Origin: Bacteroidia bacterium | GTDB lineage: Bacteria > Bacteroidota > Bacteroidia > B-17B0 > Aurantibacillaceae | Reading direction: 5' to 3' | Assembly: GCA_022842625.1 (NCBI GenBank) | Contig: JALHPG010000006.1 | Coordinates: forward strand, 1 to 64,000 | Length of the DNA: 64,000 nucleotides | Shown here: in pieces, positions 1 through 64,000 of the stretch | Layout of the letters: each line of letters opens with the position of its first letter | How positions within the stretch are numbered: the first letter of the stretch is position 1 | The notes under the pieces: generated by a model | What the model was told of the DNA's origin: nothing | The model's database searches: none | Seen by the model: the letters and a program-made list of their open reading frames with translations, nothing else | Made by a program: the position numbers and the translations under genes

Positions 1-153
1 TACCAAATCAGGCGTTGTCTCTCAGAACATAACTTAGGGTCAGATGAATTGAAAGAATTAACAAAATTAAATGAGAAACTTGCCGAAAAAATCCTTCCTC
101 AAATTGAAGAATTTGGTTTCTTAGATAAAGACGAAGTATATGATAAAATATAA
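1..153 (+). CDS. C-terminal end of an unidentified protein (partial)
   Basis: An open frame enters from the left edge and gives 50 residues ending at a TAA at 151-153. It is charged and helical-looking (for example ELKELTKLNEKLAEKI) and ends EVYDKI. No family can be recognised from this fragment. It lies 57 bp upstream of the next gene on the same strand and is probably another element-borne gene. It could also be a chance open frame, but the uninterrupted run and normal codon use (AAA, GAA, TTA) favour a real C-terminus. Confidence 0.5.
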   Translation, partial: YQIRRCLSEHNLGSDELKELTKLNEKLAEKILPQIEEFGFLDKDEVYDKI

Positions 154-210
154 TAAAGTGAATTTGTTTGAAATTAAAAAGTAAGTAAAATAAAGTGCAA
201 AACTTAAAAT

Positions 211-1209
211 ATGGCTGATAAAAAGGTATCGAAAAAACCGAAAGTTAATAATAAGGGACAAATTGAATCAATAGATGAAGTTCTATTCTATTTTGATGGT
301 AGTGATATCGAGGTCGATACCCTTATAGAAAGTCTTAATACATTTAAAAAGGTTTGCCAGGAGATAATGGATAAGGCAGAACCTGAAAAAAAGCTTGCGT
401 TAACCGTTAAAGGAGTAGATCGTGGAAGCGTTATTATTGATTACGGGATTGCGCTAATCGATACGGTTAAGCAAACAAAAGCGTTCGCACCTGACGCAAT
501 ATCTTATGCCGCAAATTTTGTTCAAACCGTTGCTGGTATTTATGCATTAGCTGCTTGGTTACGTGGGCGCAAACCTAAGAAAGTAAAGGAACAAACAAAA
601 AAGAATTCTGAAACATACGTTCAAGTAGAAAATAATAGTGGTTTAGTGCAAAATTTTGATTTACGGGGTGCTAATATATATTTGCAGGATTCACAATTAC
701 AAGAAATTATTGCACAAAACTTTAAAACACTTGATAGCGATAAAAGAGTAAAATCATTTGAAATAAGAGATAAAAAAGGTAAAGCATTAACCAAAATAAA
801 TCGCGACACATTTAGTGAAATCAGTAGAAAAGATATCGAAGAAGATGAAGGAGTAGATGAAAATAAAATTAAAACAGAAAAGGTTGAAACAACTTTGCCA
901 ATTAAGGGTCAGGACTGGGAATTAAAAAAAGGGTGGGAATTTTATTATAATGGAATTAAAATTACGGCTAAAATATTAGATACAACGTTTAAGAAAAAAA
1001 TAGAAGAAGGAGAACGATTTGCTAAAGGTGATTCGCTAGTTGTTGAACTTGAAATAAAAAAAGAGTTTGATCAAACGATTGGAGTTTTTATTAATAAATC
1101 TTATGCTATTACGAAAATTAAAGAGCATATTAAACGCGGGGCTGCCATACAAGGGAAACTATTTGTAGAAAAGCCTGAAAGGAAAAAAAAGAAAAAAGCG
1201 GATAAATAA
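211..1209 (+). CDS. Hypothetical protein with a hydrophobic core segment and basic tail
   Basis: 332 aa, not assignable to a named family by eye. The N-terminus is basic. At about residues 70-120 there is a moderately hydrophobic stretch (SVIIDYGIALIDTVKQTK, then FVQTVAGIYALAAWLRGRK) that could be a membrane hairpin or a buried helix pair. A charged linker follows, then a beta-rich C-terminal domain (GWEFYYNGIKITAKILDTTF ... FAKGDSLVVELEI) and a lysine-rich end. It is followed after 3 bp by the HEPN-like gene at 1213, so the two are almost certainly co-transcribed and may act together. A two-gene defence or toxin-antitoxin-like module is possible, but only the arrangement suggests it. Confidence 0.75.
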   Translation: MADKKVSKKPKVNNKGQIESIDEVLFYFDGSDIEVDTLIESLNTFKKVCQEIMDKAEPEKKLALTVKGVDRGSVIIDYGIALIDTVKQTKAFAPDAISYAANFVQTVAGIYALAAWLRGRKPKKVKEQTKKNSETYVQVENNSGLVQNFDLRGANIYLQDSQLQEIIAQNFKTLDSDKRVKSFEIRDKKGKALTKINRDTFSEISRKDIEEDEGVDENKIKTEKVETTLPIKGQDWELKKGWEFYYNGIKITAKILDTTFKKKIEEGERFAKGDSLVVELEIKKEFDQTIGVFINKSYAITKIKEHIKRGAAIQGKLFVEKPERKKKKKADK

Positions 1210-1212
1210 AAA

Positions 1213-1812
1213 ATGAATAAAAAAAAACAAATTATAAAACTTTCGAGTAAGGAAACAGTTACTGTAGGTAAATTTAAGCATGTAGATGTAGATTCTGAAT
1301 TAAAAGAGAAATGCGAAAGAGAAGCTTTTTATTTGTTAGGTAAACTGTCCACGCAATTTGCAGAACTTGAAGAACTTGTTCAGGAATTTATATGCTTTCT
1401 TGTTTTAAATGAAAATGTTGTTGGTCAATACCTTTTGGAAAAAAATACTCTCGATTCAAATTTAAAATTACTCGAGAAGCTAAATGAATATTATGAATTT
1501 CAACCTGAAATAATCCATGCTACAATCCAAGAAATTTATACGATAAAACAAATCAGAAATAACCTTATTCATGGCACTTGGTTCATACACCCAGATAATT
1601 TTAAAGAAAAAATAATAATTAATGTTCGGTCATGTAAAATTGAGGTTATAAGTGATCTGGCAAAAAAACATAAAAGTTGGACTAATATAACCGAAAAAAA
1701 TTACAATATTTTGGAAGTTGAAGAATTTATTAAAATTGTTACATCAATAAACCATCGAATAACACTTTTAAAATCATCATTAGTATCTTGGAAAGAAAAT
1801 GAAGAAGATTAA
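1213..1812 (+). CDS. HEPN-like all-helical protein, possible RNase or toxin partner
   Basis: 199 aa, largely helical. Around residues 115-125 it has IRNNLIHGTW, an R-x4-H arrangement following a long helix (TIQEIYTIKQ). This matches the RX4-6H signature of HEPN ribonucleases and HEPN-like MAE_28990/Abi families. It begins 3 bp after the 332-aa gene, so translation is probably coupled. In mobile elements, HEPN proteins are usually anti-phage effectors or toxins. Here the function is inferred from one motif plus context; the catalytic state is unknown. After its stop the 190 bp to the convergent element operon contain nothing recognisable. Confidence 0.65.
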   Translation: MNKKKQIIKLSSKETVTVGKFKHVDVDSELKEKCEREAFYLLGKLSTQFAELEELVQEFICFLVLNENVVGQYLLEKNTLDSNLKLLEKLNEYYEFQPEIIHATIQEIYTIKQIRNNLIHGTWFIHPDNFKEKIIINVRSCKIEVISDLAKKHKSWTNITEKNYNILEVEEFIKIVTSINHRITLLKSSLVSWKENEED

Positions 1813-2002
1813 TTATTTAGTTTTGTTTCGGTCAAATTACTTTCATGTTTTAAACTGATTGAAAAAGGAATTTTTATATACAGAAATATTGCCGATTTTT
1901 TATTACCAGAATAGGTAAGGTAAATTATGTGCAATATTTCTTTGTACTTATACTTTATATTAATGTTCCGATTTTATTGCCACTAAAGATCTGTAATATA
2001 AT

Positions 2003-3526
2003 TTAGGCGAACACCTTCATCTCACCTCCTTGATTATATCTACCATACTGAGTAGCTATACCTCTTTCAGGAACTTCAATCACGACATCAACATTATGCT
2101 TATGCTCCATAGCACCTTTATGATTTCCATCTTTTGTAGTTTGGAAAATGTAAATATAACTGATGCCGGAATTTTTACGTTCCAATAGATCAAGTTCTTC
2201 AGGACTTAAACCAGCCTTATTTACACTATCAATAAAAACAAAATCATAACCTGATATTTTAGTTGGTATATAATCAGAAACGAATAAATTCGGATGTGCT
2301 ACGTTTTTTTCTTGTAGTTTTTGTTTTAAGGTGTCATCAAAACCTTCTTCATAAGCTATATATAATACCTTACCATGATAGCGAGCCAAGTAACCTGCAA
2401 AATCAATTGCTAAATAGGATTTACCAAATTTTGGTCTGCCGAATATCATTGCAGAAAATCCACGAGAAGGGTTGCCGATAAAAGTCAACCATTTACCGCT
2501 AAACCCAAGTTTATCAGTTTTAAGTTCAATAACATCCTGAGAGTTTAGTATTTTATTTCTAGGTGGCAACGTTTTGGTTGCATCGGTTTTAAAATCTTCT
2601 CGCTCATCATCAAAACCGTTTAAGGAGTGATTACAGCCGCACTCTTTTAAAACACCTTCTAAACCGTTTAACTGAGCTTCTGTAATTGATAAAGTTGGTT
2701 TACTACTTTGTTGTTTTACAAAATGCTCTAATGAACTTAAAATAATTTTAACATGCTTTATGTATTTATCGGTAGGTGTTAATTTTTTTGTTTCAAGGGC
2801 ATCAGCAATTCTGTTGTAAAGATTTTTTGCTTTTTCTTTGGTCATTTCTTTGCCCTGCAAATTAATATAGGCTTTAATAAAACGAACAGAATTCATAACC
2901 ACTTCACCGCCACCAATTTTTTGATACTTGATTAAATCAGCATCACTAAATTTAAACGTGATTTCTTTGCCCATTTTTTTATAACTGTCAACTAATTGTT
3001 TTTGTATGTACTCAATTAGTTTAGCATGTTTAGAAGTTTTACGCACTCGTTTTTCTATAATTGCTTTTTGTAGGGAGCGTATAAAACTAAGAACCTGGTC
3101 TTTGCTTTTTGTTTTGTTATGCAGAGAAGCGAAACGACGAATAAAAGCCGTTTCGGGGCTAATTAATTCTACATCCTTGCCATTAAACTTTTGTTTTGGT
3201 TGTTTTTTATTGGGTGTTTTGTTATTCCGTGACGGTTCTTTGTAATTTGTTTGATATGGCTTAACAGGTTTTTCTGTTTTAACAGCTACTTGTTTTTCAG
3301 GTTTGGGAGTAGGGGATTGCTTTGATTTTTCAGAAGCTTCGATAAATTTCGCCAACACCTCAAAAGTCAAATCAAATTGTTTTTTGAACGTACCATAAGC
3401 ATTCCAATTCGTTCCGTTTTTGGTTGCTTTCTCAATTAACTCATGCCCTTTTTTTAAAGCAGGAGATAAATTCTCAACACCAACTTTTGCTACCGTTGCA
3501 AAATAATTATCGCTTGTAATTTTCAT
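2003..3526 (-). CDS. RecA/RadA-like P-loop ATPase with basic N-terminal extension
   Basis: 507 aa, last gene of the 18-kb minus-strand operon, 25 bp after the giant polyvalent gene. Residues 65-115 are a Lys/Pro/Gln-rich linker. Residues 120-300 are helical and unassigned. Residues 330-507 form a RecA-fold ATPase: Walker A GRPKFGKS (363-370), an acidic pair in VLYIAYEEG (about 387-395) at the catalytic Glu position seen in RadA/DnaB-type ATPases, and Walker B YDFVFIDS (427-434). This suggests a replicative or recombinational DNA ATPase of the element. A genome-packaging role is conceivable, but the motifs look RadA/DnaB-like rather than HerA/FtsK-like. Specific function is unknown. Confidence 0.85.
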   Translation of the reverse strand: MKITSDNYFATVAKVGVENLSPALKKGHELIEKATKNGTNWNAYGTFKKQFDLTFEVLAKFIEASEKSKQSPTPKPEKQVAVKTEKPVKPYQTNYKEPSRNNKTPNKKQPKQKFNGKDVELISPETAFIRRFASLHNKTKSKDQVLSFIRSLQKAIIEKRVRKTSKHAKLIEYIQKQLVDSYKKMGKEITFKFSDADLIKYQKIGGGEVVMNSVRFIKAYINLQGKEMTKEKAKNLYNRIADALETKKLTPTDKYIKHVKIILSSLEHFVKQQSSKPTLSITEAQLNGLEGVLKECGCNHSLNGFDDEREDFKTDATKTLPPRNKILNSQDVIELKTDKLGFSGKWLTFIGNPSRGFSAMIFGRPKFGKSYLAIDFAGYLARYHGKVLYIAYEEGFDDTLKQKLQEKNVAHPNLFVSDYIPTKISGYDFVFIDSVNKAGLSPEELDLLERKNSGISYIYIFQTTKDGNHKGAMEHKHNVDVVIEVPERGIATQYGRYNQGGEMKVFA

Positions 3527-3551
3527 GTTTCTTCGTTTTAATTTCTAATAA

Positions 3552-6500
3552 TTATGCCGCTAAGCGGAGCATTTCTAATTCAAGTTCTAATTCTACTTCC
3601 ACCGCTAGAGCTAAGAGTGATAGTTCTTCCTGCTCTTCAACTTCCTCTGGGCTTAATAGAATGATTGGATGTCGGGCTTTGTGTGCTTCGTTATTTTCAT
3701 TCTCGATACTTTTAAATTGTATCATATCTACCAGTAACGAATCATTAAACTTGGCTTGCAGAATATTTAAGAATGCTTTTAAATTGGCATCTTCTATACT
3801 TGCCACCATTTTATCGGCAGTTTTATTAAAGTTGTTACTGATGACTAATTTTAAAATATCGGTATCTAAAAACACATCGCCACCACGTTGTTTAGATGAT
3901 GGAACAATAATCTTAAATAGATCCCCGGTGCTAAAAATTGAAGTTCCGTTTTGGGTGGTAATTCCTTTACCATTTACCAAACCTTTAATTATTTTCGCTG
4001 CCCTTGCAATGGGAACGGCAACTTTATTTTCCATGCCGTTTTCATCTGCTTCCCAATATTCCGGCATTAAGATTCCTTTTTTGGTTTCATTAGTATTGGT
4101 GGTGTAACTTACTAGCTTACCTTTAAAACTGGCGAACGCCTGTAATAAATTTCCTGTTACGATATAACGTACCCCACGAGATTTACTGCTTGCTTTAATG
4201 GCTTGTTCCCAATTCGCTAATAATTCATCTGTGCTTAGTTCTTCAACATTATAACTTGCGCCAATAATGGCATTTACATCTTGGGTATAAGAAGCGGGAA
4301 TGGCAATGTACTTGTTAGAAGAAGCTAAAGCAAAACGTAAACGGATATTACTTGGCGCATAGGGGTTTTTCTTTTTCTGGTCGATAATAAAACCTAAGAA
4401 TACCGAAGTTATTTTAACATCGCCCTCTGAATAAGAACTAATAGGATAGAGGGTATTCCTGCCAACATAAAAGAATTTAAAAATACCGTTTAGATATTGC
4501 AAACGATTTTTATTTTGGATTTGTAACTTCTCATTTTGTTTGCTACTGGCTTCGTTTAATTCTTTAGTACGTTCCTTTTCATATAATAAATAAGCACCTT
4601 TGCCTTCTTTTTCTAAAATCTTTATTCCCTTTTTTTCATTGGGGATGTCTTTGATAAATTCTGCATAATAGTTTTCGTTAATTGCTAAATCTTTTTCTAA
4701 TTGAGATTTAAAAAATTTGTCTGCTTCTTTAATAATGTGTTGTTGTAATTCTTTTGGATTTAGACCTAAGTCATTGCTTAAACTTTCTTTTAAGATATTT
4801 TCTAGTTCAGTTTTAGTAAATGGTTTGCGTAAGATGTTAGCTTCTACTTTTTCTAAAAAACTATCTGTTCCAAATTCACTATCGCCACCTTTGCCCATAC
4901 GCACTACTTTTTGCGACACCATTTCAGCTTCTAAGTTCATCGCTTCAACCTCTAAGTCATATTCGCCTATTTGTTTTAAGTATTCAACATACTCTATATA
5001 GACTTGCGATATTTCGGTATAAAACTCCGCTTGCATTTTTGTAGAAAGTACCGCCACACGCCCTGATACTTTATGAGCGGCTTCTTCTAATACTTCTCCA
5101 CCTTCATTAGAAGTATCTTCTAATTTTAAAGGATCGCCTAATAATTTATTGGTATCGGGATTATCTTGTAAATATTGTGTAACAATTTTATCGCCATATT
5201 TATTTAAAAAATCGGGTACATCTAAAATTTTGGTGCTTTGTTTTTGGTTAGAGGTGGTATTGGCATCTAAGGATTTCAATTTCTTTTGTAACATCATCAT
5301 TAAACGTTTTTCAGCTGGAACGGCACTCATTACGTAATCATAAATAGGAGCAAGGATTTGTCCAGTACGATTAATACGCCCTCGTTTTTGTACTTCAGTA
5401 TTAATATCTAGTTCGGCTTGTAAAACAATCATAACACGTTGTTTTACCTCCTGTGCATTTACTTTTTTGGTAACGATGGCGTGAGCCGATGCACCAGTTG
5501 CACCTGACTGATTAATTAATAATACATCCACCTCGTTATTATTAAATTGGCGAAAGGCATCATTAGTATTTATTTTGGTACGACTTAAAACAACACCTTT
5601 ATTTGTTTTGGTATTAATTTGTACCTCGTATTTCCGCCCTGTAACTTCAGCAACATTGTAGCCTGCCGCCTTTAATTTTTGAACGATAATATCAATCGGC
5701 GAAATAGAAATCCCTGAGCTTAATGTTTTTATTTTTTTGGAGATCTCTAAAAATTTCTCTCGCACTTCGGGAGCAAATTCATTTAACTGAAATTTTTTAA
5801 ACTCTTTTTTGCCTTCAGGGGTGGTAATTGTGTAACGTAATATACCATCTAAGCCACGTTGCAACACTTCTGAAAAATCAGCATTAATCGTATCTCCATT
5901 AGCCACAGGTAGACCTGCTTCGTTTTCCATTTGCTCAATAAAACTTCCCATAGTAGAAGCAAAAGCAATCACAGGTTTTTTACCTTCTTTCAATCGCATG
6001 ATGGCTCGATCAGCCACTGCATCGGCTTTAATTGAAAATAGCATTTGATTAATTACTTGAAACACTTTAGAGAAGTAGGGCATATTATCAACCCCTGCCG
6101 CAGAAGTTCCGCCACGTTTGGTAATTTCTTTACCCTCTGCAACGGCAATGTCATCCATTTCATCAACCATACTATCTACGTTGGTAGATTGAAAGGAAAT
6201 TATATCACGTAAGATTTCAGTAATGTTATCGGCAATAGCTTTATGCTCGTTCTCTAATTCATCGAGCGTTAAATAGTTCACTTCAATCCCTTCAAAACTT
6301 CTTTCTCTGCGAAGCATTTGTCCTTCCTTCACTAATTGAGAGGCTAATACTTCCTGTAAAGCAACACCACCTTTGGTAATAGCTTCTACTAATTCGTCCT
6401 TACTCATGTTGGCATCGCTGATAGCGGTTTTCATGGCGTAGATGGGCATGTTATCAGGACGTTTGGCAAACGTTGCCGATAAAAAAATTACACCCTTTGC

Positions 6501-9449
6501 ACTGCCAACTATTCCTTGCAGATATTCGCCAGTTTGTGATGAACCCGAAGCATTATGACTTTCATCTAAGATCATAATATTATCTTCTGCGATCACTCTT
6601 AGAAAATTTGGCTTTTCGGGTTTACGGTCAGGTGAATTAAATTGGGTGTAAGTCGCTAATACAAAATCTGCGTTTGCAGGAATACGCTGATCTTTAAAAT
6701 ACACTTGTTGTTCGGCGGGAGATAAGGCGTGATGAATAACCTCTCCGTTTTCATCTTTAATATCGGTTTTACTTTCTCTACCATTAACAATAAACGGAAC
6801 CAAATGAGCAGATCCAATAGCGGTTAAATCTCGGTAGATGTCTGAAAATAAATTTGGCTTTTCTGTAATAAAAATGGGTTTTTTGCCTTGTAAAACGGCG
6901 TAACGAATCATTGCCGCTGCAATACGTCCTTTACCTATTCCTGTTTGGTCACCGATAATCATTCCCTGTTCTCGTGCTTCGATATTATAAATTGCCATTG
7001 CAACGGCATCGGTTTGTTCAGCAGATAAAGCTTTACACAAATCCAGTTTAGAACTATACCCTAAACGTTGGCGAACAAACTCATCCATATTCCCGCCAAC
7101 TTCTTGCTGAATAAATTTTAAGGCTTGGCTTGTTTCATATTCCATAGAATCGGGAACAACGGTATTTAAAACAACACAGCTTTCTGATGCAGGTAAATAG
7201 GGAGCCCCTAAATCAGTTTCATTATTATTCAGTTTGTTTAATTCCGCTTCGAGTTGACTTTCTAAATCTGCAAAAGCATTTTTAAAACTGTGTTCTGCAT
7301 GGCTTGATTTATTTTTTGTTGCTTCTAATTCTTCTGCGATGCCAACACGGTTACCTGCTTTTACTAATTTGTTCAAATACATATCTAAATCGCCAGTTGG
7401 AAATTTTATGTAAGTGAACTCTTGACCGTTTTGATGAAATTGATTTATAGGTAAACTAATTATTTTATTGATAATAGCTACATCATCTTTGAAAGCATAA
7501 TAATTATCTCCTACACGAACTAATAATAAAACATCTTTGTATTTTGGTTTTAAGCCAGTAAAATTTTTAAAAGCTTTTTCAGTTTCCGATTGTTCCATTG
7601 CTGATAATTTTGTGTGAGTGGATGATGTGTTTTCCTTTTCACTAGTGCCGTATTCAAAAGGCAAAGCAGTTCTCATGGCATCCATTACTCTGTCGTATAA
7701 CTCATCAAAACGACTTACAACTTTTGCATTGTAGGTATTAGAAGTTGGGGCAACACCGCTTGCTTTTTCTTTCCTGCCATTAATTAAAATCAAGCGTGTA
7801 TTAAAACTTGTGCCTTGGCGAGAATATAATTTACTGCCGTCAATAGGAATAACATCCATGACATTAAAATGCGAGTACAAATAATTAAAGAAAATACGAT
7901 TACCGCCTTTTAAGATCCTTCCTTTGTCATCATATTTAGTGTGACCACCAATTATAATGGCTGACTTGCCATTGTCTTTTACCATTTCTAAAGCACGGAT
8001 TGCCATCAAATGGTCGAGTGTATCAATCGGGTAATTATCAAACTCAACTGTTTTATTTAATCTTCCAAAGGGTGGGTTAGTAATTACTGCATCAAATTTT
8101 TTATTCCAGTTAACATCTAATGATTTTGAAAACGGTTTTGTAGCATCTTCTTGATAAACACTTCTAAACCCCTGAGTTTGTAAATGCAAATGGCGAGTGT
8201 TATCAATTTCATTTACTCTGAAATAATATGGGTTGGCGGCAATGGTTAATAAGCCGTTCCCTGCGCTTGGTTCAAAAGCAATTTTCTCTTTTTCTTCTTC
8301 AAATTTATCTACACCACAAAAAATGCCTGCTAAAAAACCTATCGGTGCAGGAGTAGAATACTGCTGTAATAAAATACTTTGTGAAGTGCGGTGTGATAAA
8401 TTAACTTGAGTTTCATACAAGCGTACAATTTTTTTATAGCGTTCGCTAACTGAAAGTTGTTTGGATTGAGCAATACTTCTTGCGGTAATGACGATGGCTA
8501 ACTCAATTAATTCTTTGATATTATTTTTATCATAAATTTTAAATGAAGCGCCTAATTTTTCTAATACCGTTTTATTACCGATAGTTTCTAGTTCGATTCG
8601 ACGAAGAACTTGGGTTAAAAATTGTTGGTGGTTAAGCGGTAATAAAGAAAAACTGGTTTCTGAGGGTAAACCATCTAATCCACTCATCATACCCTCATCT
8701 CCAAATGAATAAAAATCTTCACTTGTTATGATTATGTGGTCAAGCACATTAATATCAAAAAGTTGTGCGGTTTCTTTGATTTTTTTAGTGATGGCAACAT
8801 CTTCATTACTTGGTTTGGTATTACCGCTTGGGTGGTTGTGTGATAAGAGGATAGAAGTACAAGCGGATTTAACCGCTACCGCCATTATTAAACGGATGTC
8901 CACGATTGTTCCCGTTAGACCACCTTTACTATGGCGGTAATAACCCAGTACTTTATTCTGACGGTTGAGATACAAAATAATAAACTGCTCCTGTAAATCT
9001 ATTTCGCCGTCGGGATAAATATCTCTCAATACTTTCTCGGCATCTTTGGACGAGTTAACTTTCGCTAATAGTTTACTATCTGTTCCACGATGGTATTGAA
9101 TTTTAATTTCGGGGATATTTATTTCAGTAACATCGCCTAAAATAATTTCAGGTTGCTCAGAATAATAACAACTACTTGGTTCCATCGCATCTGAGCCGTT
9201 GTGCCAATCTTCCATCAAATCCCAGTCAATAACTTCTATCAAATCTTCTATACTGTTATACCACTTTGTATCTCTGCCAAAACCAATAATTTTTAAGGAT
9301 CCTTTTTGCTTTTCGATTTCCTGCACCATAATTTGAGAAAACAAATCACCTTTCCAACCAAACGGTTGTTTGAACGTAATGATTTTTCCTTTTTCATTAA
9401 TTGCTTTAATCCGTTTGGCTTTAGTATCGTATAATTTTGCTTTTGACAT
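3552..9449 (-). CDS. Giant polyvalent protein: JAB peptidase - DNA methyltransferase - MutS-I-like - Strawberry-notch helicase
   Basis: 1,965 aa. Domains in order: a RadC/JAB metalloprotease-like domain at about 120-255 with E154, the SHNHPSG motif (203-209) and D217; an N6-adenine-type DNA methyltransferase at about 350-560 with EPSAGNG (393-399) and NPPF (458-461); a MutS domain-I-like module at about 632-712 (DVLLLVRVGDNYYAF ... AGNRVGIAEELE); and a Strawberry-notch-type SF2 helicase from about 800 with Walker A GDQTGIGKG (833-841), a DESH box and an arginine-finger-like QKRGRINRTGQ. The C-terminal 500 residues are unassigned. Such polyvalent proteins belong to phages and conjugative elements and are thought to protect or remodel incoming DNA. 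It is the strongest single indication that the operon is mobile. Confidence 0.92.
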   Translation of the reverse strand: MSKAKLYDTKAKRIKAINEKGKIITFKQPFGWKGDLFSQIMVQEIEKQKGSLKIIGFGRDTKWYNSIEDLIEVIDWDLMEDWHNGSDAMEPSSCYYSEQPEIILGDVTEINIPEIKIQYHRGTDSKLLAKVNSSKDAEKVLRDIYPDGEIDLQEQFIILYLNRQNKVLGYYRHSKGGLTGTIVDIRLIMAVAVKSACTSILLSHNHPSGNTKPSNEDVAITKKIKETAQLFDINVLDHIIITSEDFYSFGDEGMMSGLDGLPSETSFSLLPLNHQQFLTQVLRRIELETIGNKTVLEKLGASFKIYDKNNIKELIELAIVITARSIAQSKQLSVSERYKKIVRLYETQVNLSHRTSQSILLQQYSTPAPIGFLAGIFCGVDKFEEEKEKIAFEPSAGNGLLTIAANPYYFRVNEIDNTRHLHLQTQGFRSVYQEDATKPFSKSLDVNWNKKFDAVITNPPFGRLNKTVEFDNYPIDTLDHLMAIRALEMVKDNGKSAIIIGGHTKYDDKGRILKGGNRIFFNYLYSHFNVMDVIPIDGSKLYSRQGTSFNTRLILINGRKEKASGVAPTSNTYNAKVVSRFDELYDRVMDAMRTALPFEYGTSEKENTSSTHTKLSAMEQSETEKAFKNFTGLKPKYKDVLLLVRVGDNYYAFKDDVAIINKIISLPINQFHQNGQEFTYIKFPTGDLDMYLNKLVKAGNRVGIAEELEATKNKSSHAEHSFKNAFADLESQLEAELNKLNNNETDLGAPYLPASESCVVLNTVVPDSMEYETSQALKFIQQEVGGNMDEFVRQRLGYSSKLDLCKALSAEQTDAVAMAIYNIEAREQGMIIGDQTGIGKGRIAAAMIRYAVLQGKKPIFITEKPNLFSDIYRDLTAIGSAHLVPFIVNGRESKTDIKDENGEVIHHALSPAEQQVYFKDQRIPANADFVLATYTQFNSPDRKPEKPNFLRVIAEDNIMILDESHNASGSSQTGEYLQGIVGSAKGVIFLSATFAKRPDNMPIYAMKTAISDANMSKDELVEAITKGGVALQEVLASQLVKEGQMLRRERSFEGIEVNYLTLDELENEHKAIADNITEILRDIISFQSTNVDSMVDEMDDIAVAEGKEITKRGGTSAAGVDNMPYFSKVFQVINQMLFSIKADAVADRAIMRLKEGKKPVIAFASTMGSFIEQMENEAGLPVANGDTINADFSEVLQRGLDGILRYTITTPEGKKEFKKFQLNEFAPEVREKFLEISKKIKTLSSGISISPIDIIVQKLKAAGYNVAEVTGRKYEVQINTKTNKGVVLSRTKINTNDAFRQFNNNEVDVLLINQSGATGASAHAIVTKKVNAQEVKQRVMIVLQAELDINTEVQKRGRINRTGQILAPIYDYVMSAVPAEKRLMMMLQKKLKSLDANTTSNQKQSTKILDVPDFLNKYGDKIVTQYLQDNPDTNKLLGDPLKLEDTSNEGGEVLEEAAHKVSGRVAVLSTKMQAEFYTEISQVYIEYVEYLKQIGEYDLEVEAMNLEAEMVSQKVVRMGKGGDSEFGTDSFLEKVEANILRKPFTKTELENILKESLSNDLGLNPKELQQHIIKEADKFFKSQLEKDLAINENYYAEFIKDIPNEKKGIKILEKEGKGAYLLYEKERTKELNEASSKQNEKLQIQNKNRLQYLNGIFKFFYVGRNTLYPISSYSEGDVKITSVFLGFIIDQKKKNPYAPSNIRLRFALASSNKYIAIPASYTQDVNAIIGASYNVEELSTDELLANWEQAIKASSKSRGVRYIVTGNLLQAFASFKGKLVSYTTNTNETKKGILMPEYWEADENGMENKVAVPIARAAKIIKGLVNGKGITTQNGTSIFSTGDLFKIIVPSSKQRGGDVFLDTDILKLVISNNFNKTADKMVASIEDANLKAFLNILQAKFNDSLLVDMIQFKSIENENNEAHKARHPIILLSPEEVEEQEELSLLALAVEVELELELEMLRLAA

Positions 9450-9525
9450 TGTTCCAGTATTTTAAGATTAAATGGTAATAAGCAATACACTATTTAGTAG
9501 TTCGAAATAGTATATTGCTTTATCC

Positions 9526-10008
9526 TTAAATGGCTATGAGAAGAATGAGTATCCCAGTACTAAACGCAGTTGAGCCTAGAAAAATGTTGCGCCATCGTTT
9601 TGCCCGATTATGTTTTTTCTCTAACTTTAAATAGTCGGTTTGTAATTGTTTCTTTTCTGTGCCGCATTGGTTGCCTATAGTTTCTAAAGAGGTATTTGTC
9701 GTTTTATATTCCTCGAGGCTTTTATCTTTAGTGACTATCAGTTTATCATAATTGCTGACCAACGCACAATTTAAACTATCCTGTTGTTTGATGACACTTT
9801 GTAAGGCGATAGATTCAGACCTGAGTGTATCGTATTGCTGAAACACATAATAATATTCGCCAAAGTTCTCATTGCTCAATACAATGGCTCCATCTTTTGG
9901 GACGACATAATTTTGTTTATAATGTAATACCGTAAAAGTTGGAGTTTGGCTTTCTGCAATGCCTGAGAAGCATAAAGTGAGCAGTAATAATTTAAGGAGT
10001 GATTTCAT
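9526..10008 (-). CDS. Secreted or membrane coiled-coil protein
   Basis: 160 aa, unrecognised. Residues 1-20 form a Sec-type signal peptide (MKSLLKLLLLTLCFSGIAES). Residues about 60-135 are predicted coiled coil rich in Gln, Lys and Ser. The last 18 residues (IFLGSTAFSTGILILLIAI region) are a C-terminal transmembrane segment. The topology (exported helical body, C-terminal anchor) resembles spanin-like or adhesin-stalk proteins, though no sequence link can be claimed. It is part of the element operon, 76 bp downstream of the start of the polyvalent gene's neighbour interval and followed by it. Confidence 0.75.
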   Translation of the reverse strand: MKSLLKLLLLTLCFSGIAESQTPTFTVLHYKQNYVVPKDGAIVLSNENFGEYYYVFQQYDTLRSESIALQSVIKQQDSLNCALVSNYDKLIVTKDKSLEEYKTTNTSLETIGNQCGTEKKQLQTDYLKLEKKHNRAKRWRNIFLGSTAFSTGILILLIAI

Positions 10009-10081
10009 TTTCTTTGGTTTTAGTTTTTAATTGTTTTGGGTTATTGATTTATTTTTTGTCCTGATCCTTGGTTCTTTTTTT

Positions 10082-10492
10082 TTATCTCGTGTTTTCTTTT
10101 TTATTCACCTCCTTTTGATTTGTTTGGGTTAGTTGTTGGATGTATTTATTTTGTTGCTCTTTGGTGAGTTTGTGCCAATTAGAGTTAACGATGGCGCTTA
10201 TTTTTTCTTGGATGTTTTGACTTTTATCCGCTATTTGGAGAACGAATAATTTTTGTTGTTGCAGTTCTACAAGAATACTGTCTTGCCTAATTTGCAAACG
10301 AGATAATTGCGTTTGTAAATTATTTTGTACGTGAATAATTTGTGCTTGTTCGCTTGTAGCGATAGGTAAAGTTGTTTTGGCTTTAAAATTGTGTTCTACT
10401 CGGATATAGAATAAAATGCCAATTAAAAAACTTATTACGTTTACCCACATATTTACCTGTTCGGGTTTTATTTCTCTGTTTAGGATTTTCAT
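10082..10492 (-). CDS. Small single-pass membrane protein with coiled coil
   Basis: 136 aa. One N-terminal membrane helix (WVNVISFLIGILFYIRV, about residues 12-28) is followed by a Gln-rich helical region (QTQLSRLQIRQDSILVELQQ) that looks like a coiled coil. No catalytic motif or family recognised. It sits between two other small membrane proteins in the element operon. Such a run of single-pass proteins suggests either a membrane-embedded apparatus or proteins of a membrane-containing particle; this is inference from context only. Confidence 0.7.
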   Translation of the reverse strand: MKILNREIKPEQVNMWVNVISFLIGILFYIRVEHNFKAKTTLPIATSEQAQIIHVQNNLQTQLSRLQIRQDSILVELQQQKLFVLQIADKSQNIQEKISAIVNSNWHKLTKEQQNKYIQQLTQTNQKEVNKKENTR

Positions 10493-10544
10493 TTTTATTA
10501 ATTAAAGATTTATGATTTGAGAATTAGCGACTGTTAGCGTCGGA

Positions 10545-10880
10545 TTAGGGATTGTTTTTAATAGGCAACTCCATGTTAAACCTAGTTTTGAGTAATTGCT
10601 TAAATAAACTACTGCTACTATATCCTATTAAGGCACTATCGAGCGTATTGTAAGAGGAATAAATTTGTGGCAGCGTACCTAAACAAATGGCAATCGTGAT
10701 TAGGGAAATCAGCCATACGATGGTGTAATCTTCAAAAAACACTTTCCAATTGATAGTAGAAAGTTTTAGGTGGCGAAGTTTTACAACAACGTGAACTAAC
10801 AACCCTAGCAAGGCAAAAAACCAATCCGCTATGCCTGTGTGCGGAAATATACTGTGGTAGATATCGAGGAACGTTTTCAT
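10545..10880 (-). CDS. Small integral membrane protein
   Basis: 111 aa. Two hydrophobic helices are visible: ADWFFALLGLLVHVVVKL (about 19-36) and TIVWLISLITIAICLGTL (about 52-69), followed by a polar C-terminus. It resembles a holin in size and topology (two segments, next to peptidoglycan-active proteins in the same operon), but no holin family can be named from sequence. It lies directly downstream of the tandem L,D-transpeptidase-like genes. Confidence 0.7.
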   Translation of the reverse strand: MKTFLDIYHSIFPHTGIADWFFALLGLLVHVVVKLRHLKLSTINWKVFFEDYTIVWLISLITIAICLGTLPQIYSSYNTLDSALIGYSSSSLFKQLLKTRFNMELPIKNNP

Positions 10881-10920
10881 TTTTTTTAAGTTTTTAGGTT
10901 AATTTTTATTTTTAATTGTT

Positions 10921-11592
10921 TTATGTGCTATATTTCTTGAGTAAATAAATAGCTAGGGCGGTTAATGAAGCTGCTCCAGTTAGACCATAAGTCATCCAGC
11001 GCCTTGTTTGCCGTTTAATGGAACGTAAATCAATTAGTGTATAGGAAAATCGATTGCCATAAAGTTGTCGGTGCTTTTCGCAGAGCTGCATAAATTGTAT
11101 GAACTCATTATTTTTCTCAAAGACTTGACAACCTGCGCTCCACTGTCCTACTTTTTTTGTTGCGCCATGTATGGAAGCCCTGTGTATGTTTACTCCGAAT
11201 AACCCTTTAGATTCTCTGCCATTATTAAAATCCAAAATCGCATTGCGATCATAATCTCGGATTACGGTTATCGGTTTTGCTTGCACTAAGGCTTTGTATT
11301 GCCCTTTGTGTAAGCCAATACGGTATGCATTGACATACTGCCCTTGTTTTAAAATAGCGGTTCCATCCACTTGCAAAGGATTATTTAACCAATACGTTCC
11401 GGGATCTGTTGTAATTGTGTACTTGGCTTGTTCCCATTTATTTTTATCATTTTTAAAAAGAACGTGTAACTCATCGTCAAACTTATCTGAAGCCGTTTCT
11501 GTATTACGAATACCAATAATGTTTAATTGGTATGGCTTACGGTAAATTTCATAACCGCTTCTAGCAAGAAGGACGATGAGTTTCTGAATCAT
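10921..11592 (-). CDS. L,D-transpeptidase-like protein with C-terminal membrane anchor
   Basis: 223 aa. A conserved His in NIHRAS (H137) and the later motif WSAGCQV (C155) match the His ... S-x-G-C layout of YkuD-type L,D-transpeptidases, with Q in place of the usual I/V-R after the Cys. A C-terminal hydrophobic helix (TGAASLTALAIYLL) and tail should anchor it. Its start overlaps the stop of the upstream paralogue in a TAATG, so the pair is translationally coupled. Likely role: cleaving or modifying the host cell wall during entry, exit or assembly. The alternative is a structural protein reusing the fold. Confidence 0.7.
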   Translation of the reverse strand: MIQKLIVLLARSGYEIYRKPYQLNIIGIRNTETASDKFDDELHVLFKNDKNKWEQAKYTITTDPGTYWLNNPLQVDGTAILKQGQYVNAYRIGLHKGQYKALVQAKPITVIRDYDRNAILDFNNGRESKGLFGVNIHRASIHGATKKVGQWSAGCQVFEKNNEFIQFMQLCEKHRQLYGNRFSYTLIDLRSIKRQTRRWMTYGLTGAASLTALAIYLLKKYST

Positions 11593-12185
11593 TACAGAGA
11601 ATTTACTTCGTTACTATTGATGAGCGTGTATGAGAACTTATTTTTACCAGTCGCTAAAACAGATTGGTTGCAGAGTTCAATAAAATCTAACCAGTCGTTA
11701 TTAATTACCTGACAACCTGCGCTCCATTTGTCAACCGTTACAGATGGCTGTAATAAATTAGCATGGTGGATATTGGCTTTTATTACTTCAAAAATTTCAG
11801 GGGTATTTTTAAAGTCTGGTGTAGCGTCTAAATTATTATCTCTAAAAAAAGATATTTTACCGATTTGTTCTAAGGCTTTATACCCTCTGTGTTTGCCAAC
11901 TTTGTAAACATTCGGGTAATGACCTTCTTTCATAATGGCGCAACCTTTTACATTGAGAGGGTGGAGCAACCAAAATTGACCGGGATCTGTTGTCGCTGAA
12001 AAACAATGTAGGGTATCATCACCATAATGGTCTTTAAACAAAACGCAAATGGTATCATCAAATGAGTTAGGTTGCGATTGGCTATTACGAATACCAATGA
12101 TGTTTAATTCCCAAACTCCTTCTTTTAAGGCATAGCCTTTGCTTTTAAAGACAGCTTTTAGCTGCTCTATTCGTGGTTTATACAT
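11592..12185 (-). CDS. L,D-transpeptidase-like protein, paralogue of its neighbour
   Basis: 197 aa, clearly homologous to the next gene along its whole length: both share LNIIGIRN near residue 25, a TTDPG ... W motif, NIHHA/NIHRA and KWSAGCQVI/QWSAGCQVF. It lacks the C-terminal membrane helix of the paralogue. The His and Cys positions fit the YkuD catalytic pair. The two copies arose by tandem duplication and have diverged in anchoring, suggesting one soluble (or virion- or secretion-associated) and one membrane-bound form. Stop codon overlaps the next start by one base (TAATG). Confidence 0.7.
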   Translation of the reverse strand: MYKPRIEQLKAVFKSKGYALKEGVWELNIIGIRNSQSQPNSFDDTICVLFKDHYGDDTLHCFSATTDPGQFWLLHPLNVKGCAIMKEGHYPNVYKVGKHRGYKALEQIGKISFFRDNNLDATPDFKNTPEIFEVIKANIHHANLLQPSVTVDKWSAGCQVINNDWLDFIELCNQSVLATGKNKFSYTLINSNEVNSL

Positions 12186-12204
12186 GATGTTTGTTTGTTA
12201 GGTG

Positions 12205-12666
12205 TTAGGCAATTAATTTTGTGAACTCTGTTAAATCAATGTTTGTTTTAAGTCCTTTGCTTTTTAAGGCGGCTGTGGTTTCTTTTCCGAACCAACCATC
12301 TGCACCATATTTTGGGAGAATGCCTTTGCCGTATTTTTTTATTAAAGCGGTTTGCATTTGTTTAACTAATGCGCCTTTACTGCCTTCCTTTAGTGGGTAG
12401 GTGCTATTACTAGTTGGTGCAGATTTTGTTTTTGGAGCAGAACTTGTTGCCGTATCAAGTTCACTCATTTGAGTTTCATCGGCGGTTGACTTTGGTTTAA
12501 AGTAAAAAAATGCGCCAGTACCCAGACCTAATAAGCCCAATGCAATTAACATCGCTCCAACTAATCCTTTACTTTTCTTTTTAGATTTAGTATTGGCTTT
12601 AGGTTTGCTTTTAGATTTGCCTTTTGGTTTAGGCTTCGCTTTCGATTTTATTTTTTTCTTTGCCAT
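12205..12666 (-). CDS. Membrane-anchored peptidoglycan-binding protein
   Basis: 153 aa from the ATG at 12666 (MAKKKIKSK), chosen over the longer ORF because it follows the upstream stop directly and avoids a 37-bp overlap. The first 45 residues are almost all Lys/Ser/Pro, followed by one membrane helix (GLVGAMLIALGLLGLGTGAFFYF). A Ser/Thr linker follows, then a C-terminal PG_binding_1 domain (KEGSKGALVKQMQTALI ... YGADGWFGKETTAALK). The highly basic N-terminus should stay inside and could touch nucleic acid or the membrane surface. It neighbours the L,D-transpeptidase-like pair, consistent with a cell-wall-directed module. Confidence 0.82.
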   Translation of the reverse strand: MAKKKIKSKAKPKPKGKSKSKPKANTKSKKKSKGLVGAMLIALGLLGLGTGAFFYFKPKSTADETQMSELDTATSSAPKTKSAPTSNSTYPLKEGSKGALVKQMQTALIKKYGKGILPKYGADGWFGKETTAALKSKGLKTNIDLTEFTKLIA

Positions 12667-12668
12667 TG

Positions 12669-13358
12669 TTATTTTTTTGGTTTTAGGTTTATGATTGCTC
12701 GCCAAGAAAAATCAAACACATCCAGTTCAGAATCTAGTTCTACTTCCAAATACTTTGCATATAATTTGTAATAAACTATTTTGATAATATTCCAAGCTGC
12801 TTGGGTCGGCACTTCATTTAGAACTTGCTTAACCGCTTCTTTATCCGTTGCAGGTAAACCCACGATTTTGTAGTCAAATCCAGCCTTTAAACGTTTGCAA
12901 TAAGAAATAGCCGTGGCAGCATCAAAGATTTTTTTCTGCCCTGTTTTTTGAACTTTAGCGGCTAAAATATTTTGCATTTCAGTATATTCGCTATTAGTTA
13001 GTTCGTCTGTTAAGTCTTTAATTAAATTGCCGCCTTTCGTTAAGTTTTTGTATTCCTTTACTGTTTTTACAAATTCATCTTTACTTGGCAGATCGGTAAA
13101 TACTTTACGAACGCCCTCTACATCTGTACCCCACCAACCATCATTATCAAATGCCATTTTTAAACGCTTGGCGAAATTCTGAGTGCTATTATCGTTTAAG
13201 GATAAATTTTCCGCTTTACCTTCTTTGCGTTTACGATAAATGGCTCTACCCCCAAAAAACAAAATACTTCCAACAGCAATTGCGCTCACACCATATACTG
13301 CCACCCGAATAATTTTTTTATCCGTTTGATTCAATAACGATGTTTTTTGCTTTGCCAT
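12669..13358 (-). CDS. Single-pass membrane protein with DNDGWWGTD repeat-like motif
   Basis: 229 aa. N-terminal membrane helix (VAVYGVSAIAVGSILFFGGRAIY, about residues 18-40). The outer part contains AFDNDGWWGTDVEGVRKVF and, later, GFDYKIVGLPATDKEAVKQVL, both fitting the pattern 'aromatic/D ... GTD...V..V' of annexin-like or peptidoglycan-binding helical repeats. A related DGWFG motif occurs in the neighbouring peptidoglycan-binding protein. Function unknown; a cell-envelope-facing structural role is likely. The gene ends 2 bp before the start of the peptidoglycan-binding gene. Confidence 0.72.
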   Translation of the reverse strand: MAKQKTSLLNQTDKKIIRVAVYGVSAIAVGSILFFGGRAIYRKRKEGKAENLSLNDNSTQNFAKRLKMAFDNDGWWGTDVEGVRKVFTDLPSKDEFVKTVKEYKNLTKGGNLIKDLTDELTNSEYTEMQNILAAKVQKTGQKKIFDAATAISYCKRLKAGFDYKIVGLPATDKEAVKQVLNEVPTQAAWNIIKIVYYKLYAKYLEVELDSELDVFDFSWRAIINLKPKK

Positions 13359-13373
13359 TTAATTGTTGTTTTT

Positions 13374-13550
13374 TTAAAGAAATTTTGCTTTGATGATGGA
13401 TAGTTGAAGTGGGTTACTCACCACTGAAGCAATTTTTTTTATCTCTTCTGTTTTTAAGTGTTTGAGAATTGTAGTAAGTGCTTTTATTTTTTCGTTGGCA
13501 TCTTCTACGGAATCTGCACTTACGATAATATCCAGTTTGTACTTTGCCAT
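13374..13550 (-). CDS. Small hypothetical protein missed by the ORF track
   Basis: 58 aa (MAKYKLDIIVSADSVEDANE ...), ATG at 13550, TAA at 13374-13376. It fills what would otherwise be a 246-bp gap in a tightly packed operon and uses normal codons for this genome. The N-terminal beta strand followed by an acidic helix and the SVEDANEKIKAL pattern resemble small ferredoxin-like-fold proteins, but no family is recognised. Its position, composition and short flanking spacers (about 15 and 54 bp) support it as a real gene. Confidence 0.65.
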   Translation of the reverse strand: MAKYKLDIIVSADSVEDANEKIKALTTILKHLKTEEIKKIASVVSNPLQLSIIKAKFL

Positions 13551-13604
13551 TTGGGTGTGTTTTTAGTGGTTATTTTTAATGTTGTTTTTAGTTTGATTTT
13601 TTTA

Positions 13605-14486
13605 TTAGTCTATTTCCGTTTCTGTTTCCAGATCGGGAACTGATCTTGGTTTTCTTGCGATGTAGTTTTTTACGACTTTAATGGCAGATTCAATGCTTGA
13701 AGGATTGGTAGCGAAAAGGTCTAAGAGATACATGATACTGGCGAGGTGGGTTGTGCCAACTTTGGCTTTGATGTCTTTTAGCAATAAAAGATGTTTTTCC
13801 TCTTCGATATTCAGAACTCGTTGGTGGATTTCTTCCACTTCTTCATCGTCTTCGTCCTCATCCTCTGTGCCTGATAAATTTTCTTCAGGTACAATTTTTG
13901 CACCTCCGAAAAAATCTTTTATTATATTAGCAAGTGGTAAATTCTTTTTTACATAATCACTTTCTAAAATTCCCTCTAAGGCGTCTGCTGCTTTTTGTTT
14001 AAATTCTTTATCACGTTTTTCCCGAATACATTTATTTTCTTTTACCGCCTTTGCTAACGTTTCTTCTAATACTTCTATGTCGGTAAGTAATTGACGGTTT
14101 TCCTCAATAAGAGCTAAGTAATGGTTGTCTTTCTCCCATTTTTCTTTAAGTTCATCTTCGTTTTTTGCAATAGGAACCAAACCGCTTAATTCTCTTGTTT
14201 TTGCCTGCGCTAATGAATCAGGACTAATGTGTAAGAAATATTTATCCGAACTTTTTTGATTGTAGTGGTAAACAAATATTTTAACGATGCTTGTATCCTC
14301 AGTAATAAAGTTTTCATACTCATCGAGTTGTTCTATATCATCAGTTTTAGGAACGACTACTAGATCATTAACAAGGACTTCGTAAAATCGAGGTTGATTT
14401 AATCGTAGCGCATTTTTTAAAACCATTTCAATAGTATCTACTATTTTTGGCTCGTACTTTTCGTGTTTTACGCTTGAGTGTCCCAT
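13605..14486 (-). CDS. Coiled-coil protein with acidic linker
   Basis: 293 aa, unrecognised. The N-terminal 110 residues look globular. Residues about 115-170 are a coiled coil (ENRQLLTDIEVLEETLAKAV ... IREKRDKEF). A strongly acidic stretch (GTEDEDEDDEEVEEIHQRV, about 205-223) follows, and the C-terminal helices end in a basic segment. No membrane segment. This layout suits a scaffold, chaperone or nucleic-acid-mimicking protein. It lies between the beta-rich cluster upstream and the envelope-facing proteins downstream. Confidence 0.72.
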   Translation of the reverse strand: MGHSSVKHEKYEPKIVDTIEMVLKNALRLNQPRFYEVLVNDLVVVPKTDDIEQLDEYENFITEDTSIVKIFVYHYNQKSSDKYFLHISPDSLAQAKTRELSGLVPIAKNEDELKEKWEKDNHYLALIEENRQLLTDIEVLEETLAKAVKENKCIREKRDKEFKQKAADALEGILESDYVKKNLPLANIIKDFFGGAKIVPEENLSGTEDEDEDDEEVEEIHQRVLNIEEEKHLLLLKDIKAKVGTTHLASIMYLLDLFATNPSSIESAIKVVKNYIARKPRSVPDLETETEID

Positions 14487-14518
14487 GTTTATTTGTTTTT
14501 TTTGTTAATGAATAATCT

Positions 14519-14836
14519 TTAGCCATGCTGAGGAATTACTTGAATAAACTGTATCAGTTGAGGGTTGTTAGATTTATTCTTGATCGTGATTTTACCTCGG
14601 TGTTCATATTGCATTTCGTTAATGGAAGTGTCGGTTAAATCATTTACGCCAAACTTGCTTTGCACTATAAAATCCAAATTGGGCTTTATCAAATAATAGT
14701 ATTGGTTATGCGCTTCAATTATTAGTGTTTGATTCCCGTCTAATTGAAGTTGTCGCCATCGGGTGATATAATTATTTTCATAACCCAACTCACGCATACG
14801 ACGTGGAATAAAATCTAAGGCAAATGCTACGGTCAT
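14519..14836 (-). CDS. Small beta-rich protein (candidate structural protein)
   Basis: 105 aa with alternating hydrophobic strands (NQTLIIEAHNQYYYLIKPN, GKITIKNKSNNPQLIQFIQV) and no catalytic motif. It is encoded 6 bp after the 158-aa beta-rich gene. This is one of four consecutive soluble, strand-rich small proteins (14,519-16,619), the pattern expected for capsid, spike or fibre subunits. The assignment is inference from composition and arrangement only. Confidence 0.68.
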   Translation of the reverse strand: MTVAFALDFIPRRMRELGYENNYITRWRQLQLDGNQTLIIEAHNQYYYLIKPNLDFIVQSKFGVNDLTDTSINEMQYEHRGKITIKNKSNNPQLIQFIQVIPQHG

Positions 14837-14842
14837 GGTCTT

Positions 14843-15319
14843 TTATTTTAATTCGTATTGGATATAAAGGATTACCTCATAGGGGAGTGTTTCAATTAGT
14901 TCGCCAAAATCATTTTTGTATTGTATAGAAATGGTATCCTCATAGTAGCAGTCCATCATTGCGTGTTGAATAGGAATGTTAGTTTTAAACCAAGTAAATT
15001 GCTTTCCCCATTGTGATAGGTTACGTTTAACGATGGTTGGATAAATAACACGCTCTAAAGTTTGTCTGTAGTCATTATCATCTAATTGTGCAACTTGACT
15101 ATAAAATACATCGCCTTTTTGTGAATTAGATAAAGCCATTGTGCCAACTTGTTTGCCTACACCATTGAATCGTTTATCATAATATAAATTGCAGTTAACC
15201 ATTATGCCGATAATACTTTTAGTATTTTCAGGATGACGGAACTGAAAATTTATTTTCTGCAACAGCTTAGTGACATAAACCGTTTTCAATTTTATGATGC
15301 TATTGGCTTCTCTTTCCAT
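14843..15319 (-). CDS. Beta-rich protein (candidate structural protein)
   Basis: 158 aa. Strand-rich, with the C-terminus LPYEVILYIQYELK, which resembles the C-terminal TPYKVKLYVYSEV of the upstream 129-aa protein. The two may be distant paralogues with the same terminal strand. No signal peptide or membrane helix; no enzyme motif. Conserved-looking aromatic residues (KQFTWFKTNIPI) suggest packing surfaces. Unknown function; proposed as an assembly subunit on the basis of its neighbours. Confidence 0.68.
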   Translation of the reverse strand: MEREANSIIKLKTVYVTKLLQKINFQFRHPENTKSIIGIMVNCNLYYDKRFNGVGKQVGTMALSNSQKGDVFYSQVAQLDDNDYRQTLERVIYPTIVKRNLSQWGKQFTWFKTNIPIQHAMMDCYYEDTISIQYKNDFGELIETLPYEVILYIQYELK

Positions 15320-15376
15320 CTTTTTTATTTTAGACTTATAACTGTTGACTAACGACTATACTCTAACGAATATCTA

Positions 15377-15766
15377 CTAAGCGGTAACTTCACTATACAC
15401 ATACAATTTTACTTTGTATGGTGTAAAAGGTGCGGAAGCGTGATTGGTGTCGGTGTAGTCAATTTCTACTTTGCGATTGCCAGGTAAAATATCTTCGCCT
15501 AGTTTTATCATACGTTCATTTACCGAAACATTTAAACCCTGCATTAATAATTTACTCTCATAACCTTCGGGGAAAATTTCCATCTCATTAATTTTGATTC
15601 GTTGTGTACCTCTGTAATAGAGTAACTCGTCGTAGTCACTGATTAATAAAATGCCTAAGATTTTGCCTGCATGTTTGTCAACTTCAAAACTTTCTTTAAA
15701 AGTTTGATTAGCGGCACTTACAATTACTTCAACCGCTTCTTTAATTATTTTGCTTCTATGTGACAT
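15377..15766 (-). CDS. Beta-rich protein (candidate structural protein)
   Basis: 129 aa. After an N-terminal helix (SKIIKEAVEVIVSAANQTF) the sequence alternates strands: ILGILLISDYDELLYYRGT, RKVEIDYTDTNHA, YKVKLYVYSEVTA. No family recognised. Its C-terminal strand pattern matches that of the 158-aa neighbour. The 120-bp interval upstream of it, before the 243-aa gene, is one of the longer gaps in the operon and could carry an internal promoter or terminator, but I see no clear hairpin. Confidence 0.68.
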   Translation of the reverse strand: MSHRSKIIKEAVEVIVSAANQTFKESFEVDKHAGKILGILLISDYDELLYYRGTQRIKINEMEIFPEGYESKLLMQGLNVSVNERMIKLGEDILPGNRKVEIDYTDTNHASAPFTPYKVKLYVYSEVTA

Positions 15767-15887
15767 CTTTTATGTTTTTGGTCTGAAATTTCTTTACCTT
15801 TATTTTCCCTAATTGAGAGTTCAGAAGGGTAATTTTATAGTTTATAGCTTTAAAAAATTATTTCTGAACTCCCGTTAAGGACTATGA

Positions 15888-16619
15888 TTATGGAGTAGTA
15901 CCTGTGCCGTCTAAGGCAACATATACTGCGGTGTTTGGATCAACCAAGAACATTGTACCCAATTCGATTACAAATTCAATTAACTCATCGTCTTTGATTA
16001 AACGAGGGTTATCTAATTTGAAGTAACCTAGGTTGGATGTTTGGTTGTTGTCGGTGATGAATTTTCTCATCACGTTTCCATCGGGAATAATTTGTTTTTT
16101 ATTCGCTTTTAATGAAAACTCCGCATTTGCAATTGCAGGAAACTGATTGATGCTTTTAAAATCAGTTGCTTTTGTTTTGTCTTTATCATTTATGTCAGCC
16201 GATAAACCTGCTAACACATAGATACCGCTTACTAAAAACACAAAGTTTTTTGGCAGTTTAGCGTTTGAGATATTACGTAAACCAACTTCTTTGTCATCTT
16301 GTGTTTCAAATAATTTTATTGTTTTACTGTTTACTGGTTTAATCGAATAGATCGAATAATCCGCTAAACGTAAATCACCTCTAAGCAAGGAAGCTTTTAC
16401 ACCGGGTGGCACTTCTTTAAAGAACTTTTCAAATTCAGCTCTTGAGCCTCTTGAAAAACTACTTTTGCCTGACACTTTGCGAAAGAACTTCACTTTATCT
16501 GCCGTGTTCATGTTTCCCATCAACTCGCTTACTTCGCCCATCATGGCATCATCTATGCCCATCAGGTCGCCGATGTTGTTGTACTCACTTTCTAGGGCAC
16601 TTTTCATTAAGTCGTCCAT
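15888..16619 (-). CDS. Soluble protein, best candidate for the major structural protein
   Basis: 243 aa. The first 50 residues are helical and acidic (MDDLMKSALESEYNNIGDLM). The rest is strand-rich, with LRLADYSIYSIKPVNSKTIKL, NFVFLVSGIYVLAGLSADI and ELIEFVIELGTMFLVDPN. No enzyme motif. Size, solubility, central position and isolated spacers on both sides (151 and 121 bp, longer than elsewhere in the operon) fit a highly expressed structural subunit such as a jelly-roll capsid protein. This is a hypothesis to be tested by structure prediction, not an assignment. Confidence 0.7.
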   Translation of the reverse strand: MDDLMKSALESEYNNIGDLMGIDDAMMGEVSELMGNMNTADKVKFFRKVSGKSSFSRGSRAEFEKFFKEVPPGVKASLLRGDLRLADYSIYSIKPVNSKTIKLFETQDDKEVGLRNISNAKLPKNFVFLVSGIYVLAGLSADINDKDKTKATDFKSINQFPAIANAEFSLKANKKQIIPDGNVMRKFITDNNQTSNLGYFKLDNPRLIKDDELIEFVIELGTMFLVDPNTAVYVALDGTGTTP

Positions 16620-16770
16620 TTTGTGGTTTTTTTGGTTATTAATTTTATTGAGTTGTTTTTTTTGAGATAAAAAGTTCCCTACACATCCTTTTTATGGGTT
16701 GCGCTTGCCGTTAAAAAAATGAATAAGGAACTCTTTGTGTTTGGTTTTATTTCTGAAATGCAATTCTCAA

Positions 16771-17364
16771 TTACATTCCCGAAAAGTCAGGCTCGTCTGC
16801 GCCTTCAATGGAAGTTGAAAAACTTCTAGTTGCTGGATTGCCTCTGCGTTTATAAAATGCGTTAGCGGATGAATTCAACTGTCTTTCTACATCATCGAGT
16901 GCGCTTAGATTTGCTTCTAAACTTCCAAAACCCTCTGTACTTTCTTCGTTAGAGTTTTGCCTAGCGTTAGTTGTTTTTTTGGATGGAATTAATTTATCCA
17001 AATACGTTTTTTGCATTAGGCTATCTTTGAAAGAAAGCATTCGGTTTTTTGCATTAGTTGTTTCGGTTTTAAGATCAAATCCTGAAACACCATTACTTTT
17101 ATCAGATATTAGGTGTGAGGTACTCATCATACCTAAACCCAAGGGAGCAAGCCATGAAACACCTTTGTAGTAACCTACACCTGCCAACACTAATCCGATT
17201 AAGAACGAGGGTTTTCCGATTACGGCTCCTGCAACGCCACCACCAATTACCGATATGCCAACTTCGGCAAAGGTTTTTAGTGCGGCTTTTTTCATATCCC
17301 CTTTGGGGTTGACATCAAGTATAGAAACTGACTTGTTGGTCTTTGCTTTGCTTGAACTTGCCAT
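16771..17364 (-). CDS. Glycine-rich membrane protein
   Basis: 197 aa. Residues about 28-75 form two or three Gly/Ala-rich membrane segments (FAEVGISVIGGGVAGAVIG, FLIGLVLAGVGYYKGVSWL, APLGLGMM). The remainder is polar with Ser/Asn-rich, probably disordered regions. Membrane segments with GxxxG-like spacing resemble phage membrane proteins or glycine-zipper channel formers, but no family can be named. It lies directly upstream of the 243-aa candidate structural gene. Confidence 0.7.
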   Translation of the reverse strand: MASSSKAKTNKSVSILDVNPKGDMKKAALKTFAEVGISVIGGGVAGAVIGKPSFLIGLVLAGVGYYKGVSWLAPLGLGMMSTSHLISDKSNGVSGFDLKTETTNAKNRMLSFKDSLMQKTYLDKLIPSKKTTNARQNSNEESTEGFGSLEANLSALDDVERQLNSSANAFYKRRGNPATRSFSTSIEGADEPDFSGM

Positions 17365-17500
17365 GTTATTTGTTTTTATTTTTCTGTTTGTTTTTTATTG
17401 GTGTGCTTGGTTGTATTCTTTTTTTCGTTTCACATAAACATAATTGCGCTTGTACTTTGAGCAAATAGGTTGGTTTTAAAAATCAGAACAGAGAAATGTG

Positions 17501-19291
17501 TTATTTTAATTTTTGAATTTTAATATGCGTCTTGTTTTTCGGAAAATAATTTGGGCTTGAAGCATGTTTGTGTTTGTTTTTTTTCTTTTTTGGTAAGCCA
17601 CCCATTGCTTCATTTTTTTTAGTTCCCTTTTTATCTTTTTTACTAAAAGCAATTACTGCCCAAGTAACCAAGCCAACTGCAACTATTGCAATTGCGCCGC
17701 TGGCAACTTTGTTTTCTTTGACCCATGTTTTTACTTTTACCATTGGTGAGGCTTTGGTGTCTTTAGCACTGGTAGTTGCCGTACCTTTTGCATTTTCGGT
17801 AAGCGCAGTATCATTTGCCGAAGTACTTGAACTGTTTGCATCGGTGGTGTTACTCGGTTCGGTAGTTGTTTCAGGTGTATTGCTACTTGAACTGTTATCA
17901 ACTCCGTCTTTGGCATTAACAGATGTGTCTTGAGTACTTTCGTTTTGAGTTGCGTTTGTAGAAGAGGATTCAGAAGTTGGTGTGTCAGATGATGGTGTTT
18001 CTGTTGAAGCACTTTCATTGTTTCCGTTACTTTGCTCTGAGTTTTCTTTTACCGAATTAGCTTGTGGTTTTTTGCGTAAACTTCCAATGCCTTTTAATAA
18101 ACCTGCAATGGCAGTCATTACACTTGTCGCTGCTGCAATCGCAGCTCCTGTCGCTGGCTCTCCTAATCCTTCAATACCTTCTACTCCTTGCATTTCAGAA
18201 TCGTAGCTATCGATTCCTAAAATTTCGGATAAGTCACTATCAATGGTGTAAGTGTTGCCGTCAATCGCTCCTAAACCTGCCATCACTTCTTTATCGTGAT
18301 TACCTTTTCCTTTCAGAATAGCAAGTTTGAAGTTTTCTTCTTTACCGCCTGCGCCATAAAAAATCTTTTGTAAGCGATTTTTTACACCAACCAAGCGATT
18401 AAATTTATCCATATCAAAACCTTTTGCTTGGGCTTGTTCGTTGGATAAATAGCCGTAACGTAATTGTCCCGCAACTTTTAAAATATTTAATTTTAAAGAA
18501 GCTAAAATACCTGCACGCAATAAAGCGGTGGCTGGGTTAATACGATTAACAGCGTGTACACCCTTTCGTAATTTATTATAGACTTTACTTTGCTCAACTT
18601 TTTGAAATTTCTTTTTTACAGTTTGAGCAACTTTGGTATTACGTAAACGTTTACCTAATTCACCCATGTCTTCATAACCCTGTAATAGGTCTTCGGCATC
18701 TATGCCATTTATTTCGCTTACTGGCATTCCTTTGTCGATGCCATCTAAAAATTCTAAATCCATTGCTTTATCTATTGTTTCTATGGGTGGAACTTCGTAA
18801 TTGTATTTATCGACTACGCAATCGACTGTAATGTAATTGCCATTTTGTGTTGGGACGATTGGATAAATGTGCTGAAACCCATTTTCTTCTTTGTATTTGG
18901 CTATTCTTAAAATATGTGGAATGTTTAATTCACATAAACAAGCCGAAACAAAAACGGTGTAATCGTCACAATCAACTCCTCGCTCCCTATCATAAAAACT
19001 CCTGCGAGGACTGCGTATTTGTTCTTTTCCTTTGTCATCTTTGTGGTAACGAACATGGGTGTATAGCCAGTGCCATATTTCCGAGCAAATCCCGTTAACA
19101 TCTTTGCTTTTAATTGTTTTGCAAAATGCTTTTACTTGATACTTTGAACGCTTAATTGCTTTTGGTAAATACGAAACAGTATCTTTTAAACTGGAATCAC
19201 GTTTAATGTCTTCGTTTAACCCTGTGGGTTTTGAAAAACATTTTTCGTACTCCGAGCCTGATTGAATATGTCTGTATTTATTGCTTTCCAA
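17501..19291 (-). CDS. Transglutaminase-fold protein with Ser/Thr-rich stalk and membrane anchor
   Basis: 596 aa. The N-terminal part (about 60-165) has the papain-like transglutaminase core: C108 in GVDCDDYT, H141 in FQHIYPIV and D157 in TVDCV. A helical middle region contains an Ala-rich stretch (ATGAAIAAATSVMTAIAGLL, about 370-390). Residues about 400-520 are Ser/Thr/Asn/Glu low complexity. One membrane helix (ASGAIAIVAVGLVTWAVIAF) precedes a very basic tail. The fold could act as a protease, amidase or cross-linker in assembly or host-wall processing. The low-complexity stalk implies an extended surface-exposed or periplasmic reach. Confidence 0.82.
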   Translation of the reverse strand: MESNKYRHIQSGSEYEKCFSKPTGLNEDIKRDSSLKDTVSYLPKAIKRSKYQVKAFCKTIKSKDVNGICSEIWHWLYTHVRYHKDDKGKEQIRSPRRSFYDRERGVDCDDYTVFVSACLCELNIPHILRIAKYKEENGFQHIYPIVPTQNGNYITVDCVVDKYNYEVPPIETIDKAMDLEFLDGIDKGMPVSEINGIDAEDLLQGYEDMGELGKRLRNTKVAQTVKKKFQKVEQSKVYNKLRKGVHAVNRINPATALLRAGILASLKLNILKVAGQLRYGYLSNEQAQAKGFDMDKFNRLVGVKNRLQKIFYGAGGKEENFKLAILKGKGNHDKEVMAGLGAIDGNTYTIDSDLSEILGIDSYDSEMQGVEGIEGLGEPATGAAIAAATSVMTAIAGLLKGIGSLRKKPQANSVKENSEQSNGNNESASTETPSSDTPTSESSSTNATQNESTQDTSVNAKDGVDNSSSSNTPETTTEPSNTTDANSSSTSANDTALTENAKGTATTSAKDTKASPMVKVKTWVKENKVASGAIAIVAVGLVTWAVIAFSKKDKKGTKKNEAMGGLPKKKKNKHKHASSPNYFPKNKTHIKIQKLK

Positions 19292-19351
19292 TTTTTATTT
19301 TTTAGTTATCTGTTTTTTTTTGATTAATTTCTAATGACTAAACTCTAACTT

Positions 19352-19816
19352 CTAAATTGTAACATCTTGTGTATGTGTGTAAGGCAGTTTTGCTCCTAAA
19401 ACAACTGCACTTGTTTGAATGGTTACTTGCAGCGTGATGGGATATTTACGGTCTTTTAATTTTTTAATCATTTCCCCTGCAAGACTTCCCAAACTCAAAA
19501 ATTGTATCGGAATTTTTATGTTGTTGATGTTTGTTTGTGATAATGGATCAATGTTTATTTGTTGGTTGACAAGTTCAGAACTGGCTATCACGTTATCTTT
19601 GTAACTGATTTTGATAAAAGGATATTGAACAATTGCTTTGCCGTTACTAGGATTTTTAATCTTAACATCAATTGCCAAAACAATCTGAGAGAAATCAATA
19701 CTAAATATCCGTCCTTTGATTTCTGTAACGATATTATTACCAATTTTGGTTAAACTGCTTAATCCCCAAATGGCTAAGCCTACTACACCGATTATTGCTC
19801 CTGTCAAAAAATTCAT
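19352..19816 (-). CDS. Membrane-anchored LEA14-like (LEA type 2) protein
   Basis: 154 aa. N-terminal membrane helix (LTGAIIGVVGLAIWGLSSL). The body has the LEA type-2/WHy-like pattern: FSQIVLAIDVKIKNPSNGKA followed by YPFIKISYKDNVIASSE, with the 'NPS' turn between strands typical of these immunoglobulin-like domains. In bacteria such domains are often lipoproteins or membrane-bound envelope proteins. The start overlaps the stop of the upstream gene by one base (TAATG), indicating coupled translation. Confidence 0.75.
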   Translation of the reverse strand: MNFLTGAIIGVVGLAIWGLSSLTKIGNNIVTEIKGRIFSIDFSQIVLAIDVKIKNPSNGKAIVQYPFIKISYKDNVIASSELVNQQINIDPLSQTNINNIKIPIQFLSLGSLAGEMIKKLKDRKYPITLQVTIQTSAVVLGAKLPYTHTQDVTI

Positions 19817-20109
19817 TATTCTTTATGGTTTTTAGAGTTAATTATTTTTTCTATTTTTTTTAATCGGTCTGAGAGAGAATCAATTTGTCTTTGAAAAACT
19901 TTTGATAGATTTTCAAATAAACTGACGTGAGTGTGAACCTCTCCGTTCAACTTATTTACTCGCTCTAACATTTGTTTAAAGTCTTTATGTAAGTCCTTTA
20001 AAAAATAACCGATTAATAAAAACAACAAACTGATAAGTCCTAGCAGAATGCTGTTTATTACTAAGAGGATTTCTGTGCTGTTCATTTTACTTGTGGTTTT
20101 ATATAACAA
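19816..20109 (-). CDS. Small membrane coiled-coil protein, first gene of the element operon
   Basis: 97 aa from the ORF start at 20109; an internal ATG at M10 (MNSTEILLV) is an equally good start. One membrane helix (ILLVINSILLGLISLLFLLIGYF) is followed by a coiled coil (FQRQIDSLSDRLKKIEKII). It resembles DUF948-like or holin-like small proteins in size but cannot be assigned. As first gene, it is preceded by the repeat-containing divergent region 20,110-20,243. Confidence 0.7.
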   Translation of the reverse strand: MLYKTTSKMNSTEILLVINSILLGLISLLFLLIGYFLKDLHKDFKQMLERVNKLNGEVHTHVSLFENLSKVFQRQIDSLSDRLKKIEKIINSKNHKE

Positions 20110-20243
20110 AGGTCAGGAGATAACGCGAGAGGCTTGGCGGGAGTTACCTATTAAAAGGGTTTTTACCTTTTCTTTACCGTAAATTAGCGTGTTTTACTTA
20201 CTTTTACCTATTAATAATTAATGTTCAGGAGAGAGAAAATAAT
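20110..20243. promoter_or_regulatory. Divergent control region with direct repeats
   Basis: This 134-bp region separates the 18-kb minus-strand operon from the plus-strand Hypoth_Ymh gene. It contains an 11-bp direct repeat TTACCTATTAA at 20144-20154 and again at 20204-20214, exactly 60 bp apart, with several TTTACC/TTTACT words between them. The repeats may be binding sites for an element regulator or replication initiator (iteron-like). No unambiguous TAnnTTTG box was found on either strand here. A purine-rich AGGAGAGAG lies 12-20 bp before the ATG at 20244. Confidence 0.5.
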
Positions 20244-21620
20244 ATGTCAATTATAGTTAGTAATATCATTTGTAATGAAATACTTAATGCTTTGGTAAAT
20301 TCAAAAGGTTTAAATATTCAAGTCTTCTTAGACCAAAAATTCGGGATATCCAAAAAGGAAACTGTTGCTTTTTATGAAAGAAAGTTAAAAGATGAGGGTC
20401 ATGTTACCTATCACACATTGCCGGATAGATCATTATGCCACTACATTTCACCCTCTGGTGCCATTTTCCAAAAACATGGTGGATACCCCACTGATACGTT
20501 GACTTTAGCAAAGAACCTAATTGAAAAATCCGGGATTCAAGCTAGCACACCAAAAAGTTTTGATGAAACATTTTCTGATCTAAGTAATAAAACCATCTCT
20601 TCAATAAATCAACTCTCAAAAAGTACAACTGAAATAAATGACTTTATAACGGAAATAACCAAGATTAAAGAATATCTCGAAACAAGAATTACTGTAATAG
20701 GAAAAAACGAATTAGAACCATTTTATACAAAAATTTTGGTTTTTCTCAGAGATTATTACGGGAATGAAAGTGCAGAGGTGTCACAGTTTAAAAGAATAAA
20801 AAAATCTGTAACAACCAATCGCCTAATTCCGTTTTTAGTAAAAATTATTACTGAGCAGGAATTGAAAATAAAAAGGGTGACAAATGGAAAAACTAAACCG
20901 TCAATCAACGAACTAGGTGCTAGCGATTTAGAAGTTATGTCACGTCTTGGACATACTGTGAAAAAATTAATAAACCCCAATGATAAAAAGCTTATAAATT
21001 ATGTTTTAAACGAATGCGAAAATATAAAACAAGCGCTCGAATTAACGGAGTACTCTGATTTTGTGAAAATTAGGGGTCATCATACAGGAGTCGGGGCATT
21101 ATTAAACAGGATTTATATAAAAGAACAAAATCCGTTCAATCAGTTAACTGGTTCAATTAATAGAGATGAGTTAATTTCAATATGCACAATTGTTAAGCAT
21201 GATCTTGAAATAGAATTGCTTGATTCAAAAAGCATTTTATCAAATTTACATCCAAAAGTCCTTGAGGTTTCTGAAAAACAATTTAATAATAATCACTATA
21301 GAGATGCTGTTGTAAATTCATATATCGCATTAATTGAAGTTATAAAAGAGAAATTTCCTAATAAAAATGAATCTGGAAAATTAAAAGACGGAGTAGAATT
21401 GATGCAGGAAGTTTTTTCAAAAGGTAATCCAAAAATAAAATTTAGTGAAGACGGAGGTGAGCAGCAAGGAATGATGAATCTCTATATTGGTGCGGTAGGA
21501 GGAATTAGAAATAAATACGGTCATAAAACCAGTAATATCAAGGATGAAAAGTATGCGTTAGAACTTTTACATTTTGCCAGTGCTTTGTTTAGGTTATTTG
21601 ATGATCCTAGCATTTATTAA
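20244..21620 (+). CDS. Hypoth_Ymh/HEPN family protein, probable abortive-infection gene
   Basis: 458 aa. The N-terminal 330 residues are helical and unassigned. The C-terminal about 110 residues match the Hypoth_Ymh family: NNHYRDAVVNSYIALIEVIK, a conserved Gly-rich turn, then GGIRNKYGHKTSN with R-x4-H, and a terminal helix LELLHFASALFRLFD. This family is HEPN-related and common beside restriction and defence genes, so an abortive-infection or cargo defence role is likely. It is transcribed opposite to the main operon and its 3' end overlaps the convergent 71-aa gene by 4 bp. Confidence 0.85.
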   Translation: MSIIVSNIICNEILNALVNSKGLNIQVFLDQKFGISKKETVAFYERKLKDEGHVTYHTLPDRSLCHYISPSGAIFQKHGGYPTDTLTLAKNLIEKSGIQASTPKSFDETFSDLSNKTISSINQLSKSTTEINDFITEITKIKEYLETRITVIGKNELEPFYTKILVFLRDYYGNESAEVSQFKRIKKSVTTNRLIPFLVKIITEQELKIKRVTNGKTKPSINELGASDLEVMSRLGHTVKKLINPNDKKLINYVLNECENIKQALELTEYSDFVKIRGHHTGVGALLNRIYIKEQNPFNQLTGSINRDELISICTIVKHDLEIELLDSKSILSNLHPKVLEVSEKQFNNNHYRDAVVNSYIALIEVIKEKFPNKNESGKLKDGVELMQEVFSKGNPKIKFSEDGGEQQGMMNLYIGAVGGIRNKYGHKTSNIKDEKYALELLHFASALFRLFDDPSIY

Positions 21621-21832
21621 GTTTTTTTCACCTCCTTTTTGCCTCTCAAAAATTCCCAAATGTAGGAGAAGTCAAGATCTTCATATTTGCAATATTCTTT
21701 AATTGTAATGTGTTTTGTTTTCTTTTTTAGGGCATCCCTAATAGCAAGATGTAAAGTATTTGCAGTTTTATAACTTTGGCAACCCAATAGTTGCTGTAAA
21801 TCTTTAATACTTAAAAATATTCCGCCTTCCAT
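21617..21832 (-). CDS. Small DNA-binding-like protein
   Basis: 71 aa (MEGGIFLSIKDLQQLLGCQS ...). The sequence SIKDLQQLLGCQSYKTANTL reads like the start of an excisionase/MerR-type winged HTH (helix, turn, recognition helix). It overlaps the convergent Hypoth_Ymh stop by 4 bp. It lies in line with two other small minus-strand genes (to 22,521), suggesting a regulatory or excision module of the element. Confidence 0.55.
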   Translation of the reverse strand: MEGGIFLSIKDLQQLLGCQSYKTANTLHLAIRDALKKKTKHITIKEYCKYEDLDFSYIWEFLRGKKEVKKT

Positions 21833-21882
21833 GATTGAAAAATTTTAACCGACAAGCACGAATGCTTGTCGGGATGAAACAA

Positions 21883-22221
21883 TTAATTAATTTTTTTATC
21901 TGTTCTTTTGCATTTTGAAACAAAAACGATCGCATCAAAATTACCGTCAATTAAAAGGATGTCTAAAGCAGCTAACACCTGCCAATTCATTAACCTCTCA
22001 ATCTTTGTAATTAATTTTTCACGGTGTAATTTAATTGCAACATCGCTCATTTCATTTTCAAATATTTCTTCAACATCAATATCTGATAATTCTTTAACTG
22101 CCCTTCTTAACTTAACACAACTGATATAAATACTTGGTTTAGTTGCGCCTGTACTTAACCTGTTTCCGTCAATAGACATGTGTCTATTGAATGCCGAATG
22201 ATTTTCAAATGTACTATCCAT
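21883..22221 (-). CDS. Small hypothetical protein of the regulatory cluster
   Basis: 112 aa, helical and mixed charge, with no recognised family. Between the two HTH-like genes on the same strand. Contains VKLRRAVKELSDIDVEEIFE and a hydrophobic stretch AALDILLIDGNFDAIVFVS that could form a small alpha/beta core. The start at 22221 lies 12 bp after the upstream stop, supporting an operon. Confidence 0.55.
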   Translation of the reverse strand: MDSTFENHSAFNRHMSIDGNRLSTGATKPSIYISCVKLRRAVKELSDIDVEEIFENEMSDVAIKLHREKLITKIERLMNWQVLAALDILLIDGNFDAIVFVSKCKRTDKKIN

Positions 22222-22233
22222 GATTTCTATTTT

Positions 22234-22521
22234 TTATTGGTTAGAATTTTCTTTTGATTTTAAATAAGCCTTGATTGACCAGAGAGGGATTATACATTTG
22301 CCAGTTATGCCATCAAGGTATTTTGAAAATAACTTCCCTTTGATAACCAGTTTTCTCACTGAACAGTAGTGCAGATGTAGCATATCAGCCGTTTCTTGTA
22401 TAGTATATGCTTTTGCTTCTTCTTCACTTTCTTTTAGTTCCTTAATTTCAGAACGCATTAGTGAAAGCTGATTGAATAATTCTGTTAAGTCTGAAATCTT
22501 AACTGTTGTGATACCTTCCAT
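22234..22521 (-). CDS. Excisionase-like (HTH_17) DNA-binding protein
   Basis: 95 aa from the ATG at 22521 (MEGITTVKIS); the track's longer start is a GTG at 22575. Residues about 33-90 are a MerR/excisionase-like winged helix: AYTIQETADMLHLHYCSVRK, then a KLFSKYLDG wing and CIIPLWSIKAYL, the last matching the conserved C-terminal helix of HTH_17 proteins. A preceding coiled-coil segment (LMRSEIKELKESEEE) suggests a dimer. Bacteroidota integrative elements commonly encode such proteins as directionality factors or operon regulators. Confidence 0.75.
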   Translation of the reverse strand: MEGITTVKISDLTELFNQLSLMRSEIKELKESEEEAKAYTIQETADMLHLHYCSVRKLVIKGKLFSKYLDGITGKCIIPLWSIKAYLKSKENSNQ

Positions 22522-22714
22522 AGTAATTGATTTATAATACAAATCTCCGCCGATAAAAAGTTCGCTACCTGTCACCTAGCGAATGTTGGGAGGTTGATAA
22601 ATTCAATATTAACAGGCTTTCGGAAGGTTTAACGATAACTGTATTGATTTAGAACTATTGTTCCTTATAAATAAAATGTAAAATGTGTTTTTGGAAAATA
22701 GTTGTTGACAAGAC

Positions 22715-22747
22715 GAAAGTTCGCAAGGATACATGCTGCGAACTTTC
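22715..22747. repeat. Perfect 11-bp inverted repeat (operator or recombination site)
   Basis: GAAAGTTCGCA and TGCGAACTTTC are perfect inverted copies separated by 11 bp. They lie in the 301-bp interval between the excisionase-like gene (minus) and the CoiA-like gene (plus). No T-run follows, so it is not a typical terminator. Two 11-bp arms around a short centre also resemble a tyrosine-recombinase core site. The rest of this interval is AT-rich and shows nothing else I can name. Confidence 0.6.
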
Positions 22748-22822
22748 TAACTTGATTTAGATGATATGATAAAAATCTGAATTATATTTTTTTGGCAATT
22801 ACAATGTAAATTTCTTTAAATC

Positions 22823-24529
22823 ATGGTTAAAAATAATCCTTTTCGCCTTGAAGAAGTGTTGCAAAATAGTATCTTTATAATGCTCATGAATGAACCTCAG
22901 GAAGATCTTGACGAAAAATATCAAAACGTTTTTGCCGATACGACAAAAGGAAATTCTATTCACATTTCTCAAGCTGAAAGTGGGCGGAAAGGTTATTTCT
23001 GCCAAGGATGCGGTAAACAATTAGAAGCAGTAAGGCATAAAGTGCCAAACCGGATAGATTACTTCCGCCATGTTCCAATGGATGTTAAACATGATCAAAA
23101 ATGTACATATAGAGATGAAACATACCGGCATAAATTAGCAAAAGAAGCGCTAGGCAGATTAAAACACATTAAAGTACCAGCCGTTTATAAATTTCCTTCT
23201 AAAGGAGAAGAGGGTTTAGCAAACTTATTAGTTGAATCTATTTTAATAGACGCACATTCCGTTGAAATGGAAAGAACCTTTTATGAGGATGAATCAGGCG
23301 AAATTAAATGGGGTTCGGGGCAAGGAGTAGATGAAAAGTATTTATTAATAAGACCTGATGTAGTCTTTTTTGATATAGACAAAAAACCTCTTCTTTTAAT
23401 TGAACTCGTTGCAACGCATAAACCTGACAATGAAAAAAAGGCGAAGTTGCGACGATTGGGTATTAATGCAATACAAGTTTCTATTCCAAAAGATACAGAA
23501 GCTGCAATAGAAGCAGCACTATATAATACAAAAAGAATTAAATGGCTATATAACAATGTCGAACAATCAACCACTTACGTATCAGTTCCCTTTTCAACTT
23601 CAGAGGGAATATCACAAATTGATGAACAGCAAAAACGATTTTTTGCAGAGACTTTCGAATGCCGACAAGCGGAAGTTAGAAACCTCATACGAACAATTAC
23701 AAGGGTGCTGGAATCTAAACAATTCGGAGAAGTTATCAAGCAGCTTGGAGACGATTTATCAAGAGTTAAGGGAAATACAGAGGAACATCAATCAAAATTG
23801 GACGGACTTCGAGAAGAGTATAGAAACAGAGCTGTTAAATCAGTTGAATCAGAAGAAGAAGAATTTGCAAAAAAGTTTGATGATTTTAACAAACAACAAA
23901 CTGAGTTTCAAAAATACTCTTGGGAATTGGAAACAAGATATTTTGCAAAAAGAAGCTCACTTAAAAGCGACCAAGAAAGCATTGACAGCATTGCAAATGG
24001 AGAAAGTCAGGGAAGAGGAGGGACTGCAATTGGCATTGAAAGCAGACGAAGAGAAGTTGAACGAGCTAAAGCTGAGATTGAAGAACTCATTAGAAAAGAA
24101 GAATCAGAAATTGCTAAGCTTGAACGAGAAGAAAATGGATTACCAGAACGATTTGAGCAACTTAGAGAATCAGTTATTACAAAATTTGCAACCATTGAAG
24201 GAAATGAAAAACGAGAAATGGAGGAGCTTGGACTCGAAGAGGCAGGATTACCAAAAGAGTTTGAGGAAAAAGAAGGAAAACTTTCAGGAGAATATAAACA
24301 GCTTGAGGATGAGCTTAGAGAGCAGTTTGAAAAATCACGAGAATACACAGATAAAATTATTATGTCAAGAGATGGAAAAGGAAATACCAAATTGCACTAT
24401 CGAATTCGTGGATTATTGGAGGCAAGGGAACTTCTCGATGATAGCAGCAAGGCACAAAGTTATAACCAAAGAAACAGAAAGGCTTGGAGAGCTTATCAGG
24501 ATGGGACTTACAAAGATTGGATTGAGTGA
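22823..24529 (+). CDS. CoiA-like nuclease with long coiled-coil C-terminus
   Basis: 568 aa. The N-terminal region resembles CoiA: a CQGCG zinc-type motif (about residue 60), a YFRHV motif, the DETYRHKLAKEAL helix, and a PD-(D/E)XK-like core RPDVVFFDIDKKPLLLIELV. The DNA-binding/competence family is often found on Bacteroidota mobile elements. From about residue 245 the protein is a Glu/Lys/Arg-rich coiled coil, ending LHYRIRGLLEAREL ... GTYKDWIE. Leucine codons switch from TTA-rich in the first half to CTT/CTC-rich in the second half, coinciding with the overlapping open frame at 23556. A frameshift somewhere in the region cannot be excluded. Confidence 0.8.
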   Translation: MVKNNPFRLEEVLQNSIFIMLMNEPQEDLDEKYQNVFADTTKGNSIHISQAESGRKGYFCQGCGKQLEAVRHKVPNRIDYFRHVPMDVKHDQKCTYRDETYRHKLAKEALGRLKHIKVPAVYKFPSKGEEGLANLLVESILIDAHSVEMERTFYEDESGEIKWGSGQGVDEKYLLIRPDVVFFDIDKKPLLLIELVATHKPDNEKKAKLRRLGINAIQVSIPKDTEAAIEAALYNTKRIKWLYNNVEQSTTYVSVPFSTSEGISQIDEQQKRFFAETFECRQAEVRNLIRTITRVLESKQFGEVIKQLGDDLSRVKGNTEEHQSKLDGLREEYRNRAVKSVESEEEEFAKKFDDFNKQQTEFQKYSWELETRYFAKRSSLKSDQESIDSIANGESQGRGGTAIGIESRRREVERAKAEIEELIRKEESEIAKLEREENGLPERFEQLRESVITKFATIEGNEKREMEELGLEEAGLPKEFEEKEGKLSGEYKQLEDELREQFEKSREYTDKIIMSRDGKGNTKLHYRIRGLLEARELLDDSSKAQSYNQRNRKAWRAYQDGTYKDWIE

Positions 24530-24572
24530 AGAGAAATTCTTTAGATTATTGGATAAAAACGTAACGAACTAA
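23556..24572 (+). CDS. Long open frame overlapping the CoiA-like gene (candidate dual-coding gene)
   Basis: 338 codons, +1 frame relative to the CoiA-like gene and open for 1,017 bp, ending 43 bp beyond it. The product would be a soluble coiled-coil protein (MSNNQPLTYQFPFQLQ start; ERLGELIRMGLTKIGLSEEK near the C-terminus) with several Trp residues. Either this is a true overlapping gene, the authentic continuation of the upstream frame after a frameshift, or a shadow of GA-rich coiled-coil coding. By my hand count, TTA codons followed by A or G in the CoiA frame (which would create stops here) number 8 before the overlap and 0 within it. No clear RBS precedes the ATG. Confidence 0.4.
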   Translation: MSNNQPLTYQFPFQLQREYHKLMNSKNDFLQRLSNADKRKLETSYEQLQGCWNLNNSEKLSSSLETIYQELREIQRNINQNWTDFEKSIETELLNQLNQKKKNLQKSLMILTNNKLSFKNTLGNWKQDILQKEAHLKATKKALTALQMEKVREEEGLQLALKADEEKLNELKLRLKNSLEKKNQKLLSLNEKKMDYQNDLSNLENQLLQNLQPLKEMKNEKWRSLDSKRQDYQKSLRKKKENFQENINSLRMSLESSLKNHENTQIKLLCQEMEKEIPNCTIEFVDYWRQGNFSMIAARHKVITKETERLGELIRMGLTKIGLSEEKFFRLLDKNVTN

Positions 24573-24599
24573 ATTTGGTAAACAAAACCCCTTTGTGTT

Positions 24600-25130
24600 T
24601 CAAATTTTTGGGTCTTTGGGAGGTAGAATTAAATACTGCCTGACTATAAACTCCCGATATTTCATAAGCCAAACAAAAGATGGCAATGAAATATAATAAC
24701 AATTTTCTGCTGGTTGATATCTACCAGTAACTAGACCGATATATGCCATTTCTCCAATAAACTCTGTAGTAAAATTTTTTTCATGTTTAAGAAAGGAATA
24801 GGTTTCCAATATTTCTTTAGGAGTATACCAATTTTGACCACTGTCGTAAAAAATCCCATACTTATATTTTAGATATTCAGGGGTTTTAATTGATGCGTCA
24901 TTTTTTGAAGCTTGCATAAATAAGTTATACACTATATGATCCTGTAGATTTTCAAAAGATTCTTGGAGGATTTCAATTTTTTTTGAATTTCGGTTTCCTC
25001 TACCTCGCAGCAAAAAAGCATCAAAAAGTTTAACTAATCTCCTTTCATTGAGATGGTTTTTAAAACAAAATTCGTCGTATCTATCTATTATAGCCTCAGG
25101 CAGAAGCCACACTGGTTCTTTAGAATACAT
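24600..25130 (-). CDS. Hypothetical helical protein
   Basis: 176 aa, unrecognised. Rich in Tyr, Phe and Lys with helices and no signal peptide or membrane span. Contains NERRLVKLFDAFLLRGRGN and YTPKEILETYSFLKHEKNF. It is convergent with the CoiA-like gene (28 bp between the long overlapping frame and its stop). Followed by about 200 bp with no gene before 25329, in which I see nothing identifiable. Probably element cargo. Confidence 0.6.
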   Translation of the reverse strand: MYSKEPVWLLPEAIIDRYDEFCFKNHLNERRLVKLFDAFLLRGRGNRNSKKIEILQESFENLQDHIVYNLFMQASKNDASIKTPEYLKYKYGIFYDSGQNWYTPKEILETYSFLKHEKNFTTEFIGEMAYIGLVTGRYQPAENCYYISLPSFVWLMKYREFIVRQYLILPPKDPKI

Positions 25131-25328
25131 AAAAGGAATAATTATCTTAATCTATAACGCATGAAATTTACTTTTAGTTTGGTTTTAACATATCAATTTT
25201 ATAAGTGGTCAGTTTTTATGAGTGATTGGATAAACTTTCACATTGATTTAGAGAAATAAAGACAGAAATAACATTAAATTTAGAGGTTAATAAGCAATTA
25301 CTATACACAAAACCAAAATAAATCAACT

Positions 25329-25739
25329 ATGAAATTTAGAATTTTTTATGCTCCTCAGGTTTTTAATACATGGGAAAAATTATTTGTTTTAACATCTGAC
25401 GGTGTACTTTACTGTGAATATTTATTCAAATTTGCTCTGAATGTTATAAACGAGACTAATATTAACTATGAAACGTTTGCACCGAAAGATTATTCTTGGG
25501 GGAAAGGCGTTGAAGGAAATAAAGGCGTTGCTTTTACTAACTATCAAGGCTGTGAAAAGGAATTGACTTGGGAGGAATATTTAAATTTAAAGCCATCGGC
25601 GCTTCTATCGAAGTATAATGGTTCGATACCACGACAAATAGGATGGGTTCAAGAGTATTTAAAAAGAATTCACTTAACTCACGAAAATTGGGATAACGAC
25701 AATTATAAGAAGTTTAAGAATAATATAAAACTAACTTAG
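25329..25739 (+). CDS. Hypothetical protein next to the att site
   Basis: 136 aa, unrecognised, apparently soluble, with many aromatic residues (FNTWEKLFVLTSDGVLYCEY; DYSWGKGVEGNKGVAFTNYQ). ATG preceded by an AT-rich leader typical of this phylum. It is the last gene before the tRNA-fragment att site, so it is probably the terminal gene of the element. The sequence is not an integrase. Confidence 0.62.
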   Translation: MKFRIFYAPQVFNTWEKLFVLTSDGVLYCEYLFKFALNVINETNINYETFAPKDYSWGKGVEGNKGVAFTNYQGCEKELTWEEYLNLKPSALLSKYNGSIPRQIGWVQEYLKRIHLTHENWDNDNYKKFKNNIKLT

Positions 25740-25763
25740 CTTTCAACAGTATAATTTCTTTTG

Positions 25764-25771
25764 TATCTTTG
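25764..25771 (+). promoter_or_regulatory. Bacteroidota-type -7 box
   Basis: TATCTTTG matches the TAnnTTTG -7 consensus used by the Bacteroidota primary sigma factor. There is no ORF of note downstream; the next structured elements are the tRNA 3' fragment and terminator. It could drive a short non-coding transcript of roughly 140 nt reading across the att site. It may also be fortuitous. Confidence 0.35.
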
Positions 25772-25855
25772 AAATAACAATTTGATACCCCAATGTGCCC
25801 CCAAAAAATAAAAAATAAAATATTTTCAACGATAGCAAGTCTTTCAGGCGGGAGT

Positions 25856-25880
25856 TTCAAATTCCAGCGGGATCACAACA
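25856..25880 (+). other. tRNA 3'-end fragment, probable right attachment site (att)
   Basis: The 20 bases TTCAAATTCCAGCGGGATCA read as a tRNA T-loop (TTCAAAT), T-stem 3' strand (TCCAG), acceptor 3' strand (CGGGATC) and discriminator A. The bases to the left (GGAGT) do not pair with TCCAG, so the tRNA identity begins abruptly inside the T-arm. That is the expected structure when a tyrosine-recombinase element integrates into a tRNA gene: an intact tRNA is rebuilt at the other end and only the 3' part remains here. The strand and following terminator place the chromosome to the right. The partner site is not in this window. Confidence 0.6.
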
Positions 25881-25889
25881 ACCAAAAAA

Positions 25890-25913
25890 GCCACTCATTT
25901 GAGTGGCTTTTTT
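25890..25913 (+). terminator. Rho-independent terminator
   Basis: GCCACTC-ATTT-GAGTGGC hairpin, perfect 7-bp stem, followed by six T. Immediately after the tRNA 3' fragment, it is probably the displaced terminator of the original tRNA gene. It also separates element transcription from the convergent metal-efflux operon. Confidence 0.85.
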
Positions 25914-25930
25914 GGTTTTAAAAGGTTTTA

Positions 25931-26566
25931 CTAATTATTCGGATTACCGGCAGAGATCCATTTTTGGATAGCCGTAATATCACAAGACGAAAGTTGACCT
26001 GCATTTTTAGGCATTGCCGAAAAGCCGGATAAATGTTTTAAGCTTCCTAATAATTTATTGTTTGCAATAGAGCTTACCACGCCATTATAATCGCTTAGAT
26101 CAAAGCCCCCGCCCGGATTAGACGAATTATGGCAGCCCGTGCACCATGTTTGTATTAATGGTTTAACTCTTGCGCTATAAGTAAAATTAATCGTATCACA
26201 GCCTTTACAATTAGAGGTGTTTTTAGCGCCCATTTGTATCCAGGCTTTAATAGTGTAAACATCTTTTTTACTTAGCTTAGAATAAGGACTTTCGGGCATA
26301 GATGGATTTGACCCTTTTATGGTGTTATAGATTTCGCTTCTTAAAGGATGCTTAGCCGTAATGCCTTTCATAATTCCTGCATAAGTTGTTAGGTCGAAGC
26401 CCGATTCTTTTTCTTTAGAATTATGACACTCACTAAACGTACAGTTTGAAATAAAGATCGGCAACACATCCTCTTGAAAGCAAGCGTTTGGCGAATAGGT
26501 GTCTCTTATACACATAGTAAGGAACAAGATTGAACCTATTAAAATTAATGCGCTCGTTTTTTTCAT
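25931..26566 (-). CDS. Cytochrome-c-type lipoprotein with two haem-like motifs
   Basis: 211 aa. Lipoprotein signal (ILFLTMC lipobox). Two homologous halves, each like a Planctomycete-type cytochrome c domain: VLPIFISNCTFSECHNSKEK with an unusual C-x4-CH, and VKPLIQTWCTGCHNSSNPGG with the normal CxxCH. Both are followed by GFDL..Y.G and a distal Met (PSMPESPYS; FSAMPKNAG). If the first site does bind haem it needs an atypical maturation; otherwise only the second half is a cytochrome. It lies downstream of the metal-efflux genes on the same strand and may be the last gene of that operon. Confidence 0.75.
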   Translation of the reverse strand: MKKTSALILIGSILFLTMCIRDTYSPNACFQEDVLPIFISNCTFSECHNSKEKESGFDLTTYAGIMKGITAKHPLRSEIYNTIKGSNPSMPESPYSKLSKKDVYTIKAWIQMGAKNTSNCKGCDTINFTYSARVKPLIQTWCTGCHNSSNPGGGFDLSDYNGVVSSIANNKLLGSLKHLSGFSAMPKNAGQLSSCDITAIQKWISAGNPNN

Positions 26567-26604
26567 TTTATTAAGTTTTATTTATTGCGTGTAAAAATCA
26601 TTTC

Positions 26605-27741
26605 TTACTCTTCGCTTGTATTTTTTAATTGCATTAATAAAGAATAAGCACCCTTAGTAACAACTTCAAATCCCGAAAGATCTTTTCCGTCTAGTGTAAT
26701 TACTTCAGTAAAATTAGTTTCAGTGCTACCTTTCTTAATTTCCAGTAGTTCAAATTGCTTATTTCCTTTTGAGATAAATATAAAATCTTTTCCTTCGTGA
26801 CTAACAATAGCATCATCATTTATTGATTGAGTGTTATTCATCTTAATTTCCACTTCTGCATTCATATACATGCCGGGTAACAAAGTTTTATCGTAATCCT
26901 CAAAATGGCAATGCACTTCTGCGCTTCTGTCTAGCGATAATTCCTGGCTAATTAAAATTATTTCGCAAGGATGTTTTTTGTCGGGCTGATTATTATTAAA
27001 GGCAACTAATTTTTGTCCGATAGATAGTTTATCAAGATCTTTTTCAAATACTTTTAAATTTAAATGAATATCAGATGGATTGATAAGTTCAAACAAGATG
27101 TCGGCCGGGTTGACATATTTACCAATGTTTACATTTACTTTAGAAACAAATCCATCTATTGAAGAATAAACATTAACGCTTCGTGATAAATTAGATTCAC
27201 TAAGTTTTTCGGGATCGATATTGATCAGTTTTAATTTTTCGGCTAAGGCACTCAAAGCAATTTTTTGTGTTTTGTAATCCATTTCGCTTTGCTGAAAAAC
27301 TTTATCACTACTGGCTTTACTTATATTTAATTCTTTTTGACGAACATATTCGTTTTCAAAAAAGGATAATTTTGATTTAATGGTTAAATAATCTTGCTGT
27401 AATTGAATGTATTGCTGATCTTCCATAGAAGCAATTATTTCGCCTTTTTTTACATGCATGCCCGGTAATAATTTGGTTGATTTTAAAAACCCGCCTAATG
27501 GCATGCTCACCGAAACCATATTTTGTGGCGGCACATCAATTTTACCGTTTAATTTTAAAGTGGTAGCAATAGTTCTTTTTTCTAATTTCCCTAATTGAAT
27601 GTTAGCGCTTTTAAATTGAGCATCTGTTAGCGTTACATTGTTTTCAAGAATAGCTTGCGTTGATTCTGTTTCTTTAGCTTCTTTGCTTCCACAAGAGAAT
27701 AAAGCAAATGTGACAATAAATAGGATGATTATTTTTTTCAT
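26605..27741 (-). CDS. RND efflux periplasmic adaptor (CusB/CzcB type lipoprotein)
   Basis: 378 aa. Lipoprotein signal peptide (FALFSCGSK). Membrane-fusion-protein architecture: first barrel-sandwich strand SVSMPLGGFLKSTKLLPGMH, alpha-hairpin of about 80 residues (QLQQDYLTIKSKLSFFENEY), second sandwich half YSSIDGFVSKVNVNIGKYV, then beta-barrel and membrane-proximal domains (LLPGMYMNAEVEIK). It links the CzcA-type pump to the TolC-like channel. The gene starts 6 bp after the TolC-like gene. Metal specificity is not visible; no His-rich tail. Confidence 0.9.
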   Translation of the reverse strand: MKKIIILFIVTFALFSCGSKEAKETESTQAILENNVTLTDAQFKSANIQLGKLEKRTIATTLKLNGKIDVPPQNMVSVSMPLGGFLKSTKLLPGMHVKKGEIIASMEDQQYIQLQQDYLTIKSKLSFFENEYVRQKELNISKASSDKVFQQSEMDYKTQKIALSALAEKLKLINIDPEKLSESNLSRSVNVYSSIDGFVSKVNVNIGKYVNPADILFELINPSDIHLNLKVFEKDLDKLSIGQKLVAFNNNQPDKKHPCEIILISQELSLDRSAEVHCHFEDYDKTLLPGMYMNAEVEIKMNNTQSINDDAIVSHEGKDFIFISKGNKQFELLEIKKGSTETNFTEVITLDGKDLSGFEVVTKGAYSLLMQLKNTSEE

Positions 27742-27747
27742 GATTTT

Positions 27748-29019
27748 TTATTTAGAAATTAAATAATTGATTTGAATTGTAGTTTCATTTAAATTTTTTA
27801 CTGCGTCGAGATAGTTAGAACGGATACTGATCGCTTGGTTTGTCAGCATTACCCATTCTAAATAATTAAGCTCGCCGTTATTAAATTGTTTATTTGCAGT
27901 TTCTGAAATTAATGAAGCGTTTTTGAGAGCTGTATTTTCAAAGTAATTTACTGTTGCCAAATTTGCTTGATATTGGCGTATGGCAGCATTAAATTGTGAT
28001 TGTAATAAATTCATCTCTTGTAAATAATTATTCTCAGAAATAGTTTGATTTATTTTAGAAGAATTTATTTTAGCCTTTTGAGCACCGAAAAATAAAGGAA
28101 TGCCTACTCCAACCTGTAGCGACTGAAACCGTGTATTTAAATTATAAGTTACATTATCAGACCCGGTACCTTTCATAGTCATGTTATAATACCCAAAATT
28201 AAGGTCCGGCATCAAGCGCGACTTTTCTAACTTTTGATTTATGAGAGAGGTCTTTTTTTGCTGTTCGATTATTTTTAGCGACGGGTGTTGGTTTAATAAA
28301 CTTTTATCTGTTGTAACTTCTAAATTTAATTTAGAATTAGTTTCAGTTGGGATAAATGAAGTGGAGGTGTTAAGTACTAATTTAAACTGAAGAAGTATCA
28401 ACTCAATATCCTGCTGCAGCTGATAGAGCTGCATGGTAATATTTCCTCTTTGACTTTCGGCAGTTGTTTTTTCAAGAATATTACTTTCTCCTGTTGAAAA
28501 ACGTAGATTTGCTTTTTCTAAAAACATAGCATAAATACTATCGTTTTTTAATAAAAGCCCTTCCTTTTCTTTTAAATAGAGGTAAGTATAAAAAACCTGT
28601 CGCACCATTTTTTTAGTATCTGCTTCCTTTAACGAAATTGACAGCACAGATGTTTTCCATTCTTCTGTTAATAGTTTTTTTTGATTAGAATAAACGGTTG
28701 GAAAATTAAAGGATTGTGAAATGCCTATTCGATTATCTGTATAAGAGCTATTTAGTTGTCCGTATTCTCCGCTAACATTTGCTTGCGGAATAGAGGCGGA
28801 TGTTTTAATTAATTTTTGCTGATATAGAGATCTTAGTTTTTCGTTCTTTATTGTAAGGTTGTTTTTTAAGGCTGTATCAATTGCCGATCCTAAATTGATC
28901 GCCGTTTGAGCTTTAAAAAATTGACAATTGACAATAAACAATAAGCAAATAATGCAACAAAATTGACAATTGAAAATTTTTAAAGAATCTTGTTTCGGTA
29001 TTTTTAAAATTTCATTCAT
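27748..29019 (-). CDS. TolC-family outer membrane efflux protein
   Basis: 423 aa. Two OEP repeats of long helices (NLTIKNEKLRSLYQQKLIKT ... ; NYLQEMNLLQSQFNAAIRQY) and strands typical of TolC/CzcC. The ORF start is odd: the first about 37 residues (FNCQFCCIICLLFIVNCQFF) are encoded by an AATTGACAATTGACA-type low-complexity repeat common in flavobacterial intergenic DNA, which here supplies the hydrophobic core of the signal peptide. A shorter native start may have been lost. It lies 3 bp after the four-helix-bundle gene and 6 bp before the adaptor gene. Confidence 0.9.
   Translation of the reverse strand: MNEILKIPKQDSLKIFNCQFCCIICLLFIVNCQFFKAQTAINLGSAIDTALKNNLTIKNEKLRSLYQQKLIKTSASIPQANVSGEYGQLNSSYTDNRIGISQSFNFPTVYSNQKKLLTEEWKTSVLSISLKEADTKKMVRQVFYTYLYLKEKEGLLLKNDSIYAMFLEKANLRFSTGESNILEKTTAESQRGNITMQLYQLQQDIELILLQFKLVLNTSTSFIPTETNSKLNLEVTTDKSLLNQHPSLKIIEQQKKTSLINQKLEKSRLMPDLNFGYYNMTMKGTGSDNVTYNLNTRFQSLQVGVGIPLFFGAQKAKINSSKINQTISENNYLQEMNLLQSQFNAAIRQYQANLATVNYFENTALKNASLISETANKQFNNGELNYLEWVMLTNQAISIRSNYLDAVKNLNETTIQINYLISK
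28917..28976. repeat. AATTGACAATTGACA-type repeat within the TolC-like gene
   Basis: The words ATTGACAATTG occur twice (28920-28930 and 28962-28972) flanking AACAATAAGCAAATAATGC. Similar TTGTTATT/ATTGCTAATTG text lies at 29,401-29,440 between the S23-like and CzcA genes. Such AT-rich palindromic words are dispersed repeats in many Bacteroidota. Here the sequence is translated as part of the signal peptide. Confidence 0.5.
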
Positions 29020-29022
29020 AAA

Positions 29023-29388
29023 TTAATATTTTTCCGGGTTTTTTATTGCATGGGCGATAAGTTTTCCAACTTCTTCATTTCTTTCGATTAAAATTTTATG
29101 CGAATCTTCGTTTATATATTCGCAGGCTAATGCAAAATTAATCCACACTCCTGTTTCTGAATTTTCCGCATCACAATCTGAGAATTTCGAAACAAAATGT
29201 GCTGGATATTGACGTTTACGGTATGCTTCTGCCAAGTTAGCGCATACACTCCTTGAAGATCTTCTTACTTGATCGGTAAGCGAATACTTTTCTTCTTTAG
29301 GGAATGATTTACTTATTTGAAATATTTCCATAGCTTGGGCAAATGCTTTTTTATATAATGTAGTTTCTTTAAAATTTTTAGCGCTCAT
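29023..29388 (-). CDS. Four-helix-bundle (S23/IVS-type) protein
   Basis: 121 aa. Matches the family of four-helix-bundle proteins encoded in 23S rRNA intervening sequences and scattered elsewhere in Bacteroidota: NFKETTLYKKAFAQAMEIFQ, FPKEEKYSLTDQVRRSSRSV, CANLAEAYRKRQY, and a C-terminal helix. No enzymatic activity is known for the family. It interrupts the CzcA-TolC-adaptor operon (27 bp after CzcA, 3 bp before TolC-like), probably by insertion together with flanking repeat DNA. Confidence 0.88.
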   Translation of the reverse strand: MSAKNFKETTLYKKAFAQAMEIFQISKSFPKEEKYSLTDQVRRSSRSVCANLAEAYRKRQYPAHFVSKFSDCDAENSETGVWINFALACEYINEDSHKILIERNEEVGKLIAHAIKNPEKY

Positions 29389-29415
29389 TATTAGATTTTA
29401 ATTTGGTTGTTATTG

Positions 29416-32400
29416 CTAATTGTTATTTGCTGATTGCTTATTTATCTTTTCAAAAACAATATATAAAATAGGCAAAACAAACAAGGTTAAAAATGTTGCT
29501 ATCATCAATCCGCCAATAACAACGGTTGCTAACGGTCTCTGAACTTCGGCACCGGCACCATTACTTAAGGCCATAGGCAAAAATCCTAAAGAAGCTACAA
29601 ATGCTGTCATTAGTACGGGCCTTAAACGCACTTTTGTGCCCATTAAAACAATACGGTGTAAGCTTTTATAACCTTCTTTTTTAAGCCTGTTAAATTCGGC
29701 GATCAATACAATTCCGTTTAATACAGCAACGCCAAATAAGGCGATAAATCCTACTCCTGCACTTATACTAAATGGCATACCTCTTAAGGCTAAAAAGAAA
29801 ATACCGCCAATAGCAGATAAGGGTATGGCAGAATAAATTAATAAGCCATGTCGTACTGAATTGAATGCAAAAAAGAGCAATAAAAAAATTAATATTAATG
29901 AAACCGGAACAGCTATCATTAAACGCTGCTTTGCTGCATTTAAATTTTCAAATGCTCCTCCGTAAGTAATGTAATAGCCGGACGGAAATTTTATAGTTGC
30001 GTCTACCTTTTTTTGTAATTCATTTACAATGCTTTGAACATCCCTTCCTCTTACATTAAAGCCAACAATAATTCTTCGTTTTGCATCTTCTCGTTGTATT
30101 TGGTTAGGTCCGTTTTTGATCTCTACCTTCGCTAATTGATATAAAGGAATTTGCGTGCCTTGTGAAGTTGGTATTAATAAATTTTTCACATCTTCTAAAT
30201 CGTTGCGCTTATCGGTGTTTAATCTAACTACTACATCAAATCGTTTTTCACCTTCAAAAATAAGGCCGCTGCTTTGTCCTGCAAATGCAGTATTTACAAC
30301 CTTATTTATGTCTGCTATGTTTAAATTATATTGTGCAATTGCATCTCGGTTGTATTCTATTATCACCTCGGGCATACCTGTTACCGGTTCTAAATATAAA
30401 TTTTTAGCTCCTTCAACGGTGTTTACAAGGGCTCCTAGTTTTTGCGAATAAGCGGCAAGGGTGTCTAAATTCTCACCAAATATTTTACAAACCACATCTT
30501 GTTTTGCTCCGGTCATTAATTCATTAAAACGCATTTGCACAGGAAATTGAAAGCTTGTTGTAATTCCGGGAACATCTGCAACAGCTTTACCCATTTTTTC
30601 GGCTAATTCATTAAATGTTTTGGCTGAGGTCCACTCAGATTTATCTTTTAAAATTATCATCATATCGGCTGCTTCCATTGGCATAGGGTCTGTTGGCACT
30701 TCGCCGCTTCCGATCTTAGTAACTACTTTTTCTACTTCAGGAAATTGAGTTTTTAAAATACGTGCGGCTTTTTGAGTATTCTCAATAGTCGTGTTTAAAT
30801 TACTGCCGGTTAGAACTCTAGTTTCTACTGCAAAATCACCTTCTTCGAGGGCAGGAATAAATTCACCACCTAACGATGATAACACTATGATAGCAGAAAT
30901 AAAAAGTAATATAACAGAGCTTAAAACTAATTTAGGAAAACGTACTATTTTGCTTAATGCAGTTTGATAAACTCTTTCAACTCCATTCATTAATTTATCA
31001 GAGATGTTTGGCTTGTGTTTTGTTTTTTTACTCAAAAACAAAGCGCTCATCATTGGAATATAAGTAAGCGATAATACAAAAGCCCCTAATAACGCAAATG
31101 CCACTGTTTGAGCCATAGGTTTAAACATTTTACCTTCTATGCCTTGTAATGTAAATATTGGCAAGTAAACCACTAAAATTATGATCTGGCCAAATACGGC
31201 ACTATTCATCATTTTGCTTGCAGAATAATTTACCTCGTTATCCATTTGTGTTTGATCTAATTTGTTAAGACCCCTGAATTGTTTTCCATGGGAGAGTTGA
31301 TGCATCACAGCTTCTACAATGATCACCGCCCCGTCTACAATTAAACCAAAATCTAGGGCACCAAGGCTCATTAAATTTCCACTAACGCCAAACGTATTCA
31401 TAAGAATAATTGCAAACAACATTGCAAGTGGAATAACAGATGCTACTAATAAACCTGCTCTAAAGTTTCCTAAAAACAACACCAATACAAAAATTACAAT
31501 TAACGCACCTTCCATTAAATTTTGTTCAACCGTTCCAATGGCATTGTTTACCATTTTTGTTCTATCTAAAAATGGTTCAAGTACCACACCTTCCGGTAAG
31601 GTTTTCTGAATTTGGGCAACGCGTTCTTTTACTTTTTTTATCACGTCACTACTGTTTGCGCCTTTAAGCATCATTACTACAGCGCCGGCTACTTCACCTT
31701 TATCATTATAGCACATAGCGCCATAGCGGGTTGAATACCCGATGTTAACATCGGCTACATCTCTTATAAATAAAGGCGTTCCGTTTTCAGTGGCTTTGAT
31801 CGAAATATTTTTAATATCATTTATACTGCCAAGCAGTCCTTCACTTCTGATAAATAAAACGGTTGGTCCTTTTTCAATATAGGCGCCACCTGTATTTTGA
31901 TTATTTTTTTCTAATGCCGAAAAAACATCATGAATGGTAATGTTATGTGATTGGAGTTTATTAGGATCAACAGAAATTTCAAACTGTTTTAATTTCCCTC
32001 CAAAACTACTCACTTCTGCTACACCTTGCACGCCTAGTAATTGCCTTCGAACGATCCAATCTTGGATGGTTCTTAATTCGGTTTCGTTATATTTTTTTTC
32101 GTAACCTTCTTTTGGTCTTATTACATATTGATAGATCTCACCTAAGCCGGTAGAAACAGGTCCTAGTTCCGGAGTTCCTATGCCTTGCGGAATGGTTGAT
32201 TGAATTTTTTGTAAGCGCTCTGCTACTTGCTGTCTCGCCCAATAAATATCCGTTTCATCATCAAACACAATGGTTACTAATGATAATCCGAAGCGAGAAA
32301 AACTTCTTATTTCTTTAAGACCGGAAATGTTATTATTAGCTTGTTCTATTGGAAAGGTAACAAGCCGTTCTATGTCTGTTGCGCCAAATGATGGGGCTAC

Positions 32401-32553
32401 TGTAATTACCTGAACTTGATTATTTGTAATATCCGGTACAGCGTCAATAGGAAGTTTTGTTAATTCATAGGTGCCATAACCAATTAGGCCTATAATAAAA
32501 AGCCCTATTATTAGTTTGTTACGAATTGAAAATTCAATTATTTTATTTAGCAT
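29416..32553 (-). CDS. czcA: Heavy-metal RND efflux pump (CusA/CzcA family)
   Basis: 1,045 aa, full length. Twelve membrane helices in the RND 1+5+1+5 layout and two large periplasmic loops. HME-type signature ALDFGLIVDGAVIIVEAV in helix 4, plus PIDAVPDITNNQVQV near the N-terminus and GGEFIPALEEGDFAV after helix 7, all characteristic of CusA/CzcA proteins. It exports metal cations from periplasm or cytoplasm through the adaptor and TolC-like partners encoded downstream. Whether the substrate is Cu/Ag or Co/Zn/Cd cannot be fixed by eye. Preceded on the same strand by a small exported protein gene typical of such operons. Confidence 0.95.
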   Translation of the reverse strand: MLNKIIEFSIRNKLIIGLFIIGLIGYGTYELTKLPIDAVPDITNNQVQVITVAPSFGATDIERLVTFPIEQANNNISGLKEIRSFSRFGLSLVTIVFDDETDIYWARQQVAERLQKIQSTIPQGIGTPELGPVSTGLGEIYQYVIRPKEGYEKKYNETELRTIQDWIVRRQLLGVQGVAEVSSFGGKLKQFEISVDPNKLQSHNITIHDVFSALEKNNQNTGGAYIEKGPTVLFIRSEGLLGSINDIKNISIKATENGTPLFIRDVADVNIGYSTRYGAMCYNDKGEVAGAVVMMLKGANSSDVIKKVKERVAQIQKTLPEGVVLEPFLDRTKMVNNAIGTVEQNLMEGALIVIFVLVLFLGNFRAGLLVASVIPLAMLFAIILMNTFGVSGNLMSLGALDFGLIVDGAVIIVEAVMHQLSHGKQFRGLNKLDQTQMDNEVNYSASKMMNSAVFGQIIILVVYLPIFTLQGIEGKMFKPMAQTVAFALLGAFVLSLTYIPMMSALFLSKKTKHKPNISDKLMNGVERVYQTALSKIVRFPKLVLSSVILLFISAIIVLSSLGGEFIPALEEGDFAVETRVLTGSNLNTTIENTQKAARILKTQFPEVEKVVTKIGSGEVPTDPMPMEAADMMIILKDKSEWTSAKTFNELAEKMGKAVADVPGITTSFQFPVQMRFNELMTGAKQDVVCKIFGENLDTLAAYSQKLGALVNTVEGAKNLYLEPVTGMPEVIIEYNRDAIAQYNLNIADINKVVNTAFAGQSSGLIFEGEKRFDVVVRLNTDKRNDLEDVKNLLIPTSQGTQIPLYQLAKVEIKNGPNQIQREDAKRRIIVGFNVRGRDVQSIVNELQKKVDATIKFPSGYYITYGGAFENLNAAKQRLMIAVPVSLILIFLLLFFAFNSVRHGLLIYSAIPLSAIGGIFFLALRGMPFSISAGVGFIALFGVAVLNGIVLIAEFNRLKKEGYKSLHRIVLMGTKVRLRPVLMTAFVASLGFLPMALSNGAGAEVQRPLATVVIGGLMIATFLTLFVLPILYIVFEKINKQSANNN

Positions 32554-32644
32554 AATTTATAATGTTAATTTTTTTGATTTAGGTAACATATTAAAAACAC
32601 AAATACCATTTTAGTATTTATGAATTTAAAAGATCAAATTAAAA

Positions 32645-33031
32645 TTAACAGAATTTTGGCGGTTGCCAAATAGAAGAAAGAAAAGTTGATTGCAAAAACT
32701 CTTCGTGATACACCGAAAAAGATCTTGTTTCTATAAAGGTAGGTTTTGTAGAAAGTCCTTCGAAATTATTTGGTATAAATGCAATAGTGATAGAATTTAT
32801 ACAACCATCATGCGATTTAAAAGGTAATTTCATATCTTCATCATGGTCACTATATTGCACATCCGTTTGGGAATAGTGCATATCTAAAAATGCGATTAAA
32901 GATAAGTTGCCGTCTTTTTCTTTGTGCTCAATAAAGTGCTCTATTAACAAAGGCAACTTCACTAATTGATTCAATTCAGTAAGTGAGATCAAATAAATAC
33001 TAAGAAGTGATATGGCAATAAATTTTTTCAA
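32645..33031 (-). CDS. Small exported protein heading the metal-efflux operon
   Basis: About 128 aa from a TTG at 33031 (KKFIAISLLSIYLISLTELN), where a signal-like helix starts; the track's TTG at 33091 would add 20 residues that overlap the upstream control region. Contains acidic and His-bearing stretches (QYSDHDEDMKLPF) and one Cys. Small exported proteins of this type lie upstream of CzcA genes in many Bacteroidota and may bind metal, but their function is not established. About 90 bp separate it from the pump gene. Confidence 0.6.
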   Translation of the reverse strand: MKKFIAISLLSIYLISLTELNQLVKLPLLIEHFIEHKEKDGNLSLIAFLDMHYSQTDVQYSDHDEDMKLPFKSHDGCINSITIAFIPNNFEGLSTKPTFIETRSFSVYHEEFLQSTFLSSIWQPPKFC

Positions 33032-33146
33032 TAGAGCAAATATACAAAAATATAGAAAATTTAAGGCATTTATAAACACAAAATCTGCCAAAAAGTAAAA
33101 GTAGAAAAATCATAAAATTTTATTTACCTTAATGATTAAGGCTTTT

Positions 33147-33190
33147 GTAACAAATGTAACCGTAATATGATTTTTATCACCCCACCTTTG
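33147..33190 (+). promoter_or_regulatory. Crp/Fnr-type sites and promoter upstream of the TauE gene
   Basis: TGAT-TTTT-ATCA at 33168-33179 is a perfect FNR-like palindrome core. Upstream at 33147-33160 lies GTAAC-AAAT-GTAAC, a direct repeat with the same 4-bp spacing. A CACCTTTG at 33183-33190 is one base from the TAnnTTTG -7 consensus. The sites could serve the plus-strand sulfur genes, the minus-strand metal operon, or both. Confidence 0.55.
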
Positions 33191-33215
33191 TACTATAAAT
33201 TTTAAAAAATAAACA

Positions 33216-34013
33216 ATGGAAATAATAGGTTACATCTCATCAATTTTAATTGGCATTTCTTTAGGACTCATTGGCAGCGGAGGCAGTATTTTAACTGTGC
33301 CTGTATTGGTTTACTTATTTGGTATTGATGCTGTGGCTGCAACGGCATATTCTTTATTTATTGTTGGTTTTACAGCGGCCGTTGGCTCTTTTGGCTATTT
33401 TAAGAAAGGATTAGTAAATGTAAAAACAGCAATAGTTTTTGGTATCCCTTCTATTATAGCAGTTTTTTTAACCAGAGCATACATAGTGCCGGCAATTCCA
33501 AAAGAGGTTTTCTCAATTGGAGATTTTATGGTTACTAAAAGTATTTTAATGATGTTATTGTTTGCGGTATTAATGGTTGCGGCATCTTATAGCATGATCA
33601 AAAAGGATAAAAAGAAAAAGGAAGAAGATCTGGGGCCGCAAAAATTTAATTATCCGGTAATTTTAATTGAAGGCGCCATTGTAGGTTTAGTTACAGGATT
33701 AGTAGGTGCCGGTGGAGGGTTTTTAATTATTCCGGCGTTGGTTCTTTTATCAAAACTTCCAATGAAAGAAGCGGTTGGAACATCCTTAGTTATTATTGCC
33801 GCAAAATCTTTAATTGGTTTTTTTGGAGAGGGTGGAGAAACTGTTATTGACTGGATGTTGTTAACATCAGTTGCTGCTTTTGCTACTGTTGGAATTTTTA
33901 TTGGAATTTATTTATCTAAAAAAATTGACGGCGCAAAATTGAAACCGATTTTTGGTTGGTTTGTTTTAATAATGGGTATTTATATCATAATAAAAGAAAC
34001 ACTACTTAAATAA
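33216..34013 (+). CDS. Sulfite exporter TauE/SafE family permease
   Basis: 265 aa, eight hydrophobic helices in two repeats. The repeats start ISLGLIGSGGSILTVPVLVY and AIVGLVTGLVGAGGGFLIIP, the GxGGG-type signatures of the family. Members move sulfite, sulfonates or other sulfur compounds across the inner membrane. First gene of the plus-strand sulfur island and preceded by Crp/Fnr-type sites; its product probably removes sulfite made by the persulfide dioxygenase-like protein encoded next. Confidence 0.92.
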   Translation: MEIIGYISSILIGISLGLIGSGGSILTVPVLVYLFGIDAVAATAYSLFIVGFTAAVGSFGYFKKGLVNVKTAIVFGIPSIIAVFLTRAYIVPAIPKEVFSIGDFMVTKSILMMLLFAVLMVAASYSMIKKDKKKKEEDLGPQKFNYPVILIEGAIVGLVTGLVGAGGGFLIIPALVLLSKLPMKEAVGTSLVIIAAKSLIGFFGEGGETVIDWMLLTSVAAFATVGIFIGIYLSKKIDGAKLKPIFGWFVLIMGIYIIIKETLLK

Positions 34014-34017
34014 CGAG

Positions 34018-34072
34018 TGTAACATATATCACACTAAATATTGTAAACAGTTTTAGTGTAATATTTGTTACC
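34018..34072 (+). promoter_or_regulatory. Two Crp/Fnr-like palindromes before the MBL-rhodanese gene
   Basis: TGTAAC-ATAT-ATCACA (34018-34033) and TGTAAT-ATTT-GTTACC (34057-34072) are imperfect palindromes with half sites like those at 33147, 45136 and 46955. They sit 70-125 bp upstream of the ATG at 34142, in the normal range for activator sites. The interpretation as Crp/Fnr sites is inference from repetition of the same architecture. Confidence 0.45.
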
Positions 34073-34141
34073 AAAAAAAATAAAACAACATAGTAATTTT
34101 GATAAATAAAATATAAACAACAAAATAAAAAATAAATAAAA

Positions 34142-35557
34142 ATGAAAATAGAACAAATTTATACAGGATGTTTAGCTCAAGGGGCTTATTACATTACATC
34201 TAACGGCGAAGCTGCAATTATTGATCCGCTTCGTGAAACACAACCCTATATGGAAAGACTCCAAAAAGATGGTGTGAAGTTAAAATACATTTTTGAAACG
34301 CATTTCCATGCTGACTTTGTTTCAGGGCATATGGATTTATGTAAAAAAACAGGTGCACCAATTGTTTATGGTCCAACTGCAAAACCAGAATTTGAATTTA
34401 TTTCTGCTAAAGATGGAGAGGTATTTACAATTGGAAAAGTTAAAATTAAAGTATTGCATACGCCTGGTCACACGATGGAGAGTACTTGCTTTTTATTAAT
34501 TGATGAGAATGGAAAAGATCATGCCTTGTTTAGCGGTGATACTTTATTTTTAGGAGATGTTGGTCGCCCGGATCTTGCTCAAAAAGCAGCATCAATGACT
34601 CAGGATGAATTAGCAGGTTTATTATATGATTCATTAAATACTAAGATCATGCCTTTAGCTAACGATGTGATCGTTTATCCGGCGCATGGCGCAGGTAGCG
34701 CTTGCGGTAAAAACATGATGAAGGAAACAGTAGATACTTTAGGTAATCAGAAAAAAGTGAATTATGCTTTAAATCAACCAAACAAAGAGGAATTTGTGAA
34801 AGCCGTTACTGATGGTTTATTGCCTCCTCCGGGTTATTTTGGCAGTAACGTTGCAATGAATAAAAAAGGAATTGCGAGTTTTGAAACTGTTTTAAATAAT
34901 GGAATGAGAGCTTTATCACCATTAGAATTTGAAGCTGCGGCAGATACAACAGATGCTATTATGTTGGATACAAGAGATGCTGCGTTTTTCGCAAAAGGGT
35001 TTATTCCACGCTCGATCAATATTGGCATCAATGGTGATTTTGCTCCATGGGTTGGCGCTTTAATTAAAGATGTAAATCAACCAATTTTATTAGTTACAGA
35101 ATTGGGTCAGGAAGAAGAAACAGTTACACGTTTAAGTCGTGTTGGTTTTGATAATGTGATCGGTCATTTAAAAGGAGGTTTTGCAAGTTGGAAAGCTGCG
35201 AATAAAGAAGTAGATACAGTAAACCGAATTACTGCCGATCAATTTGCTAAAGAGGTGAATGTTAAAGCAGATACTGTTATTGATGTTAGAAGAGAAAGTG
35301 AATACAGAGCAGAACATGTTGAAGAGTCATACAACAAACCGTTAGACCAAATAAATGGTTGGTTTGCCGAAATGGATGCAGAAAAACCGTTTTACGTTCA
35401 CTGTGCAGGTGGTTATAGAAGTATGATCGCAGCTAGTATCCTTAAATCAAGAGGTGTTCATAATTTTAAAGAAATTGAAGGTGGCTTTAAAGCAATTGCA
35501 GAAAGCGGTGTTTCTAAAACCGATTTCGTTTGTCAAAGTAAACTTCAAAAAGCATAA
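34142..35557 (+). CDS. Metallo-beta-lactamase - double rhodanese protein (persulfide dioxygenase-like), copy 1
   Basis: 471 aa. N-terminal MBL domain (1-240) with the ETHE1-like metal motifs THFHADFVSGH, HTPGHTMEST, SGDTLFLGDVGRPDL and YPAHGAGS. Two rhodanese domains follow: the first (about 255-355) has no Cys at the active-site loop (LLVTELGQEEE), so it is probably structural; the second (about 365-465) has HCAGGYRS with the catalytic Cys. The MBL part would oxidise glutathione or protein persulfide to sulfite with O2; the rhodanese carries sulfane sulfur. A paralogue with the same architecture lies at 45486. Confidence 0.92.
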   Translation: MKIEQIYTGCLAQGAYYITSNGEAAIIDPLRETQPYMERLQKDGVKLKYIFETHFHADFVSGHMDLCKKTGAPIVYGPTAKPEFEFISAKDGEVFTIGKVKIKVLHTPGHTMESTCFLLIDENGKDHALFSGDTLFLGDVGRPDLAQKAASMTQDELAGLLYDSLNTKIMPLANDVIVYPAHGAGSACGKNMMKETVDTLGNQKKVNYALNQPNKEEFVKAVTDGLLPPPGYFGSNVAMNKKGIASFETVLNNGMRALSPLEFEAAADTTDAIMLDTRDAAFFAKGFIPRSINIGINGDFAPWVGALIKDVNQPILLVTELGQEEETVTRLSRVGFDNVIGHLKGGFASWKAANKEVDTVNRITADQFAKEVNVKADTVIDVRRESEYRAEHVEESYNKPLDQINGWFAEMDAEKPFYVHCAGGYRSMIAASILKSRGVHNFKEIEGGFKAIAESGVSKTDFVCQSKLQKA

Positions 35558-35565
35558 ATTAATCT

Positions 35566-35603
35566 ACTGCCACAGTTAGCAAAACTAGCTGTGGCAGTTT
35601 ATT
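35566..35603 (+). terminator. Hairpin terminator
   Basis: ACTGCCACAGTTAG / CTAGCTGTGGCAGT forms a stem of about 14 bp with a short CAAAA loop and one G-T wobble, followed by TTTATT. Lies 9 bp after the MBL-rhodanese stop and 13 bp before the next gene, so read-through to the rhodanese gene is probably partial. Confidence 0.75.
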
Positions 35604-35615
35604 GAAAATAAAAAC

Positions 35616-35987
35616 ATGATAAAAATTAAATCAATTATTGATGCAATTACTCTGGTGTTTACACTAACTCAATGTAATTCTCAAACTAAAAAAACAACAA
35701 CCATGGAAACAACAAATGCAACACAAACAGCAACTAAAGAAATTATTGTAGATGTAAGATCAATAGAAGAATGGAATGAGGATGGTCATGCCGACTGTTC
35801 AGTGAATTATCCATTAGATCAGTTTGCGAGTAAAATAGAAGAATTAAAGAAGTACGATAAAGTGATCTTAGTATGTCGCAGCGGTAACAGAGCGGGTATT
35901 GCTAAGGGGCAACTGCAAAGTGCTGGTTATACCAAAGAGATCGAGAATCTTGGTCCTTGGCAAAATGTAACTTGTAAAACAAAATAA
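35616..35987 (+). CDS. Exported single-domain rhodanese
   Basis: 123 aa. N-terminal hydrophobic segment ending LTLTQC, a possible lipoprotein box, then a Thr-rich linker; the start could also be the internal ATG (METTNAT) at 35703. Rhodanese domain: IIVDVRSIEEW ... VILVCRSGNRAG with active-site loop CRSGNR, ending LGPWQN. Likely transfers sulfane sulfur in the periplasm, or in the cytoplasm if the shorter start is used. Its terminus resembles that of the rhodanese at 47014 (GGSWQN). Confidence 0.85.
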   Translation: MIKIKSIIDAITLVFTLTQCNSQTKKTTTMETTNATQTATKEIIVDVRSIEEWNEDGHADCSVNYPLDQFASKIEELKKYDKVILVCRSGNRAGIAKGQLQSAGYTKEIENLGPWQNVTCKTK

Positions 35988-35989
35988 AT

Positions 35990-36229
35990 ATGAAATTTTT
36001 AAGGTCATTAAGTTTTATGCGAGCGCTTCGATTAATTTTCGGAGCGTTTGCTATTGTTCAGGCAATAATAACAATGGATATTATTCTTGGTTTGCTTGGA
36101 TTGGTAGTTGGCGGAATGGCTATTTTTAATGTGGGATGCTGTGGTTCCGATGGCTGTAGTACTGATCTTCCAAATAATAAAAAAAACGAAGTAACAGATG
36201 TTGAATATGAAGAAGTGGTTAGTAAATAA
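35990..36229 (+). CDS. Small membrane protein (DUF2892-like, Cys-rich tail)
   Basis: 79 aa, two membrane helices (MRALRLIFGAFAIVQAIIT; IILGLLGLVVGGMAIFNV) followed by the Cys motif GCCGSDGCST. It begins 2 bp after the rhodanese stop, mirroring the rhodanese-membrane pairing of YgaP, where DUF2892 helices are fused to a rhodanese. The paired cysteines might accept sulfane sulfur. Function inferred from pairing. Confidence 0.8.
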   Translation: MKFLRSLSFMRALRLIFGAFAIVQAIITMDIILGLLGLVVGGMAIFNVGCCGSDGCSTDLPNNKKNEVTDVEYEEVVSK

Positions 36230-36431
36230 TAGGCTTACAATAATTGGTGCAATTTTAGGGGCCATTGGTGGTTTTCTTTATTACTATTTTATTGGATGTG
36301 CCAGCGGAACGTGTGCAATAACTTCCAGCCCAATAAATAGTACTTTGTATTTTGCCGTTTTGGGAGCTTTGCTAGTGAGTATCCTAAAACCTAGCCCTAA
36401 AAAGGACGCAAAAGAAAATAATTCTTTGTGA
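36207..36431 (+). CDS. Small membrane protein (DUF6132-like)
   Basis: 74 aa from the ATG at 36207 (MKKWLVNNRL); the track start at 36198 adds three residues. Two hydrophobic helices (LTIIGAILGAIGGFLYYYFIG; LYFAVLGALLVSILK) flank CASGTCAITSSP, the Cys-containing loop typical of DUF6132 proteins. The gene overlaps the upstream one by 23 bp, showing translational coupling. These proteins are often next to rhodanese and YeeE genes; function unknown. Confidence 0.8.
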   Translation: MKKWLVNNRLTIIGAILGAIGGFLYYYFIGCASGTCAITSSPINSTLYFAVLGALLVSILKPSPKKDAKENNSL

Positions 36432-36440
36432 TAAATATCA
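36429..36440 (+). promoter_or_regulatory. FNR-like palindrome
   Basis: TGAT-AAAT-ATCA, a perfect palindrome core, overlapping the stop of the DUF6132-like gene and 55 bp upstream of the next ATG. Same architecture as the sites at 33168 and 57445. Confidence 0.5.
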
Positions 36441-36495
36441 TGAACAGTATCGTTAAAAACCAGTACATTTATTCAAACAAATTTAATTTTAGATT

Positions 36496-36702
36496 ATGAA
36501 AAAGAACATGGGCTTTGCTGACAGAATGATCAGAATAATAGTTGCAATAGTAATTGCAGTTTTATTTTTTACAAATATTATTTCCGGAACATTAGGAATA
36601 ATTTTATTAGTATTAGCGGGTGTATTTGTACTAACAAGCATGATCAGTTTTTGTCCTTTGTATACTTTGGTGGGTGCAAGCACTTGTCCTAAAGAAAAAT
36701 AA
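36496..36702 (+). CDS. DUF2892 family inner membrane protein
   Basis: 68 aa. Characteristic N-terminus MKKNMGFADRMIRIIVAIVI, two membrane helices, and the family's C-terminal FCPLYTLVGASTC motif. DUF2892 proteins accompany rhodanese and sulfur genes, and form the membrane part of YgaP; precise role unknown. Preceded by an FNR-like site and followed by a strong terminator. Confidence 0.9.
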   Translation: MKKNMGFADRMIRIIVAIVIAVLFFTNIISGTLGIILLVLAGVFVLTSMISFCPLYTLVGASTCPKEK

Positions 36703-36727
36703 TTTTATTTGTTTCTTATATTTATTA

Positions 36728-36760
36728 CAAAGCCTCTATTAATAGAGGCTTTGTTGTTTT
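36728..36760 (+). terminator. Bidirectional-looking hairpin terminator
   Basis: CAAAGCCTCTATT / AATAGAGGCTTTG is a perfect 26-bp palindrome followed by TTGTTTTTT. It closes the first sulfur operon. Confidence 0.9.
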
Positions 36761-36809
36761 TTAAATTTATTAAGTAACTAAAGTCACACGCCTTGACTTT
36801 TTAATAGTT

Positions 36810-36817
36810 TAAATTTG
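36810..36817 (+). promoter_or_regulatory. -7 box for the T9SS cargo gene
   Basis: TAAATTTG matches TAnnTTTG and lies 19 bp before the chosen ATG at 36836. GTAAC-TAAA-GTCAC at 36775-36788 upstream resembles the Crp/Fnr-like sites elsewhere in the island. Confidence 0.55.
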
Positions 36818-36835
36818 CTCTTAAAATATAGAGTC

Positions 36836-38443
36836 ATGAAAATTAAATTATTTTTTTTCGCTTTAATTACTTTTGTTGCATTTGGATTTTCGCAAACAAT
36901 TCCATTTAACTTTTCTGTAAAAATAAAACCGGTTACAATTAGTAATCTTCCGGGCTTACATTCTTTTGCCGTGGCGCAATCTTCCGGTAAGTGGTTAATT
37001 ATTGGCGGTAGAAAAGATGGCTTGCATGCTCGTCAACCTTTTAATGCTTTTCCTGCCGCCAGCAGCAACACGGATATTTATGTAGTTGATGTGAATTTGC
37101 AACAATTTTGGACCGCATCAGTAAATGCATTGCCCACCGGGTTGAAAGAACAACTACAATCTACGAATATGAATTTTTATCAAGATAATGATTCTCTTTA
37201 TATCATTGGGGGTTATGGGTATAGTCTTAGCACTTTAGATCATATCACTTATCCAAATCTAACTTCAGTTTCAGTGAGCGGATTAATTAACGCCGTAGTA
37301 AACGGAAATTCAATTACACCTTTTTTCAAACAAATAACTGATCAAAACTTTGCCGTAAATGGCGGACAACTTGGGAAAATAGGACCTACATTTTATTTGG
37401 TTGGCGGACATCGTTTTGATGGTCGTTACAATCCAATGGGCAATCCAACTTATACGCAAACCTATGTAAACGGGTTAAAAAAATTCAACATAAATAATTC
37501 AGGCGCTCAATTAAGTTATTCTAATTATACAAGTGTAAATGATCAAGTTCATTTACACAGAAGAGATTATAATTTAATGCCACAAATTTTTCCGAATGGC
37601 GAAGAGGGTTATACGATTTCTTCAGGTGTTTTTCAGGTTGGTATCGATCTTCCTTTTCTTTATCCGGTAGATATCAAAGCAAGTGGACATACACCTGTTA
37701 TTGCCTTTAATCAGTACTTGAGTAATTACCATTCGGCAAAAACTTCTTTGTATGATAGTGTTAACAATGTGATGCACTCTGTTTTTTTTGGAGGCATGAG
37801 TCAGTACTCATATGTAAATAATGTTTTAACACAAGATAATAATGTGCCTTTTGTAAAAACGATCAGCCGTGTGTCAAGAGATGCCGGTGGTAATTTGCAA
37901 GAAAATGTGTTCCCGAATGAAATGCCGGGTTTAATTGGAGCAAGTGCAGAATTTATTCCTAATCATACACTACCACATTATGAGTCTGAAATAATTAAGT
38001 TGTCACAATTAACCGGCGACTCAGCACTGATCGGTCATTGTTACGGCGGAATTTATAGTCCGCAAGCTAATCCTTTTACAGCTAACAATACAGGAGTTAC
38101 AAATGCACATAATGTAATTTACGAAGTGTGGCTTGTAAAAAGCATCGTAAGTGGTTTAAAGCCTATTGACGGAAGAAACCCGTTAAAAGCTGTTGTGTAT
38201 CCAAACCCAACACAAAAACAAATAAGTTTTAAATTAACCTTGCCTAGTAGCGGCGATCTTGATCTTTTTATTACAGATGTAAATGGAAAGATCGTTGCTG
38301 ATAAAAGTTTCCTTGGTTTAAATCAAGGAAATCATACTATTGATATTTCTGATAAAGTAAAATTGGCTAGCGGTGTTTATGCTTTTAATTTTGTGTTTGC
38401 CGGTAAGTTTAATGCAATAGAAAAGGTTGTGATTACAGATTAA
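36836..38443 (+). CDS. T9SS-secreted Kelch-like protein
   Basis: 535 aa from ATG 36836 (MKIKLFFFALITFVAFGFSQ signal peptide); the track's TTG start at 36815 overlaps the promoter. Body has repeated KWLIIGGRKDG, DSLYIIGGYGY, TFYLVGGHRFDG blades of a Kelch/galactose-oxidase-type beta-propeller. The last about 80 residues are a type A T9SS sorting domain: VYPNPTQKQISFKL ... LASGVYAFNF ... KVVITD. Destined for the cell surface or medium. Ligand unknown; no catalytic residues evident. Confidence 0.88.
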   Translation: MKIKLFFFALITFVAFGFSQTIPFNFSVKIKPVTISNLPGLHSFAVAQSSGKWLIIGGRKDGLHARQPFNAFPAASSNTDIYVVDVNLQQFWTASVNALPTGLKEQLQSTNMNFYQDNDSLYIIGGYGYSLSTLDHITYPNLTSVSVSGLINAVVNGNSITPFFKQITDQNFAVNGGQLGKIGPTFYLVGGHRFDGRYNPMGNPTYTQTYVNGLKKFNINNSGAQLSYSNYTSVNDQVHLHRRDYNLMPQIFPNGEEGYTISSGVFQVGIDLPFLYPVDIKASGHTPVIAFNQYLSNYHSAKTSLYDSVNNVMHSVFFGGMSQYSYVNNVLTQDNNVPFVKTISRVSRDAGGNLQENVFPNEMPGLIGASAEFIPNHTLPHYESEIIKLSQLTGDSALIGHCYGGIYSPQANPFTANNTGVTNAHNVIYEVWLVKSIVSGLKPIDGRNPLKAVVYPNPTQKQISFKLTLPSSGDLDLFITDVNGKIVADKSFLGLNQGNHTIDISDKVKLASGVYAFNFVFAGKFNAIEKVVITD

Positions 38444-38589
38444 TATGGCCGTTGATGTTTATGTTTTCTTGTAGAGCTTTAATTAATTATTTTTTTCACT
38501 AAACATAGAGCTTTTTATAAAAAGTTTAGAATTACGATTGTCAGAACAATATTGTTGTTATTAGTTTTAGGGCACGTATAAAATTGAGA

Positions 38590-39453
38590 ATGAAACTTGT
38601 GCTGCCAAAATTATTTGATTTTTGCGAAAGTTACTGGGAAAGTAAAAAGAACTACCGTAACCTTAGTTATGTTTTAGTGGCTGTATTTATTATTTCACTT
38701 TTAATTGGTGCCGGAAATTATTTTTCTGTTTTCAAATCATTCTACCTGCTTTCTCATATAAATTTTACTGATGCTATAGAGTATAGTTTCAATTTTTTAT
38801 TGTTTTTTGAAATGATTGGTTTAGTTTTTGTTATCCCTCAGTCTATTGCAAATTCAATCGCCAAACAGTTTCAAATCATGAGTCTGATTTTTTTGCGAAC
38901 ATCATTTGAAGAACTTTCTAACTTATCATTTAACTCTCCTTTTCAAGAGCAATTTACAATTATTGGCAGAATGGCGGTTGATGCCGGGGCTGCTCTAATT
39001 ATTTTTTTTCTAACGCACTTATTTTATAGTTTTCAAAAACACAGGCAAATTACAGATGAAACAGAGCGGGTAAAATTTATTAATCTAAAAAAAATAATTG
39101 CAGTTGGTGTATTAATTGGGTTGTTAACCTCTGTTTTTTTTGACATTAAACGATATTTGTTTACAGGGACATTTCATCCTTCCTACTCAATTTTTTATCT
39201 GATACTTATCTTTGCCGATATGATACTTTTGTTGGCCGCATTTAGATACACGATCCATTATCCCAGCATCTTTCGTTATTCGGCATTTGTCCTGATAACA
39301 ATTTTTATAAGAATAGCCTTGGCGTCTCCTGTTTACTATAATGCAATTATAGGAATCTCTACCGTTTTATTTGGTATAGGCGTGGCATATATTCACAACT
39401 TATTTTTTACCGGAAGGGAAAAAGGTTTAATAAAGTCAGATGGATCAACGTAA
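38590..39453 (+). CDS. Multi-pass membrane protein of unknown function
   Basis: 287 aa from ATG 38590; the track's start at 38584 is a TTG two codons earlier. Six or seven membrane helices, for example SYVLVAVFIISLLIGAGNYF, FLLFFEMIGLVFVIPQSIAN, AALIIFFLTHLFYSF, IIAVGVLIGLLTSVFF and IFYLILIFADMILLLAAF. No transporter signature recognised. Stand-alone gene between a T9SS cargo gene and a convergent lipoprotein methyltransferase. The 140 bp upstream show no clear regulatory element. Confidence 0.72.
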   Translation: MKLVLPKLFDFCESYWESKKNYRNLSYVLVAVFIISLLIGAGNYFSVFKSFYLLSHINFTDAIEYSFNFLLFFEMIGLVFVIPQSIANSIAKQFQIMSLIFLRTSFEELSNLSFNSPFQEQFTIIGRMAVDAGAALIIFFLTHLFYSFQKHRQITDETERVKFINLKKIIAVGVLIGLLTSVFFDIKRYLFTGTFHPSYSIFYLILIFADMILLLAAFRYTIHYPSIFRYSAFVLITIFIRIALASPVYYNAIIGISTVLFGIGVAYIHNLFFTGREKGLIKSDGST

Positions 39454-39468
39454 CGATTAATACTGTTT

Positions 39469-40158
39469 TTATTTAAACTTCAATAAATACTGATATTTTA
39501 AAGTGCTTGTGTCTTGCGTAATTAAATTAAATCCCGCTAATTTCATTTCATCAATTACTATTTGCGGTTGAATTTTCATTTCGTTTGGCGGACCGTGTTC
39601 GAAATCCCCTTTCTTAAAGTCAACAATCACCATTTCCCCATTTGGCTTTAATCCTTTTTTAACCAGTGAAAAATAATCTTTTCTGTTGTCGATATGGTGA
39701 TAAACATCTACCATAAAAACAACATCAGCTTCTTTTTCGAGTACAGGAGGTTTTTCATACTCTGCTTTTCGTGCTGAGATGTTGTTTGATCTTTCTTTAG
39801 TAATTCTATCATTAATGTATTTAATAAATCTATCATCTACATCAGCCGCAATTATTTTAGCACTTGGTTCATTCATTTTAAATTCAAAATAACCTGTCCC
39901 GGCACCAATATCAATAACGGTTTTGTTTTTTAGATCCCCTAAAAATTTTATCACCTCTTGCGGTTTTTGCCATTCATCTCTTTCGGGTGATTCAAAGTTT
40001 TTAACCAGATCTTCAAAGGCTGATTTATTCATATGATGATTGGCATGACCGTGTTTGTGTTCATGACCTTCTTTAGATCCATCGTGAGTATTCTCTCCAC
40101 TTGATTGACAGCCTAGTAAGAGAGATAAGGAACAGGCAACGGCGATTGATTTTAACAT
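39469..40158 (-). CDS. Lipoprotein with SAM-dependent methyltransferase domain
   Basis: 229 aa. Signal peptide with lipobox SLLLGC, then a His-rich linker (HEHKHGHANHHMNK). Class I methyltransferase fold: motif I VIDIGAGTGYFEFK, acidic end of strand 2 IIAADVDDRFI, motif IV DVVFMVDVYHHID, and a GEMVIVDF strand. The lipoprotein signal would put a SAM enzyme outside the cytoplasm, where SAM is not expected, so it may have another cofactor or role. Close relatives in Bacteroidota sit near metal genes; the His-rich segment could bind metal. Convergent with the 287-aa membrane protein gene. Confidence 0.82.
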   Translation of the reverse strand: MLKSIAVACSLSLLLGCQSSGENTHDGSKEGHEHKHGHANHHMNKSAFEDLVKNFESPERDEWQKPQEVIKFLGDLKNKTVIDIGAGTGYFEFKMNEPSAKIIAADVDDRFIKYINDRITKERSNNISARKAEYEKPPVLEKEADVVFMVDVYHHIDNRKDYFSLVKKGLKPNGEMVIVDFKKGDFEHGPPNEMKIQPQIVIDEMKLAGFNLITQDTSTLKYQYLLKFK

Positions 40159-40239
40159 TGTATATAGTTTATATGTTGAGATTGTAAATTTACTTATATA
40201 TCTTATTCAAATATTATTTTTAACTTGCTTATAATTAAA

Positions 40240-40803
40240 ATGCAAACACTTTTAAAACAAATAAAAACGCTACACCCAATTTCTAAGGAGGCTGAAAAAG
40301 CGCTGTTGGAAATTTGTAATGAAGTAAAGTTTCATAAAGGAACAGATGTGCAGGCAATAGGGCATACGTGTAAGACTATTTATTTTGTAAAAGAAGGCTG
40401 CGTTCGTATTTATTACTATAAAGAAGATATTGATATTACCGAGAGTTTTGAGTTTGAGAATGCCTTTGTTGCCAGGGCAGAGAGTTTATTTACCGGAAAA
40501 CCATCGCGAAAAGCAATACAAGCCATAGAGGATTCGAGTTTAATTGCCATTGATTCAAATAAACTATTTAAGTTGTTTGAATCGCATCATGATCTGGAAA
40601 CATTATTTCGAAAGATCATAGAAGCTTCTTATGTTTCAACTGTTAATCGAATTGAGAGTTTACAGTTTAATACAGCAGAAGAACGTTATTTTAATTTAAT
40701 AAAAGATCATTCAAATATCCTTAAAAGAGTTCCATTAAAATTTATTGCATCCTATTTGGGAATTACTCCCGTAAGCTTAAGCCGCATTCGCGCTATTAAG
40801 TAA
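40240..40803 (+). CDS. Crp/Fnr family transcription regulator (cyclic-nucleotide-binding domain)
   Basis: 187 aa from ATG 40240; the track's start at 40225 is a TTG. N-terminal cNMP-binding-like beta-roll (FHKGTDVQAIGHTCKTIYFV), dimerisation helix, and a short C-terminal HTH (RVPLKFIASYLGITPVSLSRIRA) typical of Bacteroidota Crp-like proteins. No Fe-S cysteine set. Head-to-head with the lipoprotein methyltransferase and 66 bp before the MFS-rhodanese pair, which it may control. Confidence 0.88.
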   Translation: MQTLLKQIKTLHPISKEAEKALLEICNEVKFHKGTDVQAIGHTCKTIYFVKEGCVRIYYYKEDIDITESFEFENAFVARAESLFTGKPSRKAIQAIEDSSLIAIDSNKLFKLFESHHDLETLFRKIIEASYVSTVNRIESLQFNTAEERYFNLIKDHSNILKRVPLKFIASYLGITPVSLSRIRAIK

Positions 40804-40869
40804 TTTCTTATCATATGTAAAGTGCTTTAATTTGCCTGTGTAGTAATTTTGGTTTAAGAAATCACTACC

Positions 40870-42162
40870 ATGAATACCGTAAAGCTCGGATTAAAAGAAA
40901 ACATAAATCAGTTTGTTTTGCTGATAATCGTAAACGCTTTTGTTGGCGGTATGGTTGGGCTTGAGCGTTCTATTCTACCCCAAATAGCCGAGGCAGAATT
41001 TCACATTGCGGCAAAAACTGCGATTCTGTCTTTTATTATTGTATTCGGTATTGTTAAAGCAATCACTAATTATTTTACCGGTGCTTTGGCGAATAAATTC
41101 GGCAGAAAAAATCTTTTAACTTTTGGTTGGTTATTTGCAATTCCTGTTCCGTTTATTTTAATGTATGCACCTAATTGGAATTGGATAATTGCTGCCAATA
41201 TTTTGTTAGGCATTAACCAGGGTTTAACTTGGAGTAGCACTGTAGTTATGAAAATTGATCTGGTGGGAGAAAAAGATCGTGGTTTTGCAATGGGCTTAAA
41301 TGAATTTGCGGGATACTTATCTGTTGCTATTGTAGCATTTTTAACAGGTTGGGTTGCTAGTGAATATGGGTTAAGACCCTATCCATTTTATATAGGAATT
41401 GTATTATCAATTGCAGGTTTATTAAGCTCGTGGTTATTTGTAAAGGACACACAACACCACGTGGCAAAAGAATCATCAACAAATAATGTTACAAAATTAA
41501 AAAATGTGTTTTGGGATACTACCTTGTTTGATCGAAATCTGGGTTCTGTAACTCAGGCAGGCTTAATAAATAATTTAAATGATGGAATGGCCTGGGGTTT
41601 GTTTCCAATTTTGTTAGCAGAAAAGAATTTTAGTATTTCACAAATAGCAATTATTACTGCAGTTTATCCTGCCGTTTGGGGAATAGGACAATTGTTTACG
41701 GGAAAAATGTCTGATCATTTCTGTAAAAAAAGCATGTTGTTTTGGGGAATGTTCTTACAAGGTGTGGCATTATTGTTATTTGTTTTTGCAACATCTTTTA
41801 CGCACTATATTATTTTGGCTTCTATTTTAGGCTGGGGAACAGCCATGGTTTACCCCACCTTTTTGGCAACAGTTGCCGAAAATACAAACCCCATCGATCG
41901 CCCTAAAAGTATAGGTGTGTTTCGTTTGTGGCGTGATCTTGGATATGCCATTGGCGCAATACTTACAGGAATAATCGCTGATGCATTTGGTATAACGGCT
42001 TCGGTTGTTGTAATTGGCGTTTTGACTTTGGCCTCATCATTGATAATTCAAAACAGAATGCGTTGCAAAACAACTATGCCAAAATTAACCGATTGGTTAT
42101 TTAAAAAACACAAACAACATGAAAGTAGCTATTACTCTTGCGGAACTAAAACAACTGCTTGA
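40870..42162 (+). CDS. MFS transporter, translationally overlapping a rhodanese gene
   Basis: 430 aa, twelve membrane helices. MFS motifs: ALANKFGRKNLLTFGWLF (loop 2-3 GRK signature) and FRLWRDLGYAIGAILTGIIAD. Substrate unknown. Its last 44 bp overlap the start of the rhodanese gene in another frame, and the pairing of an MFS protein with a rhodanese suggests transport of a sulfur compound or its precursor. Promoter region shared with the upstream Crp-like gene is short (66 bp). Confidence 0.88.
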   Translation: MNTVKLGLKENINQFVLLIIVNAFVGGMVGLERSILPQIAEAEFHIAAKTAILSFIIVFGIVKAITNYFTGALANKFGRKNLLTFGWLFAIPVPFILMYAPNWNWIIAANILLGINQGLTWSSTVVMKIDLVGEKDRGFAMGLNEFAGYLSVAIVAFLTGWVASEYGLRPYPFYIGIVLSIAGLLSSWLFVKDTQHHVAKESSTNNVTKLKNVFWDTTLFDRNLGSVTQAGLINNLNDGMAWGLFPILLAEKNFSISQIAIITAVYPAVWGIGQLFTGKMSDHFCKKSMLFWGMFLQGVALLLFVFATSFTHYIILASILGWGTAMVYPTFLATVAENTNPIDRPKSIGVFRLWRDLGYAIGAILTGIIADAFGITASVVVIGVLTLASSLIIQNRMRCKTTMPKLTDWLFKKHKQHESSYYSCGTKTTA

Positions 42163-42421
42163 TAAAAAAGAAAACATCATGCTTATTGATGTGAGAAATA
42201 AAGAAGAGTATTTTGAAAAGCACCTTACTTTTGCAGGTAATTTGCCCATTGAAATTATTGAATCAGGAAATTTTATTCCTGAACCCGGTAAAATAATAAT
42301 TACAGTTTGTGGTAAAGGCGGCGGGCGATCCGAAAGAGCTGCAAACTATTTACGTGAGAATACAAAGAATGAAGTTTACTTTTTAGAAGGCGGTACTTTT
42401 GGCTGGCTTGAAAAAGTTTAG
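42119..42421 (+). CDS. Cytoplasmic single-domain rhodanese
   Basis: 100 aa. Rhodanese core MLIDVRNKEEYFEKHLTFAG, active-site loop CGKGGGRSERAANYL with the catalytic Cys, and the C-terminal FLEGGTFGW. ATG at 42119 lies 44 bp inside the MFS gene. No signal peptide. Probably transfers sulfane sulfur delivered by the transporter or by the MBL-rhodanese proteins. Confidence 0.88.
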   Translation: MKVAITLAELKQLLDKKENIMLIDVRNKEEYFEKHLTFAGNLPIEIIESGNFIPEPGKIIITVCGKGGGRSERAANYLRENTKNEVYFLEGGTFGWLEKV

Positions 42422-42442
42422 TGAAAAAAACAATTGAATATC

Positions 42443-43333
42443 TTACTCAATAATTATTTTCTTTATCTCAGTTCCGTTTTCGCTGGCAACTCTAATAAAA
42501 TACGAACCACTAGCAATTGTTGAAACATCAATTACCTGTTTGTTTTCGCCTTGAATGATCCCAAGATCTTTTGTTAGAATCACTTTGCCTGAAATGTCAA
42601 TTAATTCGATCAATGAACGAGAAGAATTTTTTACATTCAGATTTAGCGTAATAGTTTCGCTTCCCGGATTAGGATATACCACAATACTATTAATCATTGC
42701 GTTCTGATTTTTTAAACCGGTAACATTTCCTGTAAAAGCTAAATTATCTACCCAAAGATAATCTTGATCTGTAGGATTACTTCCGCTTGCTCTCAATTCA
42801 ATGATGCAAGAATCAGGCGCGTTACTGCTCCAATAATTAAAATTAATGGTAAAATTTGCCCAACTCATTGCCATGCCTGTTAATCCTTGTGCGGCAATGG
42901 CTATCGTGTCTCTTTTGTTTAATAAGGTGTTCCACTTTGTAAGCGTTGCTTTTAAAGAGCCTTGACTATTACCAAATATCATGTGCTGCCACTTGCCTGT
43001 AAAACTTGCCGGTTGACCCGTAAACGGAAAACCTGAAATCGGTTTTTTACTAATAGAATCTAATTTACCTGAAACCGCAATGCCATTAACTACAGTCGGT
43101 CCAACGGTTGTTGATGTAAGTTTAAGATAAGAACTACCGGGGTTGCCGGGAGTGCCTTTAGTAGCAGTGTAAACACTAAAAGTTTTAGTTGTGTTATTCA
43201 TGGTTCCCCATTGATTCGGGATTTCGTAAGCGCCAACTGTTGTCCAGTTCTCAAAACTAAAATTAGGGATCTGTGCAAAGGAAGATAATGAAATGAAAAC
43301 TGTTGTTACGATCGATAAAATGAGTTTTGTCAT
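42443..43333 (-). CDS. T9SS-secreted carbohydrate-binding-like protein
   Basis: 296 aa. Signal peptide (LILSIVTTVFISLSSFAQ), a jelly-roll-like beta domain of the PCMD/DUF4493-like style (IPNFSFENWTTVGAYEIPNQ ... SCIIELRASGSNPTDQDYLW), and a type A T9SS sorting domain (VVYPNPGSETITLNLNV ... IASGSYFIRV ... KIIIE). Likely surface adhesin or binding protein. Convergent with the rhodanese gene. Confidence 0.85.
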   Translation of the reverse strand: MTKLILSIVTTVFISLSSFAQIPNFSFENWTTVGAYEIPNQWGTMNNTTKTFSVYTATKGTPGNPGSSYLKLTSTTVGPTVVNGIAVSGKLDSISKKPISGFPFTGQPASFTGKWQHMIFGNSQGSLKATLTKWNTLLNKRDTIAIAAQGLTGMAMSWANFTINFNYWSSNAPDSCIIELRASGSNPTDQDYLWVDNLAFTGNVTGLKNQNAMINSIVVYPNPGSETITLNLNVKNSSRSLIELIDISGKVILTKDLGIIQGENKQVIDVSTIASGSYFIRVASENGTEIKKIIIE

Positions 43334-43434
43334 TATGAAATTATTTTAAAAGTTAGGAATTTAATTTTGTGTAGTAAATGTATCAAAAATAAATGAAAAT
43401 AGTATTTCTATTTTTTTCTAAATATCTAGTCTTT

Positions 43435-43442
43435 TATGTTTG
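43435..43442 (+). promoter_or_regulatory. -7 box upstream of the second MFS gene
   Basis: TATGTTTG matches TAnnTTTG and lies about 58 bp before the ATG at 43501 in the divergent 167-bp interval. No clear -33 TTG at the usual distance. Confidence 0.4.
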
Positions 43443-43500
43443 TATATTCACTTTCGAAATGGCATTATAATTTTAATTCACTTATAGCTATTCAATAACA

Positions 43501-44682
43501 ATGAAATACATTACTCGAACAGTTTGGATACTATCAATTGTTAGTTTTTTTACTGATACTGCAAGTGAAATGTTGTACCCAATAATGCCTATCTATTTAA
43601 AAACGGTTGGGTTTTCGGTTTTATTAATTGGCATATTAGAAGGTTTGGCAGAAGCAACTGCCGGTTTAAGTAAAGGTTATTTTGGAAAGCTATCTGATAA
43701 TTCGGGTAAACGAGCTCCTTTCGTTCAATTAGGCTATGCGTTAAGTTCACTTTCAAAACCGATGATGGTTATATTTGTTTTTCCTTTATGGATCTTTTTT
43801 GCGCGAACTCTCGATCGTTTTGGAAAAGGAATAAGGACTGGCGCAAGAGATGCAATTTTATCTGATGAAGCAACCCCTGAAACAAAAGGGAAGGTATTTG
43901 GCTTTCATCGCACTATGGATACATTTGGCGCAGTAATGGGTCCCTCGCTTGCATTGGTTTATCTTTATTTTTACCCTGAAGATTATAAAACATTATTTTA
44001 TGTGGCGTTTATTCCGGGGTTACTGGCAGTATTAGCTTCCCTTTTTATTAAGGATAAACATAACACAATTATTAAAGAAAAAAAGAAAACCTCATTGCTT
44101 TCGTTTTTAAAGTATTGGAAAGAAAGTCCTGAAAGTTATCGAAAATTAGTTATTGGTTTATTGGCATTTACACTGTTTAATAGCTCAGATGTTTTTTTAC
44201 TTTTAAAAGCAAAGCAGTCCGGATTAAGTGATACGATGGTTATTGGAGCTTATATATTTTATAATTTAATTTACGCACTGTTTTCTTTTCCTCTTGGGAG
44301 TATAGCAGATAAGATCGGTTTAAAAAAAATGTATATAGCCGGACTAACTGTTTTTGCCTTAGTGTATTTTGGAATAGGTTTTAGTACTAATACTTATTTT
44401 ATTATTGCTATGTTCTTTCTTTACGGTTTGTACTCTGCCGCAACCGAAGGGATCTCTAAAGCATGGATAAGTAATATTAGTGATAAAAAAGATACAGCTA
44501 CAGCTATTGGTACTTATGCGGCTTTTCAAAGTATTTGTACCATGCTGGCAAGTTCATTAGCCGGACTGATCTGGTATCAATTTGGTGCTGAGGTAATTTT
44601 TGTTGTTACAGGCGTAGCAACAAGTTTGGTCATTATTTATTTTTTGTCTTCCTTTTCCAAAGTAAAGATCTCTAATTCCTAG
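43501..44682 (+). CDS. MFS transporter
   Basis: 393 aa, eleven or twelve membrane helices. Begins MKYITRTVWILSIVSFFTDT and contains the loop 2-3 region GLSKGYFGKLSDNSGKR and the following RTLDRFGKGIRTGARDAILS, features shared with a bacterial MFS subgroup usually annotated as drug or unknown-substrate permeases. Substrate cannot be determined. Convergent with the 132-aa gene (stop codons adjacent). Confidence 0.88.
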   Translation: MKYITRTVWILSIVSFFTDTASEMLYPIMPIYLKTVGFSVLLIGILEGLAEATAGLSKGYFGKLSDNSGKRAPFVQLGYALSSLSKPMMVIFVFPLWIFFARTLDRFGKGIRTGARDAILSDEATPETKGKVFGFHRTMDTFGAVMGPSLALVYLYFYPEDYKTLFYVAFIPGLLAVLASLFIKDKHNTIIKEKKKTSLLSFLKYWKESPESYRKLVIGLLAFTLFNSSDVFLLLKAKQSGLSDTMVIGAYIFYNLIYALFSFPLGSIADKIGLKKMYIAGLTVFALVYFGIGFSTNTYFIIAMFFLYGLYSAATEGISKAWISNISDKKDTATAIGTYAAFQSICTMLASSLAGLIWYQFGAEVIFVVTGVATSLVIIYFLSSFSKVKISNS

Positions 44683-45081
44683 TTAGTTTACTAACCATTT
44701 CGGATTTCTTCTGTCACTTGCCGCATCTCTTATTTTAAGATGAAAAAAAGCGCTGAGTTTTTCAGCAAGATTAAACACTTCATCTTTTATTTTGGTTTCG
44801 TGTACGATCAATCTTCTGTTTTTATTATACACTAAACTTAATTGATATACTGCTTTTTTTCCGTCATCAAAATCTTCCGGCTCGCAGCCTTCACATTTTA
44901 CGTAAAGTGTTTTAAAAACCAAAATGTAATCAATTTTTGGCATTTGTTTCCAACTACCCGATGTAATACCCAATACACTTTCATAGGCTTTGTAAAGTCC
45001 TTTTTCAAGATTCAGTAAAGTCCCCATTTTTCTGAAAAAATTTGAACTTTCTCTTCTGCCAATTATTATTTCTTCTTTCAT
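44683..45081 (-). CDS. Hypothetical cytoplasmic protein
   Basis: 132 aa from the ATG at 45081 (MKEEIIIGRRESSNFFRKMG). The track's start at 45141-45144 would run through the GTAAC palindrome at 45136 and is less likely. Contains VLVFKTLYVKCEGCEPEDFD with a CxxC pair and a terminal RRNPKWLVN. No family recognised. The upstream palindrome suggests it is part of the sulfur regulon. Confidence 0.68.
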   Translation of the reverse strand: MKEEIIIGRRESSNFFRKMGTLLNLEKGLYKAYESVLGITSGSWKQMPKIDYILVFKTLYVKCEGCEPEDFDDGKKAVYQLSLVYNKNRRLIVHETKIKDEVFNLAEKLSAFFHLKIRDAASDRRNPKWLVN

Positions 45082-45135
45082 GATATTAGGTATAAGATTC
45101 CTTCTATGAAGGTACGATGTATAAACCTCCATAAT

Positions 45136-45200
45136 AAGTAACATTTGTTACTTAAGTGTTTCAAACGATACATTTCTCATTAAAAAATGACTTTAGTCAT
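45136..45200. promoter_or_regulatory. Two perfect palindromes (Crp/Fnr-type)
   Basis: AAGTAACA-TT-TGTTACTT (45136-45153) and ATGAC-TTTA-GTCAT (45187-45200) lie in the divergent region between the 132-aa gene and the small membrane peptide plus MBL-rhodanese gene. Both have the half-site spacing of Crp/Fnr dimers; the second resembles the TGAC-N4-GTCA variant. They could control both directions. The interval from 45082 to 45485 otherwise holds only the tiny ORFs listed separately. Confidence 0.6.
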
Positions 45201-45256
45201 GCTAATTTATTTTTACCTAAGCGAAATTTGTATCGTAAACATTTAAACCTAATGTT

Positions 45257-45385
45257 ATGTTGTCAACCGTAATTTTTATTGTAGTCCTTTTGCACTTAGT
45301 GGCAGGTTTTGGTTATTTGCTATTTAAATTATCGCCTTCTAAGAAAGAGGTTTTAGTAAACAAGAAAGATAAAATAACTATTTAA
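45257..45385 (+). CDS. Possible 42-aa membrane peptide
   Basis: MLSTVIFIVVLLHLVAGFGY followed by a lysine-rich tail: one membrane helix, ATG at 45257, TAA at 45383-45385. Below the ORF-track length limit. It lies 57 bp downstream of the FNR-like palindrome and just before the MBL-rhodanese gene; a second tiny frame (45395-45427, MKKSCSGRCP) with two Cys follows. Size and topology resemble small CcoS/Cyd-type subunits, but no identity is claimed. Confidence 0.5.
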   Translation: MLSTVIFIVVLLHLVAGFGYLLFKLSPSKKEVLVNKKDKITI

Positions 45386-45485
45386 AAAATCGCAATGAAA
45401 AAATCTTGTAGCGGCAGATGTCCATAAAGTATTTCTGCATCATCGAAAAAATAACTCAAATTAAAAACTTTAAAAAATAAATAAA

Positions 45486-46904
45486 ATGAAATTAGAACAA
45501 ATTTATACCGGATGTATTGCTCATGCAGCATACTATTTAGAGAACAATGGCGAAGCAGCTATTTTTGATCCATTAAGAGAAGTTCAGCCTTATATTGACA
45601 GAGCAAAAAAAGATAATGCAAAAATTAAATACGTATTTGAAACGCATTTTCATGCGGATTTTGTAAGCGGACATCTAGATCTTGTAAAAAATGCAGGAGC
45701 AGAAATTGTTTTTGGTCCAACCGCAAAGCCTGGTTATAAGGCAATTACCGCTGAGGATGGTCAAGTTTTTAAAGTTGGAAATTACAGTGTTAAAGTGATC
45801 CACACGCCTGGTCACACGATGGAAAGTACAACCTATTTATTAATTGATGAAAATGGTAAAGAGCATGGGATCATTAGCGGCGATACATTATTTATTGGCG
45901 ATGTTGGTCGTCCTGATCTGGCACAACATGTTATTGCCGATCTTACAGAAGAAAAATTAGCAGGACATCTTTACGATTCGTTACGTAATAAAATTATGCC
46001 TTTAAGTGATGATCTTATTGTTTATCCTAATCATGGTGCAGGAAGCGCTTGCGGAAAAAATATGAGTAAAGAAACAACAGATACACTTGGTCATCAAAAA
46101 CAAGTTAACTATGCGCTAAATCCAAAATTAACTAAAGAGCAGTTTATTAAAGAAATCTTAACCGGCTTAGTACCGCCTCCGGGTTATTTTCCGCAAAATG
46201 TTTTATTAAATATTAAGGGATATGAAAGCATCGATAATGTTATGAAACGTGGCACAAAAGCATTAAACGCTATTGAGTTTGAAGCGGCTGCAAATGAAAC
46301 ACAAGCTTTAATAATTGATACCAGAAACCCACAAGAATTTAATAAGGCATTTATACCTAATTCAATAAACATTGGTATTGATGGCAGTTTTGCAACATGG
46401 GTTGGCACATTAATACCTAGTGTTAAACAGGAAATTTTAATAGTTGCCGATGCCGGTCGTGAAGATGAGGTGATAACCCGATTAGCACGCGTAGGTTACG
46501 ACAATGCCTTAGGGTATTTAAAAGGTGGTATTCAAACCTGGATGGATGCAGGTAAAGAAATTGACCAGATCAACTCTGTTACTGCAGATGAATTTGCTGC
46601 TTTGAGCGAGAAACAAAAATTAAATATTTTGGATGTAAGAAAAGTAAGCGAATACAATAGCGAACATGTGGTTGATGCTATTAGTGCACCTTTGGATTTT
46701 ATCAATGATAGTATGACTAAGATCGACAAGAACAAAACTTATTATGTTCATTGTTTATCAGGTTACCGCTCAATGGTTTTTGTTTCCATCTTGCAGGCAA
46801 GAGGTTATAGAAACCTCATAAATGTTGCCGGTGGTTTTAATGCTATAAAAGCAACTCAAAAATTTCAGGTTACAGACTATGTATGCCCTTCAACACTACT
46901 TTAA
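45486..46904 (+). CDS. Metallo-beta-lactamase - double rhodanese protein, copy 2
   Basis: 472 aa, homologous along the whole length to the protein at 34142. Same metal motifs (THFHADFVSGH, HTPGHTMEST, GDVGRPDL, YPNHGAGSACGK). First rhodanese domain again lacks a Cys at the loop (LIVADAGREDE); second has HCLSGYRS. Leads the second sulfur operon and precedes a stand-alone rhodanese. The two copies may serve different growth conditions or substrates, since they have separate control regions. Confidence 0.92.
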   Translation: MKLEQIYTGCIAHAAYYLENNGEAAIFDPLREVQPYIDRAKKDNAKIKYVFETHFHADFVSGHLDLVKNAGAEIVFGPTAKPGYKAITAEDGQVFKVGNYSVKVIHTPGHTMESTTYLLIDENGKEHGIISGDTLFIGDVGRPDLAQHVIADLTEEKLAGHLYDSLRNKIMPLSDDLIVYPNHGAGSACGKNMSKETTDTLGHQKQVNYALNPKLTKEQFIKEILTGLVPPPGYFPQNVLLNIKGYESIDNVMKRGTKALNAIEFEAAANETQALIIDTRNPQEFNKAFIPNSINIGIDGSFATWVGTLIPSVKQEILIVADAGREDEVITRLARVGYDNALGYLKGGIQTWMDAGKEIDQINSVTADEFAALSEKQKLNILDVRKVSEYNSEHVVDAISAPLDFINDSMTKIDKNKTYYVHCLSGYRSMVFVSILQARGYRNLINVAGGFNAIKATQKFQVTDYVCPSTLL

Positions 46905-46925
46905 GTTTTTTTAATTTCATTAAAA

Positions 46926-46949
46926 GGCGGCCAAATGGCCGCCTTTTTT
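46926..46949 (+). terminator. Hairpin terminator
   Basis: GGCGGCC-AAAT-GGCCGCC, 7-bp GC stem extended by A-T pairs (AAA/TTT), followed by six T. Lies 22 bp after the MBL-rhodanese stop. Confidence 0.9.
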
Positions 46950-46954
46950 GTTAT

Positions 46955-46968
46955 GTAACTTTTGTAAC
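46955..46968 (+). promoter_or_regulatory. GTAAC-N4-GTAAC element
   Basis: GTAAC-TTTT-GTAAC, a direct repeat with the same half-site and spacing as at 33147. About 45 bp before the ATG at 47014, in front of the second half of the sulfur island. It begins just after the terminator, so it probably belongs to a new promoter. Confidence 0.45.
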
Positions 46969-47013
46969 CTTTATATTCGTAACTTGAATGTAAATTTGTT
47001 AAAAATTAATACC

Positions 47014-47328
47014 ATGTTTTCAATATTTAAAAATTTATTCAAGTCTACCGCAGTTGACCTTTCACAATTGATCAAAGACGGTGCAGCTATTATTGATGTA
47101 AGAAGTAAGGCTGAGTTTGCCACAGGGCATGTAAAAGGCTCTATTAATATTCCTTTAGAACAAATAGCATCTAATGCCGATAAATTAAAAAAGCATACTG
47201 CAATTATTGTTTGTTGCCGTAGTGGTAACCGAAGCGGTATGGCACAACGCACATTACAATCTAAAGGCCTTAAAAATGTAACAAACGGCGGAAGCTGGCA
47301 AAATGTAAATCAATATATCGTAAAATAA
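47014..47328 (+). CDS. Cytoplasmic single-domain rhodanese
   Basis: 104 aa from ATG 47014 (MFSIFKNLFKSTAVDLSQLI); the track's TTG start at 46948 lies inside the terminator and promoter. Rhodanese core IIDVRSKAEFATGHVKGSIN, active loop CCRSGNRSGMAQRTL, C-terminal NGGSWQNV. Followed after 1 bp by a universal-stress gene, forming an operon that continues to SoxB. Confidence 0.9.
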   Translation: MFSIFKNLFKSTAVDLSQLIKDGAAIIDVRSKAEFATGHVKGSINIPLEQIASNADKLKKHTAIIVCCRSGNRSGMAQRTLQSKGLKNVTNGGSWQNVNQYIVK

Positions 47329-47329
47329 T

Positions 47330-48166
47330 ATGGAATCATTAAAAGTTTTAATACCAACCGATTTTTCAGTACAGGCCGAATATGCTTATCTGATGGTTAA
47401 AAAGCTGGAAGAAAAAATTCCGGTAGAAATTCATTTCCTACACGTACTTAACGTGCCAGACACAGTAACCATGAACAAGAATGGGGTTATTGAAACCTGT
47501 GGCGAAATTAATGTTGATTTTGTGGTTTCGCAAAAAGACATTGCAATAAGAAAATTAAATAACCTTAAGACTTTATATGGTGAAAATATAAAGACACATT
47601 TTGAATTAGGAAAGGTTACCACTAAGATCGTTTCTTATTCTGAAGAGAATAAATTTGATCTTGTAGTAATGGGTACAAAAGGTGCTTGGGGTTTAAAGGA
47701 AAAACTTTCAGGATCAGAAACACAGATCATTGCTCGTCAATCAAAAATTCCATTGTTGTCTTTAATGTGCGATCGATCAGATCTAATAATTGAAAATATT
47801 TTATTAGTACATGATTTCACGAATCCTAAAAATGAAAATCTGGCTTTACTTCAGAAGTTGATCAAAGCCTTCAATACCAAAGTACATTTATTGCAAATTT
47901 CATCTCGTAATACCGACGATGGAAATAAAGCGGCATTTGCAGGTATGGATACATTTGCAAGTCTTAACGGAATTAGCAATTTCGAAAAACATATTTTGAG
48001 CGACAAGGATATTGAAAACGGAGTAATTCATTTTAATCAAATGCATGAAATGGATATTATTTGTATTGGTACTCACGGTAAAGGTGGTTTGTTCCACACT
48101 AGTGCAACCGAAAAATTGATCAATCACTTATTTAAACCAATTATTTCTTATCAATTAAAAAATTAA
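47330..48166 (+). CDS. Universal stress protein, tandem Usp domains
   Basis: 278 aa. Two UspA-like domains: the first ends GTKGAWGLKEKLSGSET, the second GTHGKGGLFHTSATEKL, both fitting the G-2X-G-9X-G(S/T) nucleotide-binding pattern. Such tandem proteins occur commonly in Bacteroidota sulfur or redox operons and may sense ATP or redox state. Starts 1 bp after the rhodanese stop. Confidence 0.88.
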   Translation: MESLKVLIPTDFSVQAEYAYLMVKKLEEKIPVEIHFLHVLNVPDTVTMNKNGVIETCGEINVDFVVSQKDIAIRKLNNLKTLYGENIKTHFELGKVTTKIVSYSEENKFDLVVMGTKGAWGLKEKLSGSETQIIARQSKIPLLSLMCDRSDLIIENILLVHDFTNPKNENLALLQKLIKAFNTKVHLLQISSRNTDDGNKAAFAGMDTFASLNGISNFEKHILSDKDIENGVIHFNQMHEMDIICIGTHGKGGLFHTSATEKLINHLFKPIISYQLKN

Positions 48167-48172
48167 TTATTT

Positions 48173-48730
48173 ATGATCGAATTTATTAGTCAACCCTGGA
48201 CCTGGTGGGTGTCAGGCATTATAATTGCCAGTACCATGTTTTTGTTATTATATTTCGGACAATCCTTTGGATTCTCTTCTAATTTAAGAACAATATGTTC
48301 CGCTGCAGGCGGAGGAAAATTTGTGAAGTTTTTCGATTTTAACTGGCGATCACAATTATGGAATTTAGTTTTCCTTGTTGGTGCAATATTAGGAGGTTTT
48401 ATTGCGAAACAATTTCTTTCTGATGGCGCACCTGTTGCTATTTCAGAAAACACAATTAGCGATCTGGCTAAATTAGGAATATCAGCACCTACATCCGCAC
48501 AACCAAATGAATTGTTTAGCATGGAAGCTTTATTTTCACTAAAAGGATTTCTTATTCTTGCACTTGGCGGTTTAATGGTAGGCTTTGGTTCTCGTTATGC
48601 CGGTGGCTGCACCTCTGGACATGCAATTAGCGGCTTGTCCGATCTTCAACTGCCTTCGTTAATTGCAGTGATCGGTTTTTTTATTGGTGGTTTATTAATG
48701 ACGTTTGTTTTATTCCCTTTAATATTTTAA
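48173..48730 (+). CDS. YeeE/YedE family sulfur transporter, half 1
   Basis: 185 aa, four or five membrane helices. Conserved Cys in GSRYAGGCTSGHAISGLSDL, the family signature, and an early CSAAGGGKFVKF motif. YeeE/TsuA proteins import thiosulfate by passing it along conserved cysteines. Together with the next gene it forms a split transporter (PmpA/PmpB-like arrangement). Gene spacing 4 bp. Confidence 0.9.
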   Translation: MIEFISQPWTWWVSGIIIASTMFLLLYFGQSFGFSSNLRTICSAAGGGKFVKFFDFNWRSQLWNLVFLVGAILGGFIAKQFLSDGAPVAISENTISDLAKLGISAPTSAQPNELFSMEALFSLKGFLILALGGLMVGFGSRYAGGCTSGHAISGLSDLQLPSLIAVIGFFIGGLLMTFVLFPLIF

Positions 48731-48734
48731 GAAA

Positions 48735-49148
48735 ATGAAATTTATAAAATTTTTAGTACTAGGTACTTTGTTCGGAATTGTAATGGCTAAATCAGAAGCG
48801 TTTTCTTGGTTTCGAATTCAGGAAATGTTTCGCTTTCAGGCATTTCATATGTATGGTATAATTGGAACCGCAGTTATACTTGGTGCAATTGGCGTTGCGC
48901 TGATCAAAAAATATCAAATCCGTGATATTGCCGGTAACCCGATCAATTTTTTTCCAAAAGAAAAATCTGTGATGCGCTATTTAATTGGCGGTACGATTTT
49001 TGGTTTAGGCTGGGCGCTTAGTGGCGCTTGTCCCGGACCAATGGTTGTAAACATTGGTTACGGTTATCTCTCCATGATCGTAGTTTTTGTGTTTGCAATT
49101 GTTGGAACGTATTTATACGGAATAATAAAAGATAAACTCCCTCATTAA
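48735..49148 (+). CDS. YeeE/YedE family sulfur transporter, half 2 (DUF6691)
   Basis: 137 aa, four membrane helices. Signature GLGWALSGACPGPMVVNIGY with the conserved Cys. Complements half 1. Contiguous with TsdA-like and SoxB genes, so the probable substrate is thiosulfate or a related sulfur ion. Confidence 0.9.
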   Translation: MKFIKFLVLGTLFGIVMAKSEAFSWFRIQEMFRFQAFHMYGIIGTAVILGAIGVALIKKYQIRDIAGNPINFFPKEKSVMRYLIGGTIFGLGWALSGACPGPMVVNIGYGYLSMIVVFVFAIVGTYLYGIIKDKLPH

Positions 49149-49165
49149 TTATAATAAACAAGGTT

Positions 49166-50272
49166 ATGAGCAACGAAAAAAATACAGATAATCCCTTAGC
49201 GCCGGTAGTTATTAAACTGAGCAATATCATTATTGTGTTAGTGGTTCTGCTTATTGCTTTACTTATTCTATTTGCGGTTTTTGTGCCGGCACCTAAGGCA
49301 GAAAAGAAAATTGAAATAGAAGCCCCTGTGCCTGATCAATATGGAAATTTTTCAGATGCAGCTAAAGAAAAAGCGAAAGAAATTTCTGTAGCAAGTTTAT
49401 TCTGGCAAGCCCCCGATGTTAGCACCTTAGAAGCTGATCCAAAAAAGGAAGAAATACTTTATGGAAAAGATCTTATTGCGCACACCGCAGATTATTTTGG
49501 ACCAAAAGGAAAAGTGTTTCTTGCTTCAACAAATGGAATGAACTGTCAGAATTGTCACTTGGATGCAGGGACAAAAGTATTTGGAAACAATTATTCTGCC
49601 GTAGCGTCAACTTATCCAAAATTCAGAGCGCGTTCGGGTGCAATTGAAAATATGTACAAGCGTGTTAATGATTGTTTTGAAAGAAGTTTAAATGGAAAAG
49701 GTTTGGATACAAACTCCAAAGAAATGCAAGCAATTGTATCTTATATAAAATGGTTGGGTAAAGATGTTGCAAAAGGAACTAAGCCTGAGGGTTCAGGTTT
49801 TAAAGACTTAAAGTTTTTAGATAGAGCATCCGATCCTGAAAAAGGAAAATTGGTTTACACTTCTAAATGTCAAAGTTGTCATCAGGCTAATGGCGAAGGT
49901 GTTTTGAACGGAGATAAAACAGCATTTACGTATCCACCTCTTTGGGGTTCGAATAGTTATAACGATGGCGCAGGTTTATACCGCATGTCTAACTTCGCTA
50001 AATTTGTAAAATATAACATGCCGTTAGGCGCTTCGCATGATGCAACGCAATTAAGCGATGAGGAAGCCTGGGATGTTGCTGCCTTTGTGAATTCACAACC
50101 ACGCCCTAAAAAAGACATTAAAAAAGACTGGCCAAAAATAGAAGAAAAACCTTTCGATCATCCGTTTGGCCCATACAAAGACGGATTCAGTGAGAAGCAA
50201 CATAAATTTGGCCCATTTAAACCAATTAAAGAAAAATTGGATGAAATGAAAAAAGCAAAGAAAAAAGTTTAA
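49166..50272 (+). CDS. tsdA: Dihaem cytochrome c, TsdA-like thiosulfate dehydrogenase
   Basis: 368 aa. N-terminal membrane anchor (IIIVLVVLLIALLILFAVFV). Two CxxCH haem sites: CQNCH (127-131) and CQSCH (235-239). Between them, RVNDCFERSLNGK carries C170, corresponding to the Cys axial haem ligand that defines TsdA enzymes. TsdA oxidises two thiosulfate to tetrathionate or works in reverse as a tetrathionate reductase. Membrane-anchored here with a charged C-terminal tail. Located between sulfur transporter and SoxB genes. Confidence 0.82.
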   Translation: MSNEKNTDNPLAPVVIKLSNIIIVLVVLLIALLILFAVFVPAPKAEKKIEIEAPVPDQYGNFSDAAKEKAKEISVASLFWQAPDVSTLEADPKKEEILYGKDLIAHTADYFGPKGKVFLASTNGMNCQNCHLDAGTKVFGNNYSAVASTYPKFRARSGAIENMYKRVNDCFERSLNGKGLDTNSKEMQAIVSYIKWLGKDVAKGTKPEGSGFKDLKFLDRASDPEKGKLVYTSKCQSCHQANGEGVLNGDKTAFTYPPLWGSNSYNDGAGLYRMSNFAKFVKYNMPLGASHDATQLSDEEAWDVAAFVNSQPRPKKDIKKDWPKIEEKPFDHPFGPYKDGFSEKQHKFGPFKPIKEKLDEMKKAKKKV

Positions 50273-50288
50273 CCATTAATAATTTAAT

Positions 50289-50720
50289 ATGAAAAAAATT
50301 ACATTTTTACTTTTGTTGTTGTTTATTAATTATTCATCGTTGATGCGTGCGCAAAACAAATCCGAAGTAAAACCTGAGCACAAGATCATTTTTCAATTAA
50401 CAACCGGTGATACCACAGCGCATAAACAACTGATGAAACAATTTGGCAACATGTTGAGTGTTTCACCAACAACAAAAATTGAAGTGGTTTGTCATGGTGC
50501 AGGTTTGGAAATGTTAGTTATTGGTAAAACAATAGTTGAAGATAAGATCAAATTGTTTTCAGAAAAAGGCATAGTGTTTAATGCTTGTGAATTTTCTATT
50601 AAAGAACGAAAAGTAGATCGTACTCAAATCATAAAGTCGGCCGGGTTTGTTCCTGCCGGAATAATTGAAATTGTAAGTAAGCAAGAACAAGGCTGGAGTT
50701 ATATTAAAGCAGGAAACTAA
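50289..50720 (+). CDS. Exported DsrE/F-like protein
   Basis: 143 aa. Signal peptide (MKKITFLLLLLFINYSSLMR). DsrE-like alpha/beta fold with IEVVCHGAGLEMLVIGKT and the conserved Cys loop GIVFNACEFSIKERK, where the Cys would be the sulfur-binding residue. Exported DsrE-like proteins are frequent in Bacteroidota and may shuttle sulfane sulfur. Here it is placed between TsdA and a porin, suggesting handling of periplasmic sulfur intermediates. Confidence 0.85.
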   Translation: MKKITFLLLLLFINYSSLMRAQNKSEVKPEHKIIFQLTTGDTTAHKQLMKQFGNMLSVSPTTKIEVVCHGAGLEMLVIGKTIVEDKIKLFSEKGIVFNACEFSIKERKVDRTQIIKSAGFVPAGIIEIVSKQEQGWSYIKAGN

Positions 50721-50750
50721 TCAACCTTATTTCCCTTCATTAAAAAAAAC

Positions 50751-52169
50751 ATGAAAAATTATTTTACGGGAATATTTTTCCTACTAACAACCTATACCTT
50801 TTCTCAAGAAAATCAGCTGCATCATGATGGGGTTGATAAGCACCATTTATCTCTAAAACCAAAAGATTCGGTTTGTTTAAAAGATTGTTTTTTAAAAGCT
50901 CATTGGGAAGCACATACACGTTCGTTTTTTATGGCTACCATCAATGACGGCGCCTTAAAAGACGATTACGCTTTGGCCTCTGGTGCCGGTATTGGACTAC
51001 TTACTAAGCCCATTTATGGTTTTCAGGTTGGTGTTAGTGGTTTTTTTATTTATAATATACTCTCCTCAAATATCGACAAACCCGATACACTCACAAACAC
51101 TTCAAATCGTTACGAACTAGGTTTGTTTGATGTGGAAAATCCGAGTAATCGAAATGATCTTGATCGATTGGAAGAACTCTACTTAAAATACAATCTCTCT
51201 AAGAGCGCCATTACTGTTGGTAAAATAAACATCAACACCCCATTCATTAATCCCCAAGATGGACGCATGCGTCCAACAATTGCTGAAGGTGTTTGGTTGA
51301 ATATCAACGAATCAAAAAAATTTGGTATAAATGGCGGATGGATCTGGGACGTTTCGCCACGATCAACGGCACATTGGTTCACCTTAGCAAACTCCATGGG
51401 GATAAATCCTTCAGGGGTTAATACAGATGGAAGTAAATCAGAATATCATGACAATGTATTAAGCGCAGGAATGGCCATTGCAAATGTTTACTTTAAACCA
51501 AACGATAAATTAAAGATCAATTTATGGAATGGATTACTGGATAATGTAATGAACACCGGCATGATCGAAATAAATACAAACCAAAAAATAAATGAAACTT
51601 CACAAGTATACCAAGGTTTAATCTTTTTGCACCAGAACTCCATAAATCATGGTGGAAATATCGACCAAAAAAAGACCTACTTTAACGAAGGAGTACAATC
51701 AAATGTTATAAGTGCTCAATTAGGTATAAAAACCAAACGCAATAATACATCTTTAAACTATACCCACATTACGGGAGATGGCAGATACCTTATGCCGCGC
51801 GAGTGGGGCAAAGAACCATTTTATACCTTCTTGCCTCGCGAAAGAAATGAAGGTTTAGGGAATGTGCATGCCATGACGGTAAAGACATCTGCTAATTTAT
51901 ATAACGGACGCTTAAAAACCGGATTAGGATACGGCTATTATTTATTACCCGATGTAAAAAACTATCGATTAAATAAATATGGAATGCCTTCTTATCACCA
52001 ACTAAACCTTGACGCTTCCTACAACTTTACTAATTTTTTAAAAGGACTTGAGTTGCGCGTGCTAATTGTAGGTAAATTAAACGAAGGCGAAACCTACAAT
52101 AACTTAAAATATATTTACAACAAGGTTAATTTAATTAACTTTAATTTTATACTCGATTTTAAAATCTAA
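50751..52169 (+). CDS. Outer membrane porin, OprD-like
   Basis: 472 aa. Signal peptide (MKNYFTGIFFLLTTYTFSQ), then beta-barrel strands; OprD-like features include FMATINDGALKDDYALASGA and FINPQDGRMRPTIAEGVWLN near the middle and a C-terminal strand ending in aromatic residues (NFNFILDFKI). Likely allows passage of sulfur oxyanions across the outer membrane. Directly downstream of the DsrE-like gene and 18 bp before soxB. Confidence 0.8.
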   Translation: MKNYFTGIFFLLTTYTFSQENQLHHDGVDKHHLSLKPKDSVCLKDCFLKAHWEAHTRSFFMATINDGALKDDYALASGAGIGLLTKPIYGFQVGVSGFFIYNILSSNIDKPDTLTNTSNRYELGLFDVENPSNRNDLDRLEELYLKYNLSKSAITVGKININTPFINPQDGRMRPTIAEGVWLNINESKKFGINGGWIWDVSPRSTAHWFTLANSMGINPSGVNTDGSKSEYHDNVLSAGMAIANVYFKPNDKLKINLWNGLLDNVMNTGMIEINTNQKINETSQVYQGLIFLHQNSINHGGNIDQKKTYFNEGVQSNVISAQLGIKTKRNNTSLNYTHITGDGRYLMPREWGKEPFYTFLPRERNEGLGNVHAMTVKTSANLYNGRLKTGLGYGYYLLPDVKNYRLNKYGMPSYHQLNLDASYNFTNFLKGLELRVLIVGKLNEGETYNNLKYIYNKVNLINFNFILDFKI

Positions 52170-52187
52170 CACCTCAAATAGCGAATA

Positions 52188-53906
52188 ATGGAAAATAAAA
52201 AAGATATACTATCAGACAACAGAAGAGATTTCTTAAAGAAGTCTGCTTTGGCAGGAATGGCAGCGGTTTTAACACCTGTAACAAGTCTAGTTGCAAATAA
52301 TTCATTGTCGGAAGAGGCAAATGATGCGATCAGTCAATCAGGTAAAAACAAAAGTCAAAAAGTTACATTTTTGATCACTACCGATATTCATTCGCAGTTA
52401 AATTCGCATGACGAATTTTTTTGGGAAAACAATACAGCGGTTTATAAAAAACGCGGAGGTATGGCAGTTTTAAAAACCATGATAGAATCTTTTCGTAAAC
52501 AAAACCCAGCAAATACAATTTTGTATGATGGCGGTGATTTTTTTCATGGCCATGCAGTTGCGTCTCTTACAGAGGGAGAGGCACTTATTCCTATTTTTAA
52601 TAATTTAAATTACGACCTCATGTTGCCCGGAAACTGGGAAGTGGTTTATAAGAAGAAAAAAATGTTGTATGATCTTGGACATGTGAATGCTGCAAAAATT
52701 TGCGCTAACATGTGGCATAAAACAACTGATGCTGATAATGGGGAATTAGTTTATCCTCCTTATTGGATAAAATATATTGGCGGCGTAAAAATTGGTGTTA
52801 TCGGTTATACCGATCATTTGATCCCAAAACGTCAATCACCGGCATACAGCGAGGGTTTGCGATTTGATCATGCTGACGTGAATATCGCTAAATATGTAAA
52901 GTTATTAAGAGAAACTGAAGGTTGTGCTGTTGTTATTGTGGCAACGCATATGGGCTTGGCGCAACAAGTGGGCTTGGCTAATAATCCTGCCTCAGAAGGT
53001 GTTGATATTATTATGGGAGCAGATACGCATGAGCGTGTGCGCGTTCCTATTCAAGGAAAATATACTAAGGTTATTGAGTGCGGAGCCTTTGGTTCTTTTT
53101 TAGGAAAATTAGATCTGACAATTGAAAATGGTAAATTAATAAATACAGAATATCAGTTATTGGATGTTGACCCCGCAAAATATCCTGCTGATAAAGAAAT
53201 GCAAGGCTTAGTGGAAAAAGCATATGAGCCATTTAAAAAAGAATTACAAGTTGTTATTGGTACCAGTAAAACTCCTTTAGTGCGTTATTTTGTTATGGAA
53301 ACGCCAATGGATAATTTAATTACCGATGCAGTTAAATGGAAATTTAAACCGGATATTGCCTTGTCTAATGGCTTTAGATTTTGTCAGCCTTTGGCCGTAG
53401 ATCCAAAAACAGGCCTGGCAACAATCACTAAAGAATTTTTATGGAACATGTTACCTGTTAACAGTGAAGCTAAAACAGGAATTGTTACCGGGAAACAAAT
53501 TTGGGATTGGTTAGAAAAAGAATTACAAAATGCATTTGCCAAAGATCCTTCTAAACGTTTTGGAGGTTGGTTTGTTCGCTATAATGGCATGGAGGTTAAT
53601 TTTACCATTGGTAACGAATTTGGAAAACGTGTGAATTCGGTTAAGGTTGGGGGTGCTCCAATTGACCTCGCAAAAGAATATAGTATTGTGGCTTGTGAAC
53701 GTGAAGGCGATCCGGATGATACCTTGTGCAGAATAGAACATGTTAAAAATCCAAAAAAATCACCTTTTTTAATGCACGATGTGATCACTGATTACTTGAA
53801 AGAGCATTCACCGGTTGCTCCGATCATTGAAGGCAGAGCTGTTGCGACAGACGAACCAAAAACGTTACTTACTCAGCTTAAAGGAACATCCTATGAGTTT
53901 AAATAG
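52188..53906 (+). CDS. soxB: SoxB thiosulfohydrolase family
   Basis: 572 aa. Twin-arginine signal NRRDFLKKSALAGMAAVL (residues 11-28). Calcineurin-like metal sites: TTDIHSQL, DGGDFFHGHA, LPGNWEV (SoxB-type Trp in place of GNHE), ATHMGLAQQ and GADTHERV. 5'-nucleotidase C-terminal domain with SNGFRF. SoxB removes sulfate hydrolytically from thiocysteine on SoxYZ. No soxX, A, Y, Z or CD genes lie nearby, so its carrier or role here is not the classical Sox cycle unless they are elsewhere in the genome. A general 5'-nucleotidase is a weaker alternative. Confidence 0.88.
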   Translation: MENKKDILSDNRRDFLKKSALAGMAAVLTPVTSLVANNSLSEEANDAISQSGKNKSQKVTFLITTDIHSQLNSHDEFFWENNTAVYKKRGGMAVLKTMIESFRKQNPANTILYDGGDFFHGHAVASLTEGEALIPIFNNLNYDLMLPGNWEVVYKKKKMLYDLGHVNAAKICANMWHKTTDADNGELVYPPYWIKYIGGVKIGVIGYTDHLIPKRQSPAYSEGLRFDHADVNIAKYVKLLRETEGCAVVIVATHMGLAQQVGLANNPASEGVDIIMGADTHERVRVPIQGKYTKVIECGAFGSFLGKLDLTIENGKLINTEYQLLDVDPAKYPADKEMQGLVEKAYEPFKKELQVVIGTSKTPLVRYFVMETPMDNLITDAVKWKFKPDIALSNGFRFCQPLAVDPKTGLATITKEFLWNMLPVNSEAKTGIVTGKQIWDWLEKELQNAFAKDPSKRFGGWFVRYNGMEVNFTIGNEFGKRVNSVKVGGAPIDLAKEYSIVACEREGDPDDTLCRIEHVKNPKKSPFLMHDVITDYLKEHSPVAPIIEGRAVATDEPKTLLTQLKGTSYEFK

Positions 53907-53937
53907 TTTATTGCGGTTTTATTTTTAATTTTACTTT

Positions 53938-54570
53938 ATGGTAAGCATTAAAGAAAAGCTGAAACACATTCTCGAAGAAAAATTGATAGATGAAATAGTT
54001 TCTATCGGAAACGTAATGAGCTTTAAAGAAGGGGATGTGATAATGGAATATGGCAAAAAAATAAAATTTATGCCATTGATCTTAAGCGGAACAATAAGAG
54101 TAATGAGAAGAGATGAAGAGGATCGCGAAATTCTTTTATATTATTTAAGTTCAAACGAAAGTTGCGCAATGGCGTATACTTGTTGCATGGAGGCTCGCAA
54201 AAGCGAAATAAAAGCAATTGCAGAAGACACGGTTGAACTGATCGGCATTCCGCACGAAAAGTTAGATGAGTGGCTCGTAAAATATCCAAGCTGGAAAAGT
54301 TATATTTTTAATAGTTTTACCCAAAGGTTTAATGAGCTATTGAAGTCCTTAGAGAGTATAGCGTTTCATAAGTTGGATGAGCGTTTAATAAAATACCTTA
54401 AAAACAAAACCAAGGTTACTGGCAAGTCGTCTATTCTTTTATCGCATAATCAAATTGCAGAGGAGATGGGAACAAGCAGGGTAGTAATTTCGCGACTATT
54501 AAAGCAGCTTGAAAATGATAAAAAATTAGTTCTTTATCGAAACGAAATTAAATTATTAAGCTCTTTTTAA
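53938..54570 (+). CDS. Crp/Fnr family regulator with Cys-rich ligand domain
   Basis: 210 aa. Ligand domain with VMSFKEGDVIMEYGKKI and the triple-Cys segment ESCAMAYTCCMEARKSEIK, a signature of a Bacteroidota Crp/Fnr subgroup, possibly redox- or metal-sensing. C-terminal winged helix: LLSHNQIAEEMGTSRVVISR then LLKQLENDKKL. Follows soxB at 31 bp and is the likely regulator of this island through the TGAT-N4-ATCA or GTAAC-type palindromes. Confidence 0.88.
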   Translation: MVSIKEKLKHILEEKLIDEIVSIGNVMSFKEGDVIMEYGKKIKFMPLILSGTIRVMRRDEEDREILLYYLSSNESCAMAYTCCMEARKSEIKAIAEDTVELIGIPHEKLDEWLVKYPSWKSYIFNSFTQRFNELLKSLESIAFHKLDERLIKYLKNKTKVTGKSSILLSHNQIAEEMGTSRVVISRLLKQLENDKKLVLYRNEIKLLSSF

Positions 54571-54636
54571 AAGTTATAAATAGTTAACTTCTGTTTTTTT
54601 TTTGCTTGCCATAAGATTAAAAATTACCTTGCAAGT

Positions 54637-56142
54637 ATGAATAAACCCCATTTCCATAAATTAAAAATTATAGATCTCGGTATTGGCACCTATCACGAAA
54701 GTAATATCTTTCTCAGAGCAGATAGTCACGTTGTTACTTCTGAGGGGTTTGCTGCTCTAACACGGGTTGTAGTTCATAAGAACGGAAATAAAATAGTGGC
54801 CACATTAAATATCATTCATTCCGATTTACTTAAAGATGGTGAAACCAGTTTGTCGCAAGAGGCTATGGAACGATTGGGAGTTAATCATGGCGACACGGTT
54901 ACCATTTCTCATCTTCAACCAATTGAATCGTTGAAGTATGTGCGGGCAAAAATGTATAAACAAGAGTTGAATGATCACGCTTTTAAAGCAATTATTAATG
55001 ATGTTGTTGCCGGCTATTATTCTAATATAGAAATTGCAGCATTGGTTTCTTGCTGTGCGGGAAACAACTTATCGGTAAATGAAATCATTGGCTTAACAAA
55101 GGCTATGATAGGAGCCGGAAGTAAAATGAGCTGGAATAAAAAAATGATCCTTGATAAACATTGTGTTGGTGGTTTACCCGGAAACAGAACTACACCTATT
55201 GTTGTAAGTATTATTGCCGCTGCCGGATTAACAATTCCTAAAACATCATCACGAGCTATTACATCACCGGCAGGAACTGCGGATACAATGGAAACGATGA
55301 CCAATGTTAATTTGACCATTGAGCAAATAAAACAAGTAATAGAAAAAGAAGGCGGTTGCATCGTGTGGGGTGGTGCGGTAAAATTAAGTCCTGCTGATGA
55401 TCTATTGATTGCGGTTGAAAAATCTTTGGATATTGACAGCGAAGGACAAATGGTGGCTTCTGTACTTTCTAAAAAAGCTGCTGCAGGCTCTACTCACGTT
55501 TTAATAGACATTCCTGTTGGTCCAACTGCTAAGGTTCGTTCGCAAGAAGAAGCATTAAGACTTCAATATTATTTTAATGCCGTTAGCCAGGCAATTGGTA
55601 TACAAACAGAAGTTATTATTACCGATGGGACACAACCGGTTGGAAGAGGCATTGGCCCTTCGTTAGAGGCGATGGATGTTTTAGCTGTTTTAAAAAATGC
55701 TATTGATGCGCCTGCTGATCTAAAAGAACGTGCCATTTCACTTTCTGCCGCGTTATTAAAAATGTCGGGAAATTATGCCGATGGAACAGAAACTTTAATT
55801 GCAAGATCTACTCTTGAAAGCGGAGAGGCTTATAAAAAATTTATTGCTATTTGTAATGCGCAAGGCGGTTTTAAAGAGCCGAAATATGCTACATACAATC
55901 ATGAGGTGTTTTCTGAAAAAGAAGGAATTGTAAAATCAATTGATAATCGCAAATTAGCTCGCATTGCAAAATTAGCGGGTGCTCCAATTTCTCCATCTGC
56001 CGGTGTTTTATTTTTGGCGCCAATAGGTAAACAAATAAAAAAAGGCGATCTGCTTTTCAAGATCTATTCTGAATCTTTTGGTGAATTAGAATACGCAAAG
56101 GAATATTTAAACTGTCTTAAAGAATTAATTGTAGTAGGATGA
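54637..56142 (+). CDS. AMP/thymidine phosphorylase family (archaeal AMP-phosphorylase type)
   Basis: 501 aa. N-terminal beta domain of about 85 residues as in AMP phosphorylases. Core motif DKHCVGGLPGNRTTPIVVSI and SSRAITSPAGTADTMETMT, plus C-terminal KSIDNRKLARIAKLAGAP barrel-sandwich domain. The family phosphorolyses nucleoside 5'-monophosphates to ribose-1,5-bisphosphate and base, or acts on thymidine. Overlaps the downstream PRPP-synthetase-like gene by 4 bp (ATGA). Together they may recycle nucleotide-derived ribose phosphates. Confidence 0.85.
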   Translation: MNKPHFHKLKIIDLGIGTYHESNIFLRADSHVVTSEGFAALTRVVVHKNGNKIVATLNIIHSDLLKDGETSLSQEAMERLGVNHGDTVTISHLQPIESLKYVRAKMYKQELNDHAFKAIINDVVAGYYSNIEIAALVSCCAGNNLSVNEIIGLTKAMIGAGSKMSWNKKMILDKHCVGGLPGNRTTPIVVSIIAAAGLTIPKTSSRAITSPAGTADTMETMTNVNLTIEQIKQVIEKEGGCIVWGGAVKLSPADDLLIAVEKSLDIDSEGQMVASVLSKKAAAGSTHVLIDIPVGPTAKVRSQEEALRLQYYFNAVSQAIGIQTEVIITDGTQPVGRGIGPSLEAMDVLAVLKNAIDAPADLKERAISLSAALLKMSGNYADGTETLIARSTLESGEAYKKFIAICNAQGGFKEPKYATYNHEVFSEKEGIVKSIDNRKLARIAKLAGAPISPSAGVLFLAPIGKQIKKGDLLFKIYSESFGELEYAKEYLNCLKELIVVG

Positions 56143-57023
56143 TGAAGCCAATTGTTTTTTCAATGCCCGGAAATGAATTACTTTCTGAATCGATCCTAAT
56201 TGGATTAGAGGGAGAGCGCGGCAATTTTACAGAACGACAATTTCCGGATGGCGAGACCTATATTAGAATTTTAAGTAACGTGGAGGAGAAAGAGGTTATT
56301 GTTGTTTGCACACTTCACGAACCAAACCCTAAACTATTACCACTATTTTTTATTTGCAAATTATTAAAAGACTTAAAGGCAAGATCGATCTGTTTAGTAG
56401 TTCCTTATTTATCATACATGCGCCAGGATAAACAATTTAATTCAGGAGAGGCAATTACTTCAGATTATTTCGCACAACTAATCTCATCATTCGCTGATCG
56501 TCTTATAACTATCGATCCGCATTTACATCGCAGAAGTTCGATGAATGAAATTTACTCCATACCATGCAATGTTTTACATTCCGCAAAATTAATTTCGAGT
56601 TGGATTAAAAACAACATTCAAAAACCATTATTAATTGGTCCGGATAGTGAAAGTGAACAATGGGTTTCGGAAGTAGCTAAAGATGCCGGTGCGCCATACA
56701 TTGTTTTAGAAAAGTTGAGGAGAGGAGATAATGAGGTAGAGGTTTCTATTCCGCAAACAGAAAAATATAAAGATCATACGCCTGTGCTAGTTGATGATAT
56801 TATTTCTACAGCACGCACAATGATCGAAACTTTAGAGCATCTTAAACACGCAAAAATGAAACCTGCAATTTGTATAGGTGTGCATGCGGTTTTTGCCAAC
56901 CTTGCCTATGATGAACTAATTAAAGCGGGCGCAAAAGAGGTTGTTACCTGTAATACGATCCCTCACAACAGTAATAAAATAGATGTCTCAAAAATACTTA
57001 TTGATAGCTACAAAAATCAATAA
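56139..57023 (+). CDS. prs: Ribose-phosphate pyrophosphokinase-like protein
   Basis: 294 aa, shorter than canonical Prs (about 310-315). Type I phosphoribosyltransferase folds twice: ERQFPDGETYIRI (start loop), YLSYMRQDKQFNSGEAITS (flexible ATP loop), IDPHLHRRSS and the PRPP motif VLVDDIISTARTMIETL. Translationally coupled to the AMP-phosphorylase-like gene, so it is probably a dedicated paralogue, not the main Prs. Confidence 0.85.
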   Translation: MMKPIVFSMPGNELLSESILIGLEGERGNFTERQFPDGETYIRILSNVEEKEVIVVCTLHEPNPKLLPLFFICKLLKDLKARSICLVVPYLSYMRQDKQFNSGEAITSDYFAQLISSFADRLITIDPHLHRRSSMNEIYSIPCNVLHSAKLISSWIKNNIQKPLLIGPDSESEQWVSEVAKDAGAPYIVLEKLRRGDNEVEVSIPQTEKYKDHTPVLVDDIISTARTMIETLEHLKHAKMKPAICIGVHAVFANLAYDELIKAGAKEVVTCNTIPHNSNKIDVSKILIDSYKNQ

Positions 57024-57032
57024 TATTTGTTT

Positions 57033-57416
57033 TTAGATATTGCTCAATTCTAAACCTTCTTCATTCTGTTTTTTTAGTGACCAACTGTCTGTATAAGTAG
57101 TTTCCAACCAAGTTCTGCCTGATTTACGAAATATTTGTGCTGATAGTTTGAATTTTTCATCAAATTGTTTTTCCAATTCTGAAACAAGTGTATTTTCACT
57201 AAACATAATAGCGCTGTCTTTTTCAGATGCGCTTATAACAAAGTCATCGGTAATAATATCTTTTTTTAAAGATCCCTGATCAATTTTATGTTTTTTCTTA
57301 AAAAACTCTATCTTAAGGAACGGGAATTGTTCACTAAACTTCTTTTTAATTTCAGATACCTGAACGGGCTTATCTACTTTAATAATTGTCATTTCTATGC
57401 TTTTATCTTTACACAA
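57033..57416 (-). CDS. Hypothetical small protein
   Basis: 127 aa, unrecognised; an ATG at residue 10 (MTIIKVDKPV, 57389) is an alternative start. Alpha/beta, Lys-rich, with two similar halves (KKKFSEQFPFLKIEFFKKKH and EKQFDEKFKLSAQIFRKSGR), each of the ubiquitin-like beta-alpha-beta style. Convergent with the PRPP-like gene and separated by 9 bp. Not assigned. Confidence 0.7.
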   Translation of the reverse strand: MCKDKSIEMTIIKVDKPVQVSEIKKKFSEQFPFLKIEFFKKKHKIDQGSLKKDIITDDFVISASEKDSAIMFSENTLVSELEKQFDEKFKLSAQIFRKSGRTWLETTYTDSWSLKKQNEEGLELSNI

Positions 57417-57444
57417 AGTTGATTTTTTTTTAATTCCTTAAAAA

Positions 57445-57509
57445 TGATAACTATCATATGCGTAACTGATTTTTGTCAACTAATTTTTAGGCTTTTTGCT
57501 CTACGTTTG
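57445..57509 (+). promoter_or_regulatory. FNR-like palindrome and -7 box
   Basis: TGAT-AACT-ATCA (57445-57456), a perfect palindrome core, with TACGTTTG (57502-57509, a TAnnTTTG match) about 46 bp downstream. The site centre lies about 65 bp before the expected start point, compatible with class I activation of the 114-aa membrane protein gene. Confidence 0.55.
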
Positions 57510-57531
57510 CTTAAACATTAAAATTAAAACC

Positions 57532-57876
57532 ATGGAATCATCCGTTGACTTAAAGTCTAGCCAAAAGGCATTTTATTCGAAAAGCACTGTAAATTCTAGA
57601 GCAGATTTAGGTGCTTATGCGAAATTTATTGAAAAATTAAATTTTAGTTATTTTGGTATTATCAGTATGACCATCTTAATTGGAAGTATTGTTGGCGGTA
57701 TCGCTGCAAGCGTTATTTTAACAAACGATGCTCCTATTTGGCAATTAGGTGTGTGTGCAGCAGTTTCAATGGCAAATAATACTGCCGGAATTGGTCAGGC
57801 ACCTACAAAATGGGTGGTTAATTTATTTATCTTGAGTTTAGTGGTAAATACTTTATTATTATTAGCCAACTTATAA
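57532..57876 (+). CDS. Small membrane protein, FNR-site-associated
   Basis: 114 aa from the ATG at 57532 (MESSVDLKSSQKAF); the track's TTG start at 57496 overlaps the -7 box. Two membrane helices: SYFGIISMTILIGSIVGGIA and WVVNLFILSLVVNTLLLLAN. Unknown function. Upstream FNR-like palindrome and -7 box, downstream terminator at 57897. Confidence 0.78.
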   Translation: MESSVDLKSSQKAFYSKSTVNSRADLGAYAKFIEKLNFSYFGIISMTILIGSIVGGIAASVILTNDAPIWQLGVCAAVSMANNTAGIGQAPTKWVVNLFILSLVVNTLLLLANL

Positions 57877-57896
57877 TCCGTAATTTTTGAAAAAAA

Positions 57897-57925
57897 GCCA
57901 CTTCGTTTACGGAGTGGCTTTTTTT
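57897..57925 (+). terminator. Rho-independent terminator
   Basis: GCCACT ... AGTGGC hairpin, A-run before and seven T after. Closes the 114-aa membrane protein gene and would also work for the convergent gene. Confidence 0.85.
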
Positions 57926-57964
57926 GTTTAATAGTATTTCCTTATATGAATTAAGTGGTTAAGG

Positions 57965-58414
57965 TTAATTATCAACCGTGAACCATTCGGCATAAGAAGT
58001 TGGAGTTTCTTCGAGTTTAATACTATTTATTTCAATACCTTCCCCAAATTTGGATCTTATTCTATTTAAAAAATCAACTAGTAGGTTTTCGCAACTGGGT
58101 TGATAGGGTACAAAGTTTATTTTTTCAAAATTTTCTCGTAATTCATTTAAATTGCCATGAGGGGAGTTTGAATTTAAAACTAAAGAATGGTCAAACACCT
58201 GAATGATGTTATCAACGATAATTTTTTTAAAATCAGTAAAATCAATCACCATTCCGTTCTTGGGATGATCATTATTTTGGAGAACCTTTCCTTTTAATGT
58301 AACACTTAGGATATACGTATGACCATGAATGTTTTTACAAGGGCCGTCATAACCATAAAGGGCGTGCGCCATGTCAAACGTAAATTTTTTTGTAACGCGA
58401 ATTGTTTGATCCAT
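57965..58414 (-). CDS. 6-pyruvoyl tetrahydropterin synthase / QueD family protein
   Basis: 149 aa. Zinc ligands in TFDMAHAL and KNIHGHTYIL, a DFTDFKK motif, and the C-terminal IKLEETPTSYAEW. The family makes 6-pyruvoyl-tetrahydropterin or 6-carboxytetrahydropterin for queuosine; the usual catalytic Cys region is altered to DGPCKNIHGH, with Cys three residues before the first His. Which reaction it performs is undecided. Near PdxH and tryptophan catabolic genes but 26 bp from the desaturase stop, so probably in the same minus-strand block. Confidence 0.88.
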   Translation of the reverse strand: MDQTIRVTKKFTFDMAHALYGYDGPCKNIHGHTYILSVTLKGKVLQNNDHPKNGMVIDFTDFKKIIVDNIIQVFDHSLVLNSNSPHGNLNELRENFEKINFVPYQPSCENLLVDFLNRIRSKFGEGIEINSIKLEETPTSYAEWFTVDN

Positions 58415-58440
58415 TGAGAATTTTTTGAAACAATAAAGAA

Positions 58441-59517
58441 TTAAGCTCTGCCCAATTCTTTAAGTCTATGAATATGCGATAATAATGCGCTTCTAAAGCT
58501 TGGCTTTAAATTGTAGGGTATGCCAAATTCTTTTGCGGTTTTTTCTACGATGGGTGCGATCTTTGTATAATGAATATGGCAAATATTCGGAAACAAGTGA
58601 TGCTCGATCTGAAAATTTAAGCCGCCAACGTACCAATTTAAAAAATGGTTATTTCTGGCAAAATCTGAAGTGGTTTTAAGTTGATGAACATGCCAATCAG
58701 AATCTAACTCTGTTTCCGCAAAAGGTTGTTCAGCTCCTTCTACAACATGCGCCATCTGAAAAATAAAACTTAATATAATACTTGCTACCCAATGCATAAT
58801 AACAAAGCCCACAATTATTTGGTACCATTTAAAATCTGTAACTAACATCGGTAATCCAAGAATAACAACAAGATAAATTAATTTCCGGAAAAACATTTTT
58901 ATAAATTCAGCGGTCATTTCTTTATTTTGCGATTTTACTAAACCTGCTTTGTTGTATGTAATCAAACGCATAAAATCATTTAACAACATTGTTAAGGTCA
59001 TTAAGCCATAAAATATAAATGCATAAATAAATTGAAAACGGTGATACTTTTTAAGTGGTGATCTTTCAGCTAAACGAATAGGCCCTTTCTCGCTAATATC
59101 CTCATCTAAGCCGGAAATATTGGTGTAGGTATGGTGTAATACGTTATGTTGAATTTTCCAATTTAAAACATTGCTTCCCAATAAGTACAAACTTCCTGCA
59201 AGTAAATTATTTACCCAATGTTTTTTTGAATAGGCTCCGTGGCAGGCATCGTGCATAACACCCATTCCAACTCCTGCAACTCCTATACCCATTAAAACCA
59301 CTAATAAAAATGCAATGAGTGTAGACGTTGGTATAGTTAAGATTAGAACATATGGTACAATGTACATACTGATCAAAACGATCGTTTTTAAAACCATTGC
59401 AAAATTCGCTTTTGTAGATATATTATTTTCCTTAAAATAATCATTTACATTTTTTCTTAAGGCGTTAACAAATTGTTTATCGGATTTGTTGGTACTCGTA
59501 AATTTTATTGTGTGCAT
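58441..59517 (-). CDS. Fatty acid desaturase (front-end/acyl-lipid type)
   Basis: 358 aa from ATG 59517 (MHTIKFTSTNKSD); the track's start overlaps pdxH. Three His boxes: HDACHG, HNVLHH and QIEHHLFP, the last with the Q in place of H typical of delta-6-like front-end desaturases, and four membrane helices (TIVLISMYIVPYVLI, PTSTLIAFLLVVLMGIGVAG). Oxygen-dependent introduction of a double bond into acyl chains of the membrane. Confidence 0.93.
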   Translation of the reverse strand: MHTIKFTSTNKSDKQFVNALRKNVNDYFKENNISTKANFAMVLKTIVLISMYIVPYVLILTIPTSTLIAFLLVVLMGIGVAGVGMGVMHDACHGAYSKKHWVNNLLAGSLYLLGSNVLNWKIQHNVLHHTYTNISGLDEDISEKGPIRLAERSPLKKYHRFQFIYAFIFYGLMTLTMLLNDFMRLITYNKAGLVKSQNKEMTAEFIKMFFRKLIYLVVILGLPMLVTDFKWYQIIVGFVIMHWVASIILSFIFQMAHVVEGAEQPFAETELDSDWHVHQLKTTSDFARNNHFLNWYVGGLNFQIEHHLFPNICHIHYTKIAPIVEKTAKEFGIPYNLKPSFRSALLSHIHRLKELGRA

Positions 59518-59543
59518 GCGGTAGATATTAATTGATTTTTTTA

Positions 59544-60200
59544 TTAAGGCGAAAGTCTTTCGATCTTCCAATCCTGATTTGCTGTTAGGGAGAATTGCAG
59601 TCTGTCGTGTAATCTACTTTCTCTGCCTTGCCAGAACTCTATTTTATTAGGTACTAAAAGATACCCGCCCCAGTGTGCAGGTTTTGGAACAGCTTTATTT
59701 TCGTGCAACTGGGTTAATTCATAAAACCTATCTTCTAAAACTTTTCTATTTAGTATAACAATACTTTGTTCGGATGCTAATGCTGCTAGTTGCGATTCTC
59801 TTGGTCGACTTTTAAAATACTCAGCAGATTCCGCTTCGGGTAAAAATTGCACTGTGCCTTCAATTCTGACTTGTCTTTGCAATTCTTTCCATAAAAATAA
59901 CATCGAAACATTTTTATTTTGTTCCATGTCTTTTCCCTTATTGCTTGCGTAATTTGAGAAAAAAGTAAAACCTCCATGGCTCACATCCCTTAATAATAAA
60001 ACCCTCGATGATGGCATGTTGTTTTTATTTACTGTTGATAAGATGAACGAATTAGCCATTTCATCGCCATTCTCAAAAGCTTCGTGCAACCAAACACTGA
60101 ATTGTTTTAATGGATTTGGATCTACATTTTCTTCTAATAACTGGTGTTTAGAATAATCGTGTCTAATCGTTTTAAGTTTCTGTATTAACTCTGGTTTCAT
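59544..60200 (-). CDS. pdxH: Pyridoxamine 5'-phosphate oxidase
   Basis: 218 aa, usual length. FMN/PNP signatures: PSSRVLLLRDVSHGGFTFFS, SKRPRESQ-like segment FKSRPRESQLAALAS, and the C-terminal RLHDRLQFS ... WKIERLSP. Makes PLP, which kynureninase and aminotransferases of tryptophan catabolism need. Stand-alone with a 90-bp upstream interval. Confidence 0.95.
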   Translation of the reverse strand: MKPELIQKLKTIRHDYSKHQLLEENVDPNPLKQFSVWLHEAFENGDEMANSFILSTVNKNNMPSSRVLLLRDVSHGGFTFFSNYASNKGKDMEQNKNVSMLFLWKELQRQVRIEGTVQFLPEAESAEYFKSRPRESQLAALASEQSIVILNRKVLEDRFYELTQLHENKAVPKPAHWGGYLLVPNKIEFWQGRESRLHDRLQFSLTANQDWKIERLSP

Positions 60201-60290
60201 TTGAAATTATTTATTACTAGCGCTAAAATAAATCGCTCAAAGAAACTAAAGAATGCCCGAAACACACATGACAATTGTCAGAAAAGGAGA

Positions 60291-60518
60291 TTATAAAGGG
60301 AGAATTTTTATAATATTAACAGGACAGTTTTTGGCTGCGATCAAATTGTCCTCATATTCATGGTCGTTTACAACAACCGAATAAAACCCGCGTTTTTCAA
60401 TGCCGCCAACTAAAGTACATTTGCCGTCTTTTGTTGAAATTCGCCAACGATAATCAGCAGCCTCTACGCATGCATTGCAACCAATGCATTTGGCTCGTTG
60501 TTGAATGATGCGAAACAT
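60291..60518 (-). CDS. Single-cluster [4Fe-4S] ferredoxin
   Basis: 75 aa. One cluster motif CIGCNACVEA with the distal Cys-Pro in KNCPVNIIKIL. Start overlaps the U32 protein gene stop by one base (TAATG). Probably an electron donor to, or partner of, that protein. Confidence 0.88.
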   Translation of the reverse strand: MFRIIQQRAKCIGCNACVEAADYRWRISTKDGKCTLVGGIEKRGFYSVVVNDHEYEDNLIAAKNCPVNIIKILPL

Positions 60519-61756
60519 TAATTTTCAGAAACTAATTTATATAATTTATCAGAAGGTCGAATTTTTTCATCACTGATAATAGTAAAGACATTGCCTTTAA
60601 CAACCTTATCAGTTGGTTTACCATCTACCCTTAGTTCATTAATTTTCATTTCAATATATCCTGTAGTTGGACCGGTTATCATAATTTCATCGCCTACAGA
60701 TAAACTATGTGATTCGCATTGAAATTCTCCCACCTTAGCCTGCTCAAAATACTTTAAACCTTTTGCTAAGTATATTTTTTTCTTTGAAGATTTAGATCCA
60801 TTTTCATCGCACCATTCTCCCATTTTTCTACCAAGATAGTAGCCGTCCCAAAATCCTCTGTTAAACACTGTAGCTAATTGTGTTTTCCATTCATCTGTTT
60901 TTTCTTTTGTATAGGTTCCGCTTAAATAAGCATCAATCGCTTCGTTATAACATTTTGTAACGGTGTGCACATAGTCTACCGAACGTCCGCGACCTTCGAT
61001 TTTAAGGACGCTAACGCCGGCATCAAGTATCTTATTAATAAAATCAATGGTACAGAGATCTTTCGCCGACATAATAAATTCATTGTCGACTTCAAATTCA
61101 ATCCCATCTTCTTTGTCAGTAACCACATAACTTCTTCTGCAATTTTGAATGCAAGCGCCTCTGTTTGCTGAGGCAAAATGAGAATGCAAACTCAAATAAC
61201 ATTTTCCTGAAACCGCCATGCATAGAGCGCCATGAGCAAATATTTCCAACTCAATTAATTTTCCTGAGGGGCCGGTTATATTTCTTCGTTTAATTTCGCG
61301 ACTAATGTCTGCCACTTGCATTAAACTTAATTCGCGAGCTAAAACTACAACATCTGCAAAGTTTGCGTAAAATTCAACGGTATCTATATTCGAAACATTG
61401 GCTTGTGTTGAAATATGGATCTCCATTCCGATTTTTTTCGCGTAATTCATTACAGCGTGGTCTGATGCAATGATCGCAGAAACACCATTTTCTTTTGCAG
61501 CACTCACAATACTCTTCATTAAACTAATATCGTGATCATATAAAATAGTATTTAGAGTTAAGTATGTTTTTACATTATTCTCTTTTCCTATTTCAGCAAT
61601 TTTTTTTAGATCTTCAAGTGTAAAATTATTACTTGAACGGGCGCGCATATTTAATTGCTCCACCCCAAAATAAACTGAGTTGCACCCGGCATTAATTGCC
61701 GCCATTAAAGCTTCGTAAGAGCCCGCGGGCGACATTAATTCTATTGAACGTTTCAT
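60518..61756 (-). CDS. U32 peptidase family protein (TrhP/YegQ-like)
   Basis: 412 aa. TIM-barrel start IELMSPAGSYEALMAAINAG, signature EIFAHGALCMAVSGKCYLSL and the Cys cluster ANRGACIQNCRRSY, which in TrhP/RlhA/UbiU-type proteins binds a [4Fe-4S] cluster. Members hydroxylate tRNA or rRNA bases using prephenate. Overlapping ferredoxin gene fits the redox role. Transcribed from the tryptophan 2,3-dioxygenase side; the gap is 11 bp. Confidence 0.88.
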   Translation of the reverse strand: MKRSIELMSPAGSYEALMAAINAGCNSVYFGVEQLNMRARSSNNFTLEDLKKIAEIGKENNVKTYLTLNTILYDHDISLMKSIVSAAKENGVSAIIASDHAVMNYAKKIGMEIHISTQANVSNIDTVEFYANFADVVVLARELSLMQVADISREIKRRNITGPSGKLIELEIFAHGALCMAVSGKCYLSLHSHFASANRGACIQNCRRSYVVTDKEDGIEFEVDNEFIMSAKDLCTIDFINKILDAGVSVLKIEGRGRSVDYVHTVTKCYNEAIDAYLSGTYTKEKTDEWKTQLATVFNRGFWDGYYLGRKMGEWCDENGSKSSKKKIYLAKGLKYFEQAKVGEFQCESHSLSVGDEIMITGPTTGYIEMKINELRVDGKPTDKVVKGNVFTIISDEKIRPSDKLYKLVSEN

Positions 61757-61767
61757 TAATTTAAAGC

Positions 61768-62682
61768 TTACACGTTATTTCCCCAATTCTCTAACTCTTC
61801 TTTACTCCACAATTCAGGAAAGAAAATACGGCGTTGGTATTTTGGATGCATATATTTTCTCCAATCACTTCCTCCAGTTGCTTCTGCGTTTCCTAAATAT
61901 TTACCCGCAGCGTGGTAATGAGCCATTACCCAACTCACATTTACCGTGTAATCATAATGACGCATGGCTTTAACAAGCGCAGGATCCTGCTTAACAGCTT
62001 CCGGCAATTGTTTAAATTTGGTCCATAAGTTAGTGGTATTATATCCTTCCATTTTAATTAAAAATTCTGCTTTGTAACGTTTTTCAAAATTTCTAATTAA
62101 TGTATTTTTTTTGCCGGTGGCATGATCCTTGCCTGCCGCTTGCCAATATAAATGTTCGTAGGCATGCTCGTAAGGTGTATTTCTATCAATGGTTGCTCTA
62201 AATCTGTAATCAATTAAATTAATTAATTCTGTTGAAGCAAATTCGATTAAACGGTATTGCGCACTTTGAAATCCACTGGCAGGAGTTAATGTATTTCTAA
62301 ATTTCATGTATTGTTCTTTTTCCATGCCCTCTCCCATAATATTGAACGAAGAAGATAACATATCAAAATAACGACTAATACGCATTAACTTTTGAGTAAA
62401 GAAAGCAGCAGATACTTCGGCGTTATTACTTACCTGATTAATTTCCCACAAGATCATTTTAAATAATAACTCATTAATTTGGTGATACATGATAAACACC
62501 ATTTCATCTGGTTGATTGGTGCGCTGTATCTGGAGTCCTAATAATGCGTCGGGTAAAATATAATCCCAATATGTAATTGGGTTTGCCCAAACTAATCCTT
62601 CTAAATGAACATCCGGGTTTTGATCAATTGCAATATATTTTTCATTAATTCTACCAACTATTTCTTCTTGAATATCTTTCAT
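61768..62682 (-). CDS. kynA: Tryptophan 2,3-dioxygenase
   Basis: 304 aa. Haem-dependent dioxygenase motifs: YHQINELLFKMILWEI, RFRATI, and VSWVMAHYHAAGKYLG with the haem-ligand His, followed by ATGGSDWRKYM. Cleaves L-tryptophan to N-formylkynurenine. Upstream gene is kynurenine 3-monooxygenase (14 bp), giving the first two committed oxidations of the kynurenine route on one transcript; kynureninase and 3-HAO are not in the window. Confidence 0.95.
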   Translation of the reverse strand: MKDIQEEIVGRINEKYIAIDQNPDVHLEGLVWANPITYWDYILPDALLGLQIQRTNQPDEMVFIMYHQINELLFKMILWEINQVSNNAEVSAAFFTQKLMRISRYFDMLSSSFNIMGEGMEKEQYMKFRNTLTPASGFQSAQYRLIEFASTELINLIDYRFRATIDRNTPYEHAYEHLYWQAAGKDHATGKKNTLIRNFEKRYKAEFLIKMEGYNTTNLWTKFKQLPEAVKQDPALVKAMRHYDYTVNVSWVMAHYHAAGKYLGNAEATGGSDWRKYMHPKYQRRIFFPELWSKEELENWGNNV

Positions 62683-62696
62683 GTTTTAGTTTTTAA

Positions 62697-64000
62697 TTAC
62701 TTTTTTTCTTTGAAAAAGTTATGAATAATTTCATCAATAATTTCGTTATTGGTCTCGTTGTTAATATTATTTTTCTTTATAATACCTTGGATCAACTCAT
62801 CTTGTTCTTTGCCTTGTTTTAAAGCAACCTGATATTCGATATCACTAAAAGAAACCATAGAATACATTGGGAAATATGTACCTGGATAGAGTTCAGCTAT
62901 TCGTCTTTCTACTTTTTGTTGTAACTGGAAGGCTGGATCAGCAACCTTATCGCGCATAACAATATAATTTAAAAGTGATAGATCCTGAACAGCGTCGCCA
63001 TTAGGCTTTCTTAATAGTTCATATTCTTTAAATACTTTTTCCCAATCTTCATTATGTTTTTTCATTAATGAATACATAACAGAACAATCTTCAAAGCCGG
63101 CATTCATTCCTTGCCCAAAAAATGGAACCGTAGCATGAGCGGCATCTCCCATTAAAGCAGTTTTACCGTGCGTCCAAGGAAAGCATCTTATGATTGCTAA
63201 TGACGACAAAGGATGATCTTCCCATGCATCTGCAATGTTAGGCATCATTTCAAAAAAGTTCGGAAATACTTCTTTAAAGAATTTCTCCACTTTATCTTTA
63301 GACGTTAAATTATTAAAGCAATATTCATGTCCTTCGTGCGGCATAAATAAGGTACAGGTAAATGAACCATCAAAATTTGGAAGGGCAATGAGCATGAACC
63401 TTCCGCGAGGCCAAATATGTAAAGTGTTTTTATCTAGCTTATAACTTCCATCGGGGTTAGCAGGTAATAAAATTTCGCGGTAACCATCTTCGATATAATT
63501 TTGACTATAATTAAAACGATCTAATTTCTGCATTGCGTTATAACGTATCGCAGAGAATGCACCGTCGGTTCCAAAAACAACATCAGATCTTATTTCAGAA
63601 ATTTTTCCGGTTTGAGTATTTTTTAAATGAACAATGCCGTTTTTTAGATCGGCGCCAATACATTCCTCATTAAAACTTATTTCTGCATTTCCTTTTTGTT
63701 CGGCGATGTCCATTAATTTGCAATTTATTTCTCCTCGCGAAACTGAAAAAATCGCTTGGTTGTTTATGCCGTAAGGTTGGTAAGTTTTATTACCGCTTAG
63801 ATCGTGCATGGTGCGACCATACATTGGTATAGCTATCTTTCTGATCTCATTTCCGATCTCCATTTCATCCAAAGCCTTCCATCCTCTATAGGATGTTGCT
63901 AAGTTGATAGATTTACCTGCAGAGATCTTTTCTTTGCGCATATCAGAACGTCTTTCAACTATTCTTACTTTGTATCCCGCTTTAGAAAGATATATCGCCC
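62697..64000 (-). CDS. kmo: Kynurenine 3-monooxygenase (5' end outside the window)
   Basis: At least 434 residues visible; the frame stays open beyond the track's ATG (63941) to the right edge (AIYLSKAGYKVRIVERRSD), so the start and the first FAD-binding GxGxxG lie outside. FAD motif VFGTDGAFSAIR and MGDAAHATVPFFGQGMNAGF, both diagnostic for group A flavin hydroxylases of the KMO type. Hydroxylates L-kynurenine. Eukaryote-like KMO genes are common in Bacteroidota for NAD or quinolinate synthesis. Confidence 0.93.
   Translation of the reverse strand, partial: AIYLSKAGYKVRIVERRSDMRKEKISAGKSINLATSYRGWKALDEMEIGNEIRKIAIPMYGRTMHDLSGNKTYQPYGINNQAIFSVSRGEINCKLMDIAEQKGNAEISFNEECIGADLKNGIVHLKNTQTGKISEIRSDVVFGTDGAFSAIRYNAMQKLDRFNYSQNYIEDGYREILLPANPDGSYKLDKNTLHIWPRGRFMLIALPNFDGSFTCTLFMPHEGHEYCFNNLTSKDKVEKFFKEVFPNFFEMMPNIADAWEDHPLSSLAIIRCFPWTHGKTALMGDAAHATVPFFGQGMNAGFEDCSVMYSLMKKHNEDWEKVFKEYELLRKPNGDAVQDLSLLNYIVMRDKVADPAFQLQQKVERRIAELYPGTYFPMYSMVSFSDIEYQVALKQGKEQDELIQGIIKKNNINNETNNEIIDEIIHNFFKEKK

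Follow-up and report, generated by a model that had tools for sequence, protein, structure and literature searches.

The window analysed here, a stretch of 64,000 nucleotides, carries on its forward strand a CoiA-like gene of 568 amino acids (22823..24529, here called the outer gene), which is represented by 13 homologous loci elsewhere. Its product is predicted to comprise a Zn-binding N-terminal part, a PD-(D/E)XK-like nuclease domain and a coiled-coil tail. A second open reading frame lies inside it on the same strand, in the +1 frame, at exactly the position given in an earlier note on this DNA: it starts with an ATG, covers 23556..24572 and encodes a putative coiled-coil protein of 338 amino acids (the inner gene). 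The segment read in both frames (23556..24529) is 974 nt long, ends with the outer stop codon and contains no stops in either frame, and its length is to be compared with the overlap of at least 90 bp in different frames by which non-trivial overlapping genes are defined (PMC7103648). The inner ATG (23556..23558) is located ~730 nt into the outer gene, directly 3' of a conserved outer W-x-Y-N, and straddles two outer codons, taking its A and T from the end of one and its G from the start of the next.

The part of the outer gene that precedes the overlap (22940..23554) contains columns that are invariant in the alignment. Cys60, Cys63, His83 and Cys94, which resemble a set of Zn ligands, are invariant in 11 sequences, as are the nuclease-like residues Pro178, Glu194 and Lys200, with Asp179 nearly so; these residues are the set that we take to define CoiA. 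The CoiA_N profile (PF25164) is matched by three of the 11 relatives, with the best E-value of 7e-8, and is not matched by the protein of the window itself; annotated CoiA proteins were found by tblastn at 28–35% identity. The top Foldseek match of this region is the PD-(D/E)XK nuclease Can2, a weak match (E=0.015), and the model of the outer protein is of low confidence (pLDDT 62); the structure models were built from smaller alignments of the homologous loci. These weak profile and fold matches point to a predicted Zn-finger/PD-(D/E)XK-like CoiA nuclease that ends with a coiled-coil tail.

The AlphaFold2 model of the inner protein (mean pLDDT 80) consists of a helical N-terminal cap, one long helix and a helical C-terminal cap. 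Residues 1–60 (23556..23735, with predicted helices within residues 12–53) form its best conserved part, with the pattern TYQFP..LQ..YH.LMNS..FL....A..R.L..LYE.L...W..N. The long coiled-coil arm, predicted as a single helix, comprises residues 57–276 (23724..24383), and the C-terminal cap, which is conserved in the alignment and partly extends past the outer stop, comprises residues 280–338 (24393..24569) with predicted helices 282–290, 293–321 and 325–335. Searches for a known family returned for the inner protein only cross-matches to other coiled coils, such as SMC, apolipoprotein and TrlF, and the fold search with its model gave nothing meaningful (best E of 0.5). The PADLOC anti-phage models yielded only coiled-coil or weak restriction-enzyme matches, with the best E-value of ~3e-4. 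By codon usage, compared as a guide to the relative age of the two frames, in the window the outer gene looks native and the inner one does not (0.116 versus -0.105, with the genome mean of 0.177 and standard deviation of 0.047), a pattern with which the other loci, for which few reference genes were available, disagree.

All 13 relatives belong to Bacteroidota, and most of them share ~22–38% protein identity. They include a genome of the same genus (G022, 65% identity), two Fibrella, two Spirosoma and one Hymenobacter plasmid, one IMG/VR contig, and six more genomes of the class; together with the window they make 14 loci. Each relative contains a nested +1 ORF of ~258–349 amino acids that starts right after the nuclease domain, at outer codon ~217–245, and ends 31–82 nt past the outer stop, with the exception of the plasmid of Spirosoma sp. 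KNUC1025. Thus, when relatives were searched for the absence of an open second frame, or for stops accumulating in it at a neutral rate, as the earlier note had suggested, both frames were found open in 14 of 14 loci, and the dual-coding reading held. One genome (G934) was located with the non-overlapping N-terminal domain alone, so that the nested ORF present in it provides an independent test.

The pair is sparse, occurring in four of 395 genomes of the class and in three of 399 genomes of one order. The profiles of the inner and outer proteins match the identical four of the 395 genomes, neither being seen there without the other. No standalone homologue of the inner protein was detected in the plasmid collection, in the 395 genomes, or in the viral contigs scanned with the inner protein of the window, and no match was found in phage records. 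The neighbours of the pair differ everywhere, with no constant operon partner across the 13 loci; they include TIR-TM, AbiLi/AbiLii and E1-like genes, integrases, and a transposase-like ORF.

Several features of individual neighbourhoods may be described here. In the window, a neighbouring gene (20244..21620, forward strand) encodes a protein with a Hypoth_Ymh domain (PF09509, 5.6e-23) and with weak similarity to Aga_HEPN (PADLOC, 1e-7), possibly another gene of defence type. On a Fibrella plasmid (L005), a second protein with a CoiA_N domain (5749–7338, minus strand, E 5.4e-7) adjoins the overlapping pair; it has no nested +1 ORF, and its neighbours are AbiLi/AbiLii-like genes. An ORF near another homologue (L017, 11575–12570, minus strand) combines a PLD-like nuclease domain with a partial Hsp70-like stretch. 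The gene table of the Hymenobacter sp. DG25B plasmid (NZ_CP010055, L008:4542-5588) lists the inner ORF as PK28_RS17135 and omits the outer CoiA-like ORF, the reverse of the tables of the other plasmids.

A long second frame might be a chance by-product of the low-T, coiled-coil codon composition of the outer gene, and two properties of the overlap agree with such an origin, namely that the segment is poor in T (0.16–0.21) and that the genetic code does carry a coil pattern over to the +1 frame. The openness of the frame nevertheless far exceeds what composition provides. With the outer protein of the window fixed, permutation of synonymous codons leaves on average 7.2 stops in the inner frame, and draws from the codon usage of the gene itself leave 18.1, with no stop-free sequence among 5000 draws of either kind. 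Over 13 loci, the window included, the inner frame contains 0 stops versus 83 (permutation) and 166 (codon usage) expected with the outer proteins fixed, whereas the unused +2 frame of the same segments contains 455 in total. Three CoiA-like relatives in which the overlap is absent show 15, 24 and 28 +1-frame stops. Among 230 other ORFs of at least 250 amino acids from ~440 kb of the same genome, sampled as 19 stretches of 20 kb and the window, the longest same-strand overlap with an alternative ORF is 294 nt, compared to 974 nt here.

Two patterns of codon choice described in the earlier note are reproduced exactly. In the outer frame, TTA accounts for 10 of 22 Leu codons before the overlap, eight of them followed by A or G, and for four of 23 within it, none followed by A or G; in the window alone, these counts reach only moderate significance (Fisher P = 0.057 and 0.015). 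In the inner frame, all 30 pyrimidine-ending codons that precede AA, AG or GA end in C rather than T, compared to 21 C and 53 T elsewhere. Since this second pattern is a necessary consequence of the open outer frame, it restates the absence of outer stops. The strong evidence is that obtained above with the outer protein fixed.

A further signal comes from the third position of the outer codons, which is the second position of the inner ones. Its identity between homologues is 0.31–0.46, near saturation, before the inner ATG, and 0.55–0.70 over the first 60 codons that follow, with no accompanying rise in the identity of the outer amino acids. The switch is located at the inner ATG. Every one of the 66 homologue pairs shows higher conservation of the outer third position in the overlap than before it (mean 0.51 and 0.36, respectively), and the identity of the outer first position drops from 0.54 to 0.43. 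When one protein was fixed and the similarity of the other was compared to permuted synonymous codons, with stops scored as neutral, the median z was 5.3 in both directions. This test takes no account of the common ancestry of synonymous codons, but third positions outside the overlap are already close to saturation in every pair except the closest. Chance or compositional openness is thus ruled out by permutation, homologue and genome-wide controls, and in view of the similarity of the inner proteins above the synonymous null and of the third-position switch, we regard the probability that the inner frame is such a by-product as negligible.

Estimation of dN/dS in each frame, also proposed in the earlier note, gave evidence of purifying selection on both: an OLGenie-style count for the closest pair yields dNN/dNS of 0.27 (95% interval 0.17–0.40) for the inner frame and dNN/dSN of 0.59 (0.40–0.86) for the outer one. 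In distant pairs, the outer dNN/dSN in the overlap is 0.89–1.01, indistinguishable from neutral, at distances at which the method is weak, as OLGenie loses power when they are large (PMC7531306). Selection on the outer frame in these pairs is therefore judged from the absence of stops and from the permutation test. It could be argued that only the inner protein matters in the overlap, and that the outer C terminus is no more than a read-through extension that a short CoiA nuclease tolerates; the stronger constraint on the inner frame and the values near 1 in distant pairs are in line with this, and other CoiA proteins are indeed short (300–369 amino acids). On the other hand, with the inner proteins of the 13 loci fixed, the outer frame has 0 stops versus 185 and 350 expected by permutation and codon usage, respectively, and the similarity of the outer proteins lies above the null (z>2) in 97% of pairs. 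Moreover, the C-terminal motif SG-x-[YWF]-K-x-W and the segment C.....(Q/E)(I/L)..LIR.I...L of the outer protein are conserved inside the overlap, making the read-through extension highly improbable. Both frames are conserved as coding sequences and show purifying selection, with a weaker signal for the outer frame in distant pairs.

The start of the inner gene can be considered in the same comparison. The inner ATG occupies the same position in most loci, is displaced in two (L010 and L012), and is not found at the homologous position in Hymenobacter (L008). The mRNA around the inner start is little folded, ranking in 10 of 13 loci no higher than the gene's 20th percentile. Neither a Shine-Dalgarno sequence nor a promoter motif could be assigned to the inner gene; a Bacteroidota-type promoter motif had no match near its start and was not enriched in the window. 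At 23541–23558 of the window, and at the homologous positions of many loci, there is a mini-ORF of four to six codons in the third frame, which begins at a conserved Trp codon, TGG, preceded by A, G or T, and ends either at TAA just before the inner ATG or at TGA overlapping it. It could be a re-initiation device or the mere result of the conserved W-x-Y-N-x-E sequence.

The earlier note had named a frameshift joining the two frames as the alternative to dual coding. By programmed frameshifting or slippage, the second frame would provide the C terminus of a fusion between the nuclease and the inner protein and would not be initiated separately. The inner frame is open for 14–37 codons upstream of the ATG in most loci, and in one Spirosoma plasmid the two frames are joined at an A-run. 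However, the inner ATG is conserved, constraint begins at this codon and not upstream, and in three relatives (L012, L029 and L008) the inner frame is closed by a stop two to five codons before the inner start. A second frame both open and constrained upstream of any start codon, the mark of programmed frameshifting, was thus not found, and the Spirosoma join is a single case, in which both frames are still recognisable on each side. Because of the upstream stops in three loci and the lack of upstream constraint, internal initiation is preferred and frameshifting appears very improbable; the inner protein is probably started at the internal ATG.

The exceptional Spirosoma plasmid (sp. KNUC1025, NZ_CP087140) deserves a separate description. 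At L006:5395-5470 its outer ORF enters the inner frame at the A-run, with the result that the deposited outer protein carries the inner C terminus and the inner ORF is cut to 258 amino acids. Both original frames continue past the join, as would be expected of an indel or of a sequencing error in the homopolymer.

The nature of the two proteins offers a reason why an overlap of this length can be maintained. Synonymous permutation does not abolish the hydrophobic seam that the outer coil imprints on the +1 frame: the phase-lock is 0.38–0.73 in the permuted null and 0.45–0.92 as observed. In 8 of 11 loci the inner protein is more periodic than this null (P<0.05). The carry-over of the coil agrees with a report that frameshifting preserves hydrophobicity profiles (PMC7084103). 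The overlap would be tolerable because the heptad pattern of an amphipathic helix survives, through the genetic code, in the +1 frame, with the result that one coil is written on top of another.

The comparative evidence, consisting of 14 deeply divergent loci in which both frames are constrained and the switch lies at the start codon, is strong, and lends strong support to the dual-coding reading of the earlier note. We have little doubt, on these comparisons, that the locus is a genuine and old same-strand dual-coding gene pair. One mRNA would encode a CoiA-like nuclease with a long coiled coil as its C-terminal tail, and the DNA of this tail would also encode a separate coiled-coil protein in the +1 frame. 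Translation of the latter would most likely begin at an ATG inside the outer gene, just after the nuclease domain, where the mRNA is little folded. The two conserved open frames and the selection acting on them are observed directly; internal initiation and the shared mRNA are what we infer from them.

As to function, the pair appears to travel as a self-contained mobile cassette with no constant neighbour, and as the likeliest function the inner protein would bind the coiled-coil tail of the nuclease, either to build a joint structure or to hold the enzyme in check like an antitoxin, in a role related to host- or plasmid-borne defence or to the control of DNA uptake. We can put forward such a two-protein cassette, acting in defence or DNA-uptake control, only tentatively, at somewhat less than an even chance; the link to defence is suggested by the neighbourhood and by analogy. 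A little more doubtful, though still a possibility to be reckoned with, is a two-component nuclease system whose two subunits, read in different frames of the same kilobase, would pair through their overlapping codons' products into a heteromeric coiled coil. If that were the case, every in-frame indel would alter the length of both arms together, few same-strand out-of-frame pairs known from cellular genomes would be both as long and as deeply conserved, and the frame-robustness of the code for amphipathic helices would have made the overlap possible.

It is also conceivable that the two genes form an intragenic toxin–antitoxin pair, in which the inner coil would silence a toxic nuclease as RpnS does RpnL. 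The Rpn enzymes are of the PD-(D/E)XK type and have their antitoxin encoded inside the toxin gene (PMC10327210), the present cassette is mobile and patchy, sometimes with defence neighbours, and the inner gene is never found without the outer one. The inner product of Rpn, however, is in frame and identical to the toxin's own C terminus, whereas here it is a different protein, and we consider this option unlikely.

Non-trivial overlapping genes are a kind already known. In cellular genomes, long out-of-frame overlaps are expected to be rare and to be removed, and they are left out by annotation pipelines (PMC7103648); few bacterial cases have accordingly been established, and those reported tend to be short or antisense. 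Characterised cases are described as typically short (PMC7103648). No paper describing this gene pair was found in the literature searched, within which a same-strand, ~1 kb out-of-frame pair conserved at 22–38% identity across families is new. Outside viruses, a double reading maintained in fourteen distantly related copies is most unusual. If the inner frame is translated, annotation misses a protein of ~300–340 amino acids in annotated carriers (in Hymenobacter, the outer one instead), and the pair offers a concrete, testable example of coiled coils that share DNA.

In comparison with the CoiA family (PF25164), the outer protein has a similar N-terminal Cys/His set and a nuclease-like P-D...E...K region, and differs by its long coiled-coil C-terminal tail with dual-coding DNA; the annotated CoiA proteins of Cupriavidus and Thermoanaerobacterium (369 and 300 amino acids) have no such tail. 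A CoiA-domain protein has been recovered in a screen for anti-phage systems (PMC9519451). The nearest mechanistic parallel is offered by the Rpn genes-within-genes, which give protection against phage and whose PD-(D/E)XK nuclease is silenced by a product made from within its own gene (PMC10327210). They resemble the present pair in having an internal start for a second product within a gene for a nuclease of this type, as well as in their horizontal transfer and link to phage defence (PMC10327210). Their inner product, read in the same frame, corresponds to the C-terminal portion of the larger protein, whereas here the inner gene is out of frame (+1 in all loci) and its 338-residue product is unrelated in sequence to the outer tail. 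In phage Rz/Rz1 spanins, one gene is nested in the +1 frame of the other, an arrangement shared with the pair described here. Their products work together, as those of the present pair would, but they are short viral lysis genes (PMC6139136). The rnpA/rpmH genes of Thermus are also nested bacterial genes on the same strand in different frames, although their start codons are one nucleotide apart at a single initiation site (PMC9841429), compared to ~730 nt here. Finally, pop/ompA (603 bp) is likewise a non-trivial overlap in a cellular genome (PMC7103648), but it is antisense, whereas the overlap described here lies on the same strand, spans 974 nt and is conserved across families of Bacteroidota.
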